Shown piece by piece: positions 1 to 64,000 of a stretch of DNA of 64,000 bases. The translations under genes and the position numbers were made by a program. Below the pieces are notes generated by a model, which saw only the letters and a program-made list of their open reading frames with translations, was not told the DNA's origin and made no database searches. The stretch comes from Acinetobacter indicus CIP 110367 (lineage in GTDB: Bacteria > Pseudomonadota > Gammaproteobacteria > Pseudomonadales > Moraxellaceae), in contig NZ_KI530754.1 of NCBI RefSeq assembly GCF_000488255.1, positions 62,001 to 126,000 of the forward strand. Direction: 5' to 3'. Within the stretch, counting starts at the first letter, position 1. The number at the start of each line of letters is the position of its first letter.

Positions 1-197
1 CTGAAAACACCACAACCGAAATTCGTCGTGAAGTGACGCCACGTGAACCTGCGCCAGCCCCTCAGCCAGCTCAGGCCGCTCCTGCTGAAGACAAACCGGT
101 AGAAGCCCGTCCAGCCAACCCGGACCCAGACAGCCAGTCACAAGATGACGCTGTTGCCGCAGCCATTGCCGCAGCAACCCCAGCGCTTGAAAACTGA
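1..197 (+). CDS. C-terminal tail of an unidentified Pro/Ala-rich protein (partial)
   Basis: An open frame enters from the left edge (first full codon at base 3) and stops with TGA at 195-197. The 64 visible residues are rich in Pro, Ala, Glu and Gln, with a basic patch near the start (EIRREVTPRE) and an alanine-rich end finishing PALEN. This composition is typical of a disordered tail, such as those on RNase E or membrane-linked proteins, but nothing in it identifies the family. The coding call rests on the absence of stops, on codon usage like the neighbours, and on a strong terminator 26 bases after the stop. Confidence 0.6.
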   Translation, partial: ENTTTEIRREVTPREPAPAPQPAQAAPAEDKPVEARPANPDPDSQSQDDAVAAAIAAATPALEN

Positions 198-222
198 TTT
201 CAGCCTTCAAGCACTGTTGCAT

Positions 223-254
223 AAAAAAACCCAGTCCATGTACTGGGTTTTTTA
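223..254 (+). terminator. Rho-independent terminator of the first gene
   Basis: A nine-pair stem, AAACCCAGT with ACTGGGTTT (227-235 and 242-250), has a six-base loop and is followed by a T run. It lies between the end of the partial plus-strand gene and the end of the convergent hydrolase gene. Confidence 0.85.
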
Positions 255-280
255 TTGGCCTTTTTATGAAGCTGTTCCAT

Positions 281-1393
281 TCAGGAATAAGAACGTTCAC
301 CCTGTTGATGCTGGTTCTTTAAATAATCAGCCATTAAACGTGTGGCCCAGGACTGTGGCGCACCTAAACCTTCATAAAAACCGCAATGACTGCCCTTTTT
401 GGTGGTCACCACCATAATATTCGGCATTTTCTGAATACTTTCTTTATACGGTTCCAGATTTTTAATATGACAAACCGGATCATCTTCGGCGTTTAAAATC
501 ATCAGGGGAATTTTGACATTCTGAAACACATAAATCGGGTTAATGGCTTTGCTATAACTTTCATAATCATGATAGCCGGCCATCTCAAAATAGGCCTGTT
601 CAAATTCGGCCAGGTTTTGCGCGGTAATGACTTTGGCCAGCGATTTGGTTTTCTGCCAGCTACTCCGATAAGGATCAATAAAGGCCTGAATCACCTTTTT
701 GGTCATGACCTTACTATAAAACGGATGAACATGGTTAAAGCCGATTTCGGTGTCATACCCCGGGCACAGTGCAAAAGCAGCTTTTAGCGGCGTTTTGTCG
801 CCTTCTTCACCTAAATAACGCACCAGCAAACCGGTACCGGCCGATGAACCTACCCCATATAGGGCAGAAACCGGGAATTTTTTCTGAATAAACTGGATCT
901 GTTCCCGTAAATCTTCGGTGGAACCAAACAGGCAGATTTTCGGAACCGGCATAGGCAAGTTGGCATGACCACGGCGTAAACATAAGGCAATACGCCAGCC
1001 GGTCTGCTGATGTAAATCCCGCACCAGCTCGCTCATGCTCTCGGCAGTTCCGACAATGGTGTGCATTACAATAATGGTTGGGGTGCGTGGTGGCAGATGC
1101 AGACCGTACCAGGCAATAGCCGTTACGCCACCATCGGACATGTTCAGCTGCTCAATGGCATCGTAATGCAGGCGGATGGTTTTTTTCTTGATTAAGTCAA
1201 AATAAAGCAGATGCGCATGGGTATTGGACAGCCACGGGGTTGGCCGGTATTTCTGTTTCAGTTGCGGTAAAACATCTATACAGCGCCGGATTTGACCTTC
1301 GGGATTAAAATATAAGGTCGGTTCTGCGGCGCCGGTCCATTCATCAATCAAGCGCTGGGTGAGCTGGGCCATTTTCTGGATCACAAATTTCAT
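281..1393 (-). CDS. ABHD1/YheT-type alpha/beta hydrolase
   Basis: The 370-residue protein has the layout of the ABHD1/ABHD3/YheT alpha/beta hydrolases (COG0429-like), which act on acyl esters or short-chain acyl lipids; the substrate is unknown here. The nucleophile elbow is GVGSSAG in the middle of the protein. The acid is likely in NAEDDPVC and the catalytic histidine in KKGSHCGF near the C-terminus. There is no signal peptide, so it is probably cytoplasmic or peripheral on the membrane. The start is supported by a GGGGGAA stretch about seven bases upstream of the ATG. It is transcribed alone, convergent with the gene to its left. Family placement is fairly sure; the reaction is not. Confidence 0.8.
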   Translation of the reverse strand: MKFVIQKMAQLTQRLIDEWTGAAEPTLYFNPEGQIRRCIDVLPQLKQKYRPTPWLSNTHAHLLYFDLIKKKTIRLHYDAIEQLNMSDGGVTAIAWYGLHLPPRTPTIIVMHTIVGTAESMSELVRDLHQQTGWRIALCLRRGHANLPMPVPKICLFGSTEDLREQIQFIQKKFPVSALYGVGSSAGTGLLVRYLGEEGDKTPLKAAFALCPGYDTEIGFNHVHPFYSKVMTKKVIQAFIDPYRSSWQKTKSLAKVITAQNLAEFEQAYFEMAGYHDYESYSKAINPIYVFQNVKIPLMILNAEDDPVCHIKNLEPYKESIQKMPNIMVVTTKKGSHCGFYEGLGAPQSWATRLMADYLKNQHQQGERSYS

Positions 1394-1475
1394 GTTTTGT
1401 TCCCCCCTTTTATGGTTTGGCTTATATCATGCTAGTTCTCTCATGTTATGAAGTCAGTTGAGTTCAGGGCTTAGA

Positions 1476-1883
1476 TCAGGTGGGCATAAATTGTGTCATC
1501 CGTTGTCCCATCTCGGCAGCCAAAGCTTCGAGGCCGCTTTTAGGACGAATCATCACTTCAAAATCAATGATCTGACCTTGATCATTGAAGCGGATCATAT
1601 CAATACCCTTGAGTTTTTTATCTCCCACCTGGGCAGAAAACTCAAGCACAACATTGTTACCGTCTGCAGCATAAAATTCACGGTGATAGCTAAAGTTCTC
1701 AAAGGCCTGAATTACATTGGTCAGAATAAAAAACACCACCTGCTTGCCGGCATAAGGCTGATAGGCCACCGGAGAACGAAACACCACATCATCGGCCAGC
1801 AGTTCATTCAGGATGGCCATATCACGCTGTTCAAGCATCTGGTGCCAACGGGCAATCGCGGTTTTGGTGATGTGTAAGGTCAT
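1476..1883 (-). CDS. SnoaL/NTF2-like fold protein
   Basis: The 135-residue protein resembles the SnoaL-like branch of the NTF2 fold: an N-terminal helix pair (WHQMLEQRDMAILNELLADDVVFRSP), then alternating strands ending in a KGIDMIRFNDQGQI stretch. In this fold that last stretch forms the back of the ligand pocket. Members are isomerases, cyclases, or binding proteins for small hydrophobic ligands. No catalytic residue can be assigned. A ribosome site AAGGACC lies just upstream of the ATG at 1883. It is probably soluble and transcribed alone from the repeat-rich region to its right. Confidence 0.7.
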   Translation of the reverse strand: MTLHITKTAIARWHQMLEQRDMAILNELLADDVVFRSPVAYQPYAGKQVVFFILTNVIQAFENFSYHREFYAADGNNVVLEFSAQVGDKKLKGIDMIRFNDQGQIIDFEVMIRPKSGLEALAAEMGQRMTQFMPT

Positions 1884-1967
1884 TTTGGGGTCCTTTTTTG
1901 TTTTGATATTTCATTGCTATATAAACTCCCCCTGAGCAAGTTTTAAAGCATTGCTTTACAACGAAGT

Positions 1968-2035
1968 GCAAGAAAGGGGGATTTAGGGGAATTTTTCTAC
2001 AAAAATCCCTCCCCCCCTTTTTCAAAGGAAGGAGT
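1968..2035. repeat. G/C-block palindromic repeat, copy A
   Basis: An AAAGGGGGATTTAGGGG block is followed by AAAAATCCCTCCCCCCCTTT and then CAAAGGAAGGAG, forming alternating G-rich and C-rich arms that can fold back on each other. A related arrangement in the opposite orientation occurs at 52146-52225. It lies in the 273-base gap between the NTF2-fold gene and fadH and looks like a short dispersed non-coding repeat. Confidence 0.6.
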
Positions 2036-2106
2036 TGATTCTATTCAGCGAATTCCCTCTGCGTCCAGAAGATGAGCAACCCTGCTGCACAGGGCAGAGG
2101 CGGTTA

Positions 2107-2147
2107 TTCACCCTCTCCCCAGCGCTCTTCCATAGGGAGAGGGTGAA
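2107..2147. repeat. Perfect 13-bp inverted repeat (CCCTCTCCC/GGGAGAGGG type)
   Basis: TTCACCCTCTCCC (2107-2119) and its exact complement (2135-2147) flank a 15-base spacer. It sits ten bases after the end of fadH. It has no T run, so it is more likely a REP-like dispersed palindrome than a terminator, though it could stabilise the 3' end of the fadH message. Confidence 0.7.
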
Positions 2148-2156
2148 GGAATTGCA

Positions 2157-4220
<2,064 letters not shown>

Positions 4221-4223
4221 TTA

Positions 4224-4239
4224 ATGCAACTTGTTGCAT
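4224..4239. promoter_or_regulatory. Palindromic operator candidate 1 for the PadR-type regulator
   Basis: ATGCAACTTGTTGCAT has perfect seven-base arms around a TT centre. It repeats the core of the second palindrome 42 bases away and lies just upstream of fadH. Confidence 0.75.
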
Positions 4240-4263
4240 AAATTTATATGCGAATTTTGACTT

Positions 4264-4283
4264 TTATGCAACATGTTGCATAA
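4264..4283. promoter_or_regulatory. Palindromic operator candidate 2 for the PadR-type regulator
   Basis: TTATGCAACATGTTGCATAA is a perfect 20-base palindrome ending about 30 bases before the padR-type start. Its core ATGCAAC-GTTGCAT is the same as in candidate 1, and PadR proteins typically bind such inverted repeats in their own divergent promoter. Confidence 0.8.
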
Positions 4284-4315
4284 TATTTTAGATTCATACT
4301 TGCATGATCTCGTCT

Positions 4316-4861
4316 ATGTCTTTAGCCCATGTGTTACTCACCAGCCTGATTGAAAAACCCAGCACAGGCATTGAACTGGCCCGGCGCTTTGATCGCTCGA
4401 TGGGCTTTTTCTGGAATGCCACCCATCAGCAGATTTATCGTGAATTAAACAGCATGCTCAGCAAAGGCTGGATTTCCACTTTGGCTGAAGAAGATGCCCA
4501 AGGCCGTAAAAAAACCTATCAGGTTGAGGGCGCAGGCCGGGTCGAACTGGCCGACTGGATAGTCAAGCAAAGTCCTCCGGCGCAGCTCCGTGAAGAACTG
4601 ATGGTGCGTTTACGGGCCGAAGCACAACTCGGCGGTAATGAGGTTTTGCCCGAGCTAGAGCGGCATTTACAGTTGCATCAGGAAAAATTGCAGCTGTATC
4701 AGGCGATTTATGCCAAAGACTTTGCCCAGCAGACCGACGAAAATCGTACCTTATATATTCATAAAATGATTTTACAGCTGGGTATCGAGCAGGAAATCGG
4801 CTGGATTCGCTGGCTGGACGCGGTGATTCCTGCGCTAAAAGCTTTTGATCAACAACAATAA
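4316..4861 (+). CDS. PadR-family transcriptional regulator
   Basis: The 181-residue protein has a PadR winged-helix domain (residues 1-~85: MSLAHVLLTSLIEKPSTG, helix-turn-helix through WNATHQQIYRELNSM, wing at QGRKKTYQVEGAG) and the C-terminal helical Vir_act_alpha_C dimerisation domain. PadR proteins repress nearby genes and release DNA when a ligand binds. The ATG at 4316 is preferred because PadR proteins usually begin MSL; a start at 4304 is also possible, and neither has a clear ribosome site. It faces fadH across two shared palindromes, so fadH and padR itself are the likely targets. The ligand may be an acyl-CoA or fatty acid, by inference from context only. Confidence 0.85.
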   Translation: MSLAHVLLTSLIEKPSTGIELARRFDRSMGFFWNATHQQIYRELNSMLSKGWISTLAEEDAQGRKKTYQVEGAGRVELADWIVKQSPPAQLREELMVRLRAEAQLGGNEVLPELERHLQLHQEKLQLYQAIYAKDFAQQTDENRTLYIHKMILQLGIEQEIGWIRWLDAVIPALKAFDQQQ

Positions 4862-4882
4862 AATTTCAAGGAATGAAATCTC

Positions 4883-5791
4883 ATGCCGTATTATGTCATG
4901 CCCGATGGCGAAGGTTTATTTGTACGTGAATTTGGTCAGGGCCAACCGGTGCTGGTGCTGTCCGGTTTGGGCATGCACAGCTGGCAATGGCTGCCGTTTT
5001 TGTGGCCGCTACGCAAACAGTTCCGTTTTATTATTCCCGACTGGCGCGGCTTTGGCGGTTCGAAACAGTGCCGGATTCCGGAGCTGGATGCCATTTCCAG
5101 CCACTGGCAGGATGTGCAATCCTTAATTCAGCAAATGCAGCTGCAACAGTTTATAATCATTGCCTATTCGATGGGCGCGACCACCGCCATGCATGGCATG
5201 CAATATGGACAGCTGGCAACGCAGTTAAAAGCCTATCTGCATATTGATCAGACCCCAAAAATCCTGGTAGATGAACACTGGGCTTATGGCCTGTTTGGTC
5301 AGCAGCACAGCCACTTTAAACAGATTTTATCTGAACTGTCCGCGCTATTTACGGAACACGCACATCTTCAGTGGATTCACGATTTAAATAACACAGCCAA
5401 AGATCAACTGTTTGCTTTATGGATGCAGTTTATTGAGCTGCAAAATAACAACCCTCGCCAGCGAGCCATCTTTTGTAAAATCCTGCAACAGCCACGTTTG
5501 CAACATCTGCTGTTACCCTCATCTCGACTGGACTATATGACTTGGTATATCCGCAACTATTTAGAACATGCCGAAGATTATCGTGAAGCCTTAAGCCAGC
5601 TGAACTGTCCTACGGTGTTTTTTAGCGGGGTGCAATCGGTGCTCTATCCGGTACAGGGACAAACCCTGATTGCCCAAAGTGTGGCACAGGCACAGCAGGT
5701 GTTGTTTGAAAAATCAGGGCATACTCCGCTACTGACTGAGCCGCTGAAATTTACCCGCGAACTTAAACGCTTTTTATTGCAGCATCAGTAA
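4883..5791 (+). CDS. Alpha/beta hydrolase
   Basis: The 302-residue protein has a classic alpha/beta hydrolase core: oxyanion-loop region VLVLSGLGMHSWQW, a DWRGFGGS turn, nucleophile elbow AYSMGA and a C-terminal histidine in KSGHTPLL. It is probably a cytoplasmic esterase or lipase-like enzyme of unknown substrate. AAGGAATGAAATCTC precedes the ATG. It starts 21 bases after the PadR-type gene, so the two are likely one transcript, placing it in the same regulon as fadH. Confidence 0.8.
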   Translation: MPYYVMPDGEGLFVREFGQGQPVLVLSGLGMHSWQWLPFLWPLRKQFRFIIPDWRGFGGSKQCRIPELDAISSHWQDVQSLIQQMQLQQFIIIAYSMGATTAMHGMQYGQLATQLKAYLHIDQTPKILVDEHWAYGLFGQQHSHFKQILSELSALFTEHAHLQWIHDLNNTAKDQLFALWMQFIELQNNNPRQRAIFCKILQQPRLQHLLLPSSRLDYMTWYIRNYLEHAEDYREALSQLNCPTVFFSGVQSVLYPVQGQTLIAQSVAQAQQVLFEKSGHTPLLTEPLKFTRELKRFLLQHQ

Positions 5792-5822
5792 ATATCTACA
5801 TCAATATTTATAGCTGAATAAA

Positions 5823-5851
5823 AAAAGCCGAACGGTGTAAGGTTCGGCAAA
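5823..5851 (-). terminator. Terminator of the gcdH-gcdG remnant transcript
   Basis: GCCGAAC (5827-5833) pairs with GTTCGGC (5842-5848). On the minus strand the stem is followed by a T run, so it ends the transcript coming from gcdH. Confidence 0.8.
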
Positions 5852-5884
5852 AAGCAAGTGAAGACTAACAATCAAGGCAAAGCA

Positions 5885-6193
5885 CTAGGCAATTTTCCCA
5901 TCAATAATGCCCTGCTGTTTTAAAGCCTGCAGTTCTTCAGCAGATTTAAAGCGGGACAGAATATAGGCCGTATGTTCACCCAGTTGCGGTGGTGCCTGCC
6001 GGTATTCGACCGGTGTATCTGACAGCTTGATCGGTGATGCAATCATTTTAAATTGCGCATTTAAACTGTGCGGCAAATTTACCAGCATCTGCCGATGCTG
6101 AATTTGCGGCTCAGCCAAGGCATCTTCAATCGAGTTAATTACACCGACCGGTACTTTGACCGCATGAATCCGGCGTACCCATTCCTCTACATT
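5885..6193 (-). pseudogene. gcdG: C-terminal remnant of glutarate CoA-transferase
   Basis: Only about 100 codons remain. [20 protein letters not shown] followed by the region ending PPQLGEHTAYIL is the C-terminal end of the CaiB/BaiF family of CoA-transferases, which are normally about 400 residues. The N-terminal ~300 residues, including the catalytic aspartate region, are absent. The remnant starts at the stop codon of gcdH, in another frame, with no start codon or ribosome site of its own. In the gcdR-gcdHG arrangement known from Pseudomonas, GcdG moves CoA onto glutarate. Position and orientation match that arrangement exactly, so this is read as an internal deletion. Confidence 0.82.
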
Positions 6194-7415
6194 AATTACA
6201 AAATGCAGCAATTCCGGTCTGTGCTCGGCCCAGAATTAAGGCATGTACGTCATGCGTGCCTTCATAGGTATTCACCACTTCCAGATTCACCAGATGACGC
6301 GCTACACCAAACTCATCCGAAATGCCGTTACCACCCATCATGTCACGAGCCAAACGGGCAATATCCAGTGCCTTGCCACAGTTATTGCGCTTGATTAAAG
6401 ATGTTCCTTCAATCGAGGCAATACCTTCATCTTTCATGCGGCCAAAACGTAATGCGGCCTGTAAACCTAAGGCAATTTCAGTTTGCATATCGGCCAGTTT
6501 TTTCTGGATTAACTGATTGGCAGCCAAAGGACGACCAAACTGTTTACGGTCCATGGTGTACTGATGTGCGGTATGCCAGCAGAACTCCGCCGCACCCATC
6601 GCACCCCAGGCAATGCCGTAACGGGCACTGTTCAGACAGGTAAATGGACCTTTTAAGCCACGAACTTCCGGGAAAGCATTTTCTTCTGGGACAAATACGT
6701 TATCCATCACAATTTCACCGGTGATGGAAGCACGTAAACCGACCTTACCGTGAATCGCCGGGGCAGACAGCCCTTCCCAGCCTTTTTCCAGAATAAAGCC
6801 GCGAATGTCACCGACATTGCCTTCAGGTGAAACCTCTTTGGCCCAAACCACAAAGACATCGGCAATTGGACTGTTGGTAATCCACATTTTTGCGCCTGTT
6901 AAACGATAACCGCCATCGACTTTTTTGGCACGGGTAATCATGCTGCCCGGGTCAGAACCATGATCCGGTTCGGTCAGACCAAAGCAGCCAATATATTCAC
7001 CCGTAGCTAATTTTGGTAAATACTTCTGTTTTTGTTCTTCCGAGCCAAATTCATTAATCGGTACCATCACCAGCGAACTTTGTACACTGGCCATAGAACG
7101 GTAACCTGAATCGACGCGTTCGACTTCACGGGCAATCAGACCATAGCTGACATAATTTAAACCGGCACCGCCGTATTGCTCAGGAATGGTCGGGCCCAGC
7201 AAACCGAGCTCGCCCATTTCACGGAAAATGGTCGGATCGGTTTTTTCATGACGGAACTGTTCTAATACACGTGGCATCAGCTTGTCTTGACAATAGGCCG
7301 CAGCAGTATCACGGATCATGCGTTCTTCTGCAGTCAGCTGCTGCTCCAGCAGGAATGGGTCTTGCCAGTCAAAATGTACTTTACGGCCTGAATGTGAATT
7401 TACCATTTGATTCAT
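6192..7415 (-). CDS. gcdH: Glutaryl-CoA dehydrogenase
   Basis: The 407-residue protein has the full acyl-CoA dehydrogenase fold: N-terminal helical domain, middle domain with [17 protein letters not shown] and [10 protein letters not shown] for FAD and substrate, and a C-terminal domain with the catalytic glutamate in [17 protein letters not shown]. It oxidises and decarboxylates glutaryl-CoA to crotonyl-CoA in lysine, tryptophan and glutarate breakdown. The start at 7415 is used because GAGGAAGCT lies directly upstream; a longer frame to 7520 has no such site. The last residues (AAFCN) run into the deletion junction with gcdG. It is divergent from the LysR regulator. Confidence 0.92.
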
Positions 7416-7662
7416 AGCTTCCTCTGCCTGAATGATGTTCTCGTTGTTTGTGTTGATACTATGTGTGAAAAATAATATTTTCAAACGAGATTTTTTAATG
7501 CAGATATGCATTCTCCGCATATCTTAAATAAGCGTATTTATACTGGAGCGGCGCATCATGCTAAAACCCGTGAAGAAACAATAAAAAATAACCAAATTGG
7601 CGATCATAGCGCCTTCATCTATGCTATTTTCAAATACCTGTGCAGATAAAGGATGATCTGAA

Positions 7663-8622
7663 ATGCGGCGTAATATTCCCTCTTTACAGGCCTTTCTCTG
7701 CTTTGAGTCGGCAGCCAAACATTGCAGTTATACCCATGCCTCGCAAGAGCTGTTTATTACCCAGAGTGCGGTTTCCCGGCAAATCCAGCAGCTGGAAGAA
7801 TTTCTTAGCTTAAGCCTGTTTATCCGGACCCGGCATGGGGTCGAGCTGACGCCTGCAGGACAGCATTATTATAAAAGTATCAAACCCTATTTACTGGGGC
7901 TGGAGCAAAGCACGCTCGATGTGATGTCGCATAAAGGATTAGGCGGCACCTTAAAGCTGGGCGTAGTACCGACCTTTGCCACGCGCTGGCTAGTGCCGAA
8001 GCTGCACCGTTTTAACCAGCGCTATCCGGAAATTACTATTCATTTGGAAACCAGCACCAAACCGTTTTTATTTAATGAAAATATTTTTGATGCGGCCATT
8101 TATGCCGGTACGCAGCAGCAGATTGATCATTGGCCCGGAATCCACACCCATTTTTTAATGAAGGAAGATGTGGTGCCAGTGTGCTCACCGCAGCTGATTG
8201 CCCGGCATTTTCCTGCGGCACAAAAAAGCCATCGCTATGGTTATAACCTGGCTGCCGAACAATTACAGCAACTGCCTTTATTACAGCAAACCACACGACC
8301 GACCATCTGGCAGGAATGGTTCCAGACCCAGCAGATTGAGCATGCCCATCCGTATGATGGACAGCGTCATGAACTGTTTTCGATGCTGGCTGTGGCCGCC
8401 AGTCATGGCATGGGCATGGCACTCATCCCGCAAATGTTGATTCAGCAGGAATTAACCAGCGGTGAACTGGTACTGGCCTCAGATCAGCAGCTCAGCGGCC
8501 GGCGCTCCTATTATCTGGTACATTCCAGTCAGGAAAATTCAGTTTTAATTCAGAAATTTGTAGAATGGATGCAACAGGAAGTCACGCACAGTATCGCCAC
8601 ACAGGAATCTGCCTATGCCTAA
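7663..8622 (+). CDS. gcdR: LysR-family regulator, probably GcdR
   Basis: The 319-residue protein has an N-terminal LysR helix-turn-helix (LQAFLCFESAAKHCSYTHASQ, then ITQSAVSRQIQQLEEFL) and a GcvA-like ligand domain from about residue 95 (LKLGVVPTFATRWLVPKL). It is divergent from gcdH across a 247-base gap, as in Pseudomonas gcdR-gcdHG, where the regulator activates the operon in response to glutarate. AAGGATGATCTGAA precedes the ATG. Its last eight bases overlap the start of the sirtuin gene. LysR assignment is certain; the GcdR name rests on context. Confidence 0.85.
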   Translation: MRRNIPSLQAFLCFESAAKHCSYTHASQELFITQSAVSRQIQQLEEFLSLSLFIRTRHGVELTPAGQHYYKSIKPYLLGLEQSTLDVMSHKGLGGTLKLGVVPTFATRWLVPKLHRFNQRYPEITIHLETSTKPFLFNENIFDAAIYAGTQQQIDHWPGIHTHFLMKEDVVPVCSPQLIARHFPAAQKSHRYGYNLAAEQLQQLPLLQQTTRPTIWQEWFQTQQIEHAHPYDGQRHELFSMLAVAASHGMGMALIPQMLIQQELTSGELVLASDQQLSGRRSYYLVHSSQENSVLIQKFVEWMQQEVTHSIATQESAYA

Positions 8623-9319
8623 ACTGATTGTTTTCTCCGGTGCCGGAATGAGCGCCGAAAGCGGGATCAATACCTTCCGTGATAGTGATGGATTGTGGGA
8701 ACAGCATCGGGTGGAAGATGTGGCCACGCCGGAAGCCTGGGCCAAAAATCCGGCGCTGGTGCAGCGTTTTTATAATGAACGGCGCAAAAATATTCTGAAT
8801 GCCCAGCCCAACGCGGCACATCAATTGATTGCCGAACTGGAACAGTATTTTGATGTGGCTGTTATTACCCAGAATATTGATGATCTGCATGAACGTGCCG
8901 GTAGCCAGCAGGTATTACATTTGCATGGCAATATCCGGCTGGCTAAAACCTCCGGTCCCGATGCACAAACCACTACCCGCTTTTACCCGATTGAAGGTGC
9001 CGAGCTGGATTTGGAACGTGATGTCTGTGATGCGGGTTATCCGCTACGGCCACACGTGGTCTGGTTTGGTGAAGCGGTACCGGCGTATGCACAAGCGATT
9101 GAATGGGTGCAGGATGCCGACATTTTTATTGTGATTGGCAGCAGTCTGGCGGTCTACCCGGTGGCCGGTCTGGTTCATGAAATTCCGGCCAGCTGTCAGG
9201 CCTTTTATATTGATCCGAAAGCCAATCAGCAGCATTTACCAGCACAATATGAATGTATTGCCGCCACTGCAACCCAAGGTTTGGCACAGTTAAAGCCGCG
9301 GCTGCTGGCGGCCCTGTAA
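8615..9319 (+). CDS. cobB: SIRT5/CobB-type NAD-dependent protein deacylase
   Basis: The 234-residue sirtuin has the NAD-binding GAGMSAESGI (residues 9-18), TQNIDDLHERAG and catalytic His104 in HLHG. Tyr53 and Arg56 form the Y-x-x-R pair of class III sirtuins, which hold acidic acyl groups such as succinyl- or glutaryl-lysine. The zinc-ribbon region is odd: between HLHG and RPHVVWFGE only one cysteine remains, so the usual four-cysteine zinc site is missing. AGGAA lies seven bases before the ATG and the gene overlaps gcdR by eight bases, so the two are co-transcribed. It would remove lysine acyl marks in the cytoplasm. Confidence 0.9.
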   Translation: MPKLIVFSGAGMSAESGINTFRDSDGLWEQHRVEDVATPEAWAKNPALVQRFYNERRKNILNAQPNAAHQLIAELEQYFDVAVITQNIDDLHERAGSQQVLHLHGNIRLAKTSGPDAQTTTRFYPIEGAELDLERDVCDAGYPLRPHVVWFGEAVPAYAQAIEWVQDADIFIVIGSSLAVYPVAGLVHEIPASCQAFYIDPKANQQHLPAQYECIAATATQGLAQLKPRLLAAL

Positions 9320-9347
9320 GTTGAATCAAAACCATCGGTCAAACACA

Positions 9348-9382
9348 AAAGGCTCAAAACCAATATATGACCTTGAGCCTTT
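9348..9382. terminator. Bidirectional terminator between cobB and aspA
   Basis: AAAGGCTCAA (9348-9357) pairs perfectly with TTGAGCCTTT (9373-9382) across a 15-base loop. The A/T ends allow it to serve both convergent genes. Confidence 0.8.
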
Positions 9383-9408
9383 GCTGTTTTACTGAAGCAG
9401 TCAGTGTC

Positions 9409-10857
9409 TTAGCTGACTTGGGCAAAAACTGCTTCCGGTGGTGTTACCTCACTGACCAGATTATGCAGGGCAAAAATTTCATCCAGCTGTTCCTGAGTCA
9501 GTAATTCCTGCTCCAGTACCACCTGCTGAATGGTTTTGTTTTCAGCAATACACAGTTTCCCGATTTCATCACATTTGGCATGACCTAGAATCGGATCAAG
9601 CAAAGTGACAATACCGACGCTACGCATCACCGCATCATGGCAAGCCTGTTCATTGGCCTGAATGCCCTGAATACATTTCTCATCCAGACTTTTCATGGCT
9701 TGAGTCAATAACTGGATGGATTCATGAATCGACACGGCAATCACCGGTTCCATCACGTTTAACTGCAACTGCCCGGCTTCGGCCGCCATGGTCACGGTCA
9801 GGTCATTGCCAATCACTTTAAAAGCAATCTGGTTCACCACTTCCGGAATGACCGGATTGACCTTGGCCGGCATAATCGAAGAACCGGCCTGCAACTCCGG
9901 TAACCGGATTTCCCCCAGACCGGTACGCGGGCCAGAACTTAATAAACGCAGGTCATTACAGATTTTCGATAACTTCACCGCCAGACGTTTCAGTGTGCTG
10001 GATAAAATGATGAAAACCCCACAGTCGCTGGTGGCTTCGACATAATCTTCTGCGCCAATTAATGGCAAGCCGCTAATCTCTTTTAAAGCCTGCACCGCTT
10101 CCTGGGCATAGCCTTTGGGAGTATTTACACCCGTACCAATCGCGGTAGCGCCGAGGTTAATTTCCAGTAACAACTGACGGGTCCGGTCAATCAGTTTTAA
10201 ATCTTCTTTTAACAAGGTGGCAAAGGCACGGAACTCCTGCCCCAAGGTCATCGGCACGGCATCTTGCAGCTGGGTCCGGCCCATTTTTAATACATACTGA
10301 AATTCAGCTACTTTCTTGTAGAAACTGTCAATCAGGTTACGCATCTGCACGAACAGATCATCCAGACTGTAATAAGTCGCTAAACGCAAGGCTGTTGGAT
10401 AGACATCATTGGTCGATTGCGACTTATTAACATGATCATTTGGATGAATAGAAAAATAACTGCCTTTTTCCAGACCCAGATGTTCTAAGGCAATATTGGC
10501 AATGACCTCATTGCTGTTCATGTTAATCGACGTTCCGGCACCGCCCTGATAAACATCTAAAGGGAAATGCGCACGCCATGCAGCAGGCTGTTCAATCAGC
10601 TGGTCACAGGCATACTGAATCGCCTCAGCCACCTGCGGGGAGATTTTTTCAAACTGTAAATTGGTTTGTGCAGATGCTTTTTTCACTTGCGCCAAAGCAC
10701 GAATGAAATGCAGGTTTTCACCGACCTGCTGATTGGAGATCTGGAAGTTCTCCAAGGCACGCAAGGTATGAATACCATAATAACTGTCTGCCGGCACTTC
10801 TTTAGCACCCAGCAAATCATGCTCTATTCTTGTTTTCTCTGTCTGAACCGTAATCAC
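9409..10857 (-). CDS. aspA: Aspartate ammonia-lyase
   Basis: The 482-residue protein shows the aspartase/fumarase superfamily layout, with signature [15 protein letters not shown] and the family regions TSTDVYPTA-like ([14 protein letters not shown]) and [14 protein letters not shown]. It converts aspartate to fumarate and ammonia. The N-terminus ([29 protein letters not shown]) is that of AspA rather than FumC. The start is GTG at 10857 in a plausible context with AGTGAG upstream. It stands alone with a long AT-rich promoter region shared with putP, consistent with a cluster for using amino acids as carbon and nitrogen sources. Confidence 0.95.
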
Positions 10858-11281
10858 ACTGTTTACTCACTATTTCGCACCAATATTGTGCATAAGAAAA
10901 TCTTAAACCTGTGCCAGCCTGAAACTACACAAGATTGATACGCTTTTTGAAATATTTAATTACACATTCTTTCTGAATGTACTGGATGTAACATAATGTA
11001 AATTTACTCCATTTTTAAGCCAGATTTAACAGATTCTCTCCATATTTGCAAAAATAAAAATATTCACCGCCTTATTCAAAATTTTGACTTAATAATTTTC
11101 CACTCATTGCAGCCATTTTTGCAATTGTATCTAAAGCTACAAACTGCAACACAAGACCGCTATAAATCCCGTCGAAATGTTACAGAACGTAATTTTAATT
11201 CCATGCTTGAATCAGCTCCTTGAAAAAATGCGCAAAAAATCATCTCGGATGGATGAACGCTTACAGACAAAGGATGGGCAT
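10858..11281. other. Long AT-rich divergent promoter region between aspA and putP
   Basis: The 424-base gap holds no credible gene. It is strongly AT-rich, with many A- and T-tracts and several TATAAT-like hexamers, and must contain the promoters of aspA (leftward) and putP (rightward). An AT-rich region of this kind would suit Lrp-family binding, but no specific operator can be picked by eye. Confidence 0.6.
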
Positions 11282-12790
11282 ATGAGTCAACTGAATCCCA
11301 CATTAATTACCTTTATATTTTATATCGTGGCCATGATCGGTATCGGGCTGTATGCCTACAAGGCCACCACAGATTTCTCGGATTATATTCTTGGGGGCCG
11401 CAGTCTGGGCAGCGTGGTGACTGCGCTTTCTGCCGGCGCATCGGATATGAGCGGCTGGCTGCTGATGGGTTTACCCGGTGCAATCTATCTGGCCGGATTA
11501 TCTGAAGCCTGGATCGCCATCGGCCTGATTATTGGTGCATGGTTAAACTGGCTTCTGGTCGCCGGGCGTTTGCGGGTTCATACCGAAGTACAAAACAATG
11601 CCCTGACCCTGCCGGATTATTTCACCAGCCGTTTTGGCGACCGCAAGAAAATCCTGCGCGTCAGTTCAGCACTGGTGATTCTGGTATTTTTCGCGATTTA
11701 CTGTGCATCCGGCATGGTGGCCGGTGCGCGTTTATTTGAAAGCCTGTTTGGCTGGTCCTATACCACGGCGCTGTGGATTGGCGCGATTGCCACCATCAGC
11801 TATGTCTGTATTGGCGGCTTCCTGGCAATTAGCTGGACCGATACCTTCCAGGCCGGGCTAATGATTTTTGCCCTGCTGATTACTCCCATCATGACCTATC
11901 TGGCACTGGGTGATCATAGCCAGCAGATTGGTCTGTTACTGGAAACTGCGCGCCCACATGCCACGCAGATGCTGTCCGGTTTAAGTTTTATTGCTATTTT
12001 ATCTTCTTTGGCATGGGGCTTAGGCTATTTTGGACAACCGCATATTCTGGTTTGCTTTATGGCAGCCGATTCGGTCAAAACCATTCCGGCGGCGCGTAAA
12101 ATTGGTATGAGCTGGATGATTCTCTGTCTGGGCGGCGCGGTGGGTGCCGGTTTCATTGCCATTGCCTATTTCCAGCAATTTCCAGAACTGGCGACTGTGG
12201 TGAATCAGAACCCTGAAACCGTGTTTATGGAGCTGACCAAAATCCTGTTTAATCCGTGGATTGCCGGGATTATTCTGGCCGCCATTTTAGCCGCGGTCAT
12301 GAGTACACTCAGCTGCCAGTTACTGGTCTGCTCCAGTACCTTAACTGAAGATTTGTACAAAGCCTTTTTACGCAAAAATGCCTCACAAAAAGAGCTGGTC
12401 TGGGTCGGCCGTTTTATGGTGCTGTTGATTGCAATGCTGGCAATCTGGCTGGCCAGCAATCCATCGAGTAAAGTCCTGGGGCTGGTGGCCTATGCCTGGG
12501 CCGGATTTGGCGCGGCTTTTGGTCCTCTCATTATTCTGTCGCTGTTCTGGAAACGCATGACCCTGAAAGGCGCGATTGCCGGGATGCTAGTCGGTGCGAT
12601 GACCGTGATTGTCTGGAAAAATGTCATGGCCGATACCGGACTCTATGAGATTATTCCCGGCTTTATTCTGGCCAGCCTGAGTATTGTAATAGTCAGTCTG
12701 CTCGACCGGACACCAAGTACAGAGGTGATTGAACGCTTTGAACAGTCAGATGCCGAGTACAAAAAAGCCATGCAGGAAATGAACAGCTAG
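11282..12790 (+). CDS. putP: Sodium/proline symporter
   Basis: The protein is 502 residues long, the same as E. coli PutP, when started at the ATG at 11282. AAAGGA lies seven bases upstream, whereas the longer frame from 11177 adds 35 non-family residues. It is a solute:sodium symporter with about 13 membrane segments; visible family stretches include FSDYILGGRSLGSVVTALSAGASDMSGW near the N-terminus (sodium and proline binding) and GLGYFGQPHILVCFMA. It imports proline at the inner membrane and supplies PutA. The downstream terminator separates it from the convergent Lrp-type gene. Confidence 0.94.
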   Translation: MSQLNPTLITFIFYIVAMIGIGLYAYKATTDFSDYILGGRSLGSVVTALSAGASDMSGWLLMGLPGAIYLAGLSEAWIAIGLIIGAWLNWLLVAGRLRVHTEVQNNALTLPDYFTSRFGDRKKILRVSSALVILVFFAIYCASGMVAGARLFESLFGWSYTTALWIGAIATISYVCIGGFLAISWTDTFQAGLMIFALLITPIMTYLALGDHSQQIGLLLETARPHATQMLSGLSFIAILSSLAWGLGYFGQPHILVCFMAADSVKTIPAARKIGMSWMILCLGGAVGAGFIAIAYFQQFPELATVVNQNPETVFMELTKILFNPWIAGIILAAILAAVMSTLSCQLLVCSSTLTEDLYKAFLRKNASQKELVWVGRFMVLLIAMLAIWLASNPSSKVLGLVAYAWAGFGAAFGPLIILSLFWKRMTLKGAIAGMLVGAMTVIVWKNVMADTGLYEIIPGFILASLSIVIVSLLDRTPSTEVIERFEQSDAEYKKAMQEMNS

Positions 12791-12826
12791 CACAGCAATC
12801 TACCGAATTGATTGATCATCCATAAA

Positions 12827-12848
12827 AAAAGGAGCTTCGGCTCCTTTT
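12827..12848. terminator. UUCG-loop terminator between putP and the Lrp-type gene
   Basis: GGAGC and GCTCC (12831-12835 and 12840-12844) close a TTCG tetraloop, flanked by A and T runs. It can work in both directions. Confidence 0.88.
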
Positions 12849-12883
12849 GGGTTTTAACGGAAAATACAGACAAAGATGACGGT

Positions 12884-13375
12884 TTATTTGGCCTTGTGCT
12901 GATATTTCAGTTTCAATTGCGAGCTTTCCTTAATCACTTCCATCACCGGATAACTGCGGGTTTCTTTCACCCCCGGCAACTGCCATAAAATTTGCCCGGA
13001 AATCTTACGGAATTCTTCCATATTGGCGCAGCGGATTTTGACTACAAAATCGAAACCACCACTAATCATGTGACATTCCACAATTTCCGGATGCTGCAAA
13101 ATCGCATCTGAAAATTCTTCCAGTACATTCGGTGTGGTTTTATCCAGCAGAATTTCCACAAATACCACAAAACTGCTATTCAGCAACTCCGGATTCAGCT
13201 TGGCTTCATAGCCCAGAATAAAACCATCTTTACTCAGTTTCTGCACCCGTGCCAGCGCAGCAGTTGGCGATAAATTGACGGCTTCGGCCAGTTTAATATT
13301 TGAAATCCGGCCATCTTTTTGCAGAATATCCAGAATTTTAATGTCAGTGCGATCCAGGCTCATCATTCCATTCAT
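12884..13375 (-). CDS. Lrp/AsnC-family regulator, probably of proline catabolism
   Basis: The 163-residue protein has an N-terminal AsnC-type helix-turn-helix (LDRTDIKILDILQKDGRISNIKLAEAVNLSP) and a C-terminal RAM ligand domain (ECHMISGGFDFVVKIRC). Family members form octamers that bind amino acids and control amino-acid catabolic genes. It is divergent from putA with a 120-base AT-rich gap, and putA here lacks its own DNA-binding domain, so this protein is the likely proline-responsive activator (PutR-like). ATGs at 13375 and 13363 are both possible starts. Confidence 0.88.
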   Translation of the reverse strand: MNGMMSLDRTDIKILDILQKDGRISNIKLAEAVNLSPTAALARVQKLSKDGFILGYEAKLNPELLNSSFVVFVEILLDKTTPNVLEEFSDAILQHPEIVECHMISGGFDFVVKIRCANMEEFRKISGQILWQLPGVKETRSYPVMEVIKESSQLKLKYQHKAK

Positions 13376-13495
13376 AATCCGTATTTATCTCTAAAAATAA
13401 CAAAAATTATAGTGAGTTATTCGGCATATTTTCTGTGATCATAAATTATATAAGGTACACCGTTCAACTAAAATATATCGTCACAGGATGTTGGC

Positions 13496-16400
13496 ATGAA
13501 CATGATGGATAGCGAAACCCATTTCGACGACGCAAAACCGCATTTGGATTACATCACTGAATTCAAAGAAAAAAATGAGGCAGAAATTGCCATCAATACC
13601 GCATGGCGTCGCCCTGAAAGTGAATGTGTCAGCCATTTACTCGAGCACAGTGAAATTCCTGATGCACTCAACAGCCAAATTTATGAGCTGGCTTTTCAGC
13701 TGGCCCACTCCCTGCGTGAACGTAAAAATTCCAGCGGTAAAGCCGGTCTGGTGCAAGGCCTGTTGCAAGAGTTCTCCCTCTCTTCACAAGAAGGCATCGC
13801 CCTGATGTGTCTGGCCGAAGCGCTATTACGTATTCCTGATACCGCAACCCGTGATCTGCTGATCCGTGACAAGATCAATCAAGGCAACTGGAAAGAGCAT
13901 TTAGGCCAAAGTAACCTGATGTTTGTGAATGCAGCGGCCTGGGGCTTAATGCTGACCGGCAAGCTGATGCAAACCCCGAAACAGAACAGCTTAAGCGGTA
14001 TTCTGACTGGCCTGCTGGCGCGCAGTGGTCGTGGCATTATCCGTAAAGCGGTAGATGTGGCGATGCGGATGATGGGTGAGCAGTTCGTGACTGGTGAAAC
14101 CATTAGCGAAGCCCTGCAACATGCCGAACCGTTAGAAGAAAAAGGTTTCCGTTATTCTTATGACATGCTCGGTGAAGCGGCCCTGACCGAACACGATGCA
14201 GAGCGTTATTTTGATGACTATCAAAATGCCATCCATGCCATTGGCCAGGCCTCTAAAGATAAAGATGTTTATACCGGTCCGGGGATTTCGATCAAGCTCT
14301 CTGCCCTGCATCCACGTTATCAGCGTGCTCAAATTGACCGCGTGCATACCGAACTGTATGACAAGGTGCTGCAACTGGCGGTGCTGGCCAAAGACTATAA
14401 TATTGGCCTGAATATTGATGCCGAAGAATCTGAACGACTGGAAATGTCTTTAGAGTTGCTGGAGCGTCTGTGTTTTGAACCGGCACTGGATAACTGGAAA
14501 GGCATTGGCTTTGTGATTCAGGCCTACCAGAAACGCTGCTTCTATGTGGTAGATTATGTGGTCGATCTGGCCAAACGCAGCCAGAAACGCCTGATGATCC
14601 GTCTGGTGAAAGGCGCCTATTGGGACAGCGAAATCAAGAAAGCGCAAATTGATGGCATGTCGGATTATCCAGTGTTTACCCGTAAAGTGCATACCGATCT
14701 GTCCTATATTGCCTGTGCAAAAAAATTACTGGCGGCACCGGAACAGATTTATCCGCAGTTTGCGACTCACAATGCCCAGACGCTGGCCACGATTTATCAT
14801 CTGGCCGATCCGGCGCGTTACTACGCTGGCCAATACGAATTCCAATGCCTGCATGGCATGGGCGAGCCATTATATGAAAATGTGGTCGGCTCGAAACAGC
14901 AGCAGAAACTCGGTGTGCCGTGCCGTATTTATGCGCCGGTCGGTAACCATGAAACCCTGCTAGCCTATCTGGTGCGTCGTTTGCTGGAAAATGGTGCCAA
15001 CACCTCTTTCGTCAACCGTATTGCCGATAAGACCCTGAACATTGAAGATCTGATCGAAAATCCACATCAGACTATTTTAGCCACGGCTCAACAGGAACAG
15101 AAAGTCGGCCAGAAACATCCGGCGATTCCCTTACCGCATGAGTTATATGGCGAGCAGCGCGACAACTCTGCCGGCCTGGACTTAGCCAATGATCAGGACT
15201 TGGCGGCATTAAATACAACCGCGCAGAGTTTGCATCAGCATCAATGGACTGCCCTGCCCATGGGTGAAGGCTTAACCACCGAAGACAGTGCCGATGTACA
15301 CGCGATTTTAAACCCGGCTCAGCATCAGGATATTGTTGGTCATGTACAGGAAGCCACAGCAGCACAGGTCAATCAGGCCCTAGAAAATGCGGTACAGGCA
15401 CAAGCCGTCTGGGCCAATATTTCCAAACATGAACGCGCACAATGTCTGGAACGTGCTGCCGATTTAATGCAGGCACGCCTGCAACCGCTCATGCTGCTCC
15501 TCTGCCGCGAAAGTGGCAAGACCTATGCCAATGCCATTGCCGAAGTGCGTGAAGCAATTGATTTCCTGCGCTACTATGCCGCGCAAATGCGTGATCTGGA
15601 CATCAATACCCAGATCATTCCGCTAGGGCCGGTGCTGTGTATCAGCCCATGGAATTTCCCGCTGGCGATTTTTAGCGGCCAGATTGCCGCAGCGCTGGTG
15701 GCTGGCAATACCGTTCTGACCAAACCGGCCGAGCAGACCCCACTGATTGCAGCACAAGCGGTGCAGATTTTATGGGATGCTGGCATTCCGCAAAATGTAC
15801 TGCAACTGCTGCCTGGACGCGGTGAAACGGTCGGTGCGCAGCTGAGTCAGGATGAACGGATTCAGGGCATTATGTTTACCGGCTCGACCGAAGTCGCCAA
15901 AATCCTGAATCAGACCGTGGCCAAACGTTTAAGCCAGACCGGTAGTGCTATTCCACTGATTGCGGAAACTGGCGGACAAAACGCCATGATTGTTGATTCT
16001 TCAGCCCTGACCGAACAGGTGATTCTGGATGCGGTCAGCTCTGCTTACGACAGTGCCGGACAACGCTGCTCTGCCCTGCGAATTTTATGTGTGCAGGAAG
16101 ATAATGCCGACACGGTACTGACTATGCTCAAAGGTGCCATGCAGCAGTTGCGCGTCGGTAATCCTTATTTGCTGAAAACCGACATTGGTCCGGTGATTGA
16201 CCTGGAAGCGCAGAACAATATTGAGCGTCATATTGAAAAAATGCGCATTAAGGGCTATCCGGTGCATCAGTTGATGTGGAATAAGCAAAGCGATGCAAGC
16301 TTGCAACACGGCACTTTTGTACCACCAACGCTGATTGAACTGCCGCATCTGGATGATCTGGAGCGCGAAGTGTTTGGCCCGGTACTGCATGTGATTCGCT

Positions 16401-17248
16401 ACCGTTATGGACAGCTTGATCAACTGCTGGCGCAAATCAATGCCAAAGGTTATGGCCTGACCATGGGCTTGCATACCCGTATTGATGAAACCATTCATAG
16501 CGTGATTGCCCAAGCCGAGGTCGGCAACCTGTATATCAACCGTAATATTGTCGGTGCTGTGGTCGGGGTGCAACCTTTTGGCGGCGAAGGCCTGTCCGGG
16601 ACTGGACCTAAGGCCGGTGGACCACTGTATCTCTACCGCTTAATGCAATACTGCTCGCAGAAAAAGCTGGCTCAACCATTTGCGGCGCAGGCTCAGCATC
16701 CAGCAGCAATGCCTGCCCTGTATAACCAATTGGTGGACTGGGTACAGGCCGAGTTCCCGCAGCAGCTGATTCAACTACCGGAGAAAATTGCCACGGGTCA
16801 GAGTTTTAACCTGACTGGTCCAACCGGTGAAAGTAACCAGTATACGATTTTGCCACGTCATGCCGTGCTATCCCTGGCTGAACAGGAGCTGGATCAGATT
16901 CATCAGTTACTGGCAATTTTTGCAGTCGGCAGTCAGCCGGTGGTTCTGGCAGAAAACCGCTTCATGCTGAAATATCTGCCGAAAATGCCGCCAGAGATTG
17001 CCCAGCGGATTCGCGTGATCCCAGACCTGCTGCATGGCGATTACGATGCAGTGCTGCATCATGGTAGTTCGGTACAATTGCTGGAATTACAGCAAACGGT
17101 AGCGCAGCGTGCCGGGGCAATTGTCGGCATCAGCCATCTCAAACCGAATGATCCGAAAATTCCGCTGGAACGTCTGGTGATTGAACGGGCCATCAGCATT
17201 AATACTGCTGCGGCCGGAGGGAACGCCAGCCTGATGACGCTGGATTAA
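13496..17248 (+). CDS. putA: Bifunctional proline dehydrogenase / P5C dehydrogenase
   Basis: The 1250-residue enzyme oxidises proline to glutamate in two steps. The proline dehydrogenase barrel (about residues 120-480) shows GPGISIKLSALHPRY, RLMIRLVKGAYWDSE and the FAD region QCLHGMGEPLY. The aldehyde dehydrogenase half (about 600-1060) has SPWNFPLAIFSGQIAAAL, ETGGQNAMIVDSS, the catalytic cysteine in SAGQRCSALR and PFGGEGLSGTGPKAGG. A C-terminal ALDH-like tail follows. The N-terminus lacks the ribbon-helix-helix domain of E. coli PutA (1320 residues), so it cannot autoregulate that way. It is likely controlled by the divergent Lrp-type gene and works with PutP. Confidence 0.96.
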   Translation: MNMMDSETHFDDAKPHLDYITEFKEKNEAEIAINTAWRRPESECVSHLLEHSEIPDALNSQIYELAFQLAHSLRERKNSSGKAGLVQGLLQEFSLSSQEGIALMCLAEALLRIPDTATRDLLIRDKINQGNWKEHLGQSNLMFVNAAAWGLMLTGKLMQTPKQNSLSGILTGLLARSGRGIIRKAVDVAMRMMGEQFVTGETISEALQHAEPLEEKGFRYSYDMLGEAALTEHDAERYFDDYQNAIHAIGQASKDKDVYTGPGISIKLSALHPRYQRAQIDRVHTELYDKVLQLAVLAKDYNIGLNIDAEESERLEMSLELLERLCFEPALDNWKGIGFVIQAYQKRCFYVVDYVVDLAKRSQKRLMIRLVKGAYWDSEIKKAQIDGMSDYPVFTRKVHTDLSYIACAKKLLAAPEQIYPQFATHNAQTLATIYHLADPARYYAGQYEFQCLHGMGEPLYENVVGSKQQQKLGVPCRIYAPVGNHETLLAYLVRRLLENGANTSFVNRIADKTLNIEDLIENPHQTILATAQQEQKVGQKHPAIPLPHELYGEQRDNSAGLDLANDQDLAALNTTAQSLHQHQWTALPMGEGLTTEDSADVHAILNPAQHQDIVGHVQEATAAQVNQALENAVQAQAVWANISKHERAQCLERAADLMQARLQPLMLLLCRESGKTYANAIAEVREAIDFLRYYAAQMRDLDINTQIIPLGPVLCISPWNFPLAIFSGQIAAALVAGNTVLTKPAEQTPLIAAQAVQILWDAGIPQNVLQLLPGRGETVGAQLSQDERIQGIMFTGSTEVAKILNQTVAKRLSQTGSAIPLIAETGGQNAMIVDSSALTEQVILDAVSSAYDSAGQRCSALRILCVQEDNADTVLTMLKGAMQQLRVGNPYLLKTDIGPVIDLEAQNNIERHIEKMRIKGYPVHQLMWNKQSDASLQHGTFVPPTLIELPHLDDLEREVFGPVLHVIRYRYGQLDQLLAQINAKGYGLTMGLHTRIDETIHSVIAQAEVGNLYINRNIVGAVVGVQPFGGEGLSGTGPKAGGPLYLYRLMQYCSQKKLAQPFAAQAQHPAAMPALYNQLVDWVQAEFPQQLIQLPEKIATGQSFNLTGPTGESNQYTILPRHAVLSLAEQELDQIHQLLAIFAVGSQPVVLAENRFMLKYLPKMPPEIAQRIRVIPDLLHGDYDAVLHHGSSVQLLELQQTVAQRAGAIVGISHLKPNDPKIPLERLVIERAISINTAAAGGNASLMTLD

Positions 17249-17280
17249 AGCCGCTCCTTTTCATGGTGTTATTCCTCTTT

Positions 17281-17323
17281 GCCAAACCAACTCTCCCTGG
17301 TCTCTGTTGGTTTGGCTTTTTTT
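17281..17323 (+). terminator. Terminator of putA
   Basis: An 11-pair stem, GCCAAACCAAC (17281-17291) with GTTGGTTTGGC (17306-17316), is followed by seven Ts. Confidence 0.92.
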
Positions 17324-17500
17324 ATCTTTGCTCTCGCAAGTGATGTATTTCCCGGCTTTAATCTGCCGATCTGTTGAGCTGAAGCTCGATTTCTTCCCTC
17401 ACGCTACCGCAATTTAAGGTTTGCACAGAATATCTTTAGGCATCTGCCTGAAACTTTGTTACCATCCCCTGTCTCAATGGGTTTGTGATTTTTACTGCAT

Positions 17501-18583
17501 ATGACTTCATCTTATCAGCAACAACTTGATGCCAAAGTTGCACGTATTTCTGCACAGTTTGCCGAATTTAATCCTCCAGCACTGGAGGTGTTTGCCTCGC
17601 CTGAACAGCATTTCCGTATGCGTGCAGAATTCCGGATTTGGCATACCGAAGATGACCTGTTTTATGCCATGTTTGAACGCGATGAGCAGCAGAACAAAAA
17701 AGTCATTCGAATTGATGAATTTCCAATTGCCGATGCCAGCATCAACCAGTTAATGCCGGTACTGCTGAATGCCTTAAAAGCAGAACCGCTGTTATCCAAT
17801 CGCCTGTTTGAAGTGCATTTTCTGGCGACCTTAAAAGGTGAAATGCTGGTTTCACTGATTTATCGCTGTCCATTAACTGCAGAGTGGGAAGCGCTGGCCA
17901 AACAGCTGGCCGAGCAACTGCAGATTAAAATTATTGGCCGGAGCCGTGGCCAGAAACTGGTACTGAGCGATGAGTTTGTGGTGGAAGAACTGCAGGTCTT
18001 TGAACGCCAGTATCAATACAAACAGATTGAAAGCAGCTTTACCCAACCGAATGCGCGCGTTTGCCAGCACATGCTGGAATGGGCCTGTACGGCTGCCGGA
18101 CACTCTAATCAGGACCTGTTAGAGCTGTACTGTGGTAATGGTAACTTTACCCTGCCACTGTCGACCCGTTTTAATCGCGTCTTAGCCACAGAACTGGCCA
18201 AATCTTCAGTCTATGCGGCGCAGTGGAATATTGAGCAGAACCAGATTGACAATATTCAGGTGGCGCGTTTATCTGCCGAAGAATTTACCCAGGCCTACAA
18301 CGGCGAGCGTGAATTCCGCCGTTTGCAGGAAGCCGGCATTGAGATGTCCAGCTATCAGTTTGATACCGTGTTTGTAGACCCACCACGTGCCGGTATTGAT
18401 GCCGAAACCTTAAAACTGCTACAACGTTTTGAGCGGATTATTTATATCTCCTGTAATCCGGATACGCTGCATGACAATTTGCAGACTTTGGCCAGCACCC
18501 ACAAGATCACCCAATTTGCCCTGTTTGACCAATTCCCTTATACCCATCATGTGGAATCTGGTGTCTTACTGGAAAAGATCTAA
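17501..18583 (+). CDS. trmA: tRNA (uracil-54, C5)-methyltransferase
   Basis: The 360-residue protein is TrmA, which methylates U54 in the T-loop of tRNA. It has the AdoMet motif [15 protein letters not shown], the FVDPPRAG motif, and the catalytic cysteine in [11 protein letters not shown] followed by the C-terminal [11 protein letters not shown] end. It lacks an N-terminal TRAM domain and iron-sulfur cysteines, which separates it from RlmC/RlmD. The promoter must lie in the 177 bases after the putA terminator. It stands as a single gene with its own terminator. Confidence 0.95.
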
Positions 18584-18616
18584 AACAATTTGTTTCAAAT
18601 TATATTATTCAGTCCG

Positions 18617-18646
18617 AAAAGGAAGATTTTTTAATCTTCCTTTTTT
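18617..18646 (+). terminator. Terminator of trmA
   Basis: A 12-pair stem, AAAAGGAAGATT (18617-18628) with AATCTTCCTTTT (18633-18644), is followed by further Ts. Confidence 0.88.
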
Positions 18647-18826
18647 CTTATAAAAACAAGCAACTTAGTTATAATCAAGGCTTATAGCCATCATAATTAC
18701 GTTTAAACTGTTACAAGCTATCGAAATTTCTAGAGTCTGTTTGCTGCTTTTATCACTTTAGTCGACTTGCATTAATTTTTAAATTGGCTATATTTCGAGC
18801 TATGTTAGGTTGCAAATGAAGGCTCT

Positions 18827-19051
18827 ATGAGTTTTTGGCAAAAGCTGTTCGCTCAGGAACAGCAAAACGAGCATAAGAATCAGATTGCTTGTGTTGAAAA
18901 TGATTGCTCTTGTAAGACAAATGAACAGCTTCTTGAAGCTTTAGCAAAAGCGACAGATGAAGATGTGATTATTGGTATTAAAAAGGTTCTCGCTTCGCGC
19001 GGCTATAGCCGTAAAGAGTTGAATGAACTTCAACATTTACCCCTGCAATAG
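18827..19051 (+). CDS. Small hypothetical protein
   Basis: The 74-residue protein is not recognised. It has an N-terminal amphipathic start (MSFWQKLFAQEQQ), a short cysteine cluster (ACVENDCSC, residues 22-30), and a helical second half with TNEQLLEALAKATDEDVIIGIKKVL-type repeats of acidic and hydrophobic residues and a charged end. There is no signal peptide or membrane segment, so it is probably cytoplasmic. GAAGG lies upstream of the ATG, and a good terminator follows 16 bases after the stop, so the gene is believable. The three cysteines could bind a metal, but this is a guess. Confidence 0.65.
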   Translation: MSFWQKLFAQEQQNEHKNQIACVENDCSCKTNEQLLEALAKATDEDVIIGIKKVLASRGYSRKELNELQHLPLQ

Positions 19052-19067
19052 CAGAGTCTGACCACAG

Positions 19068-19101
19068 AAAAAGGCATTTAGAATTTCTAGGTGCCTTTTT
19101 T
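19068..19101 (+). terminator. Terminator of the small hypothetical gene
   Basis: AAAAAGGCA (19068-19076) pairs with TGCCTTTTT (19092-19100), with extra Ts after the stem. Confidence 0.85.
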
Positions 19102-19247
19102 ATTGGTCTGATTTTAATCAGATTTCTTAGTTTTGACATTTTTTTCATGTATGCTCAAGGGCTTAGATCAGTCTTGATCGTATTTTTAATTCAATACATA
19201 ACAATAAGGACACCATGATGAACAACAAAATGATCGGCGCTCTTACC

Positions 19248-19410
19248 GTTATTTAAAACCTACTCAAACCTACTCAATGTGGGTTTGATGTTTAATTCCT
19301 ACTTCACCATCAAGAACCTAAAGCATTTGCTTTAGGGATTACCTCAATTCCATAGGCTGTCACGGTGTAACTCACCGCCTTAATCACCACTTATGCAGTG
19401 ATTAAATCTT
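19248..19410 (-). ncRNA. Predicted omega (guide) RNA scaffold of TnpB
   Basis: The stretch from the end of tnpB to the element edge is non-coding and rich in hairpins: CCTAAAGC/GCTTTAGG (19317-19336), CGGTG/CACCG (19363-19377) and TAATCAC/GTGATTA (19381-19404, overlapping the tnpB stop). In TnpB systems the omega RNA comes from this region, and its guide is the adjoining host DNA. Here the guide would be the complement of bases up to 19247, starting GGTAAGAGCGCCGATC. This is inferred from position and folding only. Confidence 0.55.
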
Positions 19411-20548
19411 TATCCGCATATCGCAGGATATTAATTGATGCATTAACATCACGATTTTGGATGGTTTGGCAAACTAAGCACTTCCACTCTCGCGCAGAAA
19501 GTGTGAGAGATTGATTTAATTCACCACAGCACGAACACATTTTACTACTTGGGAAGAATCGACCAACCGAAAGTACCGATTTTCCATGCTGTTTGGCTTT
19601 ATAAATCAACTGCCTTTTAAACTCATAAAAACCCATATCGGATATAGCTCTTGCGAGTTTACGATTCCTCAACATGCCTTTAACATTCAAATCTTCAATT
19701 GCAATCACATCAAAACGTGTTACCAAATCCGTTGTGACTTGATGAAGATTATTCTTGCGTAGACAGACAATTTTATAGTGCAGGCGAGATAGCTTGGCTT
19801 TTGCTTTTTCTCGATTCTGACTACCTTTTTTCTTACGACTAAAAGACTTGTTGAGTCGTCTTAGTTTTGCAAGCTGTCTTTTAAGTGGTGCGTTAGAAGG
19901 AATAACCTCACCATTTGAAAGGGTGGCAAGATTAGAGACACCCAAATCAACACCGATACTTAAACCTGTTTTCGGTTTAAGCTTTTCGATCTGGGTGAGT
20001 TCGACAGCGATTGATACAAACCACTTACCACCTTGTTTAAATATTTTGGCCGAGAGAATTTTACCCTTATAGCGCAGATTCTCAGTCATTTTCACCCAAC
20101 CCAAATTAGGGATTTTAATAGACCGACCCTTGACGCTAAATTGATCATTTGATAATGAAAAACGGTCATCCTTGCCTTTTTTTCTTGGCTTGGGGTATCC
20201 TGATTTGCCGTTAAAAAATCTATCAAAAGCACTACCCAACTGCTTAATCGCCAACTGTGGTGCGCACTTAGTCACTTTCTTCATGAAAGGATATTTTTCA
20301 AATTTAAAAGTGTTTAGGTGTTTTCTTAATTTACTCTCTTTAGGTCTATTAAGAAGCATTTCATTCACCGCAACATCATAATACTCACACTGATCTCGAT
20401 ATTCCTTATCAGCCTTGTATTGTCGCTGCCACTCTCTTAAAGCCCAATTATACGACAAACGAGCAACACCACTTGCCTGAGCAAAATGGCTTGCTTGTTT
20501 ATTATTGGGCATCAATTCAATGATATGCCCTCGTATAAATCGACTCAT
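19391..20548 (-). CDS. tnpB: TnpB, RNA-guided RuvC-like nuclease of the IS607 element
   Basis: The 385-residue protein has the TnpB layout: an N-terminal helix-turn-helix/wedge region, RuvC-I with the catalytic Asp in GVDLGVSNLA, RuvC-II with the Glu in IAIEDLNVKGM, a CSCCG...CLVC zinc ribbon, and RuvC-III with the Asp in NRDVNASINIL. All three acidic residues are present, so it should be active. TnpB cuts DNA complementary to its omega RNA guide next to a short motif, which favours retention of the element. It follows tnpA with a four-base overlap and is translated from the same message. Confidence 0.93.
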   Translation of the reverse strand: MSRFIRGHIIELMPNNKQASHFAQASGVARLSYNWALREWQRQYKADKEYRDQCEYYDVAVNEMLLNRPKESKLRKHLNTFKFEKYPFMKKVTKCAPQLAIKQLGSAFDRFFNGKSGYPKPRKKGKDDRFSLSNDQFSVKGRSIKIPNLGWVKMTENLRYKGKILSAKIFKQGGKWFVSIAVELTQIEKLKPKTGLSIGVDLGVSNLATLSNGEVIPSNAPLKRQLAKLRRLNKSFSRKKKGSQNREKAKAKLSRLHYKIVCLRKNNLHQVTTDLVTRFDVIAIEDLNVKGMLRNRKLARAISDMGFYEFKRQLIYKAKQHGKSVLSVGRFFPSSKMCSCCGELNQSLTLSAREWKCLVCQTIQNRDVNASINILRYADKDLITA

Positions 20549-21159
20549 AGTGCTTCTTTGACCGCCTGTATTAACTTTTGGTTCTTTTTACTTCGGCTTC
20601 CATATAATCGTGCTGAAAATACAGTGATAATTTCCAGGACATCTTGAGCCAGTTCATCCTCAAAACTCAAATTTTCACCCTGATTAATAATTACAATTTC
20701 AACATTCCGAGCTTCACATAAAGCAAAAACCAATTCAGCACCAAAACGTAATAATCGATCTTTGTGGGTTAAAACCAATCGACCAATTTCATTATTAATA
20801 ATTCCATCCAAAAGAGCCTTAAGCCCTTTTTTGTGATAATTCATCCCTGAGCCTAAATCACTAATAATCTCAAATGTCCATCCCTGCTTGGCACAGTACA
20901 TTTCCAAAACTTGTTTTTCTCGCTCAAGATCAGCCTTTTGATCGTGACTAGATACTCTTGCATAAGCAATAGTTTTTCGGCTGTTCTGGATTGATAGATC
21001 ATGGATAAGTTCAGGTGTGATCTTGCTTAGATCGTAACGTCTGTGATTTTTTGGGGTTCTATCTGCGACTAAAGTGCCTTCCTCATCCCATCTTCTTAGG
21101 GTTTGGATGGAAACACCCAGTGTTTTAGCTGCAACACCAATACTAACATATCTACTCAT
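20545..21159 (-). CDS. tnpA: IS607-type serine recombinase (transposase TnpA)
   Basis: The 204-residue protein has the IS607 arrangement: an N-terminal MerR-like DNA-binding domain (VSIGVAAKTLGVSIQTLRRWDEEG) in front of a resolvase domain (TIAYARVSSHDQKADLEREK, catalytic serine in ARVSS; LVLTHKDRLLRFG; FEDELAQDVLEIITVFSARLYG). It catalyses transposition through a circular intermediate with little target preference beyond a dinucleotide. The start ATGAGTAGATATG lies within an inverted repeat with AAATAAGTAGAT, so TnpA may repress its own promoter. Confidence 0.93.
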   Translation of the reverse strand: MSRYVSIGVAAKTLGVSIQTLRRWDEEGTLVADRTPKNHRRYDLSKITPELIHDLSIQNSRKTIAYARVSSHDQKADLEREKQVLEMYCAKQGWTFEIISDLGSGMNYHKKGLKALLDGIINNEIGRLVLTHKDRLLRFGAELVFALCEARNVEIVIINQGENLSFEDELAQDVLEIITVFSARLYGSRSKKNQKLIQAVKEAL

Positions 21160-21421
21160 TTGTATATAATAATATAGAAATAAGTAGATTTCAATTAGCA
21201 GTTATTAACCCTTCCACTGCTCTGCCTGGCCCTCACAGGCTGCGACCGTATGCCGGCAGAATGTGAAGAAGCCTGGGACAAGATGGACAGCTTGAGCACA
21301 AAAATGGGGCTTTCGGAAGAACAACGTCAATTCCAGAAAAAACAGTTTGAGGCCGGAATCAAAGAAATGTCGACTGAAGATGCCAAACGCCTCTGCAGCC
21401 AGCAAACCCAGACCTTAGGCA

Positions 21422-22231
21422 TTATTGGCCAGTAGATTTTTCTGGCTCAGTCGCGCAGGCTGAATCATCAATATACGCCAGCATCGGGCCAACTGCGCGG
21501 TACTGGCGATGGCGTTTTAAGGCCGCAATATACACAGAAGATACTGAACCATCCAAGTACAGCGCATTCGGTGTCTTAAGCTGCTGCTGAAACAGCCGGG
21601 CAAAGTCATAAAAATTTATTGGCTGCTGGCTGATCACAAAATACAGGGTAGCGTCTTTCAGCCCAACGCCATTGCGGATTTTTCTGGAATCGGAATCCGG
21701 AATAAAGTTTGGGTTAATTTTTCCGTCAATCACCAGCATCGGGCCAGATTGGGTGGCATATTTCGGTTGCACATTGGCCTGCTGATACTGCTGGGTGGTC
21801 ATCAACAGTGGCTGCTTGTCCCAGGCCAGTACCCCATTCGGCTGAATCAGAAAATTGCCCCAGCCTTGGGTCTGGGTATTTAACTGGCTTACCCTCTTGC
21901 CCTCTTCAATATACAGCCCGACGGGTGCATAATCGGCATGGAACATCCCGGCATTCATGGCAAATTCCAGCTGCTGGCACGGTTGCAGATCATCCTGGAG
22001 CGCAGTGAAATAACGATAGGGCTGCTGTGCTGTATTCTTTAATACCAGCTTCAGCTGCGCCATTGATCGGATTTCCGTGACATCAAAATCACCCAGCCTA
22101 TGTTTCAGCTGCCAGCTGTAGATTTGCGCCTGTGCCTGTGCCCAGTTTGCACTGCAAGCACCCAGCAGAATCAGCAGTTTTAACAGCGGTTTGGCAGTAA
22201 CTCGTGCAAAGTACTGTCCTAACTTTTTCAT
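21422..22231 (-). CDS. DUF2233 / phosphodiester-glycosidase-like exported protein
   Basis: The 269-residue protein has an N-terminal signal peptide (MKKLGQYFARVTAKPLLKLLILLGACSANWAQAQA) and a NAGPA/DUF2233 domain: AMNAGMFHADYAPVGLYIEEGK, NFLIQPNGVLAWD, TQSGPMLVIDGKINP and NALYLDGSVSS. Relatives include E. coli YigE and the mammalian uncovering enzyme that removes N-acetylglucosamine from phosphodiesters. It probably acts in the periplasm on an envelope sugar-phosphate diester, but the substrate is unknown. A 17-residue longer frame (from 22282) is less likely because it would bury the signal peptide. Confidence 0.82.
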   Translation of the reverse strand: MKKLGQYFARVTAKPLLKLLILLGACSANWAQAQAQIYSWQLKHRLGDFDVTEIRSMAQLKLVLKNTAQQPYRYFTALQDDLQPCQQLEFAMNAGMFHADYAPVGLYIEEGKRVSQLNTQTQGWGNFLIQPNGVLAWDKQPLLMTTQQYQQANVQPKYATQSGPMLVIDGKINPNFIPDSDSRKIRNGVGLKDATLYFVISQQPINFYDFARLFQQQLKTPNALYLDGSVSSVYIAALKRHRQYRAVGPMLAYIDDSACATEPEKSTGQ

Positions 22232-22354
22232 TGCATCTGTTCCCTGTTCATCGTTGTATAATTCAGCCATTCTTGTCGCCACCCTGTCGATTCTTGTGCC
22301 AAGAAGCAGTACACTAGAGCTTTAAAATACACCTGTCACTTTACTAATGTCACA

Positions 22355-22885
22355 ATGCTCAAGCAGAACACACGGTTCCCTTTAGGGGCGCATCTGATTG
22401 TCAAACATTTCGGCTACACCCACCACGGGATTTATGCCGGACGTGGTCGTGTTATTCATTATTCCGGTTTTGCGCATTTATTTAAAAAACATCCCATCGA
22501 AATCACCAGCCTAGACAAGTTCAGTCATGGCAAACCGGTGCATGTGCAGCATTATGATCAACCCAAATATAAAGGCCGTAAAGTGGTGCGCCGGATGCGT
22601 TCACGGATGCATGAAAATAATTATCACCTGATTATCAACAACTGCGAACATTTATGCACCTGGGCCATTACCGGCGTGGAAAGCAGTCCGCAAGTCTTCC
22701 GGATGATGAACCGCTTAACCACCATTGGTTATGTCAGCTCCTTAATGAGCTATATGAACAGCATGATGCTGACCCTGACCACCACCTGTTTTGCCCTGGT
22801 GCTGTATATTAAAAAGAAATTGCGCGACAAAGCCAAAATGCAGATGCCGACCCATCTGTTTTATAAACACGATGAAAAGAAATAA
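22355..22885 (+). CDS. LRAT-domain (NlpC/P60-related) protein with C-terminal membrane segment
   Basis: The 176-residue protein has the lecithin:retinol acyltransferase fold. His24 in THHGIYAG, His35 in VIHYSG and Cys97 in the NNCEHLC motif form the usual catalytic set of this permuted papain-like family. A hydrophobic stretch at about residues 130-152 (SSLMSYMNSMMLTLTTTCFALVLYI) looks like a membrane anchor followed by a basic tail. Eukaryotic relatives transfer acyl groups from phospholipids; bacterial members may be thiol acyltransferases or lipid hydrolases. The partner is unknown. It is divergent from the DUF2233 gene, and no clear ribosome site is seen. Confidence 0.82.
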   Translation: MLKQNTRFPLGAHLIVKHFGYTHHGIYAGRGRVIHYSGFAHLFKKHPIEITSLDKFSHGKPVHVQHYDQPKYKGRKVVRRMRSRMHENNYHLIINNCEHLCTWAITGVESSPQVFRMMNRLTTIGYVSSLMSYMNSMMLTLTTTCFALVLYIKKKLRDKAKMQMPTHLFYKHDEKK

Positions 22886-22919
22886 CACACCGGATCATCT
22901 GTAAATCAAATTTTTTTTA

Positions 22920-22927
22920 ATTTAACG
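22920..22927. repeat. Left copy of the IS66 target duplication (ATTTAACG)
   Basis: ATTTAACG abuts the element's first bases GTAAGCGTCC. The identical octamer follows the other end at 25461-25468. Eight bases is the usual duplication for IS66. Confidence 0.92.
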
Positions 22928-22958
22928 GTAAGCGTCCGCTGAACCCCATGCCTATTTT

Positions 22959-24584
22959 TTAATTTGAGTTGGATTTCCAGCGATGTGGCAGTAATTCTTC
23001 TATTTGGGTCGCTTTATGCGTCGGCAGCCTTTTCAGCGCATCACTTAAATAGGCATACGGATCCAAGCCATTCAGCTTTGCTGACTGGATTAAAGTCATG
23101 ATATTCGCCGCTCGCTGGCCGCTGCGCAGCGAGCCAGCAAACAGCCAGTTCTTGCGCCCTAAGGCCCAAGGTCGCATTTGATTCTCTACCCAATTGTTGC
23201 ATATCGGTAGATTGCCATCATCCAGATAACGGCTTAAGGCTGGCCAACGCTTCAGAGTGTAATTGATAGCCTTGGCGGTAGGAGAACTCGATGGCACTGT
23301 CAGATGATGTTGGTTGAGCCATTCATATAGTTGTTGCATCACTGGTTGACTATACTGTTGTCGGTATTCGCGGCGGTCTTCCGCTGTACCATCGGTCTTT
23401 TTCCTGAGTTCTGCTTCTATCGCATACAGTTTCTGAATCAGCACTAATGCCTGTTCAGCGACCTGACTTTTCCCAGTTACATGCAGTTCATGGAATTTAC
23501 GACGTGCATGGGCCATGCAGCCCACCTCAATGACCTGGCCTGATTTAAAGCGTGCTTTATAACCACTGTAATCATCACAGACTAGATAACCCTGCCAGCC
23601 TTTCAAGAACTCTGCAGCATGCTGGCCTGAACGACTATCCTGAAAGTCATAGATCACCGCCTGAACTGGATTGTACTGTGTAGTGGCATAGGCCCAGACA
23701 TAACCTTTCTTCGGTTTTTTATCATTCTCACCCATCCGCATGATGGTGACCGGTGTTTCATCTGCATGCAGCACCTGCTGTTGTAGTACCACCTCTTTTA
23801 AGGCATTGGCCAGAGGTTCCAGTTCTACACCGCAGCGACCTATCCAGTCAGATAAAGTTGATCTAGAAAGTTCGATTCCCGCCCGCTGATAGATCAGACG
23901 TTGACGGTACAGCGGCAAATGATCGGCATATTTCGATACCAAAACATGGCTGAGCAGTTCAGGTGAAGCAATGCCTTTATCAATCACATAGGCGGGCATC
24001 GCTTGCTGAGTCAGAGTGTCACACTGATCACAGACCCATTTACCACGCACATGCTGTTCCTTATAGAACTGTGCCGGTCTGAAATGCAGTTTTTCACTGA
24101 CATCTTCGCCGATACGACGGAGTTGGCAGCCACAAGCACATTGGGTTGATGCAGGTTCATGCTCAATACGGATGGTGTGTAGATGATCTGGCAGTGGTCG
24201 ACGTTTAGGTTTATTGGTTTTGGCTTTCTGTGTCACTGCATCGGTTTTATCTGCATTTAGCCGTTCCAGTTCTAGATCAACCGCGGCAATATCTTCTTCA
24301 ACCGCTTCATCCCACAGGTGGATTTGTTTTGCAGTGAGATGTTCGTTTTTACTGCCGAATTTGTGCTGTTTAAATAGTGCGAGTTCATGCTCGTATTTTT
24401 GATTGAGAATAGAAAGATGTTGAACTTTAGAATCTAATTGCTGATTGGTGACTTCAAGATGTTGAACTCTGGCATCTAATTGCTGGTTTGATTGTGCTAG
24501 AGACTGATGCTGCAGTGCCAACTGTCTGGTGAATTCCAGCAGTTGTTCATGGGTCAGTTGGCTTAAGTCAGGCAGCGTATTCAT
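22959..24584 (-). CDS. tnpC: IS66 transposase (TnpC)
   Basis: The 541-residue protein is the DDE transposase of IS66. It has an N-terminal coiled coil with repeated QQLDxxVQHL-type heptads (residues ~30-75), a cysteine zinc-binding motif (CACGC...CDQC), and the catalytic core with HADETPV, VCDDYSGYK and the glutamate in NNWVENQMRPWALGRKNWLF. It is the third gene of the element, separated from tnpB by about 75 bases. Length is normal for the family. Confidence 0.95.
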   Translation of the reverse strand: MNTLPDLSQLTHEQLLEFTRQLALQHQSLAQSNQQLDARVQHLEVTNQQLDSKVQHLSILNQKYEHELALFKQHKFGSKNEHLTAKQIHLWDEAVEEDIAAVDLELERLNADKTDAVTQKAKTNKPKRRPLPDHLHTIRIEHEPASTQCACGCQLRRIGEDVSEKLHFRPAQFYKEQHVRGKWVCDQCDTLTQQAMPAYVIDKGIASPELLSHVLVSKYADHLPLYRQRLIYQRAGIELSRSTLSDWIGRCGVELEPLANALKEVVLQQQVLHADETPVTIMRMGENDKKPKKGYVWAYATTQYNPVQAVIYDFQDSRSGQHAAEFLKGWQGYLVCDDYSGYKARFKSGQVIEVGCMAHARRKFHELHVTGKSQVAEQALVLIQKLYAIEAELRKKTDGTAEDRREYRQQYSQPVMQQLYEWLNQHHLTVPSSSPTAKAINYTLKRWPALSRYLDDGNLPICNNWVENQMRPWALGRKNWLFAGSLRSGQRAANIMTLIQSAKLNGLDPYAYLSDALKRLPTHKATQIEELLPHRWKSNSN

Positions 24585-24658
24585 GACCGCAGTATGCCTG
24601 AGGTCATGAGAAGAATGAAATAGAACGTTTGGAGAATAGCAGAATGGAACAGCCTGGT

Positions 24659-24994
24659 TTAAAGCATCGTCACCACCTGCTGTCGTCCAATGCGCTGCCA
24701 GGGCAAACCTTGGATCAGTGCCTGTAACTGTTCCGGGCTGAGGGCCACGGTTTCACCTTGGTGAACTTGAGCCCAGTGAAATTTGCCCTGTTCCAGCCGC
24801 CGGGCACACAGCCAGATGCCCAGTCCATCATGTACCAACACTTTCATGCGATGGCCACGTTTATTACAGAACAGGTAAGCACAATGCGGTTTAATGTAGC
24901 CAAAGGCTCTCACCACCTGAGCCATGACAGTATCCATTCCTGCTCGCATATCCATGGGCTGGGTAGAGAGCCAGATCTCATCAATGCGGATCAT
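24659..24994 (-). CDS. tnpB: IS66 accessory protein TnpB (IS66 Orf2)
   Basis: The 111-residue protein is the IS66 Orf2 protein (MIRIDEIWLSTQPMDMRAGMDT, later LFCNKRGHRMKVLVHDGLG and RRLEQGKFHW). It is needed for IS66 transposition but has no known enzymatic motif, and it is unrelated to the RuvC-type TnpB of the IS607 element. The ATG at 24994 overlaps the tnpA stop by four bases, which points to translational coupling. Confidence 0.93.
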   Translation of the reverse strand: MIRIDEIWLSTQPMDMRAGMDTVMAQVVRAFGYIKPHCAYLFCNKRGHRMKVLVHDGLGIWLCARRLEQGKFHWAQVHQGETVALSPEQLQALIQGLPWQRIGRQQVVTML

Positions 24995-25374
24995 GTTGCA
25001 AGTGCCTTGAGTAATTCTGCTAAAGCAGATATTTCTGATACTTGCCATTTCAAGCCAATTTCTGCTTTTGAGTGGGGTAAAGTAATTTTAACTTTTAACA
25101 TGTCAGTAGGAGTAGGATCTAATGGTGCAGAGCAAGATAAGGCAATAAATGCAGGTTTATTCGGTAGTGGTGAGCGATCATTCCCTGGCTTAGCATCAAT
25201 TAAGCGAATCCATTTGGATACAAGATTTGTATTCAATCCATGTTGCAAAGCGACTGAAGCAATTGAAACGTCCGGTGCTTTACAAGCCTGAACGATCTGC
25301 TGTTTAAATTCAGCACTGTATGTTCTTCGTTTTTTCGCAAGAGATGCGATGGATGTCTGATTATTTGTAGTCAT
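24991..25374 (-). CDS. tnpA: IS66 accessory protein TnpA (IS3/IS66 Orf1-like)
   Basis: The 127-residue protein has an N-terminal helix-turn-helix of the IS66 Orf1 type (RRTYSAEFKQQIVQACKAPDVSIASVALQHGLNTNLVSKWI) and a less conserved C-terminal half. It probably binds the element ends. It is the first gene of the three-gene transcript starting just inside the right inverted repeat. Confidence 0.92.
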   Translation of the reverse strand: MTTNNQTSIASLAKKRRTYSAEFKQQIVQACKAPDVSIASVALQHGLNTNLVSKWIRLIDAKPGNDRSPLPNKPAFIALSCSAPLDPTPTDMLKVKITLPHSKAEIGLKWQVSEISALAELLKALAT

Positions 25375-25460
25375 AAATTTAAGTCCCCACTTGTTTCTAA
25401 GTGGGGACTAAATTAAGGCTTATAGGATGAATTCAGAAGGTGTGTTCAGCGGACGCTTAC

Positions 25461-25468
25461 ATTTAACG
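25461..25468. repeat. Right copy of the IS66 target duplication (ATTTAACG)
   Basis: ATTTAACG follows the right terminal repeat and is identical to the left copy at 22920-22927. Confidence 0.92.
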
Positions 25469-25512
25469 TGCTACTTCCTTTCAACGTTTACTTTCCATTT
25501 TCAACACCGCAT

Positions 25513-25543
25513 AAAAAAGCCCGCTGAGTCCAGCAGGCTTTTT
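25513..25543 (-). terminator. Terminator of glnS
   Basis: AAAAAGCCCGCTG and CAGCAGGCTTTTT form a stem with one mismatch and a four-base loop. On the minus strand a T run follows, matching the end of glnS. Confidence 0.85.
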
Positions 25544-25566
25544 CAATCATCTAGCAAAATGCGCTT

Positions 25567-27291
25567 TTATTTGCCCGGTTTGAAGCTGTCTTTTAAGTCC
25601 AGAATACGGTTAAACACTGGTGTTTCGCTGGAATGATCATACTGATCTGCCACGAAATAACCTTCACGTTCAAACTGGAAACGATCTTCTGCTTGCGCTT
25701 GCGCTAAAGCCGGCTCAATAACCGCTTGTACCACTTTCAATGAGTCCGGATTCAGATTCGCCAGGAAGTCATCGCCGACTTCTGGGTCAGATTCGGTGAA
25801 CAGACGGTCGTAAATACGCACTTCAGCTTTCACGCCTTTAGTGGCAGATACCCAGTGAATCACGCCTTTTACTTTACGGCCTTCCGGATTCTTACCTAAA
25901 GTTTCAGGGTCGATTGAACATTTCAGCTCAATAATTTCACCCTTGTCATCTTTAATGATTTCGTCGCACTTGATCACATAAGCATGACGTAAACGCACTT
26001 CACCGCCCGGAATCAGACGTTTAAAGCCTTTTGGTGGCTCTTCTTCGAAATCTTTACGGTCAATATAGATTTCAGAGGTGAGCGGAATGACACGCTCGCC
26101 CATATCTACGTTTGGATGGCGCGAATGAGTCAGATCCATTTCTGCTGGCAGATTGGTTAACGTCACTTTTAATGGATTCAGCACGGCCATACCACGCGCT
26201 GCGGTATTTTCTAGCGACTGACGGATGCAGTATTCCAGCATTGCCACATCGACAATCCCGTCAGACTTCGACACACCAACGCGCTTACAGAAATCACGCA
26301 AGCCTTCCGGAGTAAAGCCACGACGACGCATACCCACTACAGTTGGCATACGCGGGTCGTCCCAACCCTTAACAAAACCACCTTCCACCAGACGGCGCAG
26401 CTTACGCTTTGAGGTAATGGTGTAATCGACGTTTAAACGGCTGGATTCATACTGACGTGGTACCGCCGCTGATTTTACCTTTTCCACCACCCAGTCATAG
26501 AACGGACGGTGATCCTGGAATTCAAGCGTACACAGTGAATGAGTAATGCCTTCAATCGCATCGGATAATGGATGCGCATAGTCGTACATTGGGTACATTT
26601 TCCATTTGTCACCGGTCTGGTGATGCTCGGAATGTAGCACACGGTACAAAATTGGGTCACGCATATGTACGTTTGGCGATGCCATATCAATTTTGGCACG
26701 CAATACCGCCTGACCTTCGCCCAGCGCACCATTACGCATCTGTTCAAAACGCGCCAGGTTGTCTTCTACAGACGCATCACGGTATGGTGAGTTTTTACCC
26801 GGCTCGACAAATGAACCACGATTCAGCTTGATTTCTTCAGGAGTTTGCAAATCGACATAGGCATCACCCTGTTCAATTAACTGCACCGCCCAGCTATACA
26901 GCTGGTCAAAATAGCTTGATGCATAGCGTGGCTCGCCATTCCAGTTAAAGCCCAACCATTTCACGTCATTGGCAATACCATCTACATATTCTTGTTCTTC
27001 GGCATCCGGGTTGGTATCGTCAAAACGTAAGTTACATAAACCGTTAAATTCTTCGGCAATCCCGAAATTCAGGCAAATTGCTTTCACGTGACCAATATGT
27101 AAGTAACCGTTCGGTTCTGGTGGAAAACGTGTGATCACTTTTTCAGTACGGCCTGCTGCCAGATCATCGGTAATGACCTGACGCACAAAATCTAAGCCCG
27201 GCTGTTGTTCTTGCTGCGCAGCATCGACAGAGGCATGGTTACTTGGTGTCGGGGTGTTAGGCAGAGATGAAACAGCATCATTCGGCTTCAT
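25567..27291 (-). CDS. glnS: Glutamine--tRNA ligase
   Basis: The 574-residue class I synthetase charges tRNA-Gln with glutamine. The HIGH signature is in [15 protein letters not shown] and the KMSKS-equivalent is [10 protein letters not shown]. The family block [19 protein letters not shown] and the anticodon-binding beta-barrel region are present to the C-terminus. About 30 residues precede the conserved [16 protein letters not shown] start, rich in Ser, Pro, Asn and Gln; this is longer than in E. coli (554 residues). No better start with a ribosome site is visible, so the extension is kept. It is a single gene with its own terminator. Confidence 0.96.
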
Positions 27292-27457
27292 AGTTAATAA
27301 ATCACTTCTAGATAAAAATTTAGGATAATTAAAACGCTATTCCCACTTTTTAACAAAGAAAATAACGTTTTTACTTGCCTTGTAGTTTACAGTTTGCTTA
27401 TGCTTCTCTCAACCAAAAAACCCATGGCTTTTTTGTCCATGATTAGGAGATAACACA

Positions 27458-27967
27458 ATGAGTTTTCCTCAAGTCGAATTAAACACCAACAAAGGTCGTA
27501 TTGTTCTTGAGCTTAACACTGAAAAAGCACCTAAAACTGCTGAGAACTTCCTTCAATACGTTCGTGACGGTTTCTATGATGGCGTAATTTTCCACCGTGT
27601 CATCGATGGTTTCATGATTCAAGGCGGCGGCTTTGATGAAAACTTCAAAGAAAAAGCAACCCGTGATTCAATCGAAAACGAAGCAGACAACGGTCTGAGC
27701 AATGACGAAGGGACCATTGCAATGGCGCGTACCCAGGCTCCGCACTCTGCATCTGCTCAATTCTTCATTAACGTGAAAAACAACTCCTTCCTGAACCACA
27801 CGGGCAAAACTGCACAAGGTTGGGGTTATGCCGTATTTGGTAAAGTAGTTGAAGGTATGGATGTAGTTGCTGAAATCAAAGGCGTACGTACAGGCAACCG
27901 TGGTTACCACGCTGATGTTCCACTAGAAAATGTGGTGATTGAATCTGCCAAGATCATTTCTGAATAA
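27458..27967 (+). CDS. ppiB: Peptidyl-prolyl cis-trans isomerase B (cyclophilin)
   Basis: The 169-residue cyclophilin has the active-site stretch [15 protein letters not shown] (here VIFHRV), [20 protein letters not shown] and the [12 protein letters not shown] end. There is no signal peptide, so it is the cytoplasmic PpiB rather than periplasmic PpiA. It speeds isomerisation of proline peptide bonds. AGGAGA lies eight bases before the ATG. lpxH follows 57 bases later on the same strand without a terminator, as commonly seen for ppiB-lpxH. Confidence 0.96.
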
Positions 27968-28024
27968 GAATCCCTCTCAACCTCCCTTTATTTAAGAGCG
28001 TTGGGAGATTCCAAGGAAAAGATT

Positions 28025-28744
28025 GTGACCTATCTGTTTATTTCAGATTTACATTTGTCACCTGATCACCCTCGACTCGTTCGGGGGTTTTTAGATTTAT
28101 TACGTGCTTATCAGGATCAAAACACCCAGCTGTATATTTTAGGCGACTGGTTCAATGCCTGGATTGGCGATGACTACACCGCCCCTTGGCTGGATGAAAT
28201 TGTCAGCGCTTTAAAACAGTTTAATGCCGCAGGCAATCAGCTGTATTTTCAGGTCGGCAACCGCGATTTCGCACTGCATGAGGTTTTTTTACAGCAGTTT
28301 AACGGGCAATTATTACCTGAAATTGACACCCTCACTATTGGCCAGACCCGCTATCGTCTGGAACATGGCGATGCCTTGTGCACCGATGATGTATCCTATC
28401 AGCGCTTTAAAAAAGTTATCCGTCATCCGCTCGTGCTGCGTCTGTTAAGAAAAACTCCGCTGTCCTTTCGCAGCAAACTGGCCAACGGTTTTCGCAAACA
28501 AAGCCGCGCTTCTAAAGAAGTTAAATCGTATGAAGTGATGGATGTGAATCCGGCTGCGGTAACGCAGGCTTTGGCCGAGGTGGATGTACTGATTCATGGT
28601 CATACCCATCGACCAGCCATCCATGAGCTGAATGGCAAAAAGCGGATTGTGCTGGGGGACTGGCGTGCGCATGAGGCACTAATTCTGGAAATTGATCCCG
28701 AACAGCCTACCACTCACCTGCAACTGAAACGCTGGACCTATTAA
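28025..28744 (+). CDS. lpxH: UDP-2,3-diacylglucosamine diphosphatase
   Basis: The 239-residue calcineurin-like phosphoesterase cleaves UDP-2,3-diacylglucosamine to lipid X in lipid A synthesis at the inner membrane face. Metal-binding motifs are ISDLHL (D-x-H), LGDWFNAWIGDD, VGNRDF (GNRD, as in LpxH) and HGHTHRPA. The start is GTG at 28025: AAGGA lies seven bases upstream and the protein then begins TYLFISDLHLS, giving the 240-residue size of E. coli LpxH. A longer TTG frame at 28001 would overlap that ribosome site. Confidence 0.94.
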   Translation: MTYLFISDLHLSPDHPRLVRGFLDLLRAYQDQNTQLYILGDWFNAWIGDDYTAPWLDEIVSALKQFNAAGNQLYFQVGNRDFALHEVFLQQFNGQLLPEIDTLTIGQTRYRLEHGDALCTDDVSYQRFKKVIRHPLVLRLLRKTPLSFRSKLANGFRKQSRASKEVKSYEVMDVNPAAVTQALAEVDVLIHGHTHRPAIHELNGKKRIVLGDWRAHEALILEIDPEQPTTHLQLKRWTY

Positions 28745-28807
28745 GCAGCAGGTGGATGACTATAAATCCCCACCTCCTGCATCATCTGTCAGGTTAATAA
28801 TGACCGC

Positions 28808-29602
28808 TTAATACCCCCCTTCAGGTTTTACCCAGCTCGCTCCGGTTTTATATTTGGCCAGCAGCTCACGCAAGGAATTCATTAATACGCTGATATCGAC
28901 ACCGACAGCGACAAATTCGGTACCCAGTTCAATATATTTTTGCGTCACGTCATGTTGAGTCGATAAAATCCCGGCCGCTTTACCCGATGCGCGAATTCGT
29001 TGAATTGCATCAACCACTGCGTTTTGCACGTCAGGATGGTTCGGATTGCCTTCATAACCCATAGTGGCAGATAAATCTACTGCGCCAATAAATACCCCAT
29101 CAATGCCCTCGACTTTTAAGATGTTATCCAGATTTTCCAGCCCTGTAACTGACTCAATCTGAATCAGCAAACAGTTATTTTCATGTGCAGTGGCATAATA
29201 ATCCGGAATACTGTTCCAGCGTGTGGCACGTGCCAAAGCCGCACCTACACCGCGAATCCCTTCCGGTGGATAACGCACTGCTTTAACCATCAGTTCGGCC
29301 TGCTCCACGGTTTCCACCATCGGAATCAATAAGGTTTGTGCGCCAATATCCAGCAACTGTTTAATAAGCTGCACACTGCCAATTGGCGGACGGACCACCG
29401 CCTGTGACGGATAGGCCGCAATACTTTGCAGCTGGGCCAGTGTGGTTCTTAAATCACTGGGCGCATGTTCCCCATCAATCAGCAACCAGTCATAACCGGC
29501 ATTGGCCGCAATTTCAGTGCCATAGGCATCGGCCAGACCGACCCATAAACCAATCTGCTGCTGGGTTTTTAATTTATGTTTAAAGTGATTACGATAGTCC
29601 AT
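28808..29602 (-). CDS. HpcH/HpaI-family 2-oxo acid aldolase
   Basis: The 264-residue TIM-barrel enzyme belongs to the class II HpaI aldolases: IGLWVGLADAYGTEIAANAGYDWLLIDGEHAP, VRPP, PMVETVEQAE, GIRGVG and LIQIES for the metal-binding glutamate, then GVFIGAVDLSATMG. It would split 4-hydroxy-2-oxo acids into pyruvate and an aldehyde; the physiological substrate is not clear because no homoprotocatechuate genes are nearby. The ATG at 29602 aligns with family N-termini; an upstream GTG at 29626 is an alternative. Transcribed alone. Confidence 0.85.
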   Translation of the reverse strand: MDYRNHFKHKLKTQQQIGLWVGLADAYGTEIAANAGYDWLLIDGEHAPSDLRTTLAQLQSIAAYPSQAVVRPPIGSVQLIKQLLDIGAQTLLIPMVETVEQAELMVKAVRYPPEGIRGVGAALARATRWNSIPDYYATAHENNCLLIQIESVTGLENLDNILKVEGIDGVFIGAVDLSATMGYEGNPNHPDVQNAVVDAIQRIRASGKAAGILSTQHDVTQKYIELGTEFVAVGVDISVLMNSLRELLAKYKTGASWVKPEGGY

Positions 29603-29850
29603 CGACAGGCTCGCTATAGTCCACACCTACTTCCATTAAATGCCGATTTTTAAAAATTGCCAATATTCAAAACCACTGTTGTGATTTGATTTAACACTTA
29701 ATCGGGCAATAACTGAAAATACGATGAGCATATTTTAAGGTTAATTTTGACAATAAAATTGCAGCGAATATGCCATCAAAGCCATCAAAATGGCGTATGA
29801 TGCTGAAGGTTCAGCCTTTCTCAATTTATCCTTATTGCTGGAGTATCTTT

Positions 29851-30504
29851 ATGGATTTGCTCGACGTCGTACGCAGCCGCTATACCACCAAAGCCTATGA
29901 TCCTGCAAAAAAAATTCCTCAAGAGCAGTTTGAACGCTTTCTCGAAATTCTCCGTTTTACCCCCTCTTCTATTAATATCCAGCCTTGGCATTTCTTTATT
30001 GCCGAGCATGATGCAGCCAAGCAGCACATTGCCAAAGCCCTAGTCGGGAAATATGCCTACAATGCGCCTAAAGTCTTAGATTCTTCTCACACCATTTTGT
30101 TCTGTACCAAAGCCGATATTAGCGATGAACATCTGGACAATTTGTTGCAGCAAGATGATGTCAGCGGCCGTTTTAAAGATGCCAGCGCCAAGCAGGGCCA
30201 GAAAGACAGCCGTAGCGGATATGTGGATTATTACCGCAATGAAAAAGGTGATATTCAGCGCTGGGCCGAAAACCAGACCTTTATTGCCTTGGGTCAGATG
30301 TTGCTGGCTGCCGGTATTGAAGGTGTAGATGCCACCCCGATTGGCGGCTTTAATGAACAGATTCTGACAGAAGAACTAGAATTACAGGACAAGGGTTTAA
30401 TTCCATCGGTGCTGCTGACCTTGGGCTATCGCAGTGAGCAGGACTTTAATGCTAAACTACCCAAGTCACGCCTGAATAAAGATGAAATTTTCACCAAATT
30501 GTAA
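29851..30504 (+). CDS. nfsB: NfsB-type NAD(P)H nitroreductase
   Basis: The 217-residue protein is the same length as E. coli NfsB when started at the ATG at 29851, which follows CTGGAG. FMN-binding regions include RSRYTTKAYDPAKKIP, TPSSINIQPWHFFIA and GVDATPIGGFN. It reduces nitro compounds and quinones with NAD(P)H in the cytoplasm and would convert nitrofuran prodrugs. A longer frame from 29770 adds 27 residues with no family match. A hairpin follows 19 bases after the stop. Confidence 0.92.
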   Translation: MDLLDVVRSRYTTKAYDPAKKIPQEQFERFLEILRFTPSSINIQPWHFFIAEHDAAKQHIAKALVGKYAYNAPKVLDSSHTILFCTKADISDEHLDNLLQQDDVSGRFKDASAKQGQKDSRSGYVDYYRNEKGDIQRWAENQTFIALGQMLLAAGIEGVDATPIGGFNEQILTEELELQDKGLIPSVLLTLGYRSEQDFNAKLPKSRLNKDEIFTKL

Positions 30505-30522
30505 GAACTACATTACATAATA

Positions 30523-30540
30523 CAGGGACGAAAGTCCCTG
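30523..30540 (+). terminator. GAAA-tetraloop hairpin after nfsB
   Basis: CAGGGAC and GTCCCTG close a GAAA loop. The T tract after it is interrupted (ATTTCGGCTTGATTTTT), so termination is likely but may be incomplete. Confidence 0.6.
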
Positions 30541-30601
30541 ATTTCGGCTTGATTTTTGCTTTCCCTTTCACAACACAATAATAATAGACCGGAGAAGAAA
30601 G

Positions 30602-30835
30602 ATGTCTATCCTTGCCCAGCTCCCAATGAAGTTTGAATGTCGTCAATGCAATAAACTGTATTTACATCAATATCAGCAGGAAAAACGCCATTATCCTCAT
30701 TGTCCGAGCTGCCAGAAAGCCGGTCTGTTACTGGGCATTGCCGAACTTCAGGACCTGATCAAACATCCGCTGATTTTTGCTGCCAGCTTCATCAAATTCA
30801 AGCCGTCATCGCATAAGCTAAACACATCACACTGA
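30602..30835 (+). CDS. Small zinc-ribbon protein
   Basis: The 77-residue protein carries two CxxC pairs, Cys13/Cys16 (CRQC) and Cys34/Cys37 (CPSC), spaced as a zinc ribbon, followed by a hydrophobic helix (GIAELQDLIKHPLIFAASFIKF). The function is not known; such ribbons bind nucleic acid or act as assembly factors. GGAG lies eight bases upstream of the ATG. Its last 38 bases overlap the 3' end of the convergent EamA-family gene. It may be read through from nfsB, since the hairpin between them is weak. Confidence 0.7.
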   Translation: MSILAQLPMKFECRQCNKLYLHQYQQEKRHYPHCPSCQKAGLLLGIAELQDLIKHPLIFAASFIKFKPSSHKLNTSH

Positions 30836-31652
30836 TGATACCCAGACCCAGCCCGATGGCGGTGCTGGGTTTTAATTTTTCTTTAAAGAACAGCAAACCG
30901 CTGATTACCCCTAAAATCACCACCAGAATATTCATGCCGGCAAATACAACCGCCGGTGAATCTTTTAAAGCCATATGTGCTTTGACATAAAACGCGATAT
31001 TGGCAAAATTCAGCATCCCCAAAATTAAGCCTGCCACTATATTTTTGCCACTGCCCCAGCTTTTGTGCTGAATCAGAATATACCCCAACGATAAAATAAA
31101 AGCGCAGATGAACATTAGGTTCAATACCAGCGCAAACTGCAGGCCTAAACCGGTGGTGTATTTCAGCAACACATCAATCAGCGCATAACCGACCCAGACC
31201 AAAGCCAAATACAGCATACCCGCCTGGGCGGACGATGAACCGCCACGATGCGAATATAAAATACACAGTACCGCTGCAATCCCCAGCGCAATCCCGACAA
31301 TTTTCAGGCTATTAAACTGTTCCTGGAAAATAAAATAGGCCGCAGTTAAAGACAGCACCACCGACAGCCGCTGGGCAATTTCGGTTTTTAAAATTCCGGC
31401 AGTTTGTAATGCTTTGGCTAAAAACAGGAATACGCTTGGCAATAATACCCCTAAAGCCAGAATCAGCAGCCACGGCGTGTCGGTGAGGGACAGCTGTTGT
31501 ACATTAGGCTGAAACCACCAAAAACACAGCACACTGGCCGAGGCATAATTCCAGCTGATCATCTGCAAAGGTGAATAGCCGCGGTTCTTTGCGACTTTCA
31601 AGAGAATCGACACCACCACACTACAAATGGCCGCTGCTAAAATCAGTTCCAT
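30798..31652 (-). CDS. EamA-family (DMT) transporter
   Basis: The 284-residue protein has ten predicted membrane segments in two EamA repeats of five, starting MELILAAAICSVVVSILLKVAK and ending GLGLGIISVMCLAYAM. DMT proteins export metabolites such as amino acids or sugars across the inner membrane; the substrate is unknown. ATAAGAGTAG precedes the ATG. The 3' end overlaps the zinc-ribbon gene on the other strand. It lies just downstream of the fba terminator on the same strand and probably has its own promoter. Confidence 0.82.
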   Translation of the reverse strand: MELILAAAICSVVVSILLKVAKNRGYSPLQMISWNYASASVLCFWWFQPNVQQLSLTDTPWLLILALGVLLPSVFLFLAKALQTAGILKTEIAQRLSVVLSLTAAYFIFQEQFNSLKIVGIALGIAAVLCILYSHRGGSSSAQAGMLYLALVWVGYALIDVLLKYTTGLGLQFALVLNLMFICAFILSLGYILIQHKSWGSGKNIVAGLILGMLNFANIAFYVKAHMALKDSPAVVFAGMNILVVILGVISGLLFFKEKLKPSTAIGLGLGIISVMCLAYAMTA

Positions 31653-31716
31653 GATCTACTCTTATTTATATGCATTATGTGATCTGCTCTGCTGCACTAT
31701 AGCGGTTCAGATACAG

Positions 31717-31745
31717 AAAAGCCCACGCAATGTGGGCTTTTTTTT
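31717..31745 (-). terminator. Terminator between fba and the EamA gene
   Basis: GCCCAC (31721-31726) pairs with GTGGGC (31732-31737) between A and T runs. Its place after fba suggests it ends that transcript. Confidence 0.8.
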
Positions 31746-31764
31746 ATAAATACTTCACCAGGAA

Positions 31765-32802
31765 TTATTTATAACGATCTACCATTTTCTCTAAAGAAAT
31801 TGGACGGATCTTGTCGGCATTGCCCGCAGTACCAAACGCTTCGTAACGTGCAACACAAATATCTTTCATTGCATCGACCGTTTTAGCGAAGAATTTACGT
31901 GGGTCAAACTCGCTTGGTTTTTCAGCCATGAAGCGACGCATTGCACCGGTAGAGGCCAGACGCAAGTCGGTGTCGATGTTAATTTTACGTACACCGTGCT
32001 TGATCGCTTCAACCAGCTGCTCAACAGGTACACCATAAGTTTCCTTGATGTCACCGCCGTACTGGTTGATCACTGCCAGCCATTCTTGTGGCACAGAACT
32101 TGAACCGTGCATCACCAGATGCGTATTTGGCAGTGCCGCATGAATTTCTTTAATACGGTCAATCGCCAGAATATCGCCTGTAGGTGGACGGGTGAATTTG
32201 TATGCACCGTGTGAAGTACCCACTGCAATTGCCAGTGCGTCTACATTGGTGTCTGCTACGAAAGAACGTGCTTCTTCAACTGAAGTCAGCAATTGAGAGT
32301 GATCCAGTACACCTTCTGCACCGACACCATCTTCTTCGCCGGCCATACCTGTTTCAAGGCTGCCCAGACAACCGATTTCACCTTCAACAGAAACGCCACA
32401 TGCGTGCGCCATTTGTACCACACGACGGGTCACATCTACGTTGTATTCATATGAGGTTGGGGTTTTACCATCTTCACCCAGTGAACCATCCATCATGACT
32501 GATGAGAAGCCCAGCTGGATAGAACGTTGACAGACGTCAGGACTGGTACCGTGATCCTGGTGCATCACCACCGGAATGTGTGGCCATTCTTCAATTGCAG
32601 CCAAAATAAGATGACGTAAGAATGGTGCGCCTGCGTACTTACGGGCACCTGCAGATGCCTGTACGATTACAGGTGAATTCGTCGCATCTGCGGCCAACAT
32701 GATTGCGCGCATTTGTTCTAAGTTGTTTACGTTAAACGCTGGTACGCCGTATCCGTGTTCACCGGCGTGATCCAATAGCTGGCGCATTGAAATAAGAGCC
32801 AT
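31765..32802 (-). CDS. fba: Class II fructose-bisphosphate aldolase
   Basis: The 345-residue zinc aldolase splits fructose 1,6-bisphosphate. Metal ligands are in VVMHQDHG (first histidines), VEGEIGCLG, and later GTSHGAYKF and VMHGSSSVP; the C-terminal [11 protein letters not shown] motif binds phosphate. The length and the DGVGAEG insertion fit the Calvin-cycle-like (CbbA/FbaA type B) group. GGGAGG lies upstream of the ATG. It follows pgk and a small lipoprotein gene on the same strand, but terminators lie between them, so it is probably transcribed separately. In Acinetobacter it mainly serves gluconeogenesis. Confidence 0.95.
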
Positions 32803-32874
32803 AATATCCTCCCAGGTAATGCTGCATATTCTACATGGGGATTTGTTTCAATTCAGCAACAAAACGTCGTATTT

Positions 32875-32903
32875 AAAAAAAATCCCTGCCAATGCAGGGA
32901 CTT
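32875..32903 (-). terminator. Terminator of the Asp/Ala-rich lipoprotein gene
   Basis: TCCCTGC (32883-32889) pairs with GCAGGGA (32894-32900) around CAAT. On the minus strand a run of Ts follows. Confidence 0.85.
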
Positions 32904-32939
32904 TTATACAAATTACTACAATTTGTGGGACTTTTAGAA

Positions 32940-33215
32940 TTATTGTGCTTCAGATGCTGGTGCTGCTGCGCTGTCTGGGGTTGCGGCATCTGCTGGTGCA
33001 TTGGCCACTTCTTCAGGCACATCGGTATTGTTTTCATCCAGTACTGGCTGATCAATTGCATCAATCGCCGCTTGCTGTTCTGCAGAAATTTGCTCTGACG
33101 CTACAGCTGCTGATGCATCTGCAGTGGTCGCTGTTGCATTGTCGTCTTTTTTAGCACATGCAGTGAAAGCTAAAGATGCAGCAAGTAACGCGGCAAGAGT
33201 TAATTTTTGGTTCAT
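32940..33215 (-). CDS. Small Ala/Asp-rich lipoprotein
   Basis: The 91-residue protein has a short basic N-terminus, a hydrophobic core and lipobox FTAC (signal MNQKLTLAALLAASLAFTAC). The mature part is disordered, rich in Ala, Asp and Glu, and strongly acidic, with no recognisable domain. It should be lipidated and held in the envelope. Such small lipoproteins are common between pgk and fba in Acinetobacter-like genomes, but the role is unknown. AGGATATTCTG precedes the ATG. Its own terminator lies 37 bases downstream. Confidence 0.72.
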   Translation of the reverse strand: MNQKLTLAALLAASLAFTACAKKDDNATATTADASAAVASEQISAEQQAAIDAIDQPVLDENNTDVPEEVANAPADAATPDSAAAPASEAQ

Positions 33216-33296
33216 CAGAATATCCTACAACCCGGTGATTTTTGATCATAATATTTCAGAAACATGACAGTTTTATGACTAAAAAATGAAGTGCAT

Positions 33297-33324
33297 AAAA
33301 AAGGCTGACCGAGGTCAACCTTTT
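33297..33324 (-). terminator. Terminator of pgk
   Basis: AAAAGGCTGACC and GGTCAACCTTTT form a stem with one mismatch, followed by a T run on the minus strand. Confidence 0.82.
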
Positions 33325-33347
33325 GTCATCTTGCAAGCGTGTGCCAA

Positions 33348-34535
33348 TTAAGCACGTTCTAGCAATACGGCAACTGCTGGTAAGGTCTTGCCTTCTACAA
33401 ACTCAAGGAAAGCACCGCCACCAGTTGAGATATAACCGATTTTGTCTGCAACCTCATATTTGTCGATGGCAGCCAAGGTGTCACCGCCACCTGCAATTGA
33501 GAAGCCTTCTGATTCGGCAATCGCTAAAGACAGGGCTTTGGTGCCTTCACCGAACTGATCCACTTCGAATACGCCAACTGGGCCATTCCAGAGAATGGTT
33601 TTAGAAGTTTTCAAGATCTCAGCAAATGCTTTTGCCGTTTCTGGACCAACATCCAGAATCATGTCGTTGTCAGCCACATCTTCTACTTTTTTCACGGTTG
33701 CTTTGGCAGCCGCCAGTGAACCCAAGAAGTCATCAAAGTTGATTTCAGATGCATCTGCAACTACCACATCCGTTGGAAGTGGTACAGATACTTTGGCAGC
33801 AATGGCTTTGGCTGTGTCGATCAAATCATTTTCACAGAGTGATTTACCCACGTTGTAACCCGCAGCTGCCAGGAAAGTATTGGCAATACCACCACCCACA
33901 ATCAACTGGTCGCAAATGTCAGACAGTGACGTTAATACATCCAGCTTGGTGGATACTTTAGAGCCGGCAACAATGGCCACCATTGGTTTTTCTGGTGTTT
34001 GCAGTGCACGGCCCAAGGCATCCAGTTCAGCAGCCAGTAAAGGACCTGCTGCGGCAACTTTGGCAAGACGCGCAACACCTTCAGTTGAGGCTTCTGCACG
34101 GTGCGCAGTACCAAATGCATCCATTACGAATACATCACACAGCGCTGCATATTTTGCTGCCAGCTCAGGATTGTTTTTCTTTTCACCCACGTTAAAGCGG
34201 CAGTTTTCAAGTAACACCACTTGACCTGCTTCTACCTCTACACCATCCAGGTAGTCAGTCAATAATTTGACTTCCTGGCCCAGTGCTTCGGTCAGGTAAG
34301 CTGCGACAGGCGCAAGTGATTGTTCAGCTTTAGGTTCACCTTCAACAGGACGACCCAGGTGAGAATACACCATTACGGCTGCGCCTTTTTCCAAAGCCGC
34401 TTTAATTGTCGGTAAGGCAGCACGTAAACGCGCATCGCTGGTAATCACACCATTTTTCACCGGCACGTTTAAGTCTTCGCGGATCAGAACACGCTTTTGT
34501 GCCAGGTCGAGGTCAGTCATACGCTGAAAATTCAT
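33348..34535 (-). CDS. pgk: Phosphoglycerate kinase
   Basis: The 395-residue enzyme moves phosphate between 1,3-bisphosphoglycerate and ADP. The N-terminal lobe shows [21 protein letters not shown] and [11 protein letters not shown]; the C-terminal nucleotide lobe shows [36 protein letters not shown] and the [11 protein letters not shown] signature. It is a cytoplasmic glycolysis/gluconeogenesis enzyme. AGTGAGC is found upstream of the ATG. A terminator ends the gene before the small lipoprotein gene. Confidence 0.97.
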
Positions 34536-34672
34536 GTATAGCTCACTTTTTAGATATTAAAATCGCCAAGATTCTAAATGATTATGCAGAAAAAGGTTAG
34601 CTTCTTTTGCAGAAAAGCTAACGATTGCCAAAGTTTTGTTATGATAGGAAAAAAACAGACCTGATAACTCTT

Positions 34673-35062
34673 ATGCCTATGTCTATACATCCAGATCCAA
34701 CCCTGAACCGTTTAAATGTTTTAGGCGAGCCTTTGGCCAGCTGCTGTTTTGACCCGATTACCGGCTATTTTCGTAATGGCTTTTGCCATACGGCGCCCAC
34801 GGATCTGGGCCAGCACACGGTCTGTGCACAAATGACCTCGGAATTTCTGAACTTTTCCCAGAAAATTGGCAATGACCTGATCACACCGTTGCCTGAAGTC
34901 GAATTTCCGGGCTTAAAACCGGGTGATTTCTGGTGTATTTGTGTGACCCGCTGGGTTGAAGCCTATCAGGCCGGTAAAGCACCACCCGTAAAAATTCAGG
35001 CCTGCCATCAGGCGGTACTGTCTTACGTTCCCTTAGATATTTTGATGGAATATGCTGTCTAA
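34673..35062 (+). CDS. DUF2237-family protein
   Basis: The roughly 130-residue protein matches DUF2237 (COG3651): LNVLGEPLASCCFDPITGYFRNGFC, CAQMTSEFLNFSQKIGNDLITP, PEVEFPGLKPGDFWCICVTRW and the C-terminal HQAVLSYVPLDIL. Conserved cysteines and aromatic residues suggest a small-molecule or metal site, but no function is established. The start is uncertain: ATGs at 34673 and 34679 both fit, and neither has a good ribosome site. Its stop codon overlaps the start of yceF (TAATG), so the two are translationally coupled. Confidence 0.8.
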   Translation: MPMSIHPDPTLNRLNVLGEPLASCCFDPITGYFRNGFCHTAPTDLGQHTVCAQMTSEFLNFSQKIGNDLITPLPEVEFPGLKPGDFWCICVTRWVEAYQAGKAPPVKIQACHQAVLSYVPLDILMEYAV

Positions 35063-35652
35063 TGAAGCGTCCGATTATTCTGGCGTCCAGCAGCCAGACC
35101 CGTAAAGAACTGATGGACCGTTTAAAGCTCGACTATCAGTGTATGACACCCTACATCGACGAATCACCGCAAGGTGAAAGCCATGCTGATGATCTGGCCA
35201 AACGGCTGGCTTTTGAAAAAGCCCAGAGTATTGCCGAGCAATATCCTGAAGCCATTGTGATTGGTTCCGATCAGGTGGCGTGGCGTGAAGGTGCGCCCGA
35301 TATTTTTATTGGCAAGCCCTTAAGCCCGGAAAAAGCCATTCGCCAGCTGCAGGCCAACTCGGACAAAATTGTCTACTTTAGTACCGCATTAAGCGTACAG
35401 CAAAAATCCAGCGGCTTTGAACAGACCCTGGTTGAACACTATAAGGTCAAATTCCGTAAACTGAGCCTGGATGAAATCGAGCGCTATGTGGCACTGGAAC
35501 AGCCGCTGCATTGTGCCGGCAGTTTTAAATGCGAAAGTCTGGGGATTAGCCTGTTTGAACAGATGATTGGCCAGGACCAGACCACCTTGATGGGTATGCC
35601 AATGATTCAGCTGTGCCAGATTCTCCGCCAGCTTAATCTGCAGATTCCCTAA
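35062..35652 (+). CDS. yceF: Maf-family nucleotide pyrophosphatase, YceF type
   Basis: The 196-residue protein is a Maf-like nucleoside triphosphate pyrophosphatase, with N-terminal IILASSSQTRKELMDRL, VIGSDQVA and the C-terminal AGSFKCESLGISL region followed by DQTTLMGMP. The latter features fit the YceF subgroup, which removes pyrophosphate from m7GTP, rather than YhdE. It is probably a house-cleaning enzyme that keeps modified nucleotides out of RNA. It overlaps the DUF2237 gene by one base and ends in front of a strong terminator. Confidence 0.9.
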   Translation: MKRPIILASSSQTRKELMDRLKLDYQCMTPYIDESPQGESHADDLAKRLAFEKAQSIAEQYPEAIVIGSDQVAWREGAPDIFIGKPLSPEKAIRQLQANSDKIVYFSTALSVQQKSSGFEQTLVEHYKVKFRKLSLDEIERYVALEQPLHCAGSFKCESLGISLFEQMIGQDQTTLMGMPMIQLCQILRQLNLQIP

Positions 35653-35671
35653 ACACTGTAATGCAATACCC

Positions 35672-35706
35672 AAAATGATCAGGTGCCTGTCCTGATCATT
35701 TTTTTC
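35672..35706 (+). terminator. Terminator of the DUF2237-yceF operon
   Basis: AAAATGATCAGG (35672-35683) pairs with CCTGATCATTTT (35691-35702), followed by more Ts. Confidence 0.9.
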
Positions 35707-35821
35707 GCCATCTTTTCCCTTCTGCCACTTTTCTAAATTTCCTTAAGATGAAGTTCATCACTTGCACCACCGCACAACTCAAGGGACAATAACAGCTAAA
35801 TTTATGTTGTAGTTATTTGAC

Positions 35822-37009
35822 ATGTCTCAACCTTTAGACGTTTTAGGCGGAATCACCGCTGAACAATTCCTTGCCGAATATTGGCAAAAAAAACCGCTGC
35901 TGGTGCGTAATGCTCTGCCTGAAATTGCCAATATTCTTGAGCCGAGTGATGTCATGGAGCTGGCACTGGACGAAAATATCAGCGCCCGCTTAATCAAGCA
36001 GAAAGATCGTGATCCGAACCAGTGGTCCGTAAAATCTTCACCGCTATTAAAAGCCGATTTCCAGAAAATGCCAAAGCTGTGGACGCTGCTGGTCCAAGCG
36101 GTAGATCACTACTCTTTTGATCTGGCGGAACTGTGGAAAAAATTCCCGTTTATTCCGCAGTGGCGCCGTGATGACATTATGGTGTCGTACGCACCAAAAG
36201 GCGGTTCGGTCGGCAAACACTTCGACTTCTATGATGTATTTCTGGTGCAGGGCTATGGTCATCGCCGCTGGCAACTGGGCCAGATGTGTGATGCCGAAAC
36301 CGAATTTGTTCCAGGCCAGCCGCTGAAATTACTGCCAGAAATGGACGTCAATTTTGATGAAGTGCTGGCACCAGGTGACCTGCTTTACGTACCACCAGGT
36401 TTATCGCACTATGGCGTGGCCGAAGATGACTGCCTGACCTTCTCTTTCGGTTTCCGTATGCCAAACATCAGCGACATGATGGATCGCGTCAGTGACAAGT
36501 TTTCTGACAACCAGTTGCTAAAAAATCCGTTGCAAGATCTGATCCGCGACCAGATCAGCCCGATTGGACAAATTACCCAGCCGGAACTGGAATATTTAAA
36601 AGCCGAATTGCTGGCACAACTGCACAACTCGACCGTGTTGGAAGATGCCATCATGAGCCTGATGTCAGAGCCAAAATATCCAGACAATATTCCAGAAGCA
36701 GAAGAAATTGGTACTGGCGATCTGGAAGATGCGCTGGATCAGGGCTATCAACTGATTTTAGAACCGGCTTCACGCCTGCTCTATACCGAAGAAGATGGCG
36801 AGTTACTGTTCTGGGCCAACGGTGAAGGTCTGTATATTTCGGATGAGTTTGCGCCTTTACTGAAGCAGATTGCTGATGGTGAACTCGTCGAGCTGAATGA
36901 AGACCTGTACCATGAAGTCATTTTGGAAGATGTAGCCCAGTTACTCAATGATTCTGTACTGATGCTGCTGCCTGCCGAAGATGCAGAAGATGAAGCCGAA
37001 AAGACTTAA
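35822..37009 (+). CDS. roxA: Ribosomal protein uL16 arginine hydroxylase (JmjC/cupin)
   Basis: The 395-residue protein is a 2-oxoglutarate/iron oxygenase of the YcfD/RoxA group. The cupin core holds the iron triad in KHFDFYDVFLVQ (H-x-D) and GLSHYGVAEDD (second histidine), with RRDDIMVSYAPKGGSVG before it. Relatives hydroxylate an arginine of ribosomal protein L16 and need oxygen. A winged-helix and acidic C-terminal region follow (residues ~230-395). It starts three bases from the convergent end of the histidine kinase gene, so it sits alone. Length agrees with E. coli YcfD (373). Confidence 0.93.
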   Translation: MSQPLDVLGGITAEQFLAEYWQKKPLLVRNALPEIANILEPSDVMELALDENISARLIKQKDRDPNQWSVKSSPLLKADFQKMPKLWTLLVQAVDHYSFDLAELWKKFPFIPQWRRDDIMVSYAPKGGSVGKHFDFYDVFLVQGYGHRRWQLGQMCDAETEFVPGQPLKLLPEMDVNFDEVLAPGDLLYVPPGLSHYGVAEDDCLTFSFGFRMPNISDMMDRVSDKFSDNQLLKNPLQDLIRDQISPIGQITQPELEYLKAELLAQLHNSTVLEDAIMSLMSEPKYPDNIPEAEEIGTGDLEDALDQGYQLILEPASRLLYTEEDGELLFWANGEGLYISDEFAPLLKQIADGELVELNEDLYHEVILEDVAQLLNDSVLMLLPAEDAEDEAEKT

Positions 37010-37011
37010 TC

Positions 37012-38895
37012 CTAAGGTGATACCACTAAAATCGCCTTGATTAAGGTATAACCGGGTGTAGAGTTCACCTTTAACTCTGCACCTATCCGCGCCAGACGCA
37101 GCTTCATACTGCGTACGCCAATACTCATCCCATGATCGAGCACTCCATGGGTATCAAATCCAATTCCATCATCCTGAATACTTAAACATAAAGTCTGTTC
37201 ATCGGGAAAATCCAGTGTCACTTGCACATGCTTGGCCTGACTGTGCTTCACCACATTGGTCAGACTTTCTTCCAGCACCCGCATCAGGTTCAGACATTGC
37301 AGCGGTGTCGGTTGCACTACCCATTCACTGGCAATGTTCCAGGTGGCCCGCATCTCAACTTCATCCATGAGCTGGCTAAAACGATGACGCACCGGCGCAA
37401 TCCATAACACCGGCGTTTCCGGCACTTTGGCGCCAATTGAGGAGCCACTGTCAATAATTTGCCGCAAATCATCACGCAGTAATTTCAAAATCGACAGAAA
37501 CTGGCGGTTACTCATGGGCTGCTCGCTCTGATCAACCATAATCATTGAACGCACCAGCGAAGCACCCAGGCCATCATGCAAATCATGAGAGAGATGAATC
37601 CGCTCCTGCAAGCGCACATTTTCCAGTTCCAGATAATGCTTTTCCGACATGCTCTGTTTTAAGTCTTCACGAACCTCAAACACCCGGTATTCCAGTTGCT
37701 GGTTAAACTGCTCAATTTTCTGCATGCTTTTGGTGGTGCGAATCCCGAGAATTAATGCAATAAACAGCGTCACCACCGGTGAGGTATACGGCGATAAGGG
37801 CTTTAAATCGGTATCAAACGGCGCAGCCAACAGTGCAATATCTAAAGCGGCAAAGATAATAATCAGGCTTAAACAAATCACCAGCAGGATATTTTCTACC
37901 CGCGGCACGCGGAAGGTTAAACGCAGCAGATACAGGAAAACCCCGAAAAATAGCAGGCTATAGCCTAAAAATACCAACCCGAAAACGGTTTGTGCATAAT
38001 CGAGTGGCGTTACGAAAATGCCCAGAATCACCGCCACCGAACAGATAAAAGCGGTTTCTTCCAGTATCGGAAATTTTTTATCAACAAAACGTAGCAAATA
38101 GACAATGAACGACAGAATATACAGTACAAAAAAGGCGATATTGGCCTGTGCCGCCATCACGGTATTCGGGAAGGGATAAGTTTCTGTACTAATAATATTG
38201 GAGACGAATAACAGCCACAGCAAACAGCTTAAGGCAAACCAGCCATAACTAACTTCTTTACGCCGAAACAGCCAGATTACCAGACACAACACACCCAAGG
38301 TCGCCGATAAAATTGCATTAATCACAAATAAGGTACGGCGATCCCAGATCTGTTGCTGATATTCCGTATAACTGTTATAGACATTCTGGAAGGAAACATC
38401 ACCGAGACCGGCAGATTGAAAAGCATAGCCCCGCACATAAACTAAAATTTCATTCTGGTCATGACGCAGGCCGCTAATCGGTAAAATCCAGTAGCGTGGC
38501 ATATTCCAGCTTTTGGAGAGTGGTTCTTCCAGATGCCGGTTTGACCAGATTAAATCGCGGTTTAAAAACACCGCACCCGCACTATTTAAATAATTAATAG
38601 AAAATACAATCGACTGATCCAGCACGGCCGGTTCCTGACAGGACCAGTTCCAGACAATTTTGTACCACACCCCGCCGTTATAATCCGGCCAGCGCTCGTT
38701 CCAGCGATCAGGCAAAGTCACAGGTTGCCATCCTGTATGTGGATGGCTATGAATATCCGGTGTCTGTACGGTGCTGACCGACTGAATATTAACCTGACAA
38801 TACGGGTCTATGGCATAGCTTTGCTCTGCATACGCACTCGATAGACAAAGATAAAGACAACAGCCGCACCAAAACTGGAGCAATCTGTAGATCAT
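37012..38895 (-). CDS. Membrane histidine kinase of the NarX/LiaS class with periplasmic jelly-roll sensor
   Basis: The 627-residue kinase has a signal-like N-terminus, a periplasmic domain of about 160 residues resembling a galactose-binding jelly roll (WQPVTLPDRW, GGVWYKIVWN, FLNRDLIWSNRH, ILVYVRGY), seven or more membrane segments (about 185-400), a short coiled coil, and the HisKA_3 phospho-acceptor (HLSHDLHDGLGASLVRSM). The ATPase follows with EESLTNVVKHSQAKHV, DDGIGFD and GVRSMKLRLARIG. The stimulus is unknown. It follows the response-regulator gene with a four-base overlap, so the two form one transcript. Confidence 0.9.
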   Translation of the reverse strand: MIYRLLQFWCGCCLYLCLSSAYAEQSYAIDPYCQVNIQSVSTVQTPDIHSHPHTGWQPVTLPDRWNERWPDYNGGVWYKIVWNWSCQEPAVLDQSIVFSINYLNSAGAVFLNRDLIWSNRHLEEPLSKSWNMPRYWILPISGLRHDQNEILVYVRGYAFQSAGLGDVSFQNVYNSYTEYQQQIWDRRTLFVINAILSATLGVLCLVIWLFRRKEVSYGWFALSCLLWLLFVSNIISTETYPFPNTVMAAQANIAFFVLYILSFIVYLLRFVDKKFPILEETAFICSVAVILGIFVTPLDYAQTVFGLVFLGYSLLFFGVFLYLLRLTFRVPRVENILLVICLSLIIIFAALDIALLAAPFDTDLKPLSPYTSPVVTLFIALILGIRTTKSMQKIEQFNQQLEYRVFEVREDLKQSMSEKHYLELENVRLQERIHLSHDLHDGLGASLVRSMIMVDQSEQPMSNRQFLSILKLLRDDLRQIIDSGSSIGAKVPETPVLWIAPVRHRFSQLMDEVEMRATWNIASEWVVQPTPLQCLNLMRVLEESLTNVVKHSQAKHVQVTLDFPDEQTLCLSIQDDGIGFDTHGVLDHGMSIGVRSMKLRLARIGAELKVNSTPGYTLIKAILVVSP

Positions 38896-39578
38896 AAAAT
38901 GCCTAATGAGCGCGCTGTACTGACTGCCTTGGTGCGTTTACTCACCGAGAGCTTGCGATAAATATGCTTGATATGACTTTCCACGGTATAGCGCGACACA
39001 AACAGCTGCTCGGCAATTTCCCGGTTACTCAGGCCCTGCGCGACCAGATTTAGAATTTCATGTTCACGGTTGGTCAGTTGTTCAATATCTTCATCGGGCT
39101 GTTTAAACGGCTTGGCAATTTCCTGTGGTTTCTGTACTGAAATCTGCGACAGTATTTCCCGGGCAATAAAGGGATCAATCGGTGCGCCGCCTCTTAAAAT
39201 ACTGCGAATGGCCATGATCACTTCAGTATCGTCGCGTTCTTTTAACACATAACCGGTAGCGCCCGCCTGAATGGCCGAAAACAGGCTGTTTTGCGTACTC
39301 CAGGCCGAAATCACCAAAATTAGTACACTGCTGTCTTTGGCCCGAAGCTGTTCAATCAGTTCAATTCCATTGCCATCTGGCAACCCCAAATCGACCAGCG
39401 CCAAAGACACCGGCTGTTCTTCAATTTTCTGTAATGCTGCTTTTAAATGGCTAACAAAAATCAGCATGTCATTGCTGTAGCCCATTTCAAGGAGGATATG
39501 TCTGAGGCGTGACTGAATCATGGGTTCATCTTCCACAATCAGCACAGGGGCCGGTAATATTGATTCTGTAATGTCCAC
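38892..39578 (-). CDS. NarL/LuxR-family response regulator
   Basis: The 228-residue protein has an N-terminal receiver domain (PVLIVEDEPMIQSRL, phospho-acceptor aspartate in LALVDLGLPDG, YVLKERDD with the conserved lysine) and a C-terminal LuxR helix-turn-helix (LTNREHEILNLVAQGLSNREIAEQLFVSRYTVESHIKHIYRKL). The start is likely GTG at 39578 (GGGGAAG upstream); a TTG frame from 39605 is longer. The target genes are not known; the facing FMN glutamate-synthase-like gene shares its promoter region and is one candidate. Confidence 0.92.
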   Translation of the reverse strand: MDITESILPAPVLIVEDEPMIQSRLRHILLEMGYSNDMLIFVSHLKAALQKIEEQPVSLALVDLGLPDGNGIELIEQLRAKDSSVLILVISAWSTQNSLFSAIQAGATGYVLKERDDTEVIMAIRSILRGGAPIDPFIAREILSQISVQKPQEIAKPFKQPDEDIEQLTNREHEILNLVAQGLSNREIAEQLFVSRYTVESHIKHIYRKLSVSKRTKAVSTARSLGIL

Positions 39579-39840
39579 TGTCTTCCCCGATCTTTTAACT
39601 TTCAATATAGCGATATTATTAAACGGTTCTCTATCCCTAGAATTAAGGAATTTCAGAGTGTTAGCACTGTTATTTTTATGATTTCAGCATAGCAGCTATT
39701 TTTTAATTTTTATAGATTTTATTGCTCATTTTTAAGCTGTGCTAAAGCCCTTGCCAAATTTCACAAATCATTACTTGTATGCCCTATTCAGAATCTGCAC
39801 AGTAATACTAGATTGAATTCGCAATGGAAAAATCATAATA

Positions 39841-41511
39841 ATGCCAAGTCCAGCCCAAGCCATTCGCCATAAACTTTTAAATACTTTTTTCTCCCGTCAC
39901 TCGGTCTGGTTTGCCTGTATTTTAATTGCGCTGGGCATTACATGGCTTAGGCTATTTTATGAGCCACATTATATTTATTATTTTCTGTCCGATGGCGTAA
40001 TTAACTCGCTCTGGCTGATCACCACGCTGCTGAGTCTGGTCGGTCTGTATGATGTCATTCAGACCAAGCATTCCATTCTGAAAAACTACCCGATTATGGG
40101 GCATTTCCGGTTTATTTTTGAAGATTTCCGCCCCGAAATTCGCCAGTATTTTATTGAGGCCGATCAGGATGCCCAGCCTTTTTCCCGCATGCAGCGCAGT
40201 CTGGTCTATCAACGTGCCAAAAATGAAAATGCCGATAAACCTTTTGGTTCGATTTTGGATGTGTACGAAGCCGACTACCGTTTTATTGTGCATTCCTTGC
40301 GCCCCTGCCCACCGGCTGATCCGAAAACCTTTCGGATTCATATTGGCAATGAACAATGCAGCCAGCCTTATAGCGCGTCGATTTTAAATATTTCTGCCAT
40401 GAGTTTTGGCAGCCTGAGTGCCAATGCCATCCGTGCCTTAAATAAAGGTGCCAAACTCGGTGGCTTTTATCATGACACCGGTGAAGGCAGCCTTAGCCCG
40501 TATCATCTGGAATATGGCGGCGATATTGTCTGGCAAATTGCCAGTGGCTACTTTGGTTGCCGCACCGCAGAAGGTTTATTTGATCCGGAAAAATTTGCCC
40601 GTCAGGCCGGTAATCCGAATATCAAGATGATTGAACTCAAGCTTTCCCAAGGTGCCAAGCCGGGCCATGGCGGTATTTTACCGAAACATAAAATTTCAGA
40701 AGAAATCTCGCAGATTCGTGGCGTGCCGCGTGACCGCGATTGTGTGTCACCTTCACGCCATCCTAGTTTTAGCACCCCAATTGAAATGCTGCAATTTTTA
40801 CAGCAGTTACGCGATTTATCGGGCGGTAAACCGGTGGGTTTTAAACTATGTATTGGTCAGCCCTGGCAATTTATGAGTATCGTCAAAGCCATGCTGGTGA
40901 CCAAAATTGTGCCTGACTTTATTGTGGTGGATGGCTCGGAAGGCGGTACCGGAGCCTCCCCGATTGAGTTTAGTGACTATATTGGTACGCCGCTGCGTGA
41001 AGGCTTACTATTTGTGCATAACACTTTGGTTGGCGCCGGCCTGCGCAGTAAAATCAAGCTCGGGGCGAGTGGTAAAATTATCAGTGCCTTTGATATTGCC
41101 AGTACCTTTGCCTTAGGCGCAGACTGGGTCAATTCCGCTCGCGGTTTTATGTTTGCTGTCGGCTGTATTCAGGCACAAAGCTGCCATACCAACCAATGTC
41201 CGGTCGGTGTCGCCACCCAGGATAAAGACCGTCAAAAAGCGCTGCATGTGCCCTCCAAAGCAGAACGGGTCTATAACTTCCATAAAAATACCATGCATGC
41301 CCTGTCGGAAATGATTGCGGCAGCCGGTTTAAAACACCCGGCCGATATTCGTGCCCATCATCTGGCGCAGCGAATTAACGACCGGGAAATTAAAAACTAT
41401 GCCCAGCTGCATTTCTGGCTCAAAGAAGGCGAATTACTGAGCTGTGAAAATAAAGATGAAGAAAACTTTTATTTTCGCATGTGGAATTTGGCCAAAGCGG
41501 AAGAATTTTAA
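39841..41511 (+). CDS. Membrane-anchored FMN glutamate-synthase-like protein
   Basis: The 556-residue protein is of the FMN-binding glutamate synthase family, without the amidotransferase domain. Two N-terminal membrane segments (FACILIALGITWLRLFYEPHYIYYF and SLWLITTLLSLVGLY) are followed by the synthase barrel: ISAMSFGSLSANAIRALNKGAKLGG, GEGSLSPYHL, KLSQGAKPGHGGILP, VVDGSEGGTGASP and a cysteine cluster CIQAQSCHTNQCPVGVATQD. The cluster is the usual 3Fe-4S site. The true substrate in this subfamily is unclear. It is divergent from the two-component operon across 262 bases. Confidence 0.88.
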   Translation: MPSPAQAIRHKLLNTFFSRHSVWFACILIALGITWLRLFYEPHYIYYFLSDGVINSLWLITTLLSLVGLYDVIQTKHSILKNYPIMGHFRFIFEDFRPEIRQYFIEADQDAQPFSRMQRSLVYQRAKNENADKPFGSILDVYEADYRFIVHSLRPCPPADPKTFRIHIGNEQCSQPYSASILNISAMSFGSLSANAIRALNKGAKLGGFYHDTGEGSLSPYHLEYGGDIVWQIASGYFGCRTAEGLFDPEKFARQAGNPNIKMIELKLSQGAKPGHGGILPKHKISEEISQIRGVPRDRDCVSPSRHPSFSTPIEMLQFLQQLRDLSGGKPVGFKLCIGQPWQFMSIVKAMLVTKIVPDFIVVDGSEGGTGASPIEFSDYIGTPLREGLLFVHNTLVGAGLRSKIKLGASGKIISAFDIASTFALGADWVNSARGFMFAVGCIQAQSCHTNQCPVGVATQDKDRQKALHVPSKAERVYNFHKNTMHALSEMIAAAGLKHPADIRAHHLAQRINDREIKNYAQLHFWLKEGELLSCENKDEENFYFRMWNLAKAEEF

Positions 41512-41536
41512 AAAAGAGGCACCCGCCTCTTTTTTA
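41510..41536. terminator. Bidirectional terminator after the glutamate-synthase-like gene
   Basis: AAAAAGAGGC (41511-41520) pairs with GCCTCTTTTT (41525-41534) around ACCC. It separates two convergent genes and suits both. Confidence 0.9.
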
Positions 41537-41552
41537 TGAAATGGAGGAAAGC

Positions 41553-42596
41553 TTAATAATAAGTCTTGGAATTCGAAGCATGCAAAAAGGCTGGAATCAA
41601 ACCGGTTAAGGCCGCACGAATATCCGGGCGCTCATTAATCAGTTGATGTGACCCTTCTTCCAGCATCAGCAAGGTTTGCAGGCGGAATTTACGCCGGATA
41701 AACTCGATGTTATAGCGCCAGTCCACAGTCTGATCCTGCGCGCCCTGGGCCAGCCACACCGGAATCCGGCACGCTGGTCGCTGCTCCATTTCCAGCATCC
41801 ATTTGGACATGGCCAGAATCCAGTCCATGCCCATCATGCGTGGTTGTAACGGATCTTTTAAGCGCACAAAACGCAAAAATTCCGGGTTATGGTTATTGCG
41901 TCTGAAATGGCGTGGCACTTCGCGTTTAATCCGGCGGATAATCCCAAGGCCCACTGAATTATGCCACCAGGCACTTTTGGCCGGACGGATGAGAGGTGAC
42001 AGTAACAGCACCCGCTCAACAAACGGATTCTCCCGGCGCTCGGCAAATTCCAGTAAATGATGCATCCAGATCGCACCACCGGTACTTTGCCCTACCCCTA
42101 GCCAAGGCTTAGGCAATTGATCGGCATTGCGCACATATTGGTAAATGGCGTGTAGCACCTGCTGGTAATGATCAAAATTCTGGATACTGGCGGGCGAGCC
42201 ATTACTTAAACCATGGCCGGGCAAATCATAAGTCAAGACACTAAAGCCCTGCTCCAGAATTTCTTTGACAATCGGCTGATAAATGCCGCTGTGCTCCAGA
42301 TAGCCATGCAGTAAAAACACCGTACCTTTGCTTTTTTCCAGCTTGCCCGCTTCAAGTTTAGGCTGAAATACCTGCACATGCAGTTTAAACAGTGGCATTT
42401 GCACATAACCCTGCCAATGCTCGCACTCTAAGCTGTCAAAACCGTAAAGCTGACGATAGGCCTGAATATCTACCGTGGGCGCATAAGGCCGGTTCAGGTT
42501 TAAAGGCTCCAGCACCTGCGGCGTGGTATCGCGGCTAGGAACCGGTAAATCCAGCTGTTTCAGCACACTCGGATTTAAAAACGGGATATTCGGCAT
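41553..42596 (-). CDS. Monoacylglycerol-lipase-like alpha/beta hydrolase
   Basis: The 347-residue protein has the Hydrolase_4 (lysophospholipase/monoacylglycerol lipase) pattern: oxyanion LLHGYLEHSGIY, YDLPGHGLSNG, nucleophile in GVGQSTGG, the aspartate in QGAQDQTVDW and histidine in EEGSHQLINE. It probably acts on lipid esters in the cytoplasm. It is the last gene of a four-gene run (phosphatase, murB, DUF218 protein, hydrolase), its ATG overlapping the stop of the gene before by one base. Confidence 0.86.
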   Translation of the reverse strand: MPNIPFLNPSVLKQLDLPVPSRDTTPQVLEPLNLNRPYAPTVDIQAYRQLYGFDSLECEHWQGYVQMPLFKLHVQVFQPKLEAGKLEKSKGTVFLLHGYLEHSGIYQPIVKEILEQGFSVLTYDLPGHGLSNGSPASIQNFDHYQQVLHAIYQYVRNADQLPKPWLGVGQSTGGAIWMHHLLEFAERRENPFVERVLLLSPLIRPAKSAWWHNSVGLGIIRRIKREVPRHFRRNNHNPEFLRFVRLKDPLQPRMMGMDWILAMSKWMLEMEQRPACRIPVWLAQGAQDQTVDWRYNIEFIRRKFRLQTLLMLEEGSHQLINERPDIRAALTGLIPAFLHASNSKTYY

Positions 42597-43723
42597 TATG
42601 GCACCTCCCGGCAGTCGCTCGAACCAAACAGCATATCGCGGATGGTGGCCAGCATTTCATAATTGGCACGGCGGCTATGATCATAGTTCTGCTCACTAGG
42701 CTGCCATTGGGTTAACTCGGTTGGAATTGGCGCGACCACCGGCACGGTTTCAATGCCGTTTAAGGCAAACAAACGGCGTGTGCGCGGCATGTGATATTGA
42801 TCGGTGATTAAAATCACCGTTGGTGCGCCGCCTTTTTTCTGTAGCAGCAAGGAACTAAAACGCGAGTTTTCACAGGTGTTCATACTGCGATCTTCCAGCA
42901 AGTTGGCTTCAACCCCGCGTTCTGCCAGCCATTTCTGCATATAAGGTGCTTCAACACCGCTCAGCACAATGGGTAATTTATACTGTTTTTCAATTTCTAA
43001 GGTTTTTTCTAAACGTAGTCGTGTGTAGTTATTCACAATAATATCTTTTTGATTTTCATGTAAGGTCAGACCGCCGCCCAGAACCACAATTGCATACGGC
43101 TGGGAAGTTATTTGCGGCTTCTGGCTATTTTGTTGTTGAATCAGTGCGATATCCTGAAAAATTTCTTCATCAACCGGTACGGTTTCAACCGCTGCCACTT
43201 CATGGGTTCTTAAAAATTTCAGATACTGTTCCATTAGGGCCTGATTTTCAGAGCTGTCTAACTCCAATAAATCCTGTAACTGCTGTGAAGGCTGTGCAAG
43301 TTGCGCCTCAGATGCGGAAACATCGGCCAGCAATGGAATTTGCGGTGTGCTGTCCTGCTCTTGTTCCTGCTGACTGCGCTGCTCATCCTGAATTAAAGCC
43401 TGCAAGGCTTTATAGCGTGCCTGAATGATGGTGAGATTCTGTGAATTTTTGGCCTGAATCTCTTCTTCCATCACTTTTAAATAAGCTTGCCGGGCAATCC
43501 ACAAATTCGAGCCAGGTTCCAGATTTTCCTGATCGGTCAGTGCCCCCATCTGCTGGCTTTGTGCAGCCACTTCATTGACCTCCACCGGCACAATGGTATT
43601 CAGCACTTTAATCACAAACTTGGAATAAAACGGCGAATAAATAAAAACCACCAGACAGCCCATCAGCACAAATAGCACAGCCGCCATTTGTACGATACGC
43701 ACCATCCAGTGAGTTCTATTCAT
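42596..43723 (-). CDS. DUF218 (YdcF/SanA/ElyC-like) membrane protein
   Basis: The 375-residue protein has one N-terminal membrane segment (IVQMAAVLFVLMGCLVVFIYSPFY), a long Gln/Glu-rich middle that is likely disordered (about residues 60-190), and a C-terminal DUF218 domain with AIVVLGGGLT, PIVLSGVEAP, CENSRFSSLLL, ILITDQYHMPRTRRLF and a NYEMLAT end. Family members such as ElyC and SanA influence envelope integrity and peptidoglycan precursors. The position directly after murB supports a cell-wall role. The stop overlaps the next start. Confidence 0.83.
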   Translation of the reverse strand: MNRTHWMVRIVQMAAVLFVLMGCLVVFIYSPFYSKFVIKVLNTIVPVEVNEVAAQSQQMGALTDQENLEPGSNLWIARQAYLKVMEEEIQAKNSQNLTIIQARYKALQALIQDEQRSQQEQEQDSTPQIPLLADVSASEAQLAQPSQQLQDLLELDSSENQALMEQYLKFLRTHEVAAVETVPVDEEIFQDIALIQQQNSQKPQITSQPYAIVVLGGGLTLHENQKDIIVNNYTRLRLEKTLEIEKQYKLPIVLSGVEAPYMQKWLAERGVEANLLEDRSMNTCENSRFSSLLLQKKGGAPTVILITDQYHMPRTRRLFALNGIETVPVVAPIPTELTQWQPSEQNYDHSRRANYEMLATIRDMLFGSSDCREVP

Positions 43724-43738
43724 AAATGTCTAACCTGA

Positions 43739-44776
43739 TTAAAAGGTATTGTGGGGAATAATCAGCCCGGCGTCATTAAACAGCACCGGTTCTGGTTCTA
43801 AGTGTATCCCAAATTTTTGGTACACGTCCTGCTGTACTGCCTGATATGTTGCCTGAACATCGGCCAGGGTCGCATTGGCATAATTGACAAGCACCAGTGC
43901 CTGCTTGTGAAACATACCGACCATGCCCAGCTGCTTCCCTTTCCAGCCAGCCTGATCAATAAGCCAGCCAGCTGCAATTTTGACCTGACCTTCGGGTTGC
44001 GGATAATGCGGCATGTTCGGGAACTGAATCGCCAGCTGTTCATAGACCGCGGCAGTCACCACCGGATTTTTAAAGAAGCTGCCGACATTTGGAAATTGCT
44101 GCGGATCTGGCAGTTTACTTTGACGGATCTGGATCACTTGGCGTTGCAGGTTTTCAGCGGTTTGCTCATCACCCACAGCGGTTTTTAAATCGCCATAATT
44201 CAGTTTCAAGTCCGGTTGTTTCCGTAGCTTGAATGTGACATGGGTGATGATATAGCGGTTCGGATTTTCTTTGAAAATACTGTGGCGATAGGCAAAATGG
44301 CAGTCACTGGCCAGAATTGAATTAAACTGGCCGTTATAACGGTCATAAACCTGTACCGATTCAATAAATTCACCAACCTCAACCCCATAAGCGCCAATAT
44401 TCTGTACCGGTGATGCACCGACCAGACCGGGAATTAAAGCCAGATTTTGCAGGCCAAATAACTGCTGCGTGGTGGTCCAGAGCACAAAATCATGCCAGAC
44501 CTGCCCCGCACCGACGCGAATGGTGCTGAAATTGTCATCTTCATTCAGGAATTCAATGCCCTGAATATCCATATGTAACACCAGCGCCTGAATCTGCTCT
44601 GGCAGCAGCATATTACTGCCGCCCGATAAAATCAGCACATTCAGCTGCTGCAACTTGGCATAATTTAAGGCCGCAATTAAATCATCGGTGGAATGCACCT
44701 TAATATAATGAGACGCATTTGCAGCCAGATTTAAGGTATTAAAAGGCTTAAGCTGGACCTGATGTTGAATGTTCAT
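43739..44776 (-). CDS. murB: UDP-N-acetylenolpyruvoylglucosamine reductase
   Basis: The 345-residue flavoenzyme makes UDP-N-acetylmuramate for peptidoglycan. FAD-binding features are [12 protein letters not shown] and [21 protein letters not shown]; the catalytic serine is in [12 protein letters not shown] and the glutamate near the C-terminus in EPEPVLF. It is the longer type I form as in E. coli (342 residues). It follows the low-molecular-weight phosphatase gene by 15 bases and precedes the DUF218 gene by 15 bases, so these are co-transcribed. Confidence 0.96.
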
Positions 44777-44791
44777 ATTCTTAAACCTGAT

Positions 44792-45298
44792 TTAAGCCAA
44801 TTCTGTTTTTAAAATATTGATCCAGGCCTGTGCGCTGGACTCACACTGATCCAGCACGCGTTCAAAGCCATCGGCTTCGCCATAATAAGGATCAGGCACT
44901 TCATGACGTGGATATTGTGGATCATGTTCGCTCATTAGCGCCACTTTTGCACGTAGCAGTTCTGCACCATATTCTTCGGCCGCATGATGCTTTAAATGCT
45001 GAATATTTTGCAGGTTTTCCTGATCCATCGCCAGAATCAGATCAAAATCCAGAAAATCGCGCGTGGTTAACTGACGGGCACGCAAGGCAGATAAATCATA
45101 GCCACGCTGCAAGGCATGTTGCTGGCTGCGCGCATCGGGCGCTTTGCCCGGATGATAATTACTGGTGCCGGCAGAATCGACCCAGATATTCAGTTGCTGT
45201 GCATCACAATAATGTCTGAACACCACTTCCGCGGTAGGTGAACGGCAGATATTGCCCAAACAGACACATAACACCTTGTATGGCGTTCTGGATGACAT
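44792..45298 (-). CDS. Low-molecular-weight protein-tyrosine phosphatase
   Basis: The 168-residue enzyme has the P-loop Cys13-LGNIC-Arg19 (CX5R) near the N-terminus and the acid DPYYG motif near the C-terminus (VPDPYYGEADGF). It removes phosphate from tyrosine residues in the cytoplasm. In Gram-negatives, relatives such as Wzb control capsule kinases, but none is found here, and its place ahead of murB suggests a general role. It is the first gene of the four-gene run. Confidence 0.93.
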   Translation of the reverse strand: MSSRTPYKVLCVCLGNICRSPTAEVVFRHYCDAQQLNIWVDSAGTSNYHPGKAPDARSQQHALQRGYDLSALRARQLTTRDFLDFDLILAMDQENLQNIQHLKHHAAEEYGAELLRAKVALMSEHDPQYPRHEVPDPYYGEADGFERVLDQCESSAQAWINILKTELA

Positions 45299-45416
45299 AA
45301 CAACCTCAAAACTGCTTTCTTTTAAAGTGTCTTATGTTAAGTTATTTGCAGGATGAATCCTATATTGTCACTATAGATAAATGTTGATTTAAGTATAAAA
45401 ATTAAGGATAAAGCGT

Positions 45417-46577
45417 ATGAGCCCATTTCAATTCCAGACTGTGCCCAACATTATTGCCGGACTGGGCAGCATCCAACAGCTCAAAGCCCTCCTGACTGAA
45501 CAGAACAATCAACGTGTGCTGCTGGTGACCGATCCGGGAATGGTGCAATTACAATTGCATGCACCTGTTTTGGAAACTCTCGAAGCTGCCGAATGTGATT
45601 ACCGCATTTATGCCAGCGTACAGGCCGATCCACCGGAACATATTGTGCTGGAAGCCGCCGAATTCGCCCGGCAAAACCAGATAGATACAGTCATTGGTTT
45701 TGGGGGTGGCAGCTCGCTGGATGTGGCCAAAATTATTGCCCTGCTGGCCCATCCTGAACAAAAACAGCAATTGCATGAGATGTATGGCGTCAATCAGGCG
45801 CAAAAACCGCGTTTGCCTCTTATTCTAATTCCAACCACGGCCGGCACCGGCTCGGAAGTCACGCCCATTTCCATTGTCACCACCGGCGAAACCACCAAAA
45901 CCGGCATTGTATCTGCTGCCCTATATGCCGATGTCACCATTTTAGATGCCAACTTTACCCAAAACCTGCCGGCGCACATTACGGCCGCCACCGGTATTGA
46001 TGCAATGGTACATGCCATTGAAGCCTATACCTCCAAACACAAAAAGAACTTTTATGCCGATATGCTGGCGATTCAGGCACTTAAACTGCTGAACCAGAAT
46101 CTGCATCTGGTGCTAAAAGATGGTAACAACATGGAAGCCCGTCAGAATATGCTGGTCGGCTCGATGCTGGCCGGACAGGCCTTTGCCAATGCACCGGTGG
46201 CAGCAGTCCATGCACTGGCCTATCCGCTGGGTGGACATTTTCATTTGTCGCATGGGCACAGCAATGCGCTGGTCTTAACCGAAGTGCTGAAATTTAATGC
46301 ACCAGCCGCCAAGCAGCAGTATGCCGAATTGATGACCTTGCTCGACCCATCCAGCAAAGGCTGTGTAGATGGCTTGTGTGATCTGTTTATTGACCACATG
46401 CAAAACTATCTGGACCGCAGTGGTCTGACCTTAAAACTGAATGCCCTGAATGTACCTGAAAACATGCTGGAACAGCTGGCCGAGGATGCCATGTTACAAA
46501 CCCGCCTGCTGCAAAATAATCCACGCGACATGGAAAAACAGGATGCGCTGGCCATCTATCAGGCGATTTATCAATAA
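45417..46577 (+). CDS. Iron-containing alcohol dehydrogenase
   Basis: The 386-residue protein is a group III, metal-dependent alcohol dehydrogenase. NAD binding is by VIGFGGGSSLDVAKIIALL and IPTTAGTGSEVTPISIVT; the metal is held by the aspartate in TGIDAMVHAIEAY and histidines in VHALAYPLGGHFHLSHGHSNA. The substrate (short-chain alcohol, 1,3-propanediol or a hydroxy acid) cannot be told. AAGGA lies eight bases before the ATG. The thioesterase follows 72 bases later and may be in the same transcript. Confidence 0.9.
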   Translation: MSPFQFQTVPNIIAGLGSIQQLKALLTEQNNQRVLLVTDPGMVQLQLHAPVLETLEAAECDYRIYASVQADPPEHIVLEAAEFARQNQIDTVIGFGGGSSLDVAKIIALLAHPEQKQQLHEMYGVNQAQKPRLPLILIPTTAGTGSEVTPISIVTTGETTKTGIVSAALYADVTILDANFTQNLPAHITAATGIDAMVHAIEAYTSKHKKNFYADMLAIQALKLLNQNLHLVLKDGNNMEARQNMLVGSMLAGQAFANAPVAAVHALAYPLGGHFHLSHGHSNALVLTEVLKFNAPAAKQQYAELMTLLDPSSKGCVDGLCDLFIDHMQNYLDRSGLTLKLNALNVPENMLEQLAEDAMLQTRLLQNNPRDMEKQDALAIYQAIYQ

Positions 46578-46649
46578 GGCTGAAGCTATTTAAAGTTGTG
46601 GTAAATCAAAAATATAAATTTTCGATCTATTCAGGGATGACGTCTTTTT

Positions 46650-47087
46650 ATGAAACCGGTAGCCAAAACCCGCGATCAATATACCTTCTTTTTACCGATT
46701 CAAACCCGCTGGTCAGACAACGACATGTATGGTCATGTCAATAATGTCATGTATTACAGCTACTTCGATACCGCTGCCAATGCGCTGCTGATTGAGAAAG
46801 CCGGACTGAATATTCATCAGGCCGAGATTATGGGGCTGGTGGTAGACTCTGGCTGCAGCTTTTTAGCCGAGCTGAGTTATCCGGAAGTGATTGAGGTCGG
46901 TGTGGCGATTGCAGCGCTGGGCAACAGTTCACTAAAATATGATCTGGCGATTTTCAAGCAGCATCAGCAGCAGGCTTCAGCTCAAGGACATATGGTGCAT
47001 GTTTTTGTCGATGCGCAGCAACGTAAAAGCACCCCGATTCCAAGCGAAATGCGGGATGCCCTGTTACCTTATCTGCGTTCTCAGTAA
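46650..47087 (+). CDS. Hot-dog acyl-CoA thioesterase (YbgC/4HBT-like)
   Basis: The 145-residue protein has the 4-hydroxybenzoyl-CoA thioesterase fold with the active-site stretch TRWSDNDMYGHVNNVMYYSYFDTA (the second Asp in SDNDMYGHVNN is the nucleophile position). It hydrolyses acyl-CoA esters in the cytoplasm. An AGGGATGAC sequence lies ahead of the ATG. It ends 24 bases before the convergent end of dnaX, with no terminator hairpin in between. Confidence 0.88.
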   Translation: MKPVAKTRDQYTFFLPIQTRWSDNDMYGHVNNVMYYSYFDTAANALLIEKAGLNIHQAEIMGLVVDSGCSFLAELSYPEVIEVGVAIAALGNSSLKYDLAIFKQHQQQASAQGHMVHVFVDAQQRKSTPIPSEMRDALLPYLRSQ

Positions 47088-47111
47088 ACGGTTGAAATGG
47101 TCTGACGGTGG

Positions 47112-49223
47112 TTATTTCAGCTGGATATTCTGCAATTCGCCATCAAAACTTTCGAGCAGCGATTTAACCTTCGGCTCCTGATGCAGCAGCTCACTGGCGC
47201 GTTGATAGGCACGTACTTTACGTTCCTGCTGCAAGCTATACGGCGTCACCTCTGTGACCTGTCCATATTGCACTTTCAGGAAGCTGTTTGGCCACTGCTG
47301 TTTCAGCGCTGCTTCTAAATGCTGTAACTGCGAATTTAACAATTGCTGATACTGCTCCGGAATATGGAAAACCGACTCAGCTTCAATCTGTCCGGTCATC
47401 AGGCCGTGTTGGGCCAGTTCCTGAACCGCCGGTGATAAATCACTATTACGGAACCAGTATTCCCATTTTTCCACACTCCATTCGCCCTCTAAGGACTGTA
47501 CCGGCAGTTGCAGAATATCTTGCGGCATCAGGCGTTGATCAGCACGTGGAATAGCGGTATTGTCTACAGCAGCAACGACAGGCTGATTGGTGGATGGCAT
47601 CGGCGCTGGCTCCGCAAATAAACTGTCTTGCGGACTGGAGTCCTGCGGATGCGTCAGCTCAGGCTGTGCGACAGACGAAACCGGTGCTGCAAGTTCAGCA
47701 GGCTGTTGAGTTGGCTGCGCAACGGCCGTTTCCGGTAAAGGTGCAATTTCATCAAACAGGAAATCATCACTGCTGGCCTCCTCCTGCGTTGCCGGCTGAT
47801 CAGCGCGATCATCTTCATCTAAATCAAACAGCACTTCATCTGCCGCCGGATCAAAAATCATCTGCGCAGATGCCGCTTCTGCCGGTGTAGTCACCGGATG
47901 GTCTGGTTCGGATGGAGATGCAACTTCAGCAACCTCTAACGCTTCATCCTGCAGAAAATCATCTGATGATGGTTCAGCAACGGGTGGGTTTATAGCAGCA
48001 GTTTCAGCTTCTAATTCATCCTCAGCTGAAACAACGGGATGCACCGGTTCAGGCTGCGCGGTAGCTGACTCAGCGGCCGGTGCTACAGCAACTGCGTTGC
48101 TTTGTGCGCTGACCTGCGTCAAGGGCACTTCATTTGGCTGTAAGGGACGGAAAGCCAGCAGACGCAGCACGCACATCTCAAAGCCCTGCTCCTGGGTAAC
48201 TGCCAGCTGTAAATCTGCGCGACCTTTGCTGGCAATCTGGTAATACAGCTGTAAATCCTGAGCCGAAATGCGCTGCGACAGCTGGGTAATTTTCTGGTTA
48301 ATTTCGGCGCTATATTTCAGGCTTAAATCCGGCAGATATTGCAATAAGGCCAGCTCATGCAAAGTCGAAATCAGCTGATCCAGCACCAGTGATACATCCA
48401 GTGCCTGCTGACGGAACTGCATTAACAGTGCGCTCACGCGCGCAGTCTGGTTCTGATGAATCGCCAGAATCAGGTCATAAATAATGGTGCGGTCAATCAG
48501 CCCCAGCATGTCTTTGACATCCTGATGATGAATTTCACCCTGACCATAGGCAATGGCCTGATCGGTTAAGGACAAGGCATCACGTAATGAACCTTGCGCC
48601 GATTCAGCAATTTGCCAGATTGCATCCTGCTCGGCCTGAATCTGCTCTTTGCTGAGAATTGAAGATAGGTGCTCGGTAATTTCATCTACTGCCAAAGGAC
48701 GCAAGGTAAATTGCAGACAACGTGAAATGACCGTAATCGGGAGCTTTTGAGGATCGGTGGTGGCAAACAGGAATTTAACATGCTCTGGCGGTTCTTCCAG
48801 CGTTTTTAGCAAGGCATTGAAAGAGTGCGTCGAGAGCATATGCACTTCGTCAATCAGGTAGACTTTAAAGCGGCCTTGCGTTGGTGCATACGGCACATTA
48901 TCGAGCAGTTCGCGGGTATCTTCCACTTTGGTACGTGATGCCGCATCAATCTCGATTAAATCAATAAAACGGCCTTCATTGACCGCTTTACAGGTCGGAC
49001 AAACTTCACACGGCGTAGAGGTCACACCCGTTTCACAGTTCAGGCATTTGGCCAAAATACGCGCAATAGTGGTTTTCCCGACCCCACGAGTCCCGGTAAA
49101 CAGATAGGCATGGTGTAAACGGCCACGCTCTAAGGCACTGGTCAGTGCACGAGAAACATGATTTTGTCCCACCAGCTCATTAAAATTACGTGGACGATAT
49201 TTACGCGCAAGTACCTGATACAT
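47112..49223 (-). CDS. dnaX: DNA polymerase III subunit gamma/tau
   Basis: The 703-residue clamp-loader ATPase has Walker A GTRGVGKTTIARIL, four zinc cysteines (CLNCETGVTSTPCEVCPTC), Walker B VYLIDEVHML, the SRC motif in ISRCLQFTL and the clamp-loader domain III. A long low-complexity linker rich in Ala, Pro, Glu and Gln (about 370-570) leads to a C-terminal tau domain. A run of six or more As before G, the slippage site of E. coli, is not visible, so a separate gamma by frameshift is not supported. AAGGAG lies five bases before the ATG. Confidence 0.96.
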   Translation of the reverse strand: MYQVLARKYRPRNFNELVGQNHVSRALTSALERGRLHHAYLFTGTRGVGKTTIARILAKCLNCETGVTSTPCEVCPTCKAVNEGRFIDLIEIDAASRTKVEDTRELLDNVPYAPTQGRFKVYLIDEVHMLSTHSFNALLKTLEEPPEHVKFLFATTDPQKLPITVISRCLQFTLRPLAVDEITEHLSSILSKEQIQAEQDAIWQIAESAQGSLRDALSLTDQAIAYGQGEIHHQDVKDMLGLIDRTIIYDLILAIHQNQTARVSALLMQFRQQALDVSLVLDQLISTLHELALLQYLPDLSLKYSAEINQKITQLSQRISAQDLQLYYQIASKGRADLQLAVTQEQGFEMCVLRLLAFRPLQPNEVPLTQVSAQSNAVAVAPAAESATAQPEPVHPVVSAEDELEAETAAINPPVAEPSSDDFLQDEALEVAEVASPSEPDHPVTTPAEAASAQMIFDPAADEVLFDLDEDDRADQPATQEEASSDDFLFDEIAPLPETAVAQPTQQPAELAAPVSSVAQPELTHPQDSSPQDSLFAEPAPMPSTNQPVVAAVDNTAIPRADQRLMPQDILQLPVQSLEGEWSVEKWEYWFRNSDLSPAVQELAQHGLMTGQIEAESVFHIPEQYQQLLNSQLQHLEAALKQQWPNSFLKVQYGQVTEVTPYSLQQERKVRAYQRASELLHQEPKVKSLLESFDGELQNIQLK

Positions 49224-49299
49224 GTATGCTCCTTTTTACAGGTCTAAGCATACTGTTTTTTTAGTAAATAGTGAAATAAATGACGGGCGCATCCAAAGA

Positions 49300-49336
49300 A
49301 AAATCCCTTGTTCGCGCCAGCAAAAAAGGGATTAAA
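49300..49336 (-). terminator. Terminator of the NlpE-like gene
   Basis: AATCCCTT and AAGGGATT (49302-49309 and 49326-49333) form a stem followed by a T run on the minus strand. Confidence 0.7.
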
Positions 49337-49369
49337 AATCAGTATATTTAGCAGATGATTAGCCAGTAT

Positions 49370-49813
49370 TTAAACAGACTTGGCCAGAATAAAATCACTT
49401 TGCATTTGATAGCGTTTGCCTGTTTGATCTACACGAATCTCGAGCAATTGTTTTTCAAGATCGATATACAGCAAATTTCGGGTGTTGACTTGCAGCAGTT
49501 CAAGCTGCTGACGCGATGCATCTGCAAAGCGAATCCGCCCTTGAATCACTTCCGGTGCATTGTGCCGGCTCATACTTTCACGCACCAAGGTATAGGTTTC
49601 ATCCTGATGAAGTTCTAAAGACACCGCCATTCCCGGGCAATCATCACAGCGCGATAAACAGCCCATACAAGGCGTAGTGCCTTTGAACTCACCAACCCAC
49701 GCAGGAATTGCGCTCTTAGATTCCACCACCGTCTGTGACTGGCTTGAGTTTTGATCCTGAAATCCGAGTAGAACTGAACTGGCCACCAGCGGAATCAAAA
49801 TGACTTTTTTCAT
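49370..49813 (-). CDS. NlpE N-terminal-domain-like exported protein
   Basis: The 147-residue protein resembles the copper-resistance/NlpE N-terminal barrel (GEFKGTTPC, then CPGMAVSLELHQDETYTLVRES and the GRIRFADASRQQLEL stretch). The usual single CxxC is expanded to CMGCLSRCDDC with four cysteines in eleven residues. The N-terminal region (MKKVILIPLVASSVLLGF) looks like a lipoprotein signal, but the expected cysteine after LLG is phenylalanine, so lipidation is doubtful. In E. coli NlpE senses surfaces and redox or copper stress through the Cpx system. Confidence 0.72.
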   Translation of the reverse strand: MKKVILIPLVASSVLLGFQDQNSSQSQTVVESKSAIPAWVGEFKGTTPCMGCLSRCDDCPGMAVSLELHQDETYTLVRESMSRHNAPEVIQGRIRFADASRQQLELLQVNTRNLLYIDLEKQLLEIRVDQTGKRYQMQSDFILAKSV

Positions 49814-49884
49814 CTTTGCACAACATCAAATTGACTAGTGCCAGAACATAGCACAAGGCTGGACCAAAAATCATCTCAAACTGT

Positions 49885-51150
49885 TTAAAACCAGCCCTTA
49901 CGGCCTTTTAACACACCATCGGCACAGCGTAAGGTTTCCTGGGTTAATCCCCACAAGCGATAATCGCCGGTGATGGAACCGGTCGGAAAATTATGGGTAT
50001 AAGCAAAACTTAAATTCCGCTCTGGATCACACCAGGCACCCGAACCATTAAAACCAATATGACCAAAGCCCGAAGATGCCGACTTGCCCAGGCTCAGAAT
50101 GCGGTGATAGCCCAAACGCCAATGCATCGGCAGCGGCATCACCCGGTCACGGGCGGTATATTGCACCTGACTTAAGGCCTGAAACACCTGTGGTGAAATC
50201 AGTCGTTGCCCCTGCCATTGGCCACCCTGCGCTAGCATGGCATAGATTTTGGCCAGACTTTGCGCGGTAAATACCCCGGAGGCTGCCGGCACAATCGCCT
50301 GTAAACCGGCATCACTAAAGAATGAAAATTTCTTCATGCCTTTGGGAATCATGGCATCCTGAAAATCTTGCGGATGTTGTCCACTGAAGGCCATCAGCTT
50401 TTCTAAAGGCGATGCGGTACGTGCAGGTTTAGCAGCAGCCTGTTTTTTGGGAGGCTGGGCAGATTGGGCGGGCTGAGATGTGGCAAACGGTTGCGCCACC
50501 CGCGCTAATTCCTCTACCGGCACGCCAAAATAAGCTCCGTTTAATTCCAATGGCTCGCTTAAATGACGCTGCATCAATACAGCCAAGCTTTCATTACAGG
50601 CTTTTTCCAAGACACCACCGACCTGCCAGCCAAAGGTCAGGGGCTGATAGGCTGCATCACTGTTCGGCAGAAAACGCGGTTTGGCCGCGGCAATGACCTC
50701 CAGCATATGCGACCAGTCGGCCATTTCCGAGGCATCGGCAATCAGGTTACGGATATCGTATAAACCACTGCGATGGCACAGCATCTCTCTTAAAGTCAGC
50801 TGCTGTTTGCCCTGCGCTGCAAATTCTGGCCAATATTCAGCCACCGGCACATCATAATCCAGCCGCCCCTGACTCACCAGAATATGTGCCAGCGTGGCCA
50901 GCACGCCTTTTCCGGTAGAATAGCAGACCGACAGACTATCCGGCTGCCAGGCCTCATTGGCAGATTTTTGACCGGTATAAATATCAACGACTTTATGACC
51001 CTGAAAATAAACCACCAGCGCAGCGCCGCCTTGCGTTGAGCGGGCATCCTGAAAACGGCTAAACAGATGGGCTAAATCTTTAAATGGTTCTTCCACTGAA
51101 CCACGATAATTCTGAATATCTGCACGCAGATAATCTTTTATGCTGTTCAT
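49885..51150 (-). CDS. Beta-lactamase-fold serine hydrolase (EstB-like)
   Basis: The 421-residue protein has the class C beta-lactamase/esterase fold. The SxxK serine lies in CYSTGKGVLATL, and the C-terminal end has GFGHIGFNGSGAWCDPERN, where HxG replaces KTG as in EstB-type esterases. A Gln/Ala/Pro-rich insertion (about 215-240) is probably a loop. There is no signal peptide, so it should be cytoplasmic, unlike true beta-lactamases. AAGGATGT precedes the ATG. It may hydrolyse esters; drug resistance should not be inferred. Confidence 0.85.
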   Translation of the reverse strand: MNSIKDYLRADIQNYRGSVEEPFKDLAHLFSRFQDARSTQGGAALVVYFQGHKVVDIYTGQKSANEAWQPDSLSVCYSTGKGVLATLAHILVSQGRLDYDVPVAEYWPEFAAQGKQQLTLREMLCHRSGLYDIRNLIADASEMADWSHMLEVIAAAKPRFLPNSDAAYQPLTFGWQVGGVLEKACNESLAVLMQRHLSEPLELNGAYFGVPVEELARVAQPFATSQPAQSAQPPKKQAAAKPARTASPLEKLMAFSGQHPQDFQDAMIPKGMKKFSFFSDAGLQAIVPAASGVFTAQSLAKIYAMLAQGGQWQGQRLISPQVFQALSQVQYTARDRVMPLPMHWRLGYHRILSLGKSASSGFGHIGFNGSGAWCDPERNLSFAYTHNFPTGSITGDYRLWGLTQETLRCADGVLKGRKGWF

Positions 51151-51184
51151 ACATCCTTTCCAGCAACAAGATGAACAATGAAAA

Positions 51185-51214
51185 AAGCCTAAATCCGGTT
51201 TGGACTTAGGCGCT
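51185..51214 (-). terminator. Terminator of the maoC-type gene
   Basis: GCCTAAATCC and GGACTTAGGC pair with one mismatch around a short loop, followed by Ts on the minus strand. Confidence 0.75.
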
Positions 51215-51219
51215 ATGAC

Positions 51220-52074
51220 TTAAAGTGCGCGAATGCTACCGCTGACATGCGGCTTCTGATTCTTTTTGCTGCGAATCAGGAAGTCAGTATTTTGTGCCTG
51301 CTGTGCCGTCAAGAATTCCACCTGAGATGGCAGATACATTGGCAACTTAAACCAGACATCAGCTTCATACGCATCTGGCAACTGGATATTGGCCAGCGCT
51401 TTGGCTTTACTCCACATACCATGTGCAATGGCCTGTTTAAAACCAAAGGCTTTGGCGGTTAACGCATGAATATGGATCAGGTTAAAATCTCCCGATGTCA
51501 GCGCATAACGACGACCGGTATTTTCCGACACATCCCATTGTCCTGCCGGTACATAATCCGGTACGGCACTTTCTGCTGCTTTGGCCGCGGGCTTGTTGCC
51601 ACTTTTCTGACGTGACAAATAGGTGGTTAAACCTTCCATCACCACTTCATTACCAACTTTAGCAGTGGTGATAAAATCAAACTGTACGCCTTTGTCATGT
51701 GGCTGCAATTCACCAAACTTGCAGGATAAAGTCAGCTGCTCATTCACGCCAACTTTACGGTATTGCTTGAGCTGATTGCGGATATGCACCAGACCTAAAA
51801 TCGGAAATGGGAAAGCTTCCGCAGTCATCATGTGCATTTGCAGGCTTTGCGATAACACCGCCAGATAAATGGCCGGAATATAGCCGTTATTTTTAAAACC
51901 ACAGACTTCGTTATAGGCTTTCAGATGTTTCTGGTCGACCTTGAATGAATCCACCACATATTCAACTTGCGGCAGAACTTTTTCACCCTTCGGCTTTTTA
52001 AAAATTAAGCCCTGAATCACTTTTGGATAGGCTAAATACGGCTTGGGAAGTTGACTAAAATGGCGAGTATTCAT
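51220..52074 (-). CDS. MaoC-family enoyl-acyl hydratase
   Basis: The 284-residue protein is a hot-dog-fold MaoC-like dehydratase. The C-terminal half has the hydratase stretch YALTSGDFNLIHIHALTAKAFGFKQAIAHGMW, with the catalytic D-x(4)-H (SGDFNLIH) pair. The N-terminal half resembles a second, inactive hot dog. It would hydrate enoyl-CoA or ACP. AAAGGTTTAGT lies before the ATG. With fabG immediately upstream on the same strand and the FadI-type thiolase facing them, it probably serves one fatty-acyl modification pathway. Confidence 0.87.
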   Translation of the reverse strand: MNTRHFSQLPKPYLAYPKVIQGLIFKKPKGEKVLPQVEYVVDSFKVDQKHLKAYNEVCGFKNNGYIPAIYLAVLSQSLQMHMMTAEAFPFPILGLVHIRNQLKQYRKVGVNEQLTLSCKFGELQPHDKGVQFDFITTAKVGNEVVMEGLTTYLSRQKSGNKPAAKAAESAVPDYVPAGQWDVSENTGRRYALTSGDFNLIHIHALTAKAFGFKQAIAHGMWSKAKALANIQLPDAYEADVWFKLPMYLPSQVEFLTAQQAQNTDFLIRSKKNQKPHVSGSIRAL

Positions 52075-52145
52075 ACTAAACCTTTGAAATATTTATCTTT
52101 TAAATCACCCTTTCTTTAATAAGAATTGGGTTTTCTATTTTAATT

Positions 52146-52225
52146 CCCTCAAATCCCTCCCGACCTCCCTTCAAAAAGGGAGAAGAAGTCCCCCTTTATT
52201 AAAGAGGGATTTTAGGGGGGATTCC
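52146..52225. repeat. G/C-block palindromic repeat, copy B
   Basis: TCCCTCCCGACCTCCCTTC is followed by AAAAAGGGAGAAGAAG and then TCCCCCTTTATTAAAGAGGGATTTTAGGGGGGATT. The C- and G-rich arms can pair. The block pattern resembles copy A (1968-2035) in the opposite orientation. It lies between fabG and the maoC-type gene and could also act as an intra-operon hairpin. Confidence 0.6.
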
Positions 52226-52239
52226 GAGTGAGGGATATA

Positions 52240-53631
52240 TTAAGCCCCTAACAGACTCTGACCACAAACACGCACCACGTTACCATTTAAACCGGTAGAT
52301 GCAGTTGAGGCAAAGAAGGCAATGGTTTCTGCGACATCAACCGGTAAACCGCCCTGACTCATCGAGTTCATACGGCGGCCCGCTTCACGAATGGCAAACG
52401 GAATGGCCGCAGTCATTTGGGTTTCAATAAAGCCCGGAGCCACAGCGTTAATAGTCACACCATTTTTCAGCACCGGTGCCGTATATTTCACCACTCCAAT
52501 CACGCCTGCTTTTGATGCTGCATAGTTGGTTTGGCCCAGGTTACCGGCAATCCCTGAAATCGAGGATACGCAGATAATACGGCCATTGGCATTCAGACCG
52601 TCATTTTCCAGCAGATAGTCGTTCACGCGTTCAATAGCAGCTAGGTTAATGTTTATCACCAGATCCCACAGTTCAGGCTTCATATTGGCCAGTGTCTTGT
52701 CACGGGTAATACCGGCATTGTGCACGATAATATCCAGACCGCCCTGTGCAGCAGCTGCCGCTTTAATCTGCTCGCCCGCATCAGCGGCGGTAATATCAAT
52801 TGCCAAGGTTGAACCCCCAATTTCAGAGGCAACACGGTCCAAGTCAGCTTGTTGCTGTGGTACGTCCAGACAAATCACATGCGCGCCATCACGTGCCAAT
52901 ACATGCGCAATCGCTTCACCAATACCACGGCTGGCACCAGTCACAACCGCGGTTTTACCTGCCAGTGGTTTAGCCCAATCCACATCGACCGTGTCTGCTT
53001 TAGAAACACGAATCACCTGACCCGATACATAAGCCGAACGCGGTGACAAGGCAAAACGTAAGCTCGATTCCAGGTTCGCTTCAGCGCCGTCATCAACATA
53101 AATCAGATTGGCGGCAATGCCTTTTTTAAACTCCTTCCCGACCGATTTAACAAAGCCTTCCAGCGCACGCTGTGCAATTGCATGTTTTACCGTTTTGGCG
53201 GTTTCCGGTGTGGTGCCGATCACCACTACACGGCCAGAGGCCTGAATCTGGCGCGCCACCGGATTAAAGAAGTTATAGAGCGCATTTAACTGTTCAGAGT
53301 TCTGAATGCCTGAGGCATCAAAGACCACCGCTTTAAATTTAGATTCTTTATCGCCCGCGTTAAAAGCACACAGGTTTAAACCGGCTTGTGCAGCAGCCTG
53401 CTGTAATTCTGCATTATTGCCGGCATAGCTGTTGGCATGGATATTGGCCAGAACCTGGGCAATTGCACCTGATAATGTGCTTTCCGGCGCTGCGCCCAAC
53501 AAAACTGCACCCTTGACCACAGGCGTCGCGCTGTCAAAACGCTCAAGGAAAGTTGGGGATGGCAGGCCTAAATTTTTAATGACAAATTTACCAATTGGAG
53601 ATTTTGCAAAAGCTTGGTATTGGTCAGTCAT
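52240..53631 (-). CDS. fabG: High-molecular-weight 3-oxoacyl-ACP reductase (FabG4-like)
   Basis: The 463-residue protein has two parts. A diverged N-terminal Rossmann domain (1-~215) is followed by a C-terminal short-chain dehydrogenase with VVTGASRGIGEAIAHVLA, HNAGI, the serine in CVSSISGIAG and YAASK (Tyr-Lys pair). It matches the FabG4 type, which prefers NADH and CoA esters. It reduces 3-oxoacyl thioesters. It lies upstream of the maoC-type gene on the same strand, and divergent from the thiolase gene, with a repeat between fabG and maoC. Confidence 0.9.
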   Translation of the reverse strand: MTDQYQAFAKSPIGKFVIKNLGLPSPTFLERFDSATPVVKGAVLLGAAPESTLSGAIAQVLANIHANSYAGNNAELQQAAAQAGLNLCAFNAGDKESKFKAVVFDASGIQNSEQLNALYNFFNPVARQIQASGRVVVIGTTPETAKTVKHAIAQRALEGFVKSVGKEFKKGIAANLIYVDDGAEANLESSLRFALSPRSAYVSGQVIRVSKADTVDVDWAKPLAGKTAVVTGASRGIGEAIAHVLARDGAHVICLDVPQQQADLDRVASEIGGSTLAIDITAADAGEQIKAAAAAQGGLDIIVHNAGITRDKTLANMKPELWDLVININLAAIERVNDYLLENDGLNANGRIICVSSISGIAGNLGQTNYAASKAGVIGVVKYTAPVLKNGVTINAVAPGFIETQMTAAIPFAIREAGRRMNSMSQGGLPVDVAETIAFFASTASTGLNGNVVRVCGQSLLGA

Positions 53632-53873
53632 GATTATTATCTCTCAGACAAAATGAATTTGTGATTAATCTAAAGTTATCCTTTAGCTTCAATATGATGT
53701 CAGATACTTTGTATTTCAATAGATCGATCAGTTTGTTATGAATAATACTTGAGATCATATACAGATGACTTGACCTGAAAGCATTCTGCAATGTCATTGT
53801 AGTCAATTCAGGCTATTCTAGATTATGCTAATGTAACCCCTAAGAAGATCATCAACATGCTTGGAAAAGCCTT

Positions 53874-55382
53874 ATGAGCAAAACAACTCAAGAAAATCCG
53901 GCGGTCGAAAATTCTGCTACAGAAACTGTGTCAAATACATCAAAAAGTACAACGCGTACAACCAAAAGTTCTGGCACGGCAAATTCGTCAGCAAACCCTG
54001 CGGCTAAACCTGCACGCACCCGTGCGGCATCTACCCGTAAAAAAAGTACAACCCCTCCTTCTGAAACTACAACTGAAACATCTGGTCAACAGGATAATAC
54101 CATGAGCCAAAACACTGTCCGTCGCGTTGCGATTATCGGTGGTAACCGCATTCCATTTGCACGTTCAAATGGCGCTTACTTCACTGCCTCAAACATCGAT
54201 ATGTTCACCGCCGCTTTAAATGGTCTGGTAGAACGTTATCGTTTAGAAGGCCAACGCCTCGGTGAAGTCGTTGCCGGTGCCGTACTCAAACACAGCCGTG
54301 ATTTTAACATGACTCGTGAGTGTGTACTGAACACTGAATTGGCTCCTGAAACACCTGCTTACGATATTCAGCAAGCGTGTGGAACCGGTTTGCAGGCAGC
54401 TTTTTTAGTGGCCAATAAAATTGCTCTGGGCCAAATTGAAGTCGGTATTGCTGGTGGTGTCGATACCACTTCCGATGCCCCGATTGCTTTTGGTGACGGT
54501 TTACGTAAAGCCCTGCTGGAGCTGAATATTGCCAAAACCGGTAAAGACCGCTTAAAAGCGCTGACCAAAATCAATATCAAAGACCTGATGGATGCACCGA
54601 AAAATGGTGAACCACGTACCGGTCTGTCAATGGGTGACCATCAGGCGATTACTGCGCTGGAATGGGGCATCTCGCGTGAAGCGCAGGATGAACTTGCTGC
54701 ATCTTCACACCAGAAAATGGCAGCCGCCTATGAAGCAGGTTTCTTTGATGACCTGATCACACCATTCTTAGGTTTAGAGCGTGACAACAACTTGCGCCCG
54801 GATTCTTCAGTAGAGAAACTGGCTAAACTGAAACCAGCCTTTGGTAAAGGTGATGCGCGTACCATGACCGCAGGCAACTCAACCCCACTGACCGATGGTG
54901 CATCTTGTGTTCTGCTTGCTTCTGAAGAATGGGCCAAAGCCAATGGTCATGACGTACTGGCTTACTTAACCTTCCAGGAAACGGCTGCAGTTGATTTTGT
55001 CGAGAAGAAAGAAGGCCTGCTTATGGCGCCAGCCTATGCCGTACCACGGATGCTGGAACGTGCCGGTCTGACTCTACAAGACTTTGACTACTATGAAATT
55101 CACGAAGCTTTTGCTTCACAAGTGCTGTCGACCTTAAAAGCCTGGGAAGATCCAAAATTCTGTAAAGATCGCTTAGGTCTAGAAGCACCATTGGGTTCAA
55201 TTGATCGTAACAAGCTGAACGTAAAAGGTTCTTCTCTGGCTGCTGGTCACCCATTTGCTGCAACCGGCGGACGTATTCTGGCGACTGCTGCCAAACTGCT
55301 GAATGAAAAAGGTTCAGGTCGTGTGCTGATTTCAATCTGTGCTGCAGGCGGTCAAGGTGTAACAGCGATTGTCGAGAAGTAA
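53874..55382 (+). CDS. fadI: FadI-type acetyl-CoA C-acyltransferase with a low-complexity N-terminal extension
   Basis: The 502-residue thiolase removes acetyl-CoA from 3-oxoacyl-CoA. The first catalytic cysteine is in QQACGTGLQA, the histidine pair in EIHEAFA and AGHPFAATG, and the second cysteine in CAAGGQG. The first 76 residues are Ser, Thr, Lys, Ala and Asn-rich with KPARTRAASTRKK, resembling histone-H1-like tails. A second start at 54102 (M77) has AGGA seven bases upstream and begins at the conserved TVRRVAIIGGNRIPF, so the shorter protein may be the main product. It is divergent from the fabG-maoC genes. Confidence 0.9.
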   Translation: MSKTTQENPAVENSATETVSNTSKSTTRTTKSSGTANSSANPAAKPARTRAASTRKKSTTPPSETTTETSGQQDNTMSQNTVRRVAIIGGNRIPFARSNGAYFTASNIDMFTAALNGLVERYRLEGQRLGEVVAGAVLKHSRDFNMTRECVLNTELAPETPAYDIQQACGTGLQAAFLVANKIALGQIEVGIAGGVDTTSDAPIAFGDGLRKALLELNIAKTGKDRLKALTKINIKDLMDAPKNGEPRTGLSMGDHQAITALEWGISREAQDELAASSHQKMAAAYEAGFFDDLITPFLGLERDNNLRPDSSVEKLAKLKPAFGKGDARTMTAGNSTPLTDGASCVLLASEEWAKANGHDVLAYLTFQETAAVDFVEKKEGLLMAPAYAVPRMLERAGLTLQDFDYYEIHEAFASQVLSTLKAWEDPKFCKDRLGLEAPLGSIDRNKLNVKGSSLAAGHPFAATGGRILATAAKLLNEKGSGRVLISICAAGGQGVTAIVEK

Positions 55383-55400
55383 TTTCCCCTGCCTTCACTG

Positions 55401-55433
55401 AAAAAGCCACTGCCTGGTGCAGTGGCTTTTTTT
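55401..55433 (+). terminator. Terminator of fadI
   Basis: AAAAAGCCACTGC (55401-55413) pairs with GCAGTGGCTTTTT (55419-55431) around CTGGT. Confidence 0.92.
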
Positions 55434-55486
55434 ATGGACGTTTTATTACCTTTTTATTGTCTGCTCTTAAATTCATCAGACGTATT

Positions 55487-55921
55487 TTAAACAGACTCAC
55501 GATAGGCCGGTGCATAGTCCAAACGTACCTCAATCGCGTCATAACCCCACTGGAAGATAAAGGTATAGACCAAAATACATAAGGTCAGGCTTAAATCCAG
55601 CAAAAAGGCCTCGGGCAGACTCATCTGCATGGCATAGGCCACCATTGGAATGGTGGCTAACATTAAGCCACCCTCAAAACCAATGGCATGTAAAATCCGT
55701 ACTTTCACCGTACGCTGGAGCTGTCTGCGTGCTTCAAATTTTTCAAAAAAATGATTAAACAGCATATTCCACAAGACCGAGGTTACTGCCATGGCCACAC
55801 CCAGGCTACCGGTCACTTCCAGCGGCATCTTGAAAATCAGGCTTAAAGCCAGGGCAATAATCACCAGTAAAATCAGTTCATAACTCAAGGCATGAATTAA
55901 TCTTCTTTTCGACAACAACAT
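55487..55921 (-). CDS. aceI: PACE-family efflux transporter, AceI type
   Basis: The 144-residue protein has four membrane segments in two bacterial transmembrane pair domains. Glu15 in SYELILLVI is the conserved acidic residue of AceI needed for proton coupling, and YDAIEVRLDYAP ends the second pair. AceI of Acinetobacter exports chlorhexidine and short diamines such as putrescine. It is divergent from a LysR-type gene in the same arrangement as aceI/aceR, so induction by substrate is expected. Confidence 0.92.
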   Translation of the reverse strand: MLLSKRRLIHALSYELILLVIIALALSLIFKMPLEVTGSLGVAMAVTSVLWNMLFNHFFEKFEARRQLQRTVKVRILHAIGFEGGLMLATIPMVAYAMQMSLPEAFLLDLSLTLCILVYTFIFQWGYDAIEVRLDYAPAYRESV

Positions 55922-56019
55922 GTTAAACCGTATCTATTTCATCAATTGCTGCCATCTTATTTTTAAATTATCGACAAATCGAGTTAGAATCTTTCAATAT
56001 TATTGACAGGTTGCTGTCC

Positions 56020-56910
56020 ATGAATGTGAACCAGGAACAGCTGATCATCTTTAAAACCGTGATTGAATGCGGTTCTTTTTCCGCAGCGGCGCGGCAACTG
56101 GGAAAAGTGCCATCTGCAGTAAGTATGTCAATTGCCAATCTGGAAATTGACCTGAACTTGAATCTATTTCAACGCATCGGGCGTGAACCGGTGCCGACCG
56201 CACAGGCATTAACCCTGTATGAAAAGACCGAGCAACTGCTGGTTGAAATGAACCAGTGGAAACAGCATGCCGCAGCGTTAAGTGAAGGGCTGGAATCAGA
56301 ACTGAATATTGTGGTGGTTTCCGAGCTGATTCATAGCGACTGGACCCAGTACATTGCCCTGCTGCAGCAGGAATTTCCAACGCTACAGATCAATATATTT
56401 TCAGCGCCACAGGAAGATGCCATGCACATGCTGGTCGAACAGTCGGCGCAACTGGCAGTGATGTTTGAACGTGAACAGCTCGACAGTGGCGAGCAGTTTG
56501 TAGAACTGAAACGCGAAGCCTTGGTGCCGGTGGCGGCCCGAGATTTTGCCTTGGCTCAACAGGCACCGGTCAGCTTTGAAGCTATTTTGCACAGCCGGCA
56601 AATTGTGGTGGCCAGCCGTGACCGTCGTATTCAGCCGGAACTGTTATTTTCCAAACAGTACTGGCGCACTGATAATCATCATACTGCCTGCTCGTTAATT
56701 TTACAGGGTCTGGGCTGGGGTGTGTTGCCGCTGCAAATGCTGAATGAAAACCCGAACTTAAAGCAGCAACTACAGGTTTTGGACTTTCTGGATTTCTCGC
56801 CCAAGTTTGAATATTTTGTCGATCTGGTCTGGAGCCGTGAAAGCAAACTGGGGCTGGCTGCTCGTTTTTTGATTAATCACTTGCGCAATCAACGAAAAAG
56901 CACAAATTAG
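56020..56910 (+). CDS. aceR: LysR-family regulator, probable AceR
   Basis: The 296-residue protein has the LysR helix-turn-helix (QLIIFKTVIECGSFSAAARQLGKVPSAVSMSIANLE) and an effector-binding domain ending near GWGVLPLQML. Its position, divergent from the PACE transporter across about 100 bases, matches AceR, the activator of aceI. ATG at 56020 with CAGG nine bases upstream is preferred; a TTG at 56011 is also in frame. LysR assignment is secure; the AceR name is from context. Confidence 0.88.
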   Translation: MNVNQEQLIIFKTVIECGSFSAAARQLGKVPSAVSMSIANLEIDLNLNLFQRIGREPVPTAQALTLYEKTEQLLVEMNQWKQHAAALSEGLESELNIVVVSELIHSDWTQYIALLQQEFPTLQINIFSAPQEDAMHMLVEQSAQLAVMFEREQLDSGEQFVELKREALVPVAARDFALAQQAPVSFEAILHSRQIVVASRDRRIQPELLFSKQYWRTDNHHTACSLILQGLGWGVLPLQMLNENPNLKQQLQVLDFLDFSPKFEYFVDLVWSRESKLGLAARFLINHLRNQRKSTN

Positions 56911-57005
56911 ACACTGATCTGTAACGCTTTTCACTTGGGTTAAATCCAGTTTGTGTTATAAATAATTGCATAAGCAATAACCGAACAACTAGAGAAGCGG
57001 ATTCA

Positions 57006-57989
57006 ATGACACAGAACGCCTTAAACCAATTAAAACGCTTAACAACTATTGTGGCCGACAGCAGTGACTTAACTGCCATTGAAAAGTTTCGTCCTTTAGA
57101 TGCAACAACCAACCCGTCTTTAATTACCGCGGCGGCTGAACAGGCCGACAGTAAACCGCTTTTAACCGAAGCCTTTGATCAGGCCAAAGCAGAAGGTTAT
57201 CAGCAAGACGAACTGATTGAACGCACCATTGATATTTTAACCGTCAAGTTCGGGGTAGAAATTCTTAAACTGATTGATGGCCGTGTATCGACTGAGGTAG
57301 ATGCCTCGCTGTCTTATGATACAGATGCCACTATTGCCAAAGCCAAAGAACTGCTGGCGCTATATAAAGAATATGGTATTGATCAGAAACGCATCCTGAT
57401 TAAAATTGCTTCAACTTGGGAAGGCATTCAGGCCGCAAAACAGCTGGAAGCAGAAGGCATTCATACCAATTTAACCTTGCTATTCGGTCTGCATCAGGCA
57501 CATGCCTGCGCTGATGCCAACGTCACGCTGATTTCCCCTTTTGTCGGGCGTATTCTGGACTGGTACAAAAAAGCCGAAAATGTCATGTACTACCCAATTG
57601 AAAAAGATCCGGGTGTGCTGTCCGTGAAAAAGATTTACCAGTTCTACAAACAGCATGCGGTGAAGACTGAAATCATGGGTGCCAGCTTCCGCAGTATTGA
57701 TCAGGTCTTAGCGCTGGCCGGTTGTGACCTGTTAACCGTTTCACCCAACCTGCTGGCCGAACTGGAACAGGATGAGCGTGAAGTCACAGCACAACTCTCA
57801 AGTGACACGATTGAAGCTCAAGGCGAGCTGGAGCCGATCACAAAAGAGAAATTTAAACAGCAGCTGGAACATGACTTAATGGCCTTCCAGTTACTGCAAA
57901 GCGGTATTGATGGCTTTATTAAAGCGCGTGAACAGTTAAGCCAGTTATTGCGCCAAAGCTTTGGTATTGATGCCGAAATTAAAGCTTAA
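57006..57989 (+). CDS. tal: Transaldolase
   Basis: The 327-residue protein is TalA/TalB-like, moving a dihydroxyacetone unit in the pentose phosphate pathway. DATTNPSLI holds the conserved N-terminal motif, the Schiff-base lysine is in RILIKIASTWEGI, and NLTLLFGLHQAHACADANVTLISPFVGRILDW is diagnostic. It is of normal length. It lies alone, with a terminator after it. AGAGAAGC precedes the ATG. Confidence 0.96.
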   Translation: MTQNALNQLKRLTTIVADSSDLTAIEKFRPLDATTNPSLITAAAEQADSKPLLTEAFDQAKAEGYQQDELIERTIDILTVKFGVEILKLIDGRVSTEVDASLSYDTDATIAKAKELLALYKEYGIDQKRILIKIASTWEGIQAAKQLEAEGIHTNLTLLFGLHQAHACADANVTLISPFVGRILDWYKKAENVMYYPIEKDPGVLSVKKIYQFYKQHAVKTEIMGASFRSIDQVLALAGCDLLTVSPNLLAELEQDEREVTAQLSSDTIEAQGELEPITKEKFKQQLEHDLMAFQLLQSGIDGFIKAREQLSQLLRQSFGIDAEIKA

Positions 57990-58025
57990 TTTTCCTGTTT
58001 AGCCGCGCCGCTGTGCGCGTATTCC

Positions 58026-58064
58026 AGGCCGATGTTGCTATATAATGCTGCATCGGCCTTTTTA
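58026..58064 (+). terminator. Terminator of tal
   Basis: AGGCCGATG (58026-58034) pairs with CATCGGCCT (58051-58059), followed by Ts. The loop contains TATATAATG, so a -10 element for the next gene may lie inside it. Confidence 0.82.
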
Positions 58065-58080
58065 GTTCTCTGGATTTCCT

Positions 58081-58734
58081 GTGTTTGGTATCACTGACGT
58101 AATGACGTTCATTATTGGAACCATTTTAATTGTGATCCTGCCCGGCCCCAACTCTTTATATGTGATGTCAATTGCCTCGCGCTTTGGCATTAAAGCCGGC
58201 TATCTGGGTGCTTTAGGCGTTTACACCGGTGACCTGATTTTAATTCTGTGTACTGCCTTTGGTGCGGCTTCAGTGCTACACAGTTTTCCGTGGCTGTTTA
58301 TAGCGCTGAAAATGATTGGCGCGCTGTATTTAAGTTATTTGGGCATACGCCTGATGATTGCCGCCTATCGCACCTGGCAGCCCGAAAAAAGCCGCCCGAC
58401 TCAAACCAAGAATAGCAGCAGTACGCCAGAACAGGTTCATCCTTTTCGCACCGCATTAACCATTAGTATTTTAAATCCGAAAGCGATTCTGTTTTATCTG
58501 TCTTTTTTTGTGCAATTTGTTGATCCGGCCTATCCTTATCCGGCGCTGACTTTTACCCTGCTGGCCATTATTCTGCAAATCATCAGCATGAGTTATCTGT
58601 CAATTCTGATTATTTCCGGAATGAAACTGGCGACCTATTTCAACCGGAATTACCGCCTTACCGCGAGCGGTGTGGCCGCAGTTGGCCTGCTGTTTTGTGG
58701 TTTTGGCTTAAAACTGGCCAGCTCGACCCTATAA
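58081..58734 (+). CDS. leuE: LysE/RhtB-family exporter, LeuE-like
   Basis: The 217-residue inner-membrane protein has six membrane segments. The N-terminal VILPGPNSLYVMSIASRFGIKAGYLGALGVYTGD and the LNPKAILFYLSFFVQFVDP motif are as in E. coli LeuE, which exports leucine and other hydrophobic amino acids. The start is GTG at 58081 with CTGGA upstream. A hydrophilic loop (residues ~95-115) separates the two halves. It is close behind the tal terminator, and benE-type gene follows after 108 bases. Confidence 0.86.
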   Translation: MFGITDVMTFIIGTILIVILPGPNSLYVMSIASRFGIKAGYLGALGVYTGDLILILCTAFGAASVLHSFPWLFIALKMIGALYLSYLGIRLMIAAYRTWQPEKSRPTQTKNSSSTPEQVHPFRTALTISILNPKAILFYLSFFVQFVDPAYPYPALTFTLLAIILQIISMSYLSILIISGMKLATYFNRNYRLTASGVAAVGLLFCGFGLKLASSTL

Positions 58735-58842
58735 AAATCAAGCAATTTTTTTAACTTCTGATAAAGATTTGAACTTTTAGATGGCCATTGAAAGGCGTAT
58801 GATTTATCGGCTTTCTCTCCCATTTTTATTGTGCAACGGATT

Positions 58843-60021
58843 ATGCAAAAGCTTATACATGATTTTTCTATTCCGGCTGTTTTTGCTGGATTTATCACTT
58901 TTTTAATTGGTATTAGTGTTTCTGCCGTACTGGTGATTCAGGCGGCGCAAACTTTAGGGGCCACAGCCGAACAGATTACCTCCTGGTTCTGGGCTTTGGG
59001 TCTGGGCATTGGCCTGTCTGGCTTGCTGCTCTCGTGGAAATACAAATATCCGGTGTCGACGTCCTGGTCAACCGCCGGGCTGGCCCTGATTATTGCCACG
59101 GGCAGTGGTTATAGCCTGAATCAGGCCATTGGGGCTTTTCTGGTGTGCGGCGTGCTGACCGCACTGTTGGGTTTTTTCGGGATTTTTGAACGTCTGTTTC
59201 GCTATATTCCACAAAGCCTGACCAGCGCCATGCTGGCCGGCGTACTGCTAAAATTCGGCATTGCCTTGTTCGCCAGCATTCAGCATGAATGGGCATTTAT
59301 CCTGTCTTTACTAGCAGCCTATGTACTGTCAAAACGCTTCTGGCCACGCTATAGCATTGTGCTGACCGTAATTGCCGCGATGCTGCTGTGCCCGCTGGTA
59401 CTGGATTTCCATTTTCCTGTGGTGAGCTGGTCATTGGCGCAACCGGTGTGGATCAGTCCGGAATTTAGCCTGCCCGCTATTTTAGGTCTGGCTTTACCGT
59501 TGCTGGTAATTAATCTGGCCTCGCAATATTTACCCGGCATCGCCATTATTAAAAGCTATGGCTATCAGCCGCATGTTAATCAGTTGCTCGGCTGGACCGG
59601 TACCGCGCAGGCCGTGTTATCGCCTTTTGGCTGTTATAGCGTGAATATTGCAGCGATTAGTGCCGCCGTTAGTCTGGATCATCAGGTGCATCCGGACCCA
59701 TCAAAACGCTATATTGCCGGCATGAGCTGTGGCCTGTTTTATATCCTGATGGGCTTGTTTGCCGCCACCTTAACCAGCCTGCTGATGTCTTTTCCGGCAG
59801 TGCTGATTACTGCATTGGCCGGTATCGCCCTGTTTGGCACCATTGGCCATAACGCCTTTATTGCCTTTAAAGAGGCCGATGACCGGGAAGCCGCATTAAT
59901 GACCTTTTTACTAAGCGCTTCAGGCATCCAGTTCTGGGGCATTGGCTCGGCCTTCTGGGGACTGGTTTGCGGTGTGGTGGTGTTACTGGTGATGAAATTT
60001 CCCTGGAAAGCCAAATCCTAA
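58843..60021 (+). CDS. benE: BenE-family benzoate/H+ symporter-like permease
   Basis: The protein of about 392 residues has 11-12 membrane segments and the BenE pattern: PAVFAGFITFLIGISVSAVLV at the N-terminus, VSTSWSTAGLALI, IPQSLTSAMLAGVLLKFG and GCYSVNIAAISAAVSLD. Relatives take up benzoate, but no benzoate-degradation genes are in the window and the substrate could be different. The start is uncertain: the ATG at 58843 or a GTG at 58831; neither has a clear ribosome site. Confidence 0.82.
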   Translation: MQKLIHDFSIPAVFAGFITFLIGISVSAVLVIQAAQTLGATAEQITSWFWALGLGIGLSGLLLSWKYKYPVSTSWSTAGLALIIATGSGYSLNQAIGAFLVCGVLTALLGFFGIFERLFRYIPQSLTSAMLAGVLLKFGIALFASIQHEWAFILSLLAAYVLSKRFWPRYSIVLTVIAAMLLCPLVLDFHFPVVSWSLAQPVWISPEFSLPAILGLALPLLVINLASQYLPGIAIIKSYGYQPHVNQLLGWTGTAQAVLSPFGCYSVNIAAISAAVSLDHQVHPDPSKRYIAGMSCGLFYILMGLFAATLTSLLMSFPAVLITALAGIALFGTIGHNAFIAFKEADDREAALMTFLLSASGIQFWGIGSAFWGLVCGVVVLLVMKFPWKAKS

Positions 60022-60046
60022 AGACTAACATGATGACCAGCAGATT

Positions 60047-61066
60047 TTAGGGCGCGGATCTATCTGTCTGATCCGCTTTACTATAATCGGTCAGAAATGA
60101 CAGGGTCTGCTCAAAAGTCTGCTGGCTTTCGGGCAGATGCATTAAGAACTGATATTCATGAATCAGCCAGCGTTTAGAGTCGGGATAAAATACTGCTTTT
60201 ACTGGCACCTGCTGCTGCTTTAACACCTCTAACAGCGGTAAAGATTGAGTATCAGTCAGAAAATCCTTATTGCCGCCACTTAAAAATACCGGTGGAAACG
60301 CGGGAGTAATATGCTGAATCGGTGAAATCTGCTGCAGAAATTCCGCATCCTGTTTGCGGTCGCCGGTATAGGCCTGCACCATGTTATAAATGCCCCACTC
60401 GACAATTTTGATTTCATCCGGCGCGGTTTTAATAAAATACGGTAAATTATAAATCCCGCAGTGCAAAATCACCCCTTTCAGCTGTGTTAAGGCCAGAACC
60501 GGCACAAATTCCGAATGCGCGGCAAATTCCGGATTACTCAACAAGGCTGCATAATGGCTGGCCAGATTGGCACCGGCAGAATCTCCAGCCAGAAATAGTT
60601 GCTCGGCATCAACACCAAACAGCGCGCCATGTTCCTGAATATAGGCCAGTGCCTGATTAATCTGGTGTAACTGGGTGGGATAAGTCGCCGCTGGCGCCAG
60701 TTGATATTGCAGTGAAAACACCGGATAAACGGCATCTGCCAGCCGTTTAAAATAACCGCGCGCATGGGCTTTGGAACCGGAAATCCAGCCACCGCCATGA
60801 ATCCAGACCACGGCCGGGCGTAATCCGGTATCATCAGGTGTCTGTGCTGGCAAATAGACATCCAGGCTTAAATCCGGATCTTGCTGATACTGGATATTTT
60901 CCAGCACCCGTACCTGCTGCGGTGCATCCCGATCCATCAGTTTCTGTTGTAATTGGGTGGTCAGATTAAATGCGCCAGCAATAATACGGCTATTACCGGC
61001 TGTGCTTTGGCAGCCACTCAGCACCAGCAGCAAGCTCATGCACAGACTTAACATCAGATACTTCAT
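60047..61066 (-). CDS. Esterase lipoprotein (BD-FAE/HSL-like alpha/beta hydrolase)
   Basis: The 339-residue protein has a lipoprotein signal ending in lipobox LSGC (MKYLMLSLCMSLLLVLSGC) and an esterase domain with oxyanion motif WIHGGGWISG, nucleophile in GDSAGAN and a histidine near LIHEYQF at the C-terminus. It should be attached to the envelope and split short-chain or carboxyl esters. The ATG at 61066 is favoured (AGGAAG nine bases upstream); an ATG three codons earlier is too close to that site. Transcribed alone. Confidence 0.85.
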   Translation of the reverse strand: MKYLMLSLCMSLLLVLSGCQSTAGNSRIIAGAFNLTTQLQQKLMDRDAPQQVRVLENIQYQQDPDLSLDVYLPAQTPDDTGLRPAVVWIHGGGWISGSKAHARGYFKRLADAVYPVFSLQYQLAPAATYPTQLHQINQALAYIQEHGALFGVDAEQLFLAGDSAGANLASHYAALLSNPEFAAHSEFVPVLALTQLKGVILHCGIYNLPYFIKTAPDEIKIVEWGIYNMVQAYTGDRKQDAEFLQQISPIQHITPAFPPVFLSGGNKDFLTDTQSLPLLEVLKQQQVPVKAVFYPDSKRWLIHEYQFLMHLPESQQTFEQTLSFLTDYSKADQTDRSAP

Positions 61067-61350
61067 TTCACCCATCTTCCTGTTTATACAGCTGTTTTAT
61101 TTTTCTTCACTATAAAGCAGCCGCCGCGCAGATGGAACCCGGTTTTTCACGACAATGCGATCTGACAATGTAGAGTATTCCAGTCAGAATTATTTGTTAA
61201 ATCAAAGACCTACTTAAGTGGTATTGTGATTGAAAATCTGTATCTTTTTTGCAGACAGAACACCGGAATAAATTGAATGCCCCCCGGTGATGTGCTATCT
61301 ATAGAGTATAGCTAAACATTAAGTTCATTATATCAATAAGGAGTTTCTCC

Positions 61351-61794
61351 ATGGCGTATCAGCATATTCTCGTTCCGGTCGATGGTTCTCAAATTTCCTA
61401 TTCTGCGGTGCAACATGCAGCTGAAATTGCCCGTGCCTTTAACAGTCAGCTGAGTCTGGTGAGTCTGGTGGCGGAAGACCCGTTCACTGATGCCGATTTC
61501 TATTATTCATCTGCCATCATGAAAGAATACTTTGTGCAGGCACACGGTAATGCACAAAAAGCCCTGAAAGAAGGCCAGCAAATTGCCGAAGCTGCAGGCG
61601 TTACTGTAAGTACTAAAATTGTGGAAGGTGAAGTATCGGCCAAGCATGTGGTTGAAGCTGCACAAGAAATGGGCGTTGACCTGATTGTGATGGGTTCACA
61701 CGGTCGTAAAGGCTTCCAGAAATTCCTGCTCGGTAGTTTTGCTCAGGATGTACTGCGCAGTTCTGAATTGCCGGTGCTGGTCATTAAGGCCTAA
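61351..61794 (+). CDS. Universal stress protein (UspA family), first of a tandem pair
   Basis: The 147-residue protein has the Usp fold with ATP-binding motif GSHGRKGFQKFLLGSFAQDVLRSSELPVLVI and N-terminal HILVPVDGSQISYSAVQHAAE. It binds ATP and is made under growth arrest or stress, often modifying metabolism or membrane damage response. AAGGAG lies eight bases before the ATG. A second, similar copy starts 106 bases downstream, so the pair probably arose by duplication. Confidence 0.92.
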   Translation: MAYQHILVPVDGSQISYSAVQHAAEIARAFNSQLSLVSLVAEDPFTDADFYYSSAIMKEYFVQAHGNAQKALKEGQQIAEAAGVTVSTKIVEGEVSAKHVVEAAQEMGVDLIVMGSHGRKGFQKFLLGSFAQDVLRSSELPVLVIKA

Positions 61795-61900
61795 TTGCCC
61801 TACTACAGTTCAGAATCCTGAATGCTTTTGATGTACTTTCATTCACTGTCAGTCTCAATAAAGCCCGCGATATTCATATGTAAAAATAAGGAAAACTGTC

Positions 61901-62347
61901 ATGACCAGCTATAAACATATTCTTGTTCCAGTGGATGAATCCCCGATTTCTTATGCTGCTGTAGAACAGGCTTTAAGTCTGGCCAAAGATTTAGGCTGCC
62001 AGGTCACGGTAATGAGCGTGATTGCGGTTGACCCATTTGTCGGCGTCGATTTTTATAAAGTTGCTCCGGCCATTACCGACTATTTCATGCAGGCCGAAAA
62101 AAATGCCAAACTGCGCTTGCAGGAAATTCTTGATTCTTTCCAGCGTGAAGGCGTGCAGGTCGATCAGAAACTGGCGCACGGCGTTTCACCCTCAGATGGC
62201 ATTATGCAGATTGCCGATGAAGTCGGTGCCGATCTGATTATTATGGGCTCACATGGCCGGACCGGTTTCAAGAAAATGATGCTGGGTAGCGTAGCGCAAA
62301 ACGTGCTGACCCAATCGCCTATTCCGGTGCTAATTGTAAAAGTCTAA
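61901..62347 (+). CDS. Universal stress protein (UspA family), second of the pair
   Basis: The 148-residue protein is a clear paralogue of its neighbour: HILVPVDESPISYAAVEQALS and the nucleotide motif GSHGRTGFKKMMLGSVAQNVLTQSPIPVLIV. AAGGAAAACTG precedes the ATG. The two copies differ at many positions in the middle helix (here SPSDGIMQIADEVGADLII), so they are old duplicates that may respond to different conditions. No terminator separates them; one ends the pair at 62367. Confidence 0.92.
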   Translation: MTSYKHILVPVDESPISYAAVEQALSLAKDLGCQVTVMSVIAVDPFVGVDFYKVAPAITDYFMQAEKNAKLRLQEILDSFQREGVQVDQKLAHGVSPSDGIMQIADEVGADLIIMGSHGRTGFKKMMLGSVAQNVLTQSPIPVLIVKV

Positions 62348-62366
62348 AGTAAATCTAAAGCTGCCA

Positions 62367-62399
62367 TAAAAAAACTCCTCAACGTGAGGAGTTTTTTTT
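62367..62399. terminator. Bidirectional terminator after the Usp pair
   Basis: ACTCCTCA and TGAGGAGT form a stem around ACG, with A and T runs on each side. It serves the Usp pair and the convergent small hypothetical gene. Confidence 0.9.
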
Positions 62400-62417
62400 A
62401 AATCTGCTGAACAGCGG

Positions 62418-62633
62418 TCAGGGTTTGGAAATTTCCTGATGCAATGCCTGTAAAAACAGTTCTGCTTCAATTTTATTCGGAAAGATGCGCTGATACAGCC
62501 CCTTGTCCTGCATCGAGTGTGGTGTATATTCAATAGACACCATAAAACGCTCTTCATTCAATATTCTGTTCACTCTTAACGCAATAATATGTCGTGAATT
62601 CAAGTAAAAACCATCTTCAATTTTAACCAGCAT
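62418..62633 (-). CDS. Small hypothetical protein
   Basis: The 71-residue protein is unrecognised. It has a likely beta-rich first half (LVKIEDGFYLNSRHIIALRVNRI, then FMVSIEYTPHS) and a C-terminal helix (NKIEAELFLQALHQEI). AAGAGG lies seven bases before the ATG at 62633; a GTG one codon earlier is in frame. Its stop lies 18 bases from the Usp terminator. No signal peptide or membrane segment is seen. The function is unknown; codon use and the ribosome site support it as a gene. Confidence 0.62.
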   Translation of the reverse strand: MLVKIEDGFYLNSRHIIALRVNRILNEERFMVSIEYTPHSMQDKGLYQRIFPNKIEAELFLQALHQEISKP

Positions 62634-62695
62634 CACTCAACCTCTTGTTCACGCCAGAACCCGGCTTTTTCACCTGAACCTTTCCAGGCTAAAAA

Positions 62696-62729
62696 TAAAA
62701 AAGCTCACCACAATGATGAGCTTTTTTAT
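62696..62729 (-). terminator. Terminator of pepN
   Basis: AAAAAGCTCA and TGAGCTTTTT pair around a nine-base loop, with T runs on both strands. It lies downstream of pepN and upstream of the small hypothetical gene; on the minus strand it would end pepN. Confidence 0.75.
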
Positions 62730-62873
62730 TTAAATTATCTAAACACGTTTCAGCCTTAATTTAGCATACTCCCCGCGAATATGCGGGAAAGTTCACATAA
62801 AGTTACAGCTAAATACCGAGAAAATAAAATAAATCTTCATTATTCTATTTTTTCGAGCGAAAGCTGCACCGGT

Positions 62874-64000
62874 TTAGACATTCAGCATACTGTTTAAAGT
62901 TTCAACCACGTTTTTCGATTTCACCAAGGGCTTCAAGGTTTCCAGGGCCACCTGTACCTGACTGCGCTGTGGTTCATCCAGCGTATACCAGCGTGACAGC
63001 ACCTGCAGCAAACGTGAACCTAAAATCGGGTTCTTTTCATCGAGGTATTTGGCCAGATGGATATAATGCTGCACCCCAAAACTCCAGGTATTTACCGGAT
63101 TCATATTCAGACCACCACTGACCGAACGAATGCGGTTTGGCGTACCCAGATCATAGTCCGGATGCTGGGTTAAGGTATGAATGGTTTCAGCCGTTGCATT
63201 TGGATGGGAGGCCTGTACAGTAAACCACTGGTCTAAAGACAGCGCTTCATCTTTAAAGCGGTCATAGAAATCCTGCAGGCAGGATTCGGCTTGCGGTGCA
63301 TCATTCCAGACCAGTACACGTAGCGCGCCTAAACGTTCTGACATATTGCCAGTATTCTGATACTGCTGATGCGCCAGATCAAAGGCTTCGGTATCGCCCT
63401 GACGTGCCATCAGACTGAGCATAATATTCTTCAGCGCACGCACGCCCATGGCCTGTGAAAACTCTTTTTGCAGGTCCGGGTCCAGACTTAGGTAAGTTTC
63501 CTTACAGAAAGCACCCAATTCACGCGCCAGCGTATTTAACAAGGCTTCACGTTTTTCCTGAATGTCCACCGGACTATAGTGCTGATCAATCCGGCTGCCC
63601 AAATAACCTTCGGTTGGTACATCAAAAATTCGTGAAGCCAGTAACGGGTCCTGATTGACCAGTGCCGGTACCGTGTTTTTCATGGCCTGAAGATAACTTT
63701 CTACCGCATGACCATTTAGCAAAATACGCTCCAGCAAGGTCTGGGTCGCCTGCCACTGGTTAAAGCCGTTGGTTTCATACTGCATCAGGAAGGCCAATTC
63801 GGCATCACTGGCATCAAATTCCAGATTCACTGGTGCCGAGAAATTACGTAACAGCGACACCACCGGTTTGGCGTTAATGCCGCTAAATTCGATAGTTGCC
63901 TCATCCTGATCAAACAGGTACACGCCATCTTTTACGCCATTTTCAAACAGGGCCTCAGATTGCAGCGTATATTGCTCGCCGGTTTCGGCATTAAACAGCG
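62874..64000 (-). CDS. pepN: Aminopeptidase N, C-terminal part (runs off the window)
   Basis: About 375 residues are visible, from the end of the beta-sandwich domain through the all-helical C-terminal domain (DUF3458_C), ending NSMLNV. The stretch KREALLNTLARELGAFCKETY and the C-terminal HPDYDLGTPNRIRSVSGGLNMNPVNTWSFGVQHY block (PNRIRS...) match E. coli PepN (870 residues), which trims N-terminal amino acids from peptides in the cytoplasm. The zinc motif HExxH lies beyond the window edge. No stop interrupts the frame up to 64000. Confidence 0.92.
   Translation of the reverse strand, partial: LFNAETGEQYTLQSEALFENGVKDGVYLFDQDEATIEFSGINAKPVVSLLRNFSAPVNLEFDASDAELAFLMQYETNGFNQWQATQTLLERILLNGHAVESYLQAMKNTVPALVNQDPLLASRIFDVPTEGYLGSRIDQHYSPVDIQEKREALLNTLARELGAFCKETYLSLDPDLQKEFSQAMGVRALKNIMLSLMARQGDTEAFDLAHQQYQNTGNMSERLGALRVLVWNDAPQAESCLQDFYDRFKDEALSLDQWFTVQASHPNATAETIHTLTQHPDYDLGTPNRIRSVSGGLNMNPVNTWSFGVQHYIHLAKYLDEKNPILGSRLLQVLSRWYTLDEPQRSQVQVALETLKPLVKSKNVVETLNSMLNV

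Follow-up and report, generated by a model that had tools for sequence, protein, structure and literature searches.

The locus described here raises the question of why the only sirtuin gene of an Acinetobacter-type genome should overlap the gene for a GcdR-type regulator, next to the gene for glutaryl-CoA dehydrogenase (gcdH). It lies in a window of 64,000 nucleotides, by which we mean the whole stretch of DNA that was analysed, within a genome of 3.2 Mb. A preliminary description had pointed to a sirtuin with the residues Tyr53 and Arg56 that overlaps gcdR by 8 bases and adjoins gcdH, all of which is confirmed by the open reading frames and alignments, and had suggested a small module that controls glutaryl damage to proteins. 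In mice, SIRT5 is reported to deglutarylate GCDH and so to restore its activity (PMC8969154), which favors a bacterial form of the SIRT5-GCDH loop in which the sirtuin would remove glutaryl groups from proteins, GcdH above all, while gcdR would couple its production to glutarate. Alternatively, catabolic blocks may come and go upstream of the sirtuin with no special link to glutaryl-CoA, or the enzyme may be a general deacylase whose gene has repeatedly joined catabolic operons. The evidence that bears on these readings is given below.

Organization of the locus

The sirtuin gene (8615..9319, + strand) encodes a protein of 234 residues that is predicted, from its match to Pfam PF02146, alignments and a structural model, to be a class III (SIRT5/CobB-like) NAD-dependent lysine deacylase. 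The gcdR gene (7663..8622, + strand), which encodes a LysR regulator of 319 residues assigned by profile matches, shares bases 8615-8622 with it, and the sequence AGGA lies 8 bases 5' of the sirtuin ATG. The overlap is ordinary operon anatomy and no statistical anomaly. A terminator-like hairpin (9348..9382) lies 28 bases past the sirtuin stop, where the sirtuin and aspA genes converge; it matches the consensus on the - strand only, and 4 such sites were found in the scanned region compared with 2.5 expected. A promoter scan of the region gave 2 matches where 3.2 were expected, which is not above chance, and the match count of a T-N11-A scan was likewise at chance level.

The gcdH gene (6192..7520, - strand) is divergent from gcdR, and the proteins that it matches best are glutaryl-CoA dehydrogenases of solved structure, 3gnc (E 1.4e-217) and the human enzyme 1siq (E 4.1e-167). 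Its open reading frame from the first ATG has 442 codons for amino acids, and since homology to the solved enzymes begins near residue 49, the true start probably lies inside it. The divergent arrangement is kept beyond the genus, where GcdR relatives in two loci (L242 and L243) also stand divergent from gcdH, with GcdHs that are 82-85% identical to that of the window, and the gcdR name is thus supported by synteny. The weakest out-of-genus GcdR match (37%; L244, a doubtful match in G226) has no gcdH beside it. By analogy with Pseudomonas putida, where GcdR is reported to activate gcdH with glutarate as the effector (PMC6667623), the intergenic region (7521..7662) is expected to be a shared divergent control region. 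The P. putida gcdR-gcdH-gcoT locus resembles that of the window in having a LysR regulator adjoining gcdH, but in the window gcdR is followed by a sirtuin gene and the CoA-transferase gene is truncated, and the word "sirtuin" is absent from the main text of PMC6667623.

This truncated gene, an open reading frame of 108 residues that abuts the gcdH stop (5885..6211, - strand), is a remnant of a glutarate (family III) CoA-transferase. It matches about the last 100 residues (about 314-415 of 415) at 76% identity, so only the C-terminal quarter is left in the window; intact copies are present in related genomes. A search of the window's own genome for another close copy found none, the next best matches being 35% and 32% identical. 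The glutarate-activating step that relatives encode beside gcdH is therefore broken here, which argues against a dedicated glutaryl function of the sirtuin, although another CoA-transferase might carry it out.

A predicted class III sirtuin without the zinc cysteines

A search of the 3.2 Mb genome with PF02146 finds this protein alone, which scores 157 bits (cut-off 24). The motifs that define Sir2 proteins are GAGxSxESGIxxFR, TQNxDxLH and the catalytic HG, and the catalytic and NAD motifs are near-invariant both in 66 sequences of the genus, where a single row departs at each of positions 9, 12, 17 and 106 (three of eight extra genus loci, L033, L037 and L039, are outside this alignment), and in a 51-sequence alignment drawn from 81 sequences. 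SIRT5 carries a four-cysteine zinc site. Human and zebrafish SIRT5 share with the window sirtuin class III membership and a Tyr-x-x-Arg acidic-acyl pocket, the pair being named as contacting acidic acyl groups in SIRT5 and PA1125 (PMC10652111), but they are about 30-32% identical to it, and deglutarylase activity is only conjectured for the window protein. All 66 genus sequences, and 8 others aligned with them, carry Tyr53 and Arg56, which are also invariant in the 51-sequence alignment. By motif search, as distinct from aligned positions, Tyr-x-x-Arg occurs in 80 of 80 loci in the set of best-listed relatives and in 40 of 41 rows of a second set that includes Escherichia coli CobB, the exception being L238. 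The pair that had been offered as evidence of a SIRT5-type enzyme is therefore truly there, but it is widespread in class III, being carried by nearly every sequence examined, and we reject it as a mark of deglutarylation. Bacterial class III sirtuins are described as tending to be broad ("undifferentiated zymograph"), with some differentiation (PMC10652111), and succinyl-lysine is reported to be partly hydrolysed by CobB in vitro (PMC11164685).

An AlphaFold2 model of the sirtuin has a mean pLDDT of 94.9, with block means of 94-97 across the zinc-module region. Its best fold match is E. coli CobB (TM 0.85-0.89), which also ranks first among solved proteins by sequence (E 2.1e-49) and has the Tyr-x-x-Arg pair, followed by archaeal Sir2 and SIRT5, and the glutarylated-peptide complex 4utr is among the matches (TMq 0.76). 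The two proteins nevertheless differ, in that CobB has four zinc-module cysteines and the window sirtuin one, cobB lies beside nagK rather than behind gcdR, and the window protein scores 195.8 bits against the CobB equivalog NF040867, below its cut-off of 320 bits.

The structural zinc of sirtuins is held by four cysteines (PMC8556138). This site is absent from the window sirtuin, whose module contains a single cysteine (Cys138), so that it is a member of the Pfam family without being of the canonical zinc type. None of the 66 aligned Acinetobacter sequences has the four-cysteine site; Cys138 is kept in 64 of them and a second cysteine in few. Within the lost module, Cys138 (window 9026-9028) is nearly invariant, being present in at least 90% of the 51 sequences. 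Four or five zinc-module cysteines are found in E. coli CobB, in all 20 of the sirtuins fetched from other Moraxellaceae, and in 17 of 17 sequences of the same order (L221-L237), and the zinc-less trait recurs in two more from that order (L239 and L240). Loss of the site could impair or alter sirtuin catalysis.

Origin of the zinc-less sirtuin

Among the matches listed, the closest sirtuins are 49-58% identical and nearly all from Bacteroidota (Crocinitomicaceae, Pedobacter and others), the listed relatives from elsewhere including four from Halomonas, Kushneria and Modicisalibacter. They lack the same cysteines and share the nearly invariant Cys138: the zinc module has 0-2 cysteines in all 65 scorable non-Acinetobacter loci among the matches listed (it was unscorable in 7 of 80 relative loci and in L238). 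In a first sirtuin tree, from which L238 was omitted, the 29 rows from Acinetobacter (21 genus loci picked by hand and eight named ones) form one clade (support 100, starred) inside zinc-less, mostly Bacteroidota sirtuins, the eight named loci sharing that clade with the window sirtuin. When the zinc module was removed (69 hand-picked rows), the Acinetobacter clade was still recovered (99, starred) and the zinc-less sequences formed one side of the tree (90, unstarred). All trees were built by a quick method, and the direction of transfer depends on sampling and rooting. From these sequence comparisons, the zinc-less trait is that of an old branch, with transfer into Acinetobacter as the simplest reading. 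Most likely Acinetobacter obtained its sirtuin from Bacteroidota, a direction that we infer from the listed relatives, beyond which nearer ones may exist. In the literature searched, we found no description of a zinc-less sirtuin of Acinetobacter or Bacteroidota, which is no proof of its absence in print; loss of the zinc site is reported as a prediction for some acetic acid bacteria (PMC11820453). We regard the zinc-less lineage as a more solid new point than the glutaryl link.

The Bacteroidota loci differ from the window in their surroundings. A GcdR homologue was sought in the 72 listed non-Acinetobacter sirtuin loci and none was found, and five of the 72 (L147, L148, L150, L152 and L194) encode a GcdH homologue, 51-53% identical, some 1.5-1.65 kb downstream from the sirtuin gene. 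All five fall, together with the Acinetobacter clade, in a 36-row fork (support 89), which speaks for a link between sirtuin and gcdH. The other two non-Acinetobacter rows of this fork are L154, whose available 6.5 kb lacks gcdH, and L153, where the sequence ends just past the sirtuin. However, two opposite-strand genes separate sirtuin from gcdH, of which the first encodes HemD (L148) or a homologue and the second, in the four loci where it was tested, a DUF4271 protein, so the Bacteroidota pair is no operon, and the proximity, though suggestive, looks like one shared ancestral gene order. Joint transfer of gcdH and the sirtuin from Bacteroidota is unsupported, as the window GcdH is 82-85% identical to the out-of-genus GcdHs beside gcdR, compared with 51-53% to those of Bacteroidota.

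Distribution of the gcdR-sirtuin pair

The sample comprised 99 Acinetobacter genomes, the window's own included, and was searched at cut-offs that we chose ourselves (E 1e-60 for GcdR, 1e-55 in a wider search of the class, and E 1e-150 for gcdH). The zinc-less type of sirtuin was found in 62 genomes, namely the window's own, 59 others with a full gene (69-80% identity) and two with a broken one (G054 and G092). In these two (L120 and L119, respectively) the sirtuin is split into two frames, and gcdH and gcdR are both kept. Only a distant Sir2 (27-32% identity) was found in 16 genomes and no match in 21; the zinc-less sirtuin and the distant Sir2 never occur together, as if mutually replacing. 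The gcdR gene is present in 47 and gcdH in 69 of the 99 genomes. Two gcdH matches each were obtained in G002, G018, G042, G060, G081, G085 and G087, one of them beside gcdR in six; G002 lacks gcdR at the E 1e-60 cut-off.

The gcdR gene occurs in 41 of the 62 sirtuin genomes and adjoins the sirtuin, on the same strand, in 11 of them, with a spacing of -8 to 45 bases in ten and 123 in one; in G036 some 8.5 kb separate the two genes. Beyond Acinetobacter, searches recovered gcdR from 11 of 193 further genomes of the order and from two more of the class (one of them a doubtful match, in G226), and none of the 12 sirtuin-bearing genomes among these 13 has the sirtuin near gcdR. Adjacency is therefore recurrent in Acinetobacter but facultative, and a conserved gcdR-sirtuin module is rejected by the 51 of 62 sirtuin genomes that are without it. 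The preliminary description had regarded restriction to a few close relatives as telling against the idea; among the genomes examined the pair is indeed limited to a single genus, but within that genus it occurs in several lineages. For a dedicated deglutarylase these numbers are unfavorable, as are the 6 of 62 sirtuin genomes without gcdH at E 1e-150 and the 13 gcdH genomes without the zinc-less sirtuin.

Adjacency and co-occurrence corrected for ancestry

An rpoB tree was built for 96 of the 99 genomes, including 10 of the 11 with adjacency (G001 and G025 gave no match, and G030, which is 65% complete, was dropped). On this tree gcdR-sirtuin adjacency needs at least four changes, and the well supported branches alone force four. 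That partner, order and orientation stay the same over at least four changes is a point against mere hitch-hiking and in favor of a glutaryl function. A single clade of the 11 adjacent GcdRs is rejected (AU p 0.004; 31 rows, consisting of fetched gcdR loci only, of 47), and thus a single inherited adjacency is rejected for GcdR, while the same test does not reject one clade of the 11 adjacent sirtuins (p 0.065; trees without the broken genes of G054 and G092). The association of gcdR with the sirtuin goes beyond mere inheritance of one arrangement.

By plain genome counts, 56 genomes have both the sirtuin and gcdH, 6 the sirtuin only, 13 gcdH only and 24 neither (Fisher p 1e-8). Since species are not independent, these counts were recast as independent pairs, giving 12 pairs with an average split of 7.1 concordant, 0.3 discordant and 4.6 without a difference (median p 0.016, range 0.004-0.29 over pairings). 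The reverse pairing gave 13 pairs, with 6.3 for and 0.2 against (median p 0.031). The corresponding test for the sirtuin and gcdR was not significant (7.8 vs 1.6, median p 0.07), nor did either control show the effect, with 1.3 vs 3.6 for urocanase (p 0.63) and 2.3 vs 2.1 for genome size (p 1). Urocanase is rarer in sirtuin genomes by plain counts (18/62 vs 19/37, Fisher p 0.03), which the pairs do not uphold. Co-variation of the sirtuin with gcdH beyond ancestry thus has moderate support, from about seven informative pairs and two controls; it extends past adjacency, and it argues for a glutaryl function and against hitch-hiking.

Other genomic contexts

Upstream contexts of the sirtuin were assigned by hand in 61 genomes, with G054 left out. 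The neighbor is an alpha/beta hydrolase in 20, gcdR in 11, gcvH in 9, an MFS metabolite transporter in 7 (with a small open reading frame between in one), pcaIJFD in 6 and other genes in 8. The sirtuin follows pcaIJFD, which belongs to the pathway of 3-oxoadipyl-CoA, an acidic acyl-CoA, in L093, L095, L102, L107, L112 and L061, the last with an opposite-strand gene between. It lies about 100 bases after gcvH, for the lipoyl carrier, in L083, L089, L097, L103, L105, L106, L108, L111 and L116. Mapped on the rpoB tree, the contexts of 59 genomes require at least 17 changes, and pcaD plays the same role in another group as the gcd block does here, both of which are consistent with hitch-hiking. 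So is the position of the window's gcd block, which sits exactly between the sirtuin and the hydrolase gene (4883..5791, + strand) that is its commonest upstream neighbor in Acinetobacter without an intervening gcd block; we considered that the block was either inserted between the two or deleted from an ancestral order. In the sister species G029 and G088 (100, starred, on rpoB), G088 has gcdH itself beside the sirtuin, with no gcdR there, which favors a glutaryl link, and G029 has the hydrolase followed by the sirtuin and no gcdH.

Proposed role of the sirtuin

Taking these lines together, we consider it reasonably probable that the protein is a general deacylase, of broad or acid-acyl range, which came from Bacteroidota and has repeatedly joined catabolic operons, that of gcdR among them. 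We favor this reading over a dedicated deglutarylase, which seems unlikely to us, and over pure hitch-hiking, which we rate slightly lower again. The idea of a glutaryl damage-control module retains in its favor the four or more changes, the adjacent GcdRs that are not monophyletic and the co-variation with gcdH, but loses by the facultative adjacency, the unspecific motif and the sirtuin genomes without gcdH. The step from P. putida GcdR and mouse SIRT5-GCDH to the window would in any case be one of analogy. A fuller version, also doubtful in our estimation, would have a zinc-independent class III sirtuin pass from Bacteroidota to Acinetobacter and be drawn more than once into operons for glutaryl-CoA, where glutarate would induce it and its deglutarylase activity would keep GcdH working; gene order, and not compartment, would then give bacteria their own form of the mammalian SIRT5-GCDH loop. 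That the zinc-less protein is no longer a deacylase and has another NAD-dependent action, such as ADP-ribosylation or lipoyl removal, would fit the absence of the four-cysteine site from every member of the clade that was scored, the gcvH neighbor in nine genomes and the additional annotation of E. coli CobB as a lipoamidase, but is highly improbable, given that the catalytic and acyl-pocket residues are kept and the fold is unchanged in the model.

In the broad-deacylase mechanism that we propose, the cell's sole sirtuin would be a class III NAD-dependent lysine deacylase with an acidic-acyl pocket formed by Tyr53 and Arg56, and its range is probably broad, covering acetyl, succinyl, glutaryl and similar groups. 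Judging by the model, its small module would fold without structural zinc. The gene appears to move between operons, usually as the downstream gene, and in the window it probably shares both a transcript and translational coupling with gcdR, so that the level of the sirtuin may follow gcdR regulation. Its most likely task is the removal of acyl marks that arise from reactive acyl-CoAs, including glutaryl-CoA when the pathway runs, and it would be retained more often where gcdH is present.

If the link to glutaryl-CoA holds, bacteria would offer a simple genetic test of whether protein damage by reactive acyl-CoAs needs repair by a sirtuin, which is the question posed by SIRT5 and GCDH in animals. 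The sister species G029 and G088, which differ in gcdH beside the sirtuin, form a natural comparison for this. A branch of sirtuins that is without the site for structural zinc but keeps its catalytic residues poses, in addition, the question of what purpose the zinc serves.
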